From contig JAOUHN010000006.1 in the NCBI GenBank assembly GCA_029865125.1, forward strand, positions 1-32,127: a stretch of 32,127 nt of DNA, read 5' to 3'. Below, one piece after another: positions 1 through 32,127 of this stretch. The notes below the pieces were generated by a model. It had not been told where the DNA came from and made no database searches. It was given only the letters and a program-made list of their open reading frames with translations. The DNA comes from Candidatus Moraniibacteriota bacterium (GTDB lineage: Bacteria > Patescibacteriota > Minisyncoccia > Moranbacterales > UBA9337). A program made the position numbers and the translations under genes. Position 1 is the first letter of the stretch, and every line of letters begins with the position of its first letter.

Positions 1-1
1 G

Positions 2-130
2 GTGACTGTGCTTCACAATTTCTCTTCACTTGTTCAAGAAGGAAAAGATATTTCAGAAATCGATATCAACCCTCTTTTGATTGATGATGAAGGTAAATTG
101 GTAGCAGTGGATGTGAAAATCATTTTGTAA
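2..130 (+). CDS. 3' fragment of an ATP-grasp acyl-CoA synthetase, probably acetate-CoA ligase (ADP-forming) beta region (partial at window edge)
   Basis: Frame 2 reads ...SSLVQEGKDISEIDINPLLIDDEGKLVAVDVKIIL*; the EIDINPLL-VD-K motif is typical of the C-terminus of this ATP-grasp family. Confidence 0.6.
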   Translation: MTVLHNFSSLVQEGKDISEIDINPLLIDDEGKLVAVDVKIIL

Positions 131-168
131 ATTGTAATTTCGTTTTTAAATAATCTCTGTATAAATAT

Positions 169-210
169 GTCATTCTGTCCGCCAGCTGGCGGACAAAATC
201 CCAAAATAAT
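169..210. repeat. Short interspersed palindromic element; perfect 20-bp palindrome TGTCCGCCAGCTGGCGGACA at 176-195
   Basis: Perfect self-complementarity; flanks GTCATTCTG and AATCCCAAAAT resemble flanks of the 31913 repeat. Confidence 0.7.
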
Positions 211-230
211 ATCACCAGTGTTAATATGCG

Positions 231-260
231 GGGATCCTGAAACAAGTTCAGGATGACAAG
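231..260 (+). repeat. Interspersed repeat copy 1: GGGATCCTGAAACAAGTTCAGGATGACAAG
   Basis: Identical 30 nt in inverse orientation at 31913-31942; near-identical at 32025-32051; internal hairpin CCTGAA-acaag-TTCAGG. Confidence 0.85.
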
Positions 261-303
261 CTCAGAGAATTTAATATGAAAATCATTTTGTAATAAACGG
301 TAT

Positions 304-2025
304 ATGAAATGGAAACTTAGAAATGAAGGGCTTGAGAAAAAAGTTGATTCAAAAATGGATCAACCTTTTTCTTTGCATCCCATAGTGGAAAGAATATTGT
401 CTTCAAGGGGTATCGATGAAGGAGAGATTGAAAATTTTTTGAACCCGGATTATGAAAGAGATGTCCTGGATCCGTTTTTGTTTCCTGACATGGAGTCAGT
501 TGTCAAAAGAATCAAAAGAGCAAAAGATGATTCTGAAAAGATTTTGATTTTTGGGGATTATGACGCTGATGGAGTGACGTCTACGGTTGTGATGAAAGAA
601 ATGTTGACTGATTTTGGAATTGAGACAAGCATATATATTCCTGACAAAGGAAAGGAAGGATATGGGATGAGCAAAGAAGTAGTCAAAAAGACAGGAGAGC
701 ATGGATTTTCTTTGATCATCACAGTTGATTGTGGGATTAGCAATTTTGATGAGATTGAATATGCAAACGAGTTGGGAATTGATGTCATTGTCACAGATCA
801 TCATTGCGTTCCAGAAAAGATTCCAAATGCTTTTGCAATTGTGAATCCAAAAATGAAAAATTCAAATTATCCCTATGACAACTTAGCTGGAGTGGGAGTG
901 GCTTTCAAAGTGGCTCAGGCAGTATATGAAAAATTGATGCCCGAGAAAAAGGAGCAAGTGAAATGGTTGTTGGATTTGGTGGCTATTGGAACCGTTGCTG
1001 ATTGTGTTTCTTTGGTGGGAGAAAACAGGACATTGGTGAAATATGGACTCATTGTTCTTTCAAAAACCAAAAGAATTGGACTTCAGGAGCTTTTCAGAAT
1101 CGGAAGAATTCGAATTGATGAGAGCAATGTCCCGGATGCTCAAATGATTTCTTTTCAGGTTGCTCCAAGAATCAATGCTGCAAGCAGAATGAGTCATGCC
1201 AAATTGGCGTATAAGCTCATTTCAGAAAAAGACAGAGCCCAGGCACGATTGGATGCGCTTGAGATTGAAGAGCAAAACAAGTCTAGGCAAAAAGCCACAG
1301 AATATGTTGTTCGAGAAATCAAGAAAATGATTGATGCTGAAGATGAGCAGAAAAAAGTTGTTTTTGTTGCGGATGAAAATTTTCCTGTGGGCATCATTGG
1401 TCTTGTGGCAGGAAGAATTGCAAGTCAATACAACAAGCCGACAGTAGTCATCAATAAAGACGAAAAAGAAAGCAAAGGATCTCTCAGAAGTATTCCGCAG
1501 TTAGACATTGTTAGTGTTTTGGAAGAGTGTAGTGAGTTCCTAGAGAAATTTGGAGGACACGCACAAGCTGCTGGGATATCAGTCAAAAATGAAAACCTAG
1601 ACAAATTGAAAGACAAAATGAATGAGGTTGTTGAGAAAAAGCTAGATGGGAAAGACTTGACCTCAGTGATTTGGATTGACGACGAGGTGTCGGTGAATGA
1701 TTTGAGTTTTGGCTTGGTGGACAATTTGAACAAATTGAGACCATTTGGAATTGGAAACCCAGAGCCAGCATTTCTGATCAAAAGATTGATTATTCAGGAA
1801 TTGAAATGGGTGGGTAACGGAGAAAAGCATCTGAAGCTGTTTTTGCGTTCTTCTGACAATTCACCCAAAATTTTTGAAGCAATTGGATTCAGCATGAATG
1901 ACAAGTTTGGAAATCTCAAAGAAGGAGACTTGATTGACATGGTATTTGGAATTCAAAAAGATGAATGGAACGGAAACCAAAAGCTTCAATTAAGAATTGT
2001 TGATCTCAAAAAAAGAGAAGAATAG
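304..2025 (+). CDS. recJ: Single-stranded-DNA-specific exonuclease RecJ
   Basis: DHH motifs: FGDYDADGVTSTV, TVDCG, VTDHH, GHAQAAG. Confidence 0.95.
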   Translation: MKWKLRNEGLEKKVDSKMDQPFSLHPIVERILSSRGIDEGEIENFLNPDYERDVLDPFLFPDMESVVKRIKRAKDDSEKILIFGDYDADGVTSTVVMKEMLTDFGIETSIYIPDKGKEGYGMSKEVVKKTGEHGFSLIITVDCGISNFDEIEYANELGIDVIVTDHHCVPEKIPNAFAIVNPKMKNSNYPYDNLAGVGVAFKVAQAVYEKLMPEKKEQVKWLLDLVAIGTVADCVSLVGENRTLVKYGLIVLSKTKRIGLQELFRIGRIRIDESNVPDAQMISFQVAPRINAASRMSHAKLAYKLISEKDRAQARLDALEIEEQNKSRQKATEYVVREIKKMIDAEDEQKKVVFVADENFPVGIIGLVAGRIASQYNKPTVVINKDEKESKGSLRSIPQLDIVSVLEECSEFLEKFGGHAQAAGISVKNENLDKLKDKMNEVVEKKLDGKDLTSVIWIDDEVSVNDLSFGLVDNLNKLRPFGIGNPEPAFLIKRLIIQELKWVGNGEKHLKLFLRSSDNSPKIFEAIGFSMNDKFGNLKEGDLIDMVFGIQKDEWNGNQKLQLRIVDLKKREE

Positions 2026-2060
2026 AATTATTATTATCGAAGTAGTTAAGTTTAAATTAT

Positions 2061-3095
2061 ATGAAAAGTACTGAATCATTTGATGTGGTAATTGTTGGTG
2101 CTGGCCCTGCTGGCTTGAAGTGCGCCGAGATCCTAGGCGGTTCTGATTTAACTGTATTGATTGTTGAAAAAAATTTTGATATAGGTCCCAAGGTATGTGC
2201 AGGTGGTTTGACAGGAAAAGATATTGAATATCTTAAATTGCCAGAAGAGTTAATCGAGTTTAAGTATAATAAAATAAATCTGCATGTAAATGATGTTTGT
2301 TCAATCATAAAAAGTTCAGAGTATTTTGCATATACAATAGATCGCGAGAGTCTTGGCAAATGGCAACTTGAAAAATTAAAACGATTTGACAACGTGGAGA
2401 TTAGAAAAAGTGCAAGAGTTTCCAGTATAGAAAAGGAGTATATTACTATTAATGATAAAAAAATTTCCTATAAATTTTTAGTTGGGGCTGATGGATCCTC
2501 ATCTGTTGTGAGAAATTTTTTGAATATGAAATCCAGGAAGATGGATATTGCAATACAATATATTATACCAACAGATAGATTTAGAGACTTTGAGGTGTTT
2601 TTTGATTCAAAATTATTTTCTTCCTGGTACTCATGGATATTTCCGCATCAAAATTATGTTTCCATTGGTTGTGGTTGTAATCCTGATATCCTTTCCTCAA
2701 AAGAATTAATGGGTAATTTTAATAAATGGATAGGTAGTAAAAACATTGATATCTCAAATGGAAGATATGAAGCCTTCATGATTAATTATGATTATCAAGG
2801 TCATCAATTTGGCAATGTATTTTTAGTCGGGGATGCTGGTGGATTTGCTTCTGGGTTTACGGGAGAGGGAATATATCAAGCAGTTATAACAGGTGAAGAG
2901 GTGGCGAAAAATATTCTTAATCCAGAATACAAATCACATAAAATAAATGAATTATTGAAGACAAAAAGAAGGCACAATCGCTTAATGAATTTTTTGATTA
3001 GATGCGGTAAGTCCAGAACATTTTTTTTCTATCTAGGTATTTTATTATTGAAAATTCCATATTTAAAGAAAAAAGCATTGGAAGTATTAGCTTAA
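2061..3095 (+). CDS. FAD-dependent oxidoreductase, geranylgeranyl reductase family
   Basis: N-terminal VVIVGAGPAGLKCAE Rossmann motif, GADGSSSVVR, YSWIFPHQNYVSIGCG (YxWxFP motif) and GDAGGFASGFTGEGIYQAV. Confidence 0.8.
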   Translation: MKSTESFDVVIVGAGPAGLKCAEILGGSDLTVLIVEKNFDIGPKVCAGGLTGKDIEYLKLPEELIEFKYNKINLHVNDVCSIIKSSEYFAYTIDRESLGKWQLEKLKRFDNVEIRKSARVSSIEKEYITINDKKISYKFLVGADGSSSVVRNFLNMKSRKMDIAIQYIIPTDRFRDFEVFFDSKLFSSWYSWIFPHQNYVSIGCGCNPDILSSKELMGNFNKWIGSKNIDISNGRYEAFMINYDYQGHQFGNVFLVGDAGGFASGFTGEGIYQAVITGEEVAKNILNPEYKSHKINELLKTKRRHNRLMNFLIRCGKSRTFFFYLGILLLKIPYLKKKALEVLA

Positions 3096-3129
3096 TAATT
3101 AGGTGAGATTGAAATAGGTGTATAGACAT

Positions 3130-3160
3130 AAAAAAAGAGCCCCGAACGGGGCTCTTTTTT
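3130..3160. terminator. Bidirectional intrinsic terminator between convergent genes
   Basis: AAAAAAGAGCCCCGaaCGGGGCTCTTTTTT. Confidence 0.9.
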
Positions 3161-3169
3161 GAAGAAAGA

Positions 3170-3466
3170 CTATTTCTTGTCTTTTTTGAGATCAGATAAA
3201 CTTTTCTTTGTTGCTTGCTTCTTTGTAGTCTTAGCTTTCTTTGACTTTGAAGATTCTTTCTTTTCTGCAACTTTAGCAGCAATTTTTTTGAATCTATCAA
3301 CACGTCCTGTTGTGTCTACCATCTTTTTCTTACCTGTGAAGAATGGGTGACATTGAGAACAAATTTCTACCTCAATATTTTCTTTTGTTGAACCTACTTC
3401 CAAAACAGCTCCGCAAGCGCATGAGATCTTTGTGTCTTGATAGGTAGGGTGGATATCTTTTTTCAT
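3170..3466 (-). CDS. rpmE: 50S ribosomal protein L31 (zinc-ligand type) with Lys/Ala-rich C-terminal extension
   Basis: [10 protein letters not shown]...CACG...[24 protein letters not shown]. Confidence 0.93.
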
Positions 3467-3590
3467 AGTAGTATTATTAAAATAATTTTTTGATACTTTA
3501 CGATTTAATTAATAAAATAAACAATATGCCATAAGTCGCTGGAATGACATTTGTTTGATACAATCCATAGCCTAGCACAATATATTTTAA

Positions 3591-3618
3591 TTGACAAGAG
3601 TTGAAAATTTGATATACT
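3591..3618 (+). promoter_or_regulatory. Sigma70-type promoter for rpsB-tsf
   Basis: TTGACA-N16-TATACT. Confidence 0.75.
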
Positions 3619-3636
3619 GGCAATAGTCGTTTTTAT

Positions 3637-3773
3637 GTATTTTTGTTGAAAAAATACAAATAAGCATGTTTTTTCTTGGTTCTTTCCTGCTAACACTATT
3701 TTGTGTTAGAACAAGGACCGATAATGAGAAAAAACAGGTGTTTTCTTTTATCTGAGGCGACTCGATAAAAGAA
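3637..3773 (+). promoter_or_regulatory. Structured 5' leader upstream of rpsB, candidate r-protein autoregulatory leader
   Basis: Three successive hairpins: GTATTTTT/AAAAATAC; TGTTTTTTCT-GGTTCTT-CTAACAC/GTGTTAG-AAGGACC-AGAAAAAACA; TTCTTTTATC-GAG-GCGA-CTC-GATAAAAGAA (GNRA loop). Confidence 0.6.
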
Positions 3774-3799
3774 ATTATAATTAAATTAAGGAAAAAACA

Positions 3800-4549
3800 A
3801 TGACTAAGAAAGAAATTAAAAAAGAAGAGAAAAAGATTGAAGAGACACCAGAGAATAATTCTGGATGGGACTTTTCTAAGACAGAGGTTACTTTAGAATC
3901 AATGCTAAAGAGTGGAGTTCATTTCGGACATCTTAAATCAAGAAAAAACCCAAAAATGGAAAAATATATTTTTGGTGTTAAAAACGGAATCAACATTATT
4001 GATTTGCAAAAGAGCTTGGAAGAATTTGAAAAGGCTGCTGAATTCATCAAAGAAATTCACAAATCAGGAAAGAAGATTCTTTTTGTTGGAACAAAGAAAC
4101 AAGCTAAAAAACTTGTTAAAATCGCAGCAATTGAATGTGATATGCCATACGTAACAGAACGTTGGTTAGGAGGAACATTCACTAACTTTGGGGTAATTCG
4201 AGGAAGAGCAAAATATCTAAACGAAGCACAAAAACAAGCAGCTGAGGATGGATTTGCAAAATATACAAAATTGGAAAGACTGAAGAAGATGGAAGAAATT
4301 GAAAGATTAGAAAGAAAAATGGGAGGAATTAAGAACATGACAGAACTTCCAGCTGCAATAGTTGTTGTGGACACTAAAGAAGATCATTTGGCAATTGAGG
4401 AGGCTCGAAAGCAAGGAGTTCCTGTGATTGCAATAGTGGATACCAATTCAGATCCTTCTAAGGTGAATTATCCAATTCCAGCTAATGATGATGCAATTTC
4501 TTCAATTAAGTTGATTATCGGAGCTATAGCTAAAATCTTGATTAAATAA
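3800..4549 (+). CDS. rpsB: 30S ribosomal protein S2
   Basis: LESMLKSGVHFGHLKSRKNPKMEKYIFG..., VTERWLGGTFTNF, VVVDTKEDHLAIEEARKQGVPVIAIVDTNSDP. Confidence 0.97.
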   Translation: MTKKEIKKEEKKIEETPENNSGWDFSKTEVTLESMLKSGVHFGHLKSRKNPKMEKYIFGVKNGINIIDLQKSLEEFEKAAEFIKEIHKSGKKILFVGTKKQAKKLVKIAAIECDMPYVTERWLGGTFTNFGVIRGRAKYLNEAQKQAAEDGFAKYTKLERLKKMEEIERLERKMGGIKNMTELPAAIVVVDTKEDHLAIEEARKQGVPVIAIVDTNSDPSKVNYPIPANDDAISSIKLIIGAIAKILIK

Positions 4550-4597
4550 TAATATTTAAAATATTATTCTAATTTATACTTCCTATAAAATAAAATT

Positions 4598-5179
4598 ATG
4601 AGTTTAGAGCAAATAAAAAAGATAAGAGAAATCACTGGTGCTGGAATGGTTGATGTGAAAAAAGCAATCGACGAGGCAAAGGGTGATGATCAAAAAGCTA
4701 TTGAAATCCTAAGAAAAAAAGGACAAAGCAAGGCTGTAAAAAAGATGGATCGAGAGGCTAAAGAAGGAATAATTGCTTCATATATTCATTCAAATAAAAA
4801 AATTGGTTCAATGGTGAAACTTTATTGTGAAACCGATTTTGTTGCCAGAAATGAGGAGTTTCAGCAATTGGCTGCTGACATTGCAATGCACATCAGCGCA
4901 ATGGATCCAAAAGTTTTAAATGCTGATGAAATCTCAGATGAATTGGTAGCAAAAGAAAAGGAGATTTGGAAGGAGCAATTGGTTGCTGAAGGAAAACCAA
5001 AAGCAATGCTAGAAAAGATTATGGAAGGAAAGGAAAAGAAGTTCAGAGAGGAATCTGCACTTTTGACTCAATCTTTCGTCAAGGAACCCGAATTGAAAGT
5101 TCAAGATTTGATTAATGAAAAAATTGGTAAAATCGGAGAAAATATTCAAGTAGGAGGGTTTGTCAGATTCGAACTTTAG
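4598..5179 (+). CDS. tsf: Translation elongation factor Ts
   Basis: IKKIREITGAGMVDVKKAIDEAKGD, YCETDFVARNEEF; immediately downstream of rpsB. Confidence 0.97.
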   Translation: MSLEQIKKIREITGAGMVDVKKAIDEAKGDDQKAIEILRKKGQSKAVKKMDREAKEGIIASYIHSNKKIGSMVKLYCETDFVARNEEFQQLAADIAMHISAMDPKVLNADEISDELVAKEKEIWKEQLVAEGKPKAMLEKIMEGKEKKFREESALLTQSFVKEPELKVQDLINEKIGKIGENIQVGGFVRFEL

Positions 5180-5202
5180 TATATCGTTATAATTATTCTT
5201 TT

Positions 5203-5973
5203 ATGTCTAAATACCTAGTAAATGTGTATAAGTGGGATGATCCTAGTGTGTATGAAGGACAGGGTGATTTTTCTGATGGAGACACTGTTGTTGTGGAATG
5301 CGAGATAGGAAAAGATATCGGCACAGTGATTTCCGTGGCAGATGATGGAAAGGAATCTCAATATAGAGTGCTTCGAAAGGCAACAAAAAGAGATGTTGAG
5401 ACATTTAATGATAATAATGAAAAAAAATCGGATATCTTTGACATTGCACACAAGGAAGTGAAAAGAATGGGCATAGAAATGAAATTGGTTGACGCACATG
5501 TTTCTTTGGAGAAAAATATCATAATAGCCTTTACAGCGGATGGAAGAGTTGATTTTAGGCAGTTGGTGAAAAATCTTTCTAAAATCTTTCAATGCTTAGT
5601 TCGAATGAGACAAATTGGATCAAGAGATGAAGCAAGGAAGCTTGGAGGATGTGGTATTTGTGGAAGGGAGTTATGTTGTGCAAAGTTTCCTGGAAGTATC
5701 CCAAGCATTTCAACTGAGATGGCCAAGATTCAGCAGGTTTCTCATAGAGGTTCTGAAAGAATATCAGGATTGTGTGGAAGATTGATGTGTTGTCTGTCAT
5801 ATGAATCAGAGCAATACAGAGAGCTTTTGAAAGGAATGCCAGAATTATACAGTCGAATCAGAACTAGAAATATTGAAGGAGATGTTATTGAAATCAATGC
5901 AATCAAGCAAGAAGTTAAAGTTAGAACCAAAGATAAGCAGATTGTAACTATTAAGAAAGAAGATTTAAAATAA
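5203..5973 (+). CDS. PSP1 C-terminal domain protein (RicT/YaaT-like)
   Basis: ARKLGGCGICGRELCCAKFP...RISGLCGRLMCCLSYE cysteine pattern of the RicT/PSP1 family. Confidence 0.85.
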   Translation: MSKYLVNVYKWDDPSVYEGQGDFSDGDTVVVECEIGKDIGTVISVADDGKESQYRVLRKATKRDVETFNDNNEKKSDIFDIAHKEVKRMGIEMKLVDAHVSLEKNIIIAFTADGRVDFRQLVKNLSKIFQCLVRMRQIGSRDEARKLGGCGICGRELCCAKFPGSIPSISTEMAKIQQVSHRGSERISGLCGRLMCCLSYESEQYRELLKGMPELYSRIRTRNIEGDVIEINAIKQEVKVRTKDKQIVTIKKEDLK

Positions 5974-6822
5974 ATGACTTATTTATATTTCATTTTGCCA
6001 CCAGTAATAATAGTAATCACTACGGCGTTGATATTTTTCTTGCTATCAAGAAAATCCTTTAATTTGGAAAATAAGAAAGAAAAGGTTTTTGAGAAAAAAG
6101 AAGAGAAAAAAACTATTGCAATGGCTAGAGATTATACAAATATTCATGCAGGTTTTTTGAGTATTTTGGAGAGGCGCGTGCAATGGTTTAAAGTTGTGTT
6201 TCTAAAACTATACAATAAAATTGAAAGCTGGTTAGGATCAATCAAAAAAAGCAAGCAGATTGTTTTGGAAAAAAGAGAGGAGAATATTGCAAGACTCGAA
6301 AAGATTAGTGGTGAGGACAAGGCAAGAGTCATTGAGGAAAACATAGATCTTCAAGAAGATTTGACTCCCAAAAAAGATCAAGGAGGTACTCGATTCAGAA
6401 GAAAGAGTGGTGGAATTGCAAAAACAAGCTGGAGACAAAGAGTTGATTTTTCAAGGAGTACCAGAAAGATTGTCACAAGAAAGCCCGCCGAGGAAGAAGT
6501 CAAAAAAGAAGATAAGAAAGAATTTGTGAGCAAGCCTACGGAAAAAGAAGAAAAAAATTCTCCAATGGTGAGCAGCGAAGTGGTGTACCCCGAATCTAAG
6601 GTTCAAAGAGAAAGGGATGATAATCTTGAAAAAGCTTTGGTTGCAAGGATTGCGAGTGATCCAAGAGACATTGAGGCCTATGAAAAATTGGGAGCATACT
6701 ATGAAGAAAGAGAGAATTATGACGACGCGATGTCATGCTACAAATATGTTTTGAAATTGAACCCCAGAAACAAGAAGGCAGAAAGAAAGGTTGTTGAAAT
6801 ACGAATCAAGTTGGCTCAGTAG
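5974..6822 (+). CDS. Membrane-anchored TPR-containing protein
   Basis: N-terminal TM helix (LYFILPPVIIVITTALIFFLL), charged linker, C-terminal TPR (AYEKLGAYYEERENYDDAMSCYKYVLKLNPRN). Confidence 0.7.
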   Translation: MTYLYFILPPVIIVITTALIFFLLSRKSFNLENKKEKVFEKKEEKKTIAMARDYTNIHAGFLSILERRVQWFKVVFLKLYNKIESWLGSIKKSKQIVLEKREENIARLEKISGEDKARVIEENIDLQEDLTPKKDQGGTRFRRKSGGIAKTSWRQRVDFSRSTRKIVTRKPAEEEVKKEDKKEFVSKPTEKEEKNSPMVSSEVVYPESKVQRERDDNLEKALVARIASDPRDIEAYEKLGAYYEERENYDDAMSCYKYVLKLNPRNKKAERKVVEIRIKLAQ

Positions 6823-6825
6823 GGG

Positions 6826-6854
6826 TTGTGTAAATTGAAAATGTTTGATACAAT
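6826..6854 (+). promoter_or_regulatory. Putative promoter of the tRNA/rpmG cluster
   Basis: TTGTGT-N17-TACAAT, with TGA directly before the -10. Confidence 0.5.
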
Positions 6855-6898
6855 GGACTGGTTTGAAAGATAGATTTTATCTTTTTAAATCAGAACAA

Positions 6899-6971
6899 GC
6901 CATCTTAGCTCAGTTGGTAGAGCAATTGTTTTGTAAACAATCGGTCGTCGGTTCGAGTCCGACAGATGGCT
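6899..6971 (+). tRNA. tRNA-Thr (anticodon TGT)
   Basis: Cloverleaf GCCATCT...AGATGGC-T, anticodon loop TTTGTAA, T-loop TTCGAGT. Confidence 0.93.
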
Positions 6972-6983
6972 CAGGATAGCAGT

Positions 6984-7038
6984 ACAATAGAATAAAATAT
7001 GGGTAGGTGGCAGAGTGGTCAAATGCATCTGACTGTAA
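6984..7038 (+). repeat. 55-bp direct repeat, copy 1 (copy 2 at 7104-7158, offset 120 bp)
   Basis: Exact match ACAATAGAATAAAATATGGGTAGG...GACTGTAA in both positions. Confidence 0.95.
7001..7038 (+). pseudogene. 5' half of tRNA-Tyr, broken in the anticodon loop (no T-arm follows)
   Basis: Identical to 7121-7158 of the intact tRNA-Tyr, then diverges after CTGTAA. Confidence 0.85.
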
Positions 7039-7120
7039 GACGGTTGCGAACAAGTGAGCAATTGTCCGTCTTCGGGAAGACGTCGTCAATATCCTAGGTA
7101 AGCACAATAGAATAAAATAT

Positions 7121-7203
7121 GGGTAGGTGGCAGAGTGGTCAAATGCATCTGACTGTAAATCAGACGTCTTCGGACTTCGGGGGTTCAAATCCCTCCCTGC
7201 CCA
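7121..7203 (+). tRNA. tRNA-Tyr (anticodon GTA)
   Basis: GGGTAGG/CCTGCCC acceptor, TCTGA-CTGTAAA-TCAGA anticodon arm, long variable arm, GTTCAAATC T-loop. Confidence 0.93.
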
Positions 7204-7229
7204 CAGAACAAAATAGAATACGCGGAATT

Positions 7230-7302
7230 GCCGTTGTAGCTCAGTTGGTAGAGCGCATCCATGGTAAGGATGAGGTCCGCGGTTCAATTCCGCGCAACGG
7301 CT
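7230..7302 (+). tRNA. tRNA-Thr (anticodon GGT)
   Basis: GCCGTTG/CAACGGC acceptor, CATCC-ATGGTAA-GGATG anticodon arm. Confidence 0.93.
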
Positions 7303-7342
7303 CATTAGTTAAATAAGTAAAAAATAATTTTATCATAATAAT

Positions 7343-7501
7343 ATGTCAAGAGAAAATCTAGTAAAGTTGAAATGTGTTGATTGTAGTGGAATTAATTATT
7401 GGTCTAGCAGAAACAAGAAGAAAATCAAAGAAAAGCTAGAGCTGAAGAAATTTTGTAACAAGTGTCGAAAGCACACTTTGCACAAAGAAATGAAGAAATA
7501 G
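7343..7501 (+). CDS. rpmG: 50S ribosomal protein L33 (52 aa; below the ORF-track cutoff)
   Basis: MSRENLVKLKCVDCSGINYWSSRNKKKIKEKLELKKFCNKCRKHTLHKEMKK*; CxxC pairs and HxxHKE tail of L33. Confidence 0.93.
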   Translation: MSRENLVKLKCVDCSGINYWSSRNKKKIKEKLELKKFCNKCRKHTLHKEMKK

Positions 7502-7513
7502 AACATCTTTCAC

Positions 7514-7580
7514 AATAGGCCTCTTGTATAAGCTTTTTCAGGATTTTTTCGAAAAAAGTTTCACAAGAGGCCTATTTTAA
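7514..7580 (+). terminator. Long hairpin downstream of rpmG, probable terminator or processing structure
   Basis: AATAGGCCTCTTGT ... ACAAGAGGCCTATT perfect 14-bp stem followed by TT-rich sequence. Confidence 0.75.
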
Positions 7581-7594
7581 AATATTGAAAATGT

Positions 7595-7603
7595 TGGTAT
7601 AAT
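7595..7603 (+). promoter_or_regulatory. Extended -10 element upstream of tRNA-Trp
   Basis: TGGTATAAT. Confidence 0.5.
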
Positions 7604-7677
7604 AGATATTGATATTGTGAGCATGGAATAGAGAATCTCATTTCTCTATCTCAAATTTAAGCTCTCAACTCTAAAAT

Positions 7678-7748
7678 GCGGGGTTAGTATAGTGGCAGTA
7701 CAGGACTCTCCAAAAGTTCTGGCGTAGGTTCGATTCCTACACCCCGTG
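7678..7748 (+). tRNA. tRNA-Trp (anticodon CCA)
   Basis: GCGGGGT/ACCCCGT acceptor, GGACT-CTCCAAA-AGTTC anticodon arm, GTAGG-TTCGATT-CCTAC T-arm. Confidence 0.93.
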
Positions 7749-7753
7749 CAAAT

Positions 7754-7784
7754 AAAAAACAAGACTTATTTAAGCCTTGTTTTT
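7754..7784 (+). terminator. Intrinsic terminator after tRNA-Trp
   Basis: AAAAACAAG-a-CTTATTTAAG-c-CTTGTTTTT. Confidence 0.8.
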
Positions 7785-7852
7785 GTATAGGGGCTCGTGT
7801 AATTAGAACTTTTTGTGGTAAACTATGAACATGAAAATGAATTTAAAATTAT

Positions 7853-8479
7853 ATGAAAAAAGTTTACAAAGTTGAAAAGAAGGATTCAAGGTATTATTAT
7901 GCAATTTTATTTTTTCATACCTTATTTGCAACAATCTTTGCTGTAATTGGCATTTCTAATATGGTTAATGGAAATAGGGAGGTGGCTGTCACATTTGGAA
8001 CAATAGCCTTATTTTTCATAATGTTAAATGTTTATTTATATTTTTTGAATTACAGGATTGAGATTGATGAGGAAAAGATGATTCTTTGTGAAAAAATATT
8101 TGGCTTTAGTATTTTTAAAGTTAATATTAAGGATATTGAAAATTTTCAGTGTTTTGAGATTGCTCCATTTTATCAATCATCTGGTTTTGAATTTACTCCT
8201 CTTTTATTTCAGCATGAATGGGCAACACTGGTAGTTATTAGCGCTAACGGGAAAACTTTTAAGAAGAGGTGGTATATTGAGAAGGATAAGGTTTTAAAGG
8301 TGAAGAGTGATTTATTGGAATTAAATAGCAAAATATCTGATAGATCGCTCGAATTTAAGCCCAATCCTTACGAGAAGATTTTTAGGAAAATGTGGAAAGG
8401 TGTAAAGATTGATACTTCAAAGCTTGTTATTGTTTTGTTTGTTTTGGTTATGATTTTTATATGGATTGTTTTTAAATAA
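7853..8479 (+). CDS. Hypothetical membrane protein, possibly bacterial-PH-domain-like
   Basis: 208 aa; paired N-terminal TM helices, beta-rich middle, C-terminal TM (LVIVLFVLVMIFIWIVF). Confidence 0.6.
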   Translation: MKKVYKVEKKDSRYYYAILFFHTLFATIFAVIGISNMVNGNREVAVTFGTIALFFIMLNVYLYFLNYRIEIDEEKMILCEKIFGFSIFKVNIKDIENFQCFEIAPFYQSSGFEFTPLLFQHEWATLVVISANGKTFKKRWYIEKDKVLKVKSDLLELNSKISDRSLEFKPNPYEKIFRKMWKGVKIDTSKLVIVLFVLVMIFIWIVFK

Positions 8480-8493
8480 TAACCAAGGTAATC

Positions 8494-8517
8494 CACTAGT
8501 TCTACTAGTGAGACTAG
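8494..8517. repeat. ACTAG triplet at 9-bp spacing, including hairpin CACTAGT-tct-ACTAGTG
   Basis: ACTAG at 8495, 8504 and 8513. Confidence 0.6.
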
Positions 8518-8548
8518 AAAAGGTTTTACCGTTCCCCAAAGTCATTTC

Positions 8549-8563
8549 CTAGGACCGTCCTAG
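8549..8563. repeat. Inverted repeat CTAGGAC-c-GTCCTAG
   Basis: Perfect 7-bp arms with 1-nt centre. Confidence 0.6.
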
Positions 8564-8770
8564 CTAAATACGGGTTTAAGACTAAAAACCCCGAGTTCAT
8601 GGCGGGATATTGGGTATATAGAAGAATAAAAGCAGTCTTTTGTGATGTTATTATTTGTTGAGTCAACTGATAAAAGTATATATCTAAGTAATCGATAGAG
8701 GGAAATACTTTCTCTTGATTTTTGGGTTGGAATAGTCTCCTTTGTTTGAGAAAACTGGAAATGCTTTAGA

Positions 8771-8817
8771 CATTGACTTTTTAACTTATCATTGACATTT
8801 GGGGAAAATTCATTGAC
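8771..8817 (+). repeat. Three CATTGAC iterons at about 20-bp spacing
   Basis: CATTGAC at 8771, 8790 and 8811. Confidence 0.55.
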
Positions 8818-8913
8818 CGAATGTTGTTTTGTTGTTAGACTTTTTAGAAGTTCTTTTTATGGTGTTTTGGTTGAAAATATATAAACTCAAAAATATGTGG
8901 AGGCAAGAAAGAG

Positions 8914-9243
8914 ATGCCGGATTCTGTCATTAGTAAAAAATATCCCGTTGGTCCCTTTGATATTGACTTTAAGAGAAAAGATTTGGAGAAAGCATTTGAA
9001 GATCATGAAGATGAAGAGGCAGCTCGAAAGGTTATTCAGTTTTTTCAATATAAGCGCAGATGGGTTCCTTTTGCGCTAGAGGAGATCAAAAGCTTTTTCC
9101 AGGGAGACTTTGCACTTCGTGGTCTCAATTTTCCATTGCATCCTGAGGCACCGAGCAATTTCATTGTTCGGAGGAAAGATGGAAAGTATCAAGTTACGCA
9201 TGCGTTCGTCGTGTTATGTTTTTTGCATGCACCTGTGCTGTAA
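8914..9243 (+). CDS. Hypothetical protein, 109 aa
   Basis: ORF with GGAGG SD (GTGGAGGCAAGAAAGAG-ATG); no family recognised. Confidence 0.6.
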   Translation: MPDSVISKKYPVGPFDIDFKRKDLEKAFEDHEDEEAARKVIQFFQYKRRWVPFALEEIKSFFQGDFALRGLNFPLHPEAPSNFIVRRKDGKYQVTHAFVVLCFLHAPVL

Positions 9244-9280
9244 CTTGCAATAAAAACGAAAAAAGTAAGGGAGGGCTGAG

Positions 9281-9583
9281 ATGAAATCGAATGGTATGCC
9301 CGGAGTGGGCAGCGTGGTGAGGCCTGCTGATCCGGAAAGGGTGATTGCCACCTGGATGACAAGAGAGGCACTTAGCAAGTCCTTCACTCGAATTCGTGAG
9401 TCTTCTGTACCCGGAGTGTGGGAGGCAATGGTGACTAGAGAAAACCTAGGCTATAGTGGATTGATATGCGTTTTGTCTAGGGAGCCAGAGGCATTTGAGT
9501 CCATTGAGGTAAAGGCTATTGGAAAAGATTGTGTTTTTGGGATACCGTTTAGAGACAAATATCTAATCTCAGATGCGGAGTGA
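9281..9583 (+). CDS. Hypothetical protein, 100 aa
   Basis: ORF with strong SD (GTAAGGGAGGGCTGAG-ATG), 37 nt after previous ORF. Confidence 0.6.
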   Translation: MKSNGMPGVGSVVRPADPERVIATWMTREALSKSFTRIRESSVPGVWEAMVTRENLGYSGLICVLSREPEAFESIEVKAIGKDCVFGIPFRDKYLISDAE

Positions 9584-9683
9584 TTATAGATCCATATTCT
9601 CTGCTTTGACAAATCGCTATCTCGCCTCGGATGCCAAAAAATACATCAAAGACCATTCGGATAAGTCCGAGGAGGTCTCTAGG

Positions 9684-9736
9684 GCTGTAACGTTCAATTC
9701 CAGAGGGAATGAAAACGTTACAGCTTTTTTTATTTT
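9684..9736 (+). terminator. Intrinsic terminator
   Basis: GCTGTAACGTT ... ATTCC/GGAAT ... AACGTTACAGC followed by TTTTTTTATTTTTTT. Confidence 0.9.
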
Positions 9737-9817
9737 TTTATAAATTTAGGCTTTTTGACTTTCAGCTTTGAGCTCTATAGTAGCATAATTTTGAGAGTAA
9801 TGCGCAGGATTCGAAGG

Positions 9818-9846
9818 TTGACAAAAGATAGGTCACGTGTTACGTT
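9818..9846 (+). promoter_or_regulatory. Putative promoter for the 10042 operon
   Basis: TTGACA-N17-TACGTT. Confidence 0.4.
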
Positions 9847-10041
9847 TGGAGTATAAATATATGAGTTATCGCAATCACATAAATAACAATAGCCCGGCAC
9901 CGCAACCTAGACAACTAGGCTGTTTGTGTGTGCTTGAAATTTATTAGAGTGATATTGTGAAATATTTTAGATACACAGGAGCAGCTTAGTTGGTAAGTTG
10001 CTTTTTATTTTGTGCTAAAAACTTAAAAGGGAGGAAAGACA

Positions 10042-10833
10042 TTGAAAATACAAACCGATAGTAATAATAGCGGCATAATTGGATTAAAGGTGGGTTCCGC
10101 TGTTGTGACCAAGTGTAGAGGGGTTATCAATGAGGTTATAATAGAAGAAATTTGCAAACAATGCGCAGTGCTGATGAGAGAAGGTAAACAAGTTTTTATT
10201 GTTAGCTCAGGTGCAGTAAGTTGCGGATTTAAAAAAGGAAGATCGCGTAATTTGTGTGCAGCCATAGGGCAAGTGCCACTTGCCAATACGTATGAAAAAT
10301 ATTTTGCAAAGCATGGAATTGAAGTGTCGCAACACTTATTCACAGATCATGATCTTTTGGTGGCTAATCGCGTGACCCGAGACACACTAACAGAAGCAAT
10401 GAGTGGTGGAGTTATCCCGATTATTAATGCCAATGATACTGTTTCTAGTCGAGAATTGAAAAATCTTGAAAGCTGCACGGATAATGATAGGCTATTTGAG
10501 ATCGTGTGCAAACTTGTTGGGGCTGCAATCGCTGTTATTGGGTTCAGTGAAGATGGATTCAGAGGTAAAGATGGAGAGATAATTCATCAAATTAATTCGG
10601 GAGACGAGCATCTCGTTGAGCATGCTAGAGGAGGAGGTGAGTTGGGTTACGGAGAAAATGGAATGGAGACCAAGTTCCATGTAGCGTATAAATTAGGCAG
10701 AATGGGAATTAATTCAATGCTTGCACCAGCGAGTGCGAAAGATTTCATCTTAAGAAGTGTTTTGAGATGTCAGAATAAACTGGATGCTAATGAAAAATTC
10801 GGAACACTGTTCGTCGCAGATAACAACTTTTAA
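10042..10833 (+). CDS. Amino-acid-kinase family protein, divergent glutamate 5-kinase (ProB)-like, without PUA domain
   Basis: GLKVGSAVVT, FIVSSGAVSCG, IINANDTVSSREL, CTDNDRL, GENGMETKFHVAYKLGRMGI; TTG start with AGGGAGGAAAG SD. Confidence 0.75.
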   Translation: MKIQTDSNNSGIIGLKVGSAVVTKCRGVINEVIIEEICKQCAVLMREGKQVFIVSSGAVSCGFKKGRSRNLCAAIGQVPLANTYEKYFAKHGIEVSQHLFTDHDLLVANRVTRDTLTEAMSGGVIPIINANDTVSSRELKNLESCTDNDRLFEIVCKLVGAAIAVIGFSEDGFRGKDGEIIHQINSGDEHLVEHARGGGELGYGENGMETKFHVAYKLGRMGINSMLAPASAKDFILRSVLRCQNKLDANEKFGTLFVADNNF

Positions 10834-10853
10834 TCCTCCAAAGGAGTTTTACT

Positions 10854-11240
10854 ATGAAACGCAGGACATTTACAGGAGTGCAATTTGCCATATTGATGCT
10901 GATTGGTATGGCAGTAACAGTAACAGCTGAGAAACTTATTGGTTCAGTCATCTGGTTTGTGGTTGTCCCTGTTTGCGCTTTTTTCACAGGGTACAACGTC
11001 TTTGATGTGTACCTTTCGACGGAAGCCCAAGGGGAGTTTGAGATAATCAAAAAACTAGAGCTGATTAATGAATCAGGCGAAATATATTATTTTCAAGTAA
11101 AAGATGATAAGGGAAATGAGATGCAAGTCTCGGTGCCAAAAGATGCATTTGAAAATTTTGCAACAGGGGATCATGTGGTACTTAGGCACAAAGTAGGAAG
11201 ATTTACAAAAGATTTCTTTAAAGGAAGATTCGCGGAGTAA
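10854..11240 (+). CDS. Hypothetical membrane protein, 128 aa
   Basis: Two adjacent N-terminal TM segments then a soluble beta-rich tail; SD AAAGGAG. Confidence 0.6.
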   Translation: MKRRTFTGVQFAILMLIGMAVTVTAEKLIGSVIWFVVVPVCAFFTGYNVFDVYLSTEAQGEFEIIKKLELINESGEIYYFQVKDDKGNEMQVSVPKDAFENFATGDHVVLRHKVGRFTKDFFKGRFAE

Positions 11241-11276
11241 ATCATTCGAGGTCAAAAAGAATTAACGATTCGAAAA

Positions 11277-11316
11277 TAAAATGCAATTGTCTCAATAGAG
11301 ATGATTGCATTTTTTC
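11277..11316 (+). terminator. Intrinsic terminator
   Basis: AAATGCAATTGTCTC-aatag-AGATGATTGCATTTTTT. Confidence 0.85.
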
Positions 11317-11363
11317 AACCATCAAAATCACCCCGATACATTGAAGTGGCTTTCAATTGGGTT

Positions 11364-11419
11364 GCATTTTATGTTTTGGGTCATGTGTTTTATGTTATAT
11401 GCTACGTGAGATATGGTAT
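11364..11419 (+). repeat. Degenerate 7-bp-period array (class 1, YYATGTT-like), about 8 units
   Basis: gcatttt atgtttt gggtcat gtgtttt atgttat atgctac gtgagat atggtat in register. Confidence 0.65.
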
Positions 11420-11422
11420 AAT
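11414..11422 (+). promoter_or_regulatory. Extended -10 element TGGTATAAT ending 6 nt before ATG
   Basis: TGG-TATAAT-taacct-ATG. Confidence 0.65.
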
Positions 11423-11428
11423 TAACCT

Positions 11429-12595
11429 ATGAAAAAGCGAATTGGGATTGATGCAAGATTTTATGGTCCTTTTGGGAAGGGGTTGGGGAGATATGTTCAA
11501 AAATTGATCGAGAATCTTGAAATGATTGAGAATGATAGCCCTGAAAGTGACAGGGAATATTTTGTGTTTCTCAGAAAGGAAAACATTGATGAATATGAGC
11601 CGAAAAATGAGAGATTTCACAAGGTGCTAGCACACTATCAATGGTACACTTTTTCTGAGCAAATCAACATGCCTCGACTTTTGAATAAATACAAGCTGGA
11701 TTTGGTTCATTTTCCTCATTTCAACATTCCTATTTTATATTTCAGACCGTTTGTAGCGACTATTCATGATTTGATTCTCTTGAACTTTCCAACAGTGAGA
11801 GGGACAACTTTGAATCCGCTATGGTACAAAGTGAAATTTTTGGCGTATAAGCTTACAATCGGACTTGGAATAAGGCGTGCAAGAAAGGTGATTGCTGTTT
11901 CCGAGTTCACTAAAAATGACATTTTGAAGCACTACAAGAGCATCGATGAAGAAAAAATAGTGGTGACACACGAGGCATGTGACAGGGAAGAAAAAGTTGA
12001 AATTGATGCTGAAAAAAATTCTGAGATACTCAAAAAATATGGTATAATAAAGCCATATGTTTTGTATGTGGGGAATGCATATCCTCACAAAAACCTCGAA
12101 AGATTAATTGAGTGTTTTTTGGATATTAACAGAAAAAATGAGAATTTGCATTTAGTTTTGGTTGGAAAAAAAGATTATTTCTATGAAAAACTTGAACGTT
12201 TGAGAGAAAAGCTGAATGTGAAAAATGTTATTTTTGCAGGTTTCATTCCGGACAAAGACTTGGGTGTAGTATATGAAAATGCAAAATTATATGTTTTTCC
12301 GTCTCTATATGAAGGATTCGGACTTCCTCCACTGGAAGCAATGAATAGAGGGGTGCCGGTTGTCTCATCGAGTCATTTATGCATGAAAGAAATTTTAGGA
12401 GATGCTGCATATTATTTTGATGGAAGAAATGAGAAAGAGATGTCGCGTGCAATTTTGAAGGCGAGTGGCGACGATGAGCTTAGAGAGGAACTTCAAAAAA
12501 AAGGACGAAAACAAGTTTCTTTGTATAGTTGGAAAAAAATGGCGCAAAAAACATATGAAATATATCAAAAATTTTTGAGAGAATATTCAGAATAA
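11429..12595 (+). CDS. Glycosyltransferase family 4 (group 1)
   Basis: GKGLGRYVQKL, DLVHFPHFNIP, YVLYVGNAYPHKNLERL, FPSLYEGFGLPPLEAMNRGVPVVSS. Confidence 0.93.
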   Translation: MKKRIGIDARFYGPFGKGLGRYVQKLIENLEMIENDSPESDREYFVFLRKENIDEYEPKNERFHKVLAHYQWYTFSEQINMPRLLNKYKLDLVHFPHFNIPILYFRPFVATIHDLILLNFPTVRGTTLNPLWYKVKFLAYKLTIGLGIRRARKVIAVSEFTKNDILKHYKSIDEEKIVVTHEACDREEKVEIDAEKNSEILKKYGIIKPYVLYVGNAYPHKNLERLIECFLDINRKNENLHLVLVGKKDYFYEKLERLREKLNVKNVIFAGFIPDKDLGVVYENAKLYVFPSLYEGFGLPPLEAMNRGVPVVSSSHLCMKEILGDAAYYFDGRNEKEMSRAILKASGDDELREELQKKGRKQVSLYSWKKMAQKTYEIYQKFLREYSE

Positions 12596-12622
12596 TTTAG
12601 GAGAATATTAAAATTCCTTTAG

Positions 12623-14905
12623 ATGGACATTGTAAGAAAAAAAAGAAAAATACAAAAACAAGTCGAAAAAAAGATTGAGGAAAAAATTGACTATCAAGCT
12701 CCTGTGGTGCGCATGGGAAGAAGTTTTTATTCTGAGGACTTACCTTATTATATCGAAAGTGATTATAGGTCGAGCGAAGAAAGTTTTTTGTATGAAAATC
12801 GTCAGGAAGAGTATATCGATGAAAAATATAAAAAAGTAGAAGAATTTTTAAGCAAAAAGAAAAGTCATGTTAATAACCTAAAATTTAGTCTCAAGGATCT
12901 TTTCTTAGCTCACAAATTTTCAGTGGGATTTGGTTTTCAGCGAGCTTTTCTTGGATTTGCTTTTTTGGGAATAAGCTTGTCATTTATTGTTTTTTCAACC
13001 CTTTTCATTTCAAAGGGATTGCATTTGAAAGAAAAAGTGCTGGGTGTTTCGGATGATGCATATAGCAGCTTGGACAGTGCTATTGAAAACTTGAAGACAC
13101 AAAATTTTTCGAATTCAATCAATGATTTCAGTGAAGCACATAGCATTTTTTCTGATATTTCAAATGACATAGATGAGGTTGGAAACATTGCTACTAAGAT
13201 AAGTTACTATATTCCATATGCATCCAAGCTCTCAAGTGGAAAAAACTTGGCAGATGCAGGAAAAAATCTTTCTTTGGCAGGTCAAAGTTTTAGTTCGATT
13301 GCAAAAACTTTGCAAGAAATTAAAGAAGAAGGTGGAAAAGCAGGCTATGCAGATACTTCAATTTTAGATATTCTAGATTCAATTGATGGTGATCTACAAA
13401 AAGCACAAGAAAGTATTTCAGATGCCACCAGTAGTTTGTCTAAAGTGAAAATTGATGATATCCCAAAAGATAAAAGAGAAGATGTCTTAAAAGTGAAAAA
13501 CAATATTGATGATTTGAATATTTTGTTGGAAGAATTTTCAAAAAATACTAACATACTCGTGGATTTATTTGGAGGAAATGGCCCAAGAAAATATCTTTTC
13601 TTGTTTCAGAATAATAATGAAATGCGAGCCACCGGGGGATTCATTGGAAGTTATGGGCTGATTGATATCTATAATGGAAAAATCAGAAAGTTTTTCATTG
13701 ATGGGATATATAACCCAGATGGACAGTTGATTGATAAGGTTGTTCCTCCGAAACCTATCCAAAAAATCAGTGCTGCATGGAGTTTGCATGACAGTAATTG
13801 GTTTTCGGATTTTCCAACTAGCGCCAGAAAAGCCATTCTTTTTTATGAAAAAACCGGAGGACCAACTGTGGATGGCGTCGTAACGCTCACTCCCGTTGTG
13901 ATGCAAAAGTTGCTGAAAATCACAGGGCCAATACACATGGAAGAATATGACACAGTAATTGACAGTGATAATTTTGTGGAACGAATTCAATTTGAGGTTG
14001 AAGTTGATTATGATCTTGAAGAAAACAATCCAAAGAAAATATTGGCTGATTTGGCTCCATTGGTTTTGGAGAGATTGATCAACTCCAGTGACATGTCAAC
14101 AATTGCAAAAACATTAGCTGTATTTGATGAGTCATTAAGAGAGAAGCATATTTTACTATATTCTAGCAATAATAATCTCGAAGAGGTGATTTCAAAAATG
14201 GGTTGGTCCGGAGAGGTTTTGAATAATTCATTGGATTATTTGAGTGTTATCAACACCAATATTAACGGATATAAAACAGATGGAGTTATTGATGAATCAA
14301 TTCAGCATAAGGCAGATATTTTGAACAATGGGGACATTATTGACACGGTGACAATTACAAGAAAACACAATGGAGGCAATACAGATTATGAATGGTGGAA
14401 TAAGGTTAATGCGGATTATATGCGCGTATATGTTCCTCAGGGTTCACAGCTTCTTTCTGTGACCGGTCAGACAAAAGAACTTAATGAATCTCCTTTAAAT
14501 TATGATGCTCTTAAGTTTGAAAGAGATGCAGATGTTCAGAGAGAGGAAAACGCAATAAAAATTGATGAAAAAACAACTACAAGAATATATGAAGACAGTG
14601 GAAAAACTGTTTTTGCAAACTGGGTTTATGTGAGTCCAAAAGAAGAGGTAGTAGTTGAGTATAAATATTTACTTCCTTTTTCTCTGGAAATTAATAGTGA
14701 CAAAATAGCTGATTCATATTCTTTACTAGCTCAAAAACAATCAGGAAGTATGGGAAGTAGGTTTGTTTCTGAAGTGGAATATCCTTCTTCATGGGGAGTG
14801 GAATGGAAAACTGATAATGATATCGAGGTTGGTGAAAATGCAATAATTTATAAAAATAACTTGGTTATAGACAGATTTTTTGGATTAGTATTTAGAAAAA
14901 AATAG
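12623..14905 (+). CDS. DUF4012-type membrane-anchored extracytoplasmic protein
   Basis: N-terminal cytoplasmic region, one TM, then KYLFLFQNNNEMRATGGFIGSYG and DSNWFSDFPTSARKAILFYEKTGGPTVDGVVTLTP motifs. Confidence 0.85.
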   Translation: MDIVRKKRKIQKQVEKKIEEKIDYQAPVVRMGRSFYSEDLPYYIESDYRSSEESFLYENRQEEYIDEKYKKVEEFLSKKKSHVNNLKFSLKDLFLAHKFSVGFGFQRAFLGFAFLGISLSFIVFSTLFISKGLHLKEKVLGVSDDAYSSLDSAIENLKTQNFSNSINDFSEAHSIFSDISNDIDEVGNIATKISYYIPYASKLSSGKNLADAGKNLSLAGQSFSSIAKTLQEIKEEGGKAGYADTSILDILDSIDGDLQKAQESISDATSSLSKVKIDDIPKDKREDVLKVKNNIDDLNILLEEFSKNTNILVDLFGGNGPRKYLFLFQNNNEMRATGGFIGSYGLIDIYNGKIRKFFIDGIYNPDGQLIDKVVPPKPIQKISAAWSLHDSNWFSDFPTSARKAILFYEKTGGPTVDGVVTLTPVVMQKLLKITGPIHMEEYDTVIDSDNFVERIQFEVEVDYDLEENNPKKILADLAPLVLERLINSSDMSTIAKTLAVFDESLREKHILLYSSNNNLEEVISKMGWSGEVLNNSLDYLSVINTNINGYKTDGVIDESIQHKADILNNGDIIDTVTITRKHNGGNTDYEWWNKVNADYMRVYVPQGSQLLSVTGQTKELNESPLNYDALKFERDADVQREENAIKIDEKTTTRIYEDSGKTVFANWVYVSPKEEVVVEYKYLLPFSLEINSDKIADSYSLLAQKQSGSMGSRFVSEVEYPSSWGVEWKTDNDIEVGENAIIYKNNLVIDRFFGLVFRKK

Positions 14906-14919
14906 ATTTTTGTTCAAAC

Positions 14920-14947
14920 AAAAACCCCGAGTGTTCGGGGTTTTTTT
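14920..14947. terminator. Bidirectional intrinsic terminator
   Basis: AAAAACCCCGAgtgtTCGGGGTTTTTTT between convergent genes. Confidence 0.9.
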
Positions 14948-14954
14948 GCTGCGA

Positions 14955-15344
14955 CTATTCTTTTTTTTCGTCCTGACTTTTCCATTTTTCAACACTTGTT
15001 CCATTCGGATGAAGATCGATTGGAACGACTTCTCCTTTTTCTTTGGTGATGTATCTTTGACAGTTGATGTGATTTTTTGAGGTACAGTATTCATTTGAAA
15101 TTTCAACAAATTCGTCAAAATCCTCGATTTGAAAATTTTTGAAAGCGGGACACTTGCTGATGTTTTTGCACACCGGTTCTTTTGTCTTGAGCATCTTATA
15201 GAAAGGGCAGTTGATATGCCTTTGAGTTCTGCAAAATCCGAGCATGCTGGGAGTGATTTCATGAGGATACACCTCAATATCCCTGATGCATTCTCTAGTA
15301 AAATCAACGAATAAGGGACATTGTGGCTGTTTGTTTTGTTCCAT
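14955..15344 (-). CDS. Cys/His-rich hypothetical protein with internal repeat, putative metal-binding
   Basis: CPLF...FCRTQRHINCPFY and CPAF...YCTSKNHINCQRY. Confidence 0.7.
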   Translation of the reverse strand: MEQNKQPQCPLFVDFTRECIRDIEVYPHEITPSMLGFCRTQRHINCPFYKMLKTKEPVCKNISKCPAFKNFQIEDFDEFVEISNEYCTSKNHINCQRYITKEKGEVVPIDLHPNGTSVEKWKSQDEKKE

Positions 15345-15357
15345 ATTTTTTTGTTAT

Positions 15358-16491
15358 TTATTTTTTAATAATCTCTTTTGTTATCTCGACATATTTTTTT
15401 GAAATCTTTTCCCAACTGAGATTTTCTTTGACATATTCTCTAGCCTGTTTTCCAAATTGTGCTCGTATCGAATCATTAAGCATAAGCGCAGATATTTTTT
15501 TGGCGTATTGTTCTGCGTTTTTGGATTCAGCTAGAAATCCATTTTTTCCGTTGACAATCGCATCCTTGAGGCCTTCAAGTTCTGATGCCAAAACGACCCT
15601 TTCGCATGAAGCTGCCTCCAGAACAACAAGTCCAAATCCTTCCATGTCACCTTTAACAGTAATGTTAGGTTGAACAAAGAGATCTACTGTATTATATAGA
15701 ATTTTTTTGTCTTCATCACTCACGCCGCTGAACATTTTCACTCTATTTTCTAGGTTGTTTTCCAAAATTGCTCTTTTTATATTTTCTTTGTCCACTCCAT
15801 CTCCAGCAATGAAATAAAAAATATTTTTATCTAATTTTGGCATGACATTAGCAACAAACCATGCCACTCCTTTTCTTTTTGCAAGTCTTCCGAGAGTAAG
15901 AATGACTTTTCTACCTTCGAGATTAATATTGGTAATTCTTTCAAGATCTTTTCTGGAATAATCAGCGATAAATGTATCAGGGTTTACTCCATTTGGAACA
16001 AAAATGAACTTTTCTTCAGGAATTCCCGCCTCAAGTCCAACTTGGATAACAGTATTTCCAACTGCAATAAGTTTGTCTAATTTTGGAATAAAAACTTTTA
16101 CCCAAAGAGTCTGATAAGCCTTCACTAATAATTTTTCAAAATATACATCCAAACTGCTTGAATCATAATTAATATCTAGTCCGTGAACTACTGATAAAAC
16201 AGGTTTGTTTTTATAGAAAATTTTCAAAAACCATCCAACAATGCTAAGGACCCCATCTCCAAGTAAAACAGCATCATATTTTCTGAAAAGAAAAAGAGCT
16301 TTGATTAAGGCATAGGGAGCAAACAGTGGAAGAAATTTTCGTCCTCTGGTGTTGGCAATTGTATACACTTCTGCATGCAGTGGAAGTGACTGAGACAATT
16401 CGTAGTTTTGATTTTCAATTCCCCCAACAACTGGAGGATATGCTCTTGAGATGAAGATGATTCTTGGTTTTTTTTCAGTATCTTTGATCAT
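15358..16491 (-). CDS. Glycosyltransferase family 4 (group 1)
   Basis: ISRAYPPVVGGIENQNYELS, FVPNGVNPDTF, ILTLGRLAKRKGVAWFV, EGFGLVVLEAASCERVVLAS. Confidence 0.93.
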   Translation of the reverse strand: MIKDTEKKPRIIFISRAYPPVVGGIENQNYELSQSLPLHAEVYTIANTRGRKFLPLFAPYALIKALFLFRKYDAVLLGDGVLSIVGWFLKIFYKNKPVLSVVHGLDINYDSSSLDVYFEKLLVKAYQTLWVKVFIPKLDKLIAVGNTVIQVGLEAGIPEEKFIFVPNGVNPDTFIADYSRKDLERITNINLEGRKVILTLGRLAKRKGVAWFVANVMPKLDKNIFYFIAGDGVDKENIKRAILENNLENRVKMFSGVSDEDKKILYNTVDLFVQPNITVKGDMEGFGLVVLEAASCERVVLASELEGLKDAIVNGKNGFLAESKNAEQYAKKISALMLNDSIRAQFGKQAREYVKENLSWEKISKKYVEITKEIIKK

Positions 16492-16514
16492 GGTTTTTCT
16501 GTGATTTTATTGAG

Positions 16515-17471
16515 TTATTTTTGTTGTCTATATTTTTCTTTTCTCATGAGATACATTTGATCTTCAGTGAGTCTTCTGTTGTTTTTGATCATGTCTGCAA
16601 TGAGAGAGAATATGATGAATTGCAGTCCAACTAGCAAAAATGTGATAGAAGCTAATAAATAGTTTCTAAATGGAGAAATCTTAAATTCTTGTATGTAAAG
16701 AGCTAGAAATATTCCAAATAACAGGACCGCGATTGAAATCATAATAATTCCAGGCACTCCAAAAAATTTCATTGGACGTACATCTCTAATGGCTTTTAGG
16801 ATGATCTTGGAGCTGTTGTTGACGAATTGAAAAATGCTTTTGACAACTCTTGATTTTCTATCCGCATAATAAGTCACTTTGACAGGAATCCATTGCAACT
16901 TCAGATTTTTCCCAATAGCATCAATGATTGTTTCTTGAGTATAGGTAAACCCTCCTGGAAGATTCAACCGAAGCATCGTTTCTTTGTTGATTGCTCTGAA
17001 ACCGCAAGTCAAATCTTTGATATCAACTTGCATGAACTTTCCAACCATCTTGGCTGCAAATCGATTCAAAAAATCCTTTGCCCAAGGAATGTCTGTTGCT
17101 TTGTGCTTGCCAAATCTGTCTGCAATCACCATATCCTTTTTGTTGTCCAAGATGGGTTTGATCAGAGTTTTGATGTCATTGGGATCAAATTGTCCGTCAG
17201 CATCAATATTAACCATAATGTCAGCTCCGTTTTCCAACGCGGTTTCAACAGCGGTTCTGAAAGTCACTCCAATTCCGCGGTTAATTCCGTGAGAAATCAC
17301 AATATCAGCACCTGCCTCTCGTGAGACCTGAGCGGTTTTGTCAGTTGATCCGTCATCAATAACTTGAACTAGAACTTCGTCAATTCTGTCGAGTTCTCTT
17401 GGAATTCTTTTTATTGTTTGTCCGATTTTTTCTTCTTCATTTAGCGCTGGCAGGTTTACAATTAGTCTCAT
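16515..17471 (-). CDS. Glycosyltransferase family 2 (DPM1/polyprenyl-phosphate glycosyltransferase-like) with C-terminal TM helices
   Basis: LPALNEEEKIGQTIKRIP, VIDDGSTDKTA, MVNIDADGQFDP, LTCGFRAINKE, two C-terminal TMs. Confidence 0.9.
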   Translation of the reverse strand: MRLIVNLPALNEEEKIGQTIKRIPRELDRIDEVLVQVIDDGSTDKTAQVSREAGADIVISHGINRGIGVTFRTAVETALENGADIMVNIDADGQFDPNDIKTLIKPILDNKKDMVIADRFGKHKATDIPWAKDFLNRFAAKMVGKFMQVDIKDLTCGFRAINKETMLRLNLPGGFTYTQETIIDAIGKNLKLQWIPVKVTYYADRKSRVVKSIFQFVNNSSKIILKAIRDVRPMKFFGVPGIIMISIAVLLFGIFLALYIQEFKISPFRNYLLASITFLLVGLQFIIFSLIADMIKNNRRLTEDQMYLMRKEKYRQQK

Positions 17472-17487
17472 AGTATTTAAATTATAT

Positions 17488-17754
17488 TTAATCGTTAATT
17501 GATTTTTTGACTATTAGCTGAGGATTGATGCAGTTAAAATTGCACTTAGCATTATCTATTCCTTGGTGTAGTAATTCCTTTTGACAGTCTTTTAGCTTCT
17601 CTTGGCAATCAGATTTTCTTTCTTGGAAGTAATGGGTGTTTATTTCATATCCAAAATAGTTGAGGACAAAACTTGAGACCACAACAAAACCGACTAACCA
17701 GATGATATTCTTTATCAAGCTAAACATATAAATAAGCTTATTTTTCTCTCTCAT
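17488..17754 (-). CDS. Hypothetical small single-TM protein with Cys-containing tail
   Basis: 88 aa; TM IIWLVGFVVVSSFVLNYFG then DCQEKLKDCQKELL...CNFNCINPQ. Confidence 0.5.
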   Translation of the reverse strand: MREKNKLIYMFSLIKNIIWLVGFVVVSSFVLNYFGYEINTHYFQERKSDCQEKLKDCQKELLHQGIDNAKCNFNCINPQLIVKKSIND

Positions 17755-17837
17755 TTATTCTAACTAAAAGTGACATAAAAATCAATCCATTCTTTTGCCA
17801 TTGAATATTTGTGAAATATTTGCTAAATTCTAAGTAT

Positions 17838-18872
17838 ATGGAAGCTAAAAAGAAAAAAGTCATACTTGGAATGTCAGGAGGTGTGGATTCTTCTGTTGCG
17901 GCATCTCTTCTTCAAAAGAGTGGTTTTGAAGTTGTGGGAGTTTTTTTGGAATTTTGGAAAACGGACAATTCAAATTTTGATGATGCAAAAAAAGTAGCAG
18001 ATCTTTTGGGAATTACTCTTCACAAAGTAGACGCCAAAGATGAATTCAAGAAAAAAATTGTGGATCACTTTATTTCTGAATATAAGAGTGGAAGAACCCC
18101 AAATCCATGCGTGCTTTGTAATCCAAATATGAAATTCAGGATTCTTTTAAATAAAATGTTTGAGCTAGAAGGAGATTTTGTGGCCACAGGTCATTATGCG
18201 AAAATTCAAGAAGGAAGATTGTTTCAAGCAAAAGACAAAAGAAAAGACCAGAGCTATTTTTTATATGGGCTTGAGAAAAGACAACTTGAAAAAATATTAT
18301 TTCCTTTAGGAGATCATACGAAAGATGAAATCAGGAAAATCGCTCTCGATTTGAATTTGCCAGTGGCGCAAAAGTCAGAATCTCAAGATATTTGTTTTGT
18401 TTTGGGAAAAGACTTCGGTGATTTTTTGAAAAAATATATCAAAAGTGAAGAGGGAGAAATTTTGGATACGCATGAAAAAGTTCTGGGAAAGCACACGGGG
18501 CTTCCTTTTTATACTATCGGACAAAGAAAGGGGATCAACTTGGGAGGGGATGGTCCATATTATGTGGTTGAAAAAAATATTTCAAAAAATGAATTGATTG
18601 TGACAAATGACCCAGAAGATTCAAGATTAACGAAGGACGAAATGATTGTTAGGGAGATAAACTGGATAAACGAAAATCTGAGCTTTCCTTTGAAAAAAGA
18701 GGTGAAAATTCGTTATCAAAGTGACCCGATATGTGCTACAATAGAACCAATTGAGGATAATCTCAAGAAATGTCGCGTGAAATTCGACACTCCTCAGAAA
18801 TTAGTTACCCCAGGGCAATCAGCCGTCTTTTGTGACGGACATGAAGTTTTGGGAGGAGGAATAATTGATTAA
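17838..18872 (+). CDS. mnmA: tRNA-specific 2-thiouridylase MnmA (track start 17811 probably too far upstream)
   Basis: VILGMSGGVDSSVAASLL, GRTPNPCVLCNPNMKF, FVATGHYAKI, SQDICFV, YTIGQRKGI. Confidence 0.95.
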   Translation: MEAKKKKVILGMSGGVDSSVAASLLQKSGFEVVGVFLEFWKTDNSNFDDAKKVADLLGITLHKVDAKDEFKKKIVDHFISEYKSGRTPNPCVLCNPNMKFRILLNKMFELEGDFVATGHYAKIQEGRLFQAKDKRKDQSYFLYGLEKRQLEKILFPLGDHTKDEIRKIALDLNLPVAQKSESQDICFVLGKDFGDFLKKYIKSEEGEILDTHEKVLGKHTGLPFYTIGQRKGINLGGDGPYYVVEKNISKNELIVTNDPEDSRLTKDEMIVREINWINENLSFPLKKEVKIRYQSDPICATIEPIEDNLKKCRVKFDTPQKLVTPGQSAVFCDGHEVLGGGIID

Positions 18873-18888
18873 TCTAAAACAAAAAAAT

Positions 18889-19182
18889 ATGGGAATGCAA
18901 ACAACACAAGATGACAAGGCGGACATCAGAAGAAAAATGGATAATGCCAGAAAAGAACTGTTGATGTTGGATTCGGATTTGAGAAAAACATCAAGAGAGG
19001 AGCAAGAAGATGAAAGGGAGTTGAAAAAATTGCAACTCGAAATCAACCAGGCAATGAAAAAGATGCATGATTTGAAGGATGAAATCGAAAAGGAGGAAGA
19101 GAAAATAAGACTCTTGACGCAAGATATTGAGAAAAAGAAAAAAGACCAAATGAATCTAACATCACAATTGAGAAGATCATAA
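18889..19182 (+). CDS. Hypothetical coiled-coil protein
   Basis: Highly charged heptad-like sequence; ATG at 18889 preferred over track TTG at 18865. Confidence 0.5.
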   Translation: MGMQTTQDDKADIRRKMDNARKELLMLDSDLRKTSREEQEDERELKKLQLEINQAMKKMHDLKDEIEKEEEKIRLLTQDIEKKKKDQMNLTSQLRRS

Positions 19183-19202
19183 ACAATTAATAAAATAAAA
19201 AT

Positions 19203-19427
19203 ATGTCAAATCTTAGAGAAAACGTAGAAAATTTTTTGGATAAAAGTGAGAAAGAAGGCTTGCATGACTATCAGAAACGTAATATTGATGCAATTCAAAG
19301 GAGTATCGACAGTGGCAAATTGGAGTCCGGAGATGCGTTTAAGAAAATTATTCTAGAACTTAGGAAAGAAAATATTTGGCTCAAAAGTTCTGAAGAAAGA
19401 GAACTTCAAAAGGAATTAGAATTGTAA
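19203..19427 (+). CDS. Hypothetical small protein, 74 aa
   Basis: ORF between same-strand genes; no family recognised. Confidence 0.5.
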   Translation: MSNLRENVENFLDKSEKEGLHDYQKRNIDAIQRSIDSGKLESGDAFKKIILELRKENIWLKSSEERELQKELEL

Positions 19428-19450
19428 TTAATTAAATTGAAAAATCCAAC

Positions 19451-21316
19451 ATGACTGCACAAGAAATCAGAAGAAAATATTTGGAATTTTTTGAATCAAA
19501 AGGGCACACCATTATTCCCTCTGATTCTTTGATACCTCAAAATGATCCAACCACACTCTTCACGACAGCGGGAATGCATCCGCTTGTGCCATATATTATG
19601 GGTGAGAATCATCCTGGAGGAAAGCGAGTGGCAAATGTTCAAAAGTGTATTCGAACAACGGATATTGAGGAAGTGGGAGACACTACCCATCACACTTTTT
19701 TTGAGATGCTTGGAAATTGGAGTTTTGGAGACTATTTCAAAAAAGAGGCTATTGAGTGGAGCTGGGAATTTCTGACTTCAGATCAATGGTTGGGCTTGGA
19801 CAAAAAAAGAATAGCCGTTTCTGTTTTTGCGGGAGATGAAGACGCTCCTTTTGATAAAGAGGCATTTGATGTTTGGAAAAATTTGGGAATTTCAGAAGAA
19901 CGAATAGCTAAGCTTCCAAAGAAGCAGAATTGGTGGGGTCCAGCAGGACAAACCGGTCCATGTGGTCCAGATACAGAAATATTCTATTGGGTTGGAAATC
20001 CTGACAAGGTTCCAAAAAGCTTCAATGACGATCATGACAATTGGGTGGAAATCTGGAATAATGTTTTCATGCAGTTTGAAAAAAGCAAAGAAGGAAAATA
20101 TGTTCCATTGAAACAAAAAAATGTAGATACGGGAATGGGATTCGAAAGAATTGTTGCAGTCATGTGCGGGATGAGTGACAACTATGAGACGGAGCTTTTC
20201 ATGAATTTGATTAAAAAAATTGAAAGTCTTTCAAGAAAGAGTTATGGGAATCTTGAGAATCACACAAGATCAATGAGAATTATTGCGGATCACATCAAAG
20301 CAGCCGTTTTTATTGTAGGAGATGACAAAGGAATAGCTCCTTCAAATACAGACCAAGGCTATGTGGTGAGGAGATTGATTCGAAGAGCCATTCTTCATGG
20401 AAAAAAAATGGGAATTGAAGAGCAAAATTGGACCAGTCTTTTGGCGCAGGTTGCAATAAATGACTACAAAAATATCTATGAAGAGCTTGAAAGAAATGAA
20501 AAATTTATTTTGAGTGCTATAGAAGATGAAGAGAATAAGTTTATAAAGACACTTGAGAAAGGCCTTAGGGAGCTTGATCGAATTGCTGTTGAAGTGAGTT
20601 TGGATGATAAGGAATTTGCTGAGAAAAAAATTGCTATGTTGCAAAGAGGAATTATTCTCAGAAAATTGACAGGAAAATCAATTTTTGATTTGAGAACCGT
20701 ATATGGTTTTCCGCATGAGATGGTTGAAGAGGTTGCTCAAGAAAGAGAACTTGTGATCCCTCAAAGAGAATGGGATGAGGCCAATAGATTATTTGAGGAT
20801 CATCAAAAGCTTTCAAGAACAGCTAGTGCCGGAAAATTTAAAGGAGGACTTGCTGATGCAGGAGAAGAAACAAGAAAATTGCACACAGCAGCACATTTGA
20901 TGCTCGCAGCGCTTAGAAAGGTTTTGGGTGATCATGTTTCACAAAAAGGGTCCAATATCACAGCAGAAAGACTTCGCTTTGATTTCGCGCATGGAGAAAA
21001 GCTAACTGATGAACAAAAAGAACAAGTGGAAAATTTAGTGAACAATGCGATTGAGAAAAATTTTCCAATTACTGTCACTGAGATGTCAGTAGATGAAGCA
21101 AAAGAAAAGGGTGCTGTTGGAGTTTTTGATTCAAAATATGATGAAAAAGTGAAAGTATATCACATTGGAGACGGTGACGAGACTTTTTCATATGAAATTT
21201 GTGGAGGTCCTCATGTCACAAACACTAAAGAGCTCGGAAAATTTAGAATCAAAAAAGAGCAATCTTCTGGGGCAGGAGTACGAAGAATTAAAGCAGTACT
21301 TGTTGAAGAGAGTTGA
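19451..21316 (+). CDS. alaS: Alanine--tRNA ligase, short form lacking the C-Ala domain
   Basis: EIRRKYLEFFESKGHTIIPSDSLIP, TFFEMLGNWSFGDYFKKEAI, editing motifs HTAAH and CGGPHV; ends GAGVRRIKAVLVEES. Confidence 0.95.
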   Translation: MTAQEIRRKYLEFFESKGHTIIPSDSLIPQNDPTTLFTTAGMHPLVPYIMGENHPGGKRVANVQKCIRTTDIEEVGDTTHHTFFEMLGNWSFGDYFKKEAIEWSWEFLTSDQWLGLDKKRIAVSVFAGDEDAPFDKEAFDVWKNLGISEERIAKLPKKQNWWGPAGQTGPCGPDTEIFYWVGNPDKVPKSFNDDHDNWVEIWNNVFMQFEKSKEGKYVPLKQKNVDTGMGFERIVAVMCGMSDNYETELFMNLIKKIESLSRKSYGNLENHTRSMRIIADHIKAAVFIVGDDKGIAPSNTDQGYVVRRLIRRAILHGKKMGIEEQNWTSLLAQVAINDYKNIYEELERNEKFILSAIEDEENKFIKTLEKGLRELDRIAVEVSLDDKEFAEKKIAMLQRGIILRKLTGKSIFDLRTVYGFPHEMVEEVAQERELVIPQREWDEANRLFEDHQKLSRTASAGKFKGGLADAGEETRKLHTAAHLMLAALRKVLGDHVSQKGSNITAERLRFDFAHGEKLTDEQKEQVENLVNNAIEKNFPITVTEMSVDEAKEKGAVGVFDSKYDEKVKVYHIGDGDETFSYEICGGPHVTNTKELGKFRIKKEQSSGAGVRRIKAVLVEES

Positions 21317-21341
21317 GATTTGAGAAATGAGATTTGAGAAA
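21314..21341 (+). repeat. Four 7-bp units (class 2): TGAGATT TGAGAAA TGAGATT TGAGAAA
   Basis: Exact 7-bp register; first unit overlaps the alaS stop codon. Confidence 0.7.
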
Positions 21342-21345
21342 AAAG

Positions 21346-21377
21346 CAAAAAACACTTTCGTTTGAAGGTGTTTTTTG
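21346..21377 (+). terminator. Intrinsic terminator after alaS
   Basis: CAAAAAACACTT-tcgtttg-AAGGTGTTTTTTG. Confidence 0.85.
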
Positions 21378-21495
21378 TTGAAACAATCTTATTATAGAAA
21401 TTTATGTTATCTCTTAGAGGTGCATCTTTTGCTAGCAAGGCTTTATGTGTGGGAGTTTCCATGGTTTTTTGTGTTCAGAGCAAAGCCCTTCTTTT

Positions 21496-21524
21496 TTGAC
21501 AATAGAGCTGTCACAGAGTATTAT
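21496..21524 (+). promoter_or_regulatory. Sigma70-type promoter of the mre operon; TGACA-N7-TGTCA inverted repeat in spacer
   Basis: TTGACA-N17-TATTAT. Confidence 0.7.
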
Positions 21525-21574
21525 TAATAAAGAATAGTTGTTTGTCCGTTGGAATGTTTTGAAAAAAAAGAAAT

Positions 21575-22663
21575 ATGATGAAAAAAATAAAAAATTTATA
21601 CAGAAATATAACAGGAAAAATATTTGGACATCTTTCAAAAGATATTGGAATTGATCTTGGAACAGCAAATACATTAGTATATGTCAAAGGAAAGGGGATC
21701 ATGATCAATGAACCCTCTGTTGTTGCAATTAACAGAAGAACCAATCAGGTTTTGGCAATTGGAAAAGAAGCGAAGAAAATGGTTGGAAAAACCCCGGGAC
21801 ACATCGTGGCAATTCGTCCTTTGGTTGATGGAGTGGTTAGCGACTTTGATGTGACGGAACAAATGTTGAAATATTTTATTGATAAGGTTCACAAAGAATC
21901 TTTTTCTTTGATCCCTAGGCCAAGAGTTTTGGTTGGAATTCCTTCAGGTGTGACTGAGGTTGAAAAAAGAGCTGTGATTGAAGCAACGATGAATGCTGGA
22001 GCCAGAGAAGCGTATGTTATTGATGAACCAATGGCAGCTGCTATTGGCGCGAGACTTCCTGTTACTGATGCTTCTGGAAATATGATTGTTGATATCGGAG
22101 GTGGAACTTCAGAAATTGCCGTGATTTCTCTTGGAGGAGTTGTGGCTGCAAAAAGTCTTCGAATCGCTGGAGATGAAATGAATGAGGATATTATTCGATA
22201 TTGTCGTGATGAATTCAATTTACTTGTAGGAGAAAAAACAGCCGAGGAAGTCAAAATTGCTATTGGGAGCGCACACCCCCAAGAAAAGCCATTGAAAATG
22301 TCCGTTCGAGGAAGAGACTTGGTTAGTGGTCTTCCGAGAGAGGTTAAAATTAATGATGAGGATGTTCGCGAAGCACTTTCAAGATCAATAAGAATTATAA
22401 TAAACAACATTAAGACAATTATTGAAGAAACTCCACCTGAACTTATTTCTGATATTATGCAAAGAGGAATTATTCTTGCAGGAGGAGGAAGTCTTGTCAG
22501 GGGATTGGACAAAGCGATTGCAAATCAAACTGATATGCCAGTGAGAATGATGGAAGATCCTTTAACTGCAGTGGTTCGAGGAACTGGTTTGGTTCTTAAT
22601 GATCTTGAAAATTTGAAAGAAGTTCTTATTGATAGCCAATACAATGAAAAGCCTTTCCGATAA
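21575..22663 (+). CDS. mreB: Rod-shape-determining protein MreB
   Basis: DIGIDLGTANTLVYVKGKGI, GIPSGVTEVEKRAV, IVDIGGGTSEIAVISLGG. Confidence 0.97.
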   Translation: MMKKIKNLYRNITGKIFGHLSKDIGIDLGTANTLVYVKGKGIMINEPSVVAINRRTNQVLAIGKEAKKMVGKTPGHIVAIRPLVDGVVSDFDVTEQMLKYFIDKVHKESFSLIPRPRVLVGIPSGVTEVEKRAVIEATMNAGAREAYVIDEPMAAAIGARLPVTDASGNMIVDIGGGTSEIAVISLGGVVAAKSLRIAGDEMNEDIIRYCRDEFNLLVGEKTAEEVKIAIGSAHPQEKPLKMSVRGRDLVSGLPREVKINDEDVREALSRSIRIIINNIKTIIEETPPELISDIMQRGIILAGGGSLVRGLDKAIANQTDMPVRMMEDPLTAVVRGTGLVLNDLENLKEVLIDSQYNEKPFR

Positions 22664-22678
22664 GATTGATTTTTGAAT

Positions 22679-23485
22679 ATGCATAGTAATCTTTTTTCAA
22701 AAAAAATAATAAAATTTATCTTTATAATAGCAATTTTAGGGTTGCTTGTTTTTTTGAATCCCCGTAATTTTTTTGACAAAGTGCGTGAGCCAGTTTTCAA
22801 GATTAGTTATTTTTTTGAGAAAACATTTCAGGTTTCTGCAGATAAAGTTCATTCAATAGTGTCTACTATATTTTCAATAGGTTCTTTGAAAAGCGATAAC
22901 GAGGAATTGTCTATGCAAAATTCTGAATTGACTGCTCAAAACGTTCAATTGAAAATATTAAGTGAAGAAAATGAATCCTTAAGAAGGCAGTTGGAGCTGT
23001 TGCCAAAAAGTGAGTTTAAGTTGGAAAATGCCGAAGTGATTAGTAGGGGAGTTCAAGGGCTAAATGATTGGGTGGTGATCAACAAAGGCGCAAATTATGG
23101 AATTAAAGAAGGCATGACAGTCGTGGTGTTAAATAAAGTAATGGTGGGGAAGGTTTTTGAAGTGTTGCCCAATAGCTCCAGAGTAAAATTGCTTACAAAC
23201 ACAAGCAGTGCTGTCAGTGCTTTGACCATAGAAACAAACGCGAAAGGTATTGTCAAAGGAGAATATGGAATTGGATTGATATTGGATATGGTTTTAGAAA
23301 CGAGTAGCTTGAAAGTTGGAGATAAGGTAGTAACTTCTAGTATGAGCGATGCTCCCGAAGGTTTTCTGATAGGGAAAATTAACGAAATTAGATCTTCAAG
23401 TGACTATCTCTTTCAGCAAGCTGTAATAACCTCCCCAGTTGATTTGTCTAGGATTAAATTTGTTTCTGTTGTGTTGGGAAATTAA
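22679..23485 (+). CDS. mreC: Rod-shape-determining protein MreC (ATG at 22679 preferred over TTG at 22673)
   Basis: N-terminal TM, coiled coil, GLNDWVVINKGANYGIKEGM; downstream of mreB. Confidence 0.9.
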   Translation: MHSNLFSKKIIKFIFIIAILGLLVFLNPRNFFDKVREPVFKISYFFEKTFQVSADKVHSIVSTIFSIGSLKSDNEELSMQNSELTAQNVQLKILSEENESLRRQLELLPKSEFKLENAEVISRGVQGLNDWVVINKGANYGIKEGMTVVVLNKVMVGKVFEVLPNSSRVKLLTNTSSAVSALTIETNAKGIVKGEYGIGLILDMVLETSSLKVGDKVVTSSMSDAPEGFLIGKINEIRSSSDYLFQQAVITSPVDLSRIKFVSVVLGN

Positions 23486-23496
23486 CTTTTACGTAA

Positions 23497-24042
23497 ATGA
23501 TTTTGAATATCCTTAGGATTAGCATTATTGCCCTTGTTACGATATTTCAGTATTCTTTTGTGAATTTTGTTTTTCCTGATTTTGCGACCCCCAATGTAGT
23601 ATTTATGTTTATTGTGGCTTATATTATCATTTTAGGAATCAAAGGAAGTTGGACATGGATAATAATTTTCGGTATATTTTCAGATTTATTCACGTTTTCG
23701 TTTTTAGGAAAAAACATTTTAATTTTTATTTTAGGAGCTTATTTAGTAAACTTGGTCTTGCATTTTTTAGTCATCGAGCGACAGGGTGGTTTGAAAATAT
23801 TTGCTTTTTTTGTTTTGGCCATTGGAATTACCACGTTGTATACGCTAATGGAAATAGTTTGGCCAGAAAATAGAATAGTTTTGATTAATTTGATTCAACT
23901 GAAAAATAACTTTTTGTTTTTTTTGAAATCGATTATTTTTCAGTGTGCCATAAATACCGTGGTTTTATATTTGTCTTATGGAATTGTGAAGAAATTTGAA
24001 AAAGAAGCGACGTTTTACCGTAAGAAAAATATTGAATATTAA
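23497..24042 (+). CDS. mreD: Rod-shape-determining protein MreD
   Basis: Multi-TM 181-aa protein between mreC and PBP2. Confidence 0.8.
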   Translation: MILNILRISIIALVTIFQYSFVNFVFPDFATPNVVFMFIVAYIIILGIKGSWTWIIIFGIFSDLFTFSFLGKNILIFILGAYLVNLVLHFLVIERQGGLKIFAFFVLAIGITTLYTLMEIVWPENRIVLINLIQLKNNFLFFLKSIIFQCAINTVVLYLSYGIVKKFEKEATFYRKKNIEY

Positions 24043-24047
24043 AGAGT

Positions 24048-25961
24048 ATGTTTTCAAGAGAGAAAAAATATTTCATAAAAAATGACGACAGTTGCTTGGA
24101 ATTAGAGGATATGAGTTTTGAAAGTGATGAAGAATATCTGGGCAGAGTTGAATATCCATTCAACAAAAAGCTATTGGATGTTTTTTGGTATTCTTGTCTG
24201 TTAATGCTTGTGATTATGATCAGTCGAGTTTTCTATCTGAGTGTTATTAAAGGAGGGTATTATCGAGATCTTTCGCAGAGCAACAAGACAAGAAATATTC
24301 TCATTAGAGCGCCACGCGGAAAAATTTATGACAGATTTGGCAATGCGTTAGTATATAATATTCCTAGCTTAGATTTGGCGATTAATCCAAATAATTTTAG
24401 TGATGATGCCAATGAAATAGCAAAAATTTCGGAATTGATAGCGAATATTTTACAAGAAGATAAAAATGAAGTTGAGAAAAAGCTACTTTTAATAAAGGAA
24501 AAAGCAAAAAAATCAGTGCTTTTGTTTGAAAATATCACTCAAGATCAAGCGATTTTAGTGGCTGAAAAATTGAATAATTTCCCCAGTGTGTTTATTGAAA
24601 AGACAGCAATTCGAAGTTATGTGGATAGCATAATTTTTTCACACATTTTGGGATATGAAGGAAAAATTAAGCCAGAAGAGCTTGCAAGCAATCCGGGATA
24701 TCTCATGACAGATTCTATCGGAAAACAAGGAATTGAAAAGTCATATGAAAAATATTTGCGTGGTCAATATGGAGCAAGAAAAATCGAAGTAGATTCTATG
24801 GGAAGATTCAAAAAAGAATTGGAAATCATTTCTCCAATTCCTGGTAATGAATTAATGTTAAATATTAATTCTGAGCTTCAGAAAAGAATATTTGACAGCT
24901 TAACATCAATTTTGGAAAAAGAAGATTTGAAAGTAGCAAGCGCAGTTGCTATGGATCCTCGAAATGGAGAGGTTTTAGCACTGGTAAGTATTCCGAGTTT
25001 TGATAATAATTTGTTTTCCGGGGGGATATCAGTGGAGAATTATGAAAGAATCATAAATGATCCATTAAAACCAATGTTTAACCGTGTAGTTCTAGGAGAA
25101 TATCCTCCAGGGTCAACAATTAAGCCACTAATTGCTGCTGCTGCACTAAAAGAAGGAGTCATCACTAACCGCACTCAAATTGAAAGTAAGGGAGGAATTG
25201 CAGTAGGTGAGTACTATTTTGGTGATTGGAAAATTCATGGTATCACAGATGTCAGAAGGGCTATTGCTGTTTCAAGCGATGTTTTTTTCTATTCTATCGG
25301 GGGAGGATATGGAGGAATTGAAGGATTAGGAATGTCTCGAATGAAAAAATATGAGGAAATGTTCGGACTTGGTGAAAAAACAGGAATTGATATTTCAAAT
25401 GAAGAAACAGGATTTATTCCAGATGAACAGTGGAAGCTGGAAGAAACAGGTGAAAAATGGTATAAAGGTAACAGTTATCACGCTGCAATTGGACAGGGAT
25501 ATATTACAACAACTCCAATTCAGTTAGCCAACTATATTTGCGCAATTGCTAATGATGGAACGCTATATCAACCAAGAATTGTTTCGCAAGTGAGATCATT
25601 TGATGGAAAAACCTTGAATAATAAGCCAATAATAAAAAGAGAAAACATAATTGACAAAAGCATACTAAAAGTAGTACAAGAAGGGATGAGAATGACTGTA
25701 ACAGAGGGAACAGCTCAGTTGCTAAATGAGTTGAAAGTGAAGGTCGCAGGAAAAACCGGGACAGCGCAATATGGAAATGAGAGTAAGACGTTTGGGTGGT
25801 TTGTTTCCTATGCCCCATATGATAACCCGGAGATAGTCTTAGTGGTTTTGATAGAGGGACAAGATAGTGAGAATAGCTATAATGCTGTTCCTGTAACAAA
25901 AGAAGTATATCAATGGTATTTCAATGAAGAGCCCAAAGAAGAAAATGTAGAAACAGAATAA
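24048..25961 (+). CDS. mrdA: Penicillin-binding protein 2
   Basis: APRGKIYDRFGNALV, YPPGSTIKPL (SxxK), SSD, VAGKTGTAQ (KTG). Confidence 0.94.
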   Translation: MFSREKKYFIKNDDSCLELEDMSFESDEEYLGRVEYPFNKKLLDVFWYSCLLMLVIMISRVFYLSVIKGGYYRDLSQSNKTRNILIRAPRGKIYDRFGNALVYNIPSLDLAINPNNFSDDANEIAKISELIANILQEDKNEVEKKLLLIKEKAKKSVLLFENITQDQAILVAEKLNNFPSVFIEKTAIRSYVDSIIFSHILGYEGKIKPEELASNPGYLMTDSIGKQGIEKSYEKYLRGQYGARKIEVDSMGRFKKELEIISPIPGNELMLNINSELQKRIFDSLTSILEKEDLKVASAVAMDPRNGEVLALVSIPSFDNNLFSGGISVENYERIINDPLKPMFNRVVLGEYPPGSTIKPLIAAAALKEGVITNRTQIESKGGIAVGEYYFGDWKIHGITDVRRAIAVSSDVFFYSIGGGYGGIEGLGMSRMKKYEEMFGLGEKTGIDISNEETGFIPDEQWKLEETGEKWYKGNSYHAAIGQGYITTTPIQLANYICAIANDGTLYQPRIVSQVRSFDGKTLNNKPIIKRENIIDKSILKVVQEGMRMTVTEGTAQLLNELKVKVAGKTGTAQYGNESKTFGWFVSYAPYDNPEIVLVVLIEGQDSENSYNAVPVTKEVYQWYFNEEPKEENVETE

Positions 25962-25982
25962 TCATTATCACTATAGAAGTTT

Positions 25983-27053
25983 ATGGATATTAAAAAAGAA
26001 TTAAAAGATTTCAAGAAAAAAATTGATCCAGAAATAGAAAAGTTTTTAGAGGCAGAAATAAAAGAGTTAGTAAAAAAAGATAAATTTGTTACAGGAATAC
26101 TAGAACATGCAAAAAAAATTACAATGTCAGGGGGCAAAAGATTGAGGCCCGCATTGATGTGTCAAGGATTTATTGCTGCAGGAGGAAACAAAAATGACGA
26201 ACGAATTTTGAAAGCAGCAGTGAGTGTGGAACTCCTTCATTTCTTTTTGCTTATTCATGATGATATTATTGATAGAGATGAAAAAAGACATGGTGTAGTT
26301 ACGACACATGAAAAATATTTTCAAATAGGAAAAATGTTGCAAAAAAATAAAAATTCACGTCATTTCGGAAACTCTATTGCCATTATAGCGGGAGACATGT
26401 TGCATGCGTTGGGGAATATTTCATTGTATAAATCCGGATTTGATGCCGATGTAATTTTAAAATCTCTGGAAAATTTGCAAAATGTGGTTGCAATGACTAT
26501 TGTAGGAGAGTCACAAGATGTGGTAATTGAGTTTAAAGGAAAAGCCACGGAAAAAGAGGTTTTAGATGTGTATGTAAATAAAACCGCAAAATATACTGTG
26601 GAAGGCCCGCTTCAAACCGGAGCAATTCTTGCAGGAGCTGATGAGAAAATTTTGAATGATTTGAGTAAAATTTCAATTCCTCTTGGGGTAGCTTTTCAAA
26701 TCCAGGATGACATTTTGGGAATTTTTGGAAAAGAGGAAAAGATCGGAAAACCTGTTGGATCAGACATTGAAGAAGGAAAGCAAACAATTTTGGTTGTGAA
26801 AGCCTTGGAAAATGCGAGTAGCAAACAAAAAAAATCGATTAATAATATTTTAGGGAAAAAGGGGCTGAGTGAGGATGAAATTTTGGAGTTCAAAAATGCA
26901 ATTCTCGAAACCGGCTCTTTGAAATACGCTAAAGATCTAGCATTGAGATATATTGAAGAAGGCAAAAAAGAAATTGAAAAATCTAATATTAATTCAGAAA
27001 CGAAAGAATTTCTCATAGGAATTGCAGATTATATGGCGAGCAGGGAAATTTAG
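25983..27053 (+). CDS. Polyprenyl synthetase family protein
   Basis: GGKRLRPAL, LIHDDIIDRDEKRHG first Asp-rich motif, FQIQDDILGIFG second motif, GSDIEEGKQT. Confidence 0.92.
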   Translation: MDIKKELKDFKKKIDPEIEKFLEAEIKELVKKDKFVTGILEHAKKITMSGGKRLRPALMCQGFIAAGGNKNDERILKAAVSVELLHFFLLIHDDIIDRDEKRHGVVTTHEKYFQIGKMLQKNKNSRHFGNSIAIIAGDMLHALGNISLYKSGFDADVILKSLENLQNVVAMTIVGESQDVVIEFKGKATEKEVLDVYVNKTAKYTVEGPLQTGAILAGADEKILNDLSKISIPLGVAFQIQDDILGIFGKEEKIGKPVGSDIEEGKQTILVVKALENASSKQKKSINNILGKKGLSEDEILEFKNAILETGSLKYAKDLALRYIEEGKKEIEKSNINSETKEFLIGIADYMASREI

Positions 27054-27086
27054 ATTAGATTTGAGATGTGAGAGATGAGAATTTAG
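27052..27086 (+). repeat. Five 7-bp units (class 2): agattag atttgag atgtgag agatgag aatttag
   Basis: 7-bp register directly at the stop codon of the polyprenyl synthase. Confidence 0.55.
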
Positions 27087-27128
27087 GATGGAAAAAATAT
27101 TTGGAAATAATTTGTAATTCATATATTT

Positions 27129-28184
27129 ATGATAAAACGAAAAAAGACAAAAAAGATTAAAATAGGGAATGTTTACATTGGAGGAAATGCTCCTGTTGCT
27201 GTTCAGTCAATGTGTAACACTGACACAAGAGACGTCAAAGCTACCGTGGCTCAAATCAAAGAGCTCACTCAGGCTGGATGTGAAATCATTCGAATTGCTG
27301 TTCCGGACATTGAGGCTGCTAAGGCTATTGGAGCGATCAAGAAGCAAATTAGCATTCCGCTTGTGGCGGACATTCATTTTTCAGCTGATTTAGCTATGGA
27401 GGCAATTCGCCAAGGAATTGACAAGCTTCGAATCAACCCGGGAAACATTGGTAGTGAGGAAAAAGTGGCCATGCTTGTGAAAGAATGCAAAAAGAAAAAA
27501 ATTCCAATTCGAATTGGAGTGAATGCTGGGTCACTTGAAAAAGATATTTTGAAAAAATACAAAGGGAAAGTGACCGCCAAAGGGATGGTTGAAAGTGCCA
27601 TGAAGCACATCAAAATTCTTGAGAGTCACAATTTCAAAAACATTGCCATTTCTCTGAAAGCCGCTGATATTGAAAGAACTGTGGAGGCATATCGACTTCT
27701 TTCAAAAAAAGTGAACTATCCTTTGCACATTGGGGTTACTGAGGCTGGAACATCCTTCAGAGGGACAGTGATGTCATCTGTGGGACTCGGGATTCTTTTG
27801 TATGACGGAATTGGAGACACGCTCAGGGTTTCTCTCACTGCAGATCCTGTTGAAGAAATTCGAGTGGCATTTGAAATTTTGAAATCTTTGGGTCTCAGAA
27901 AAAGAGGAATTTCAATCACCAGTTGCCCAACTTGCGGAAGAACTGAAATTGATTTGATTTCTCTTGCAAAAAAGGTTGAAAAGGCATTAGAAGGAGTGGA
28001 CAAGGAAATGAGAGTGGCGGTGATGGGATGTGTTGTCAACGGTCCCGGAGAAGCCAGAGAAGCGGATTTGGCCATTGTAGGAGGAAAAAACGTTGGACTT
28101 ATTGTGAAAAAAGGAGAGATTTTGAGAAAAGTTCCTGAAAAAGACCTTCTGAAGGAATTTCTCAAAGAAGTTGAAAAATTCTAG
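27129..28184 (+). CDS. ispG: 4-hydroxy-3-methylbut-2-en-1-yl diphosphate synthase
   Basis: APVAVQSMCNTDTRDV, ADIHF, KLRINPGN, SCPTCGRTEIDL, CVVNGPGEA. Confidence 0.96.
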   Translation: MIKRKKTKKIKIGNVYIGGNAPVAVQSMCNTDTRDVKATVAQIKELTQAGCEIIRIAVPDIEAAKAIGAIKKQISIPLVADIHFSADLAMEAIRQGIDKLRINPGNIGSEEKVAMLVKECKKKKIPIRIGVNAGSLEKDILKKYKGKVTAKGMVESAMKHIKILESHNFKNIAISLKAADIERTVEAYRLLSKKVNYPLHIGVTEAGTSFRGTVMSSVGLGILLYDGIGDTLRVSLTADPVEEIRVAFEILKSLGLRKRGISITSCPTCGRTEIDLISLAKKVEKALEGVDKEMRVAVMGCVVNGPGEAREADLAIVGGKNVGLIVKKGEILRKVPEKDLLKEFLKEVEKF

Positions 28185-28207
28185 GCAGTGGTTATTGTGA
28201 AAATCAT

Positions 28208-28250
28208 CAAAAAAAACACTACTATACAACTACATATAGTAGTGTTTTTG
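28208..28250 (+). terminator. Intrinsic terminator after ispG
   Basis: AACACTACTATacaactacATATAGTAGTGTTTTTG. Confidence 0.85.
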
Positions 28251-28280
28251 TTTGACAAAAAGTGTCAAAATTGGTAATTT
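28251..28280 (+). promoter_or_regulatory. Promoter with -35 embedded in inverted repeat TTTGACA-aaaag-TGTCAAA
   Basis: TTGACA (28252-28257)-N17-TAATTT; perfect 7-bp inverted repeat 28251-28269. Confidence 0.6.
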
Positions 28281-28326
28281 TTAGACCTGAGAGAAAAGGT
28301 ATGTTCCTTTAAACGAGGAGGGAGAT

Positions 28327-28947
28327 ATGAATATTGAACACAAAATATTATCACTAGCAAGTGAAATATTTGCTTATCTTTCAAAGCATGGACTTGAAAA
28401 AGAAGAAGAAATATTAAATCAAGTTGTTTTGCTTGTTAAGAAAAAAATGGAAATAAAAGCAGATGTTCGCATTGTTTATGATGCATCCTGGATTCCAAAA
28501 GAAAAAATCAACGATGTATTAATTCTGTTTCATTGTGTTTTTGACGCAATAACCTTTGAAGGCATTGTTATTGAAGACCAGCTGAAGAAACCCGGAATGA
28601 ATCATGCAATGATAACTTTCTTTGCGGAAAATATTTCACAGCATATTTGTGATGGTGACATTCTTTTTTTATCGGAAGACATTGATACTTTTCTCGCTCA
28701 AGAAGTTTCGGAGAAGTTAGGAGTTGAATGTTCGGAAGATGGAAATGTTGCCATTATGATCTATGTTAACGATCGAATAATGTGGGATCTGATGTGGTCA
28801 GAAATAAAAAGAGTGTATACCATTTTTGACTTGAGGGAGGATACAATTGATTATGATTTGAAAGTTATTTCTGGAGTGGGCTTGCATGAAACTAGAAAAT
28901 TCATGAAAGATGTTAGCGAAATGTCAAAGGGAGGAAAAGAGCAATGA
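28327..28947 (+). CDS. Hypothetical protein, 206 aa
   Basis: Strong SD ACGAGGAGGGAGAT-ATG; no family recognised. Confidence 0.65.
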   Translation: MNIEHKILSLASEIFAYLSKHGLEKEEEILNQVVLLVKKKMEIKADVRIVYDASWIPKEKINDVLILFHCVFDAITFEGIVIEDQLKKPGMNHAMITFFAENISQHICDGDILFLSEDIDTFLAQEVSEKLGVECSEDGNVAIMIYVNDRIMWDLMWSEIKRVYTIFDLREDTIDYDLKVISGVGLHETRKFMKDVSEMSKGGKEQ

Positions 28948-29294
28948 AACAAAGTCAAGAAAGTATTCAAAAATTAGCGAAAAATCTTGCTGAGATAACC
29001 AGGATAGCAGATCAAACGAGGCGTTATCCGATAACGCAATACGAGAGAGAAACGATAAGACTATATTTGTCAGAACATTTTATCGAAGGTAGTTCTGGCA
29101 ACAGCCGCTACATATCAATCTGGGCCACATATGTCAGGCGTTTGACAGATGCGGTCAATTGGACTGTGGAGGAAAGAGAGAGTTTTGTTGAGTTTTTTCT
29201 TGCGGAGCTTTTTTCGGAGGTCAAGAAACTCCCAACACTTCAAGAAGTAATAGAGGGAGAGGGAAATTGTCCTTGTCTGATGGGACTTTCCTGA
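28944..29294 (+). CDS. Hypothetical protein, 116 aa, 4-nt overlap with preceding gene
   Basis: ATGA stop/start overlap; SD AAAGGGAGGAAAAG inside the upstream gene. Confidence 0.65.
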   Translation: MKQSQESIQKLAKNLAEITRIADQTRRYPITQYERETIRLYLSEHFIEGSSGNSRYISIWATYVRRLTDAVNWTVEERESFVEFFLAELFSEVKKLPTLQEVIEGEGNCPCLMGLS

Positions 29295-29310
29295 TCACTC
29301 TAGATCGATT

Positions 29311-29360
29311 GGGCCACTGAGAAAACCTTGAAAAAGGTAACTCTCAGCGGCCTGTTTTTT
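29311..29360 (+). terminator. Intrinsic terminator
   Basis: GGCCaCTGAGA ... TCTCAGcGGCC followed by TGTTTTTT. Confidence 0.85.
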
Positions 29361-29388
29361 ATTTCTTATTTTTTATAACTTTTGATGC

Positions 29389-29416
29389 CACTCCAATATA
29401 TCGATATATTGGAGTG
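29389..29416. repeat. Perfect 28-bp palindrome CACTCCAATATATCGATATATTGGAGTG
   Basis: Reverse complement equals itself. Confidence 0.9.
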
Positions 29417-29440
29417 ATGGCAGAGCAATTTTTTTGAGTG

Positions 29441-29552
29441 TTTGTTATATGTTTTGCATTTTTGCTTCATGTTTCATGTTCTATGTTTCATGTTATGTGA
29501 TTCATGTTTTGTGTTTCATGATTCATGTTCTGTGTTATGTGATTCATGATTT
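29441..29552 (+). repeat. Degenerate 7-bp tandem array (class 1), about 16 units, consensus near ATGTTTC
   Basis: Segments in exact 7-nt register, e.g. atgtttc atgttct atgtttc atgttat gtgattc atgtttt gtgtttc atgattc atgttct gtgttat gtgattc. Confidence 0.85.
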
Positions 29553-29573
29553 TAGTGTTACAATATCACTAGT

Positions 29574-29608
29574 AAGAGTTGAGATTTGTGATAGAGAATT
29601 GAGAATAT
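29574..29608 (+). repeat. Five 7-bp units (class 2): agagttg agatttg tgataga gaattga gaatatg, ending at rarA start
   Basis: 7-bp register, TTGAGAA-like. Confidence 0.45.
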
Positions 29609-30809
29609 GAAAAACAATCAAGAAAATTTTTCTCCTTTGGCTAGCAGGATGAGACCGAAGAAGCTGAGTGAGTTTTTTGGTCAGGATCAACTTGTTGGTG
29701 ACGGGGCATATTTGAGGCGAGCCATTGAAAATGACAATGTTTTTTCAATGATTTTTTGGGGTCCTCCGGGAACAGGAAAAACTACTCTGGCTTCAATCAT
29801 TGCTGAGGAAACAAACTCTGATTTCATTGAAATGAGCGCAGTGGACAGTGGAGTGAAGAGACTTCGAGAAATTGTTGATGTGGCTGAGAAGAACAAGCAG
29901 GCAGGAAAAAGAACTATTCTTTTCATTGATGAGATTCACAGATGGAACAAGGCTCAACAGGACAGATTGCTTCCACATGTTGAAAGGGGAGGAATTATTC
30001 TCATCGGGGCTACAACAGAAAATCCAAGCTTTGAAGTGAACAGCGCGCTTCTTTCAAGGGCAAGAGTTTTTGTTTTGAAAAATCTTTCGGTGGGGGACAT
30101 TGCAAAAATGCTTGAGCGAGCTCTTGAATCAGAAAAGGGACTCAAAAAAGAAAAGATTAAGATTGAAAAGAAAGACCTTGAAAGAATCGCAGATCTTTCC
30201 AATGGAGACGCTCGAATTGCGCTCAATGCACTTGAAATTTGCACGAGTATTGGGAAAAAGATTACCAAAGAAATAATTTTGGAAGTTTTTCAAAAAACTA
30301 ATCTTGTGTATGACAGAAACGGAGATGAACATTTCAACATCATCTCTGCACTTCACAAATCCATGCGAGGAGGAGATGCAAGTGCGGCGGTGTATTGGAC
30401 AGTTCGAATGCTTGAAGGTGGGGAAGACCCGATCTATATTGCCAGAAGGTTTGTTCGTTTTGCGTCAGAAGACATTGGACTTGCCAACAACACTGCTCTT
30501 CTCTTGGCCAATTCTGTTTTTGAAGCGTGTCAGAAGCTTGGAATGCCGGAATGCGGGGTTCATCTTGCGCATTGTGCGATCTATCTCGCCAAATCTCCAA
30601 AAAGTGTGGCTGCCTATGACGCATACACTCAAGCGCAAGCAGATGTGAAAAAACACGGGAACCTCGATGTCCCTCTCCACATCAGAAATGCTCCCACAAA
30701 ACTCATGAAAGATTTGGGATATGGCAAAGGATACAAATACACCCCAAAAGAGGACAGCGCTGACCAGGAATATTTTCCAGATGAGTTGAAAGGGAGGACG
30801 TACATGTAG
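29607..30809 (+). CDS. rarA: Replication-associated recombination protein A (AAA+ ATPase)
   Basis: LASRMRPKKLSEFFGQDQLVG, Walker A GPPGTGKTT, Walker B ILFIDEIHRWNKAQQD, IGATTENPSFEVN. Confidence 0.96.
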   Translation: MKNNQENFSPLASRMRPKKLSEFFGQDQLVGDGAYLRRAIENDNVFSMIFWGPPGTGKTTLASIIAEETNSDFIEMSAVDSGVKRLREIVDVAEKNKQAGKRTILFIDEIHRWNKAQQDRLLPHVERGGIILIGATTENPSFEVNSALLSRARVFVLKNLSVGDIAKMLERALESEKGLKKEKIKIEKKDLERIADLSNGDARIALNALEICTSIGKKITKEIILEVFQKTNLVYDRNGDEHFNIISALHKSMRGGDASAAVYWTVRMLEGGEDPIYIARRFVRFASEDIGLANNTALLLANSVFEACQKLGMPECGVHLAHCAIYLAKSPKSVAAYDAYTQAQADVKKHGNLDVPLHIRNAPTKLMKDLGYGKGYKYTPKEDSADQEYFPDELKGRTYM

Positions 30810-30810
30810 C

Positions 30811-30936
30811 GTGGATCATAGAACATGGAACATAGAACACATAGCATAAAACATATAACATGGAGCATAAAGCATGGAACACGTAACATAGAACACATAA
30901 CATAGAACACATAGCACGTAACATAGAACATGAATT
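30811..30936 (-). repeat. Degenerate 7-bp tandem array (class 1, reverse orientation), 18 units, + strand consensus near ATAGAAC
   Basis: atagaac atggaac atagaac acatagc ataaaac atataac atggagc ... atagaac atgaatt in unbroken 7-nt register. Confidence 0.88.
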
Positions 30937-30943
30937 CCTTTCT

Positions 30944-30978
30944 CATGTTACATGCTATGTGTTGTATGTTCCATGATT
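30944..30978 (+). repeat. Inverted arm of the 30811 array (5 units)
   Basis: Reverse complement of 30944-30975 matches 30824-30855 at 28 of 32 positions. Confidence 0.8.
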
Positions 30979-30998
30979 TTCATTGACTAATCCACTAG

Positions 30999-31029
30999 CG
31001 CTTGCTATCCTATTGGCAAGCGTTTTTTT
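30999..31029 (+). terminator. Intrinsic terminator
   Basis: CGCTTGC-tatcctattg-GCAAGCG-TTTTTTT. Confidence 0.85.
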
Positions 31030-31071
31030 GTTGTTTTACAGATTAATAGGTTTGAAATTGGAGGAAATCTA

Positions 31072-31791
31072 ATGGTTGACATCGATGAGAAAGCATTGAT
31101 CCAGAGAGCCGGAGTTTTAGTGAGCAATGATCATCTGATTTATAAGTCCGGACAACATGGTGACAAATATCTAAACAAAGAGCATTTAGTGCGGCTGAAT
31201 GCCATTGAGATGGTGGCACTTCTGGAGAAAATGGCATTTAATTTCTGTAGGGTGGAGCAAATCATTCCTTATGGGGGAGAAATTGGAGTCTTGGGTCCAG
31301 CAATGGGGGCCATTCCATATGCGTTGACAGTGGCAAGTAAGCTTCAAAGATACTTTGATGGGGCGGCACGGTTTTTCCCGGCTAGAACTGAGTTAAAAAC
31401 TCTTCCTGATGGGAAGAAAACTCATCATTTTCCTGAAAAATTACTTGCTGAGTATCGGGGTAAGAAAATCATTATTGTTGAAGATATCGTTAATGCTGGG
31501 ACAACAATAAGGGAAGTTGCAAGTCTTTGTAGGAAGAAATTAGGCAATGACTCAGTTCTGGCTGCAATGTGCCTTATGGAGCGAGGTGGTCAAACCGCTT
31601 CTTCATTAGGAATCCTATCATTTCATCCATTGATGGTTACTCCGATGCCTCAGCACAAGCCAGAGAATTGTCCCTTGTGTAAAGCAGGAATCCCAATTAA
31701 TATTATACTTGGCAAGGGTGAGAGATGGGTTAATCTTTTTGGTCAGCCGCCTTATCCGCCCGGAACTGATTTTAGCGCATTTTGGAAATAA
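31072..31791 (+). CDS. Orotate phosphoribosyltransferase-like PRTase with C-terminal CPLC motif
   Basis: PRPP-binding motif IIIVEDIVNAGTTIREV; KSGQHGDKYLNK; PENCPLCKAGIPINIILGKG; SD TGGAGG. Confidence 0.75.
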   Translation: MVDIDEKALIQRAGVLVSNDHLIYKSGQHGDKYLNKEHLVRLNAIEMVALLEKMAFNFCRVEQIIPYGGEIGVLGPAMGAIPYALTVASKLQRYFDGAARFFPARTELKTLPDGKKTHHFPEKLLAEYRGKKIIIVEDIVNAGTTIREVASLCRKKLGNDSVLAAMCLMERGGQTASSLGILSFHPLMVTPMPQHKPENCPLCKAGIPINIILGKGERWVNLFGQPPYPPGTDFSAFWK

Positions 31792-31830
31792 TAAAAAATT
31801 GAATTTTTTATAAATTTTCCCATCCAGTTC

Positions 31831-31885
31831 AAAATCCCAATCGCAATAACATGAGTTAGGAGGCATGTTGCGGTTGGGGTTTTTA
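31831..31885 (+). terminator. Intrinsic terminator
   Basis: AAAATCCCAATCGCAATAACATG ... CATGTTGCGGTTGGGGTTTTTA. Confidence 0.8.
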
Positions 31886-31912
31886 TTTTGGGTGAGTTTT
31901 TGCCTAGCGGTG

Positions 31913-31942
31913 CTTGTCATCCTGAACTTGTTTCAGGATCCC
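31913..31942 (-). repeat. Interspersed repeat copy 2
   Basis: Exact reverse complement of 231-260. Confidence 0.85.
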
Positions 31943-32024
31943 AAAATTAGACTATTCAAACTTAATATAATCTGAATATATAATTTAAAATAAAGAAACC
32001 TTATAAGATTAGTGCCGACCGCTC

Positions 32025-32051
32025 GGGATCCTGAAACAAGTTCAGGATGAC
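32025..32051 (+). repeat. Interspersed repeat copy 3
   Basis: GGGATCCTGAAACAAGTTCAGGATGAC identical to first 27 nt of copy 1. Confidence 0.85.
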
Positions 32052-32127
32052 ATAGGACGGAGGTTTTTTAAATTTTAAACAAAACCTTTCCTCAATCCTC
32101 CCCTCGAGGAAAAAAAAGGGGGGGGGA

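Follow-up and report, generated by a model that had tools for sequence, protein, structure and literature searches.

Outward-facing arrays of a degenerate seven-base repeat beside rarA and many other genes of a Candidatus Moranbacteria genome

The window, as the whole analysed stretch of 32,127 nucleotides is called here, carries an intact gene for the replication-associated recombination ATPase RarA that is accompanied on both sides by tandem arrays of a 7-bp unit, the heptad. Homologues of this RarA are full-length and 71-58% identical and come mostly from Patescibacteria, with Candidatus Moranbacteria (Moraniibacteriota) as the nearest named relatives. The host assembly is a Candidatus Moranbacteria metagenome-assembled genome of 1.03 Mb in 72 contigs, about 92% complete. 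The features considered are the following:

11371..11419, + strand: further RTGYTHY array of 7 units, with a weak score of 32, just upstream of a 388-aa open reading frame starting at 11429
29387..29421, + strand: terminator-like hairpin, GCCACTCCAATATAT.., with a T-run at 29429-29435, on the inner side of the upstream array; read from the sequence, with the stem present in the RNA fold
29441..29562, + strand: upstream RTGYTHY heptad array, pointing toward rarA; profile score 92, with tandem repeats finder (TRF) rows
29607..30809, + strand: rarA, 400 aa, intact; open reading frame and homologues
30806..30931, - strand: downstream heptad array of 18 units, left arm of a hairpin; score 151
30932..30944, no strand: hairpin centre between the arms, GAATTCCTTTCTC; sequence and RNA fold
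30945..30979, + strand: right arm of 5 units with the terminal unit ATGATTT; score 38 and hairpin in the RNA fold
30997..31024, + strand: intrinsic terminator-like hairpin past the rarA 3' element; terminator scan

The arrays beside rarA, which had been noticed in a sequence-only reading of the window, are real and lie far above chance. Lag-7 identity amounts to 0.61 in 29441-29562 versus 0.38 in first-order Markov shuffles (z = 4.5) and to 0.68 in 30815-30932 versus 0.33 (z = 6.8), with none of 5000 shuffles reaching the observed value in either case; the autocorrelation excess proposed as a check is thus present, and the top lags of the whole window are 7 and its multiples 14, 21 and 28. With a heptad profile fitted to the genome, the 18 units of the downstream array, which starts at the rarA stop codon, and the short further arm are recovered as had been counted, and the orientations of the arrays and the unbroken 7-nt register of units drifting in sequence are equally borne out. 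Of the 16 units claimed upstream of rarA, 13 are strong and clear (29462-29552), while the remainder of that count consists of degraded, weaker units reaching back to 29441. The array at 11371-11419, the fourth in the window, had been missed. Pairing of the arms as RNA or DNA, which had been considered a possibility, agrees with the predicted RNA fold of the 3' arm pair (30806-30979), which is 4.8 SD better than that of shuffles (z = -4.8). The hairpin at 29387..29421 was not called by the intrinsic terminator scan, and a scan of the window at Rfam gathering thresholds returned tRNAs only.

Two minor observations concern the same window. A 105-aa open reading frame (MFYVTCYVFYVMCSML..) on the minus strand at 30629-30946 spans the downstream array, as that strand is free of stop codons there, and reading frames running through arrays in this way are a likely source of spurious annotated proteins. 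At 21308-21341, near the end of an alaS-like gene, lies a short array of about 4.6 units of another heptad, GAGATTT / GAGAAAT.

Genome-wide, the fitted heptad reads R-T-G-Y-T-H-Y, with near-invariant T2, G3 and T5 and with changes at positions 1, 4 and 7 that are mostly transitions (A/G or C/T). The statistics derive from pattern searches and from 311 kb of stretches picked around hits. A genome search for slightly less than four consecutive RTGYTHY units gave 642 overlapping matches versus 11 for the reversed pattern, and 65 arrays with a score of at least 25 were found in the 311 kb sampled versus 1 in a reversed-sequence control; since the stretches were chosen around hits, the resulting figure of one array per 4.8 kb overstates the genome-wide density. 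Arrays comprise 4 to 38 units. Tandem direct repeats of the unit occur at many loci, mostly intergenic, as in heptanucleotide tandem repeats of the STRR or heptamer LSSR type. As a query, the rarA 3' element matched heptads 70 times, at many loci, and had nothing beyond heptads in common with them. Since arrays of this kind also lie beside many genes unrelated to it, the proposed link to rarA is rejected and no role specific to rarA is indicated; rarA simply sits between two repeat sites, and its arrays are ordinary copies of a dispersed repeat.

Some arrays of the genome are perfect and others diverged, which supports the suggestion of continual regeneration, and higher-order units of 14 and 21 bp as well as perfect sub-arrays are present. 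Equally, the arrays have recognisable ends. The first unit, usually placed after a short T-run, often begins with TTG in place of ATG or GTG (43% in this genome, 23 of 42 in relatives), and an A at position 4 is found in 29% of the last units versus 1% of the middle units in this genome and in 7 of 42 last versus 1 of 111 middle units in relatives, some of whose loci had been fetched because they matched. The TTG start and the RTGA tail therefore give the module a direction and ends. A core common to every copy was not found, and TCCGGAT terminators are common to two loci only. A conserved sequence of about 150 bp of the kind that defines a repeat family was likewise not encountered: only the heptads match between loci, with the exception of one pair. 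In stretch L035, the intervals 8298-8447 and 10523-10672, which lie in neighbouring spacers, represent two copies of a 150-bp unit with 95% identity, and one other locus only shares a long unit with L035 beyond the heptads. Gene duplication as the origin of this shared flank of 112-150 bp was considered and discarded, as the adjoining LeuA-like proteins are only 24% identical; the pair represents recent copying or conversion between spacers.

The repeat also has a constant polarity. Wherever two opposed arrays lie no more than 150 bp apart, a minus array is followed by a plus array (16 of 16 pairs, 10 in this genome and 6 in four relatives) and never the reverse, while one further pair at this distance is (-,-); in relative genome G027, a gap of 67 nt from a (+) to a (-) array separates what appear to be two consecutive hairpins. 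With the left arm minus and the right arm plus, each strand reads RTGYTHY outward from the centre. Other array pairs are predicted to fold into hairpins as the rarA 3' pair does, so that the degenerate heptads would base pair into a stem. The arms are alike at the consensus level only. A recently formed perfect palindrome was also considered and rejected, as arm-to-arm matching of the unit order was no better than for shuffled units in any of 11 pairs. An intrinsic-terminator-like hairpin with a T-run adjoins the inner side of 12 of 62 arrays and the outer side of 2 of 62, with a random expectation of 2.4%. Of 35 single arrays, 27 face whichever gene is nearer.

Where arrays point at the 3' end of a gene, the outer end lies within 17 nt of the stop codon in 18 of 24 cases (median -1), a coincidence that is partly automatic because the RDARCAY strand is rich in stops, so that an array reaching into a gene terminates its reading frame. 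Arrays pointing at a 5' end (n = 30) keep a median distance of 96 bp, which is room for a promoter. Four arrays reside inside open frames, on the opposite strand, three of them in conserved housekeeping genes into which they are inserted in frame. In DNA polymerase I (polA) the array covers residues 119-131, the segment that is extra with respect to Taq polymerase comprises residues 121-157, and the insertion is missing from most relatives; Fpg has about 43 residues, the array among them, without a counterpart in solved Fpg; and an Elp3-family protein has about 21 residues, the array within, that solved homologues lack.

The closest relatives available for comparison stand at the genus level. 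Relatives do carry such arrays, the lack of which had been named as a refutation, and the arrays are not tied to rarA. In many members of the same order, however, RTGYTHY arrays are few or absent, and the host has the most among the genomes searched. The fpg loop is variable across relatives and often holds a different heptad (TCAAAAA in G016 and G020; AATTTCC in G005, G009 and G022), as does polA (CTCGCAA in G001, CTCACAA in G004). In 18 fpg loops, lag-7 identity is 7.7 SD above codon shuffles, with lag 6 up by 4.4 SD, lags 5, 8 and 9 by less than 2 SD and lag 10 below the shuffles. The heptads of the loops also recur elsewhere in their own genomes, which was counted in favour of a dispersed repeat: AATTTCC triplets are found in G022 (43 hits), G005, G009 and G002, and CTCRCAA has 9 hits at 3 loci of G001, with no hit for either in the host genome. 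Equally, period-7 stretches number 33 in 634 kb of relatives and 28 in 752 kb of mostly Patescibacterial rarA loci, as compared to 0-15 for the other lags from 4 to 28. The period-7 units differ between lineages and several are palindromic, such as CTAACAA/TTGTTAG in L064 and TGAATTA/TAATTCA in L112. The congeners G022 and G055 are 80-93% identical in aligned blocks; in most of the intervals that separate these blocks the sequence differs, and a given spacer position is often occupied by different palindromes in the two (L175 versus L211-L212). Repeats of about 100 bp, for example at L175 14607-14713, recur dozens of times across these two congeners.

Taken together, the arrays probably represent a dispersed heptad repeat that is non-autonomous, forms hairpins, lengthens by slippage and finds tolerance in spacers and in the loops of proteins, and their interest is that of genome parasites or fillers, not that of a rarA switch. 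The module consists of 4 to 38 RTGYTHY units, often with the TTG-type start by the hairpin centre and the RTGA-type tail at the outer end, placed mostly in spacers, often as two arms facing away from a common centre, which in some cases contains a transcription terminator. Each arm may grow, shrink and homogenise independently by slippage or unequal exchange, as suggested by the perfect sub-arrays, the 14- and 21-bp higher-order units and the matching of arms at the consensus only. Spread of copies between sites is suggested by the motif, start and tail shared by dozens of loci, by the 150-bp unit copied between two spacers and by the presence inside genes. Copies lie at stop codons, in the stretch from terminator to promoter and in loops of conserved proteins, there in the orientation whose coding strand yields a polar peptide, and they would persist at such sites because little harm is done. 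As an argument against this reading, local slippage by itself could give rise to short heptad arrays in polar A-rich loops. With respect to miniature inverted-repeat transposable elements (MITEs), the outer ends share the RTGA tail, and neither a defined target duplication nor a true empty site is seen among the comparison genomes, of which the closest are at genus level; equally, a mover, with Y1_Tnp as the transposase searched for, or a fixed core was not identified.

Several other explanations account for part of these observations. Arms inverted around rarA led to the proposal that their recombination flips the gene and thereby changes its expression. This is barely credible, because the arms share an exact match of at most 13 bp and similar arrangements exist at many other loci around unrelated genes; their best gapped identity is about 74-78% over 74-90 bp, and they do not form the long near-identical inverted repeats expected of an invertible switch. 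Only marginally better placed are elements of the REPIN/RAYT type moved by a Y1 tyrosine transposase, to which the palindromic arrangement in spacers, the high copy number and the occurrence of Y1_Tnp in many relatives would fit. However, the unit structure is unlike that of REPs, the host, with the most arrays of the genomes searched, has 0 matches to PF01797 (Y1_Tnp) in a search in which positive controls were recovered, and the relatives G002, G010, G014 and G049 have heptad matches yet no Y1_Tnp; the absence in the host is not proof, as the assembly is about 92% complete.

On the other hand, arrays might be plain microsatellites, each born in place by polymerase slippage at a length of 7 nt favoured in bacteria and never moving between sites. 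A survey summarised in PMC4679880 (compare PMC4692102) ranks heptamers first among repeats of 5-11 nt in most of the bacterial genomes covered and ascribes them to polymerase slippage. The dominance of lag 7 in Patescibacteria with many different units and the perfect runs in the host genome are in line with such an origin, but one degenerate motif with a common start and tail at dozens of loci, the outward pairing, the copied 150-bp unit and gene-loop heptads that match heptads elsewhere in the same genome speak against it, and we regard it as unlikely. A little more weight, although still that of an improbable alternative, is given to cis-acting sites, be it hairpins that reinforce mRNA 3' ends or terminators, sites for a sequence-specific DNA- or RNA-binding protein or DNA-uptake signals. 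Cold-shock proteins, a comparison for the protein-site reading, bind one per heptamer. The constant orientation, the constrained consensus (T2, G3 and T5 nearly invariant), hairpins beyond shuffles, the location at stop codons, by terminators and upstream of promoters, and the annotation of hepta- and octanucleotide inverted sites in Geobacter as putative regulator sites (PMC2700814) are compatible with this reading, whereas a unit number ranging from 4 to 38, the many relatives of the same order with few or no arrays and with other heptads in the same sites, and the arrays within polA and fpg speak against it. A regulatory or uptake role may nevertheless exist.

The dispersed heptad repeat, with its dozens of loci and its outward opposed pairs, combines traits of known systems, to which it adds the constant outward polarity, the start and tail and the lineage dialects at the same sites. 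One of the closest likenesses is to Rickettsia palindromic elements (RPEs), short dispersed palindromes of small host-dependent genomes that occur in spacers and, as their hallmark, in frame in conserved protein genes (PMC10969869); RPEs, however, are about 150 bp long with a conserved peptide, whereas here only the degenerate 7-bp unit, the start and the tail are common and the length varies. Degenerate heptads pair into a stem in P6b of the Nostoc tRNA-Leu intron (PMC3488679), but in that single intron stem only, whereas the arrays described here occupy dozens of loci, in part around terminators, face outward and also have copies in protein genes. Many intergenic direct 7-bp repeats per genome are equally known as TAACTGA in Beggiatoaceae and as GGGAATC in Xanthomonas, where inverted pairs have been reported, with similar ones in Nostoc (PMC4679880; PMC4692102). 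In contrast to the degenerate unit with up to 38 copies and outward pairing seen here, TAACTGA is a nearly fixed unit with 2-6 copies per set in its main host, and GGGAATC has G-quadruplex potential. The tandem hepta- and octanucleotides of Geobacter metallireducens are present in many copies, some on opposite strands and mostly paired (PMC2700814), but with fixed 4-5 repeats, unrelated sequences and an annotation as putative 'global regulator' sites. REPs and REPINs with RAYTs are extragenic palindromes in high copy number (PMC3733652; PMC2817692), yet these palindromes measure 20-40 bp, bear tags of the GTAG/CGTC type and go together with Y1 transposases, whereas the host has no match to PF01797. 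A description of heptad or palindromic repeats in Candidate Phyla Radiation (CPR) bacteria was not found in the open-access literature.

It is conceivable, although well short of an even chance, that Patescibacteria harbour a widespread class of heptad-armed palindromic repeats with lineage-specific 'dialects', in which a process makes or copies outward 7-nt arrays at terminators, stop codons and permissive loops. From species to species, one dialect would then take the place of another at a given site, and the system behind this may lengthen or copy 3' ends at hairpins with no need of a classical transposase. If the dispersed-repeat reading is true, even very small, streamlined genomes are heavily loaded with a palindromic repeat built of heptads, which occupies many non-essential sites, loops of DNA polymerase I and Fpg among them, in a manner similar to RPEs in Rickettsia. 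The constant 7-nt unit with its changing sequence would offer a natural test of the bacterial heptamer preference, and the outward polarity would be a strong clue to a copying process. For annotation, a warning is in place, as arrays create spurious open reading frames and shift apparent gene ends.

Other repeats accompany the heptads in the host. Perfect (TATGTGT)n runs occupy the first ~110 bp of contigs C1 and C21 and occur again at C3 48643-48760, and the assembly probably breaks inside such arrays. A second repeat type, nine-base arrays (AAAGTCCRT), adjoins heptad arrays at L031 4023-4127, L035 10526-10560, L040 1734-2042 and L041 8890-9325, and a dispersed palindrome, TGTCATCCTGAACTTGATTCAGGATCCC, often abuts heptad arrays, as in the flanks of L034 8737-8806, L040 9797-9901 and L041 8890-9325.
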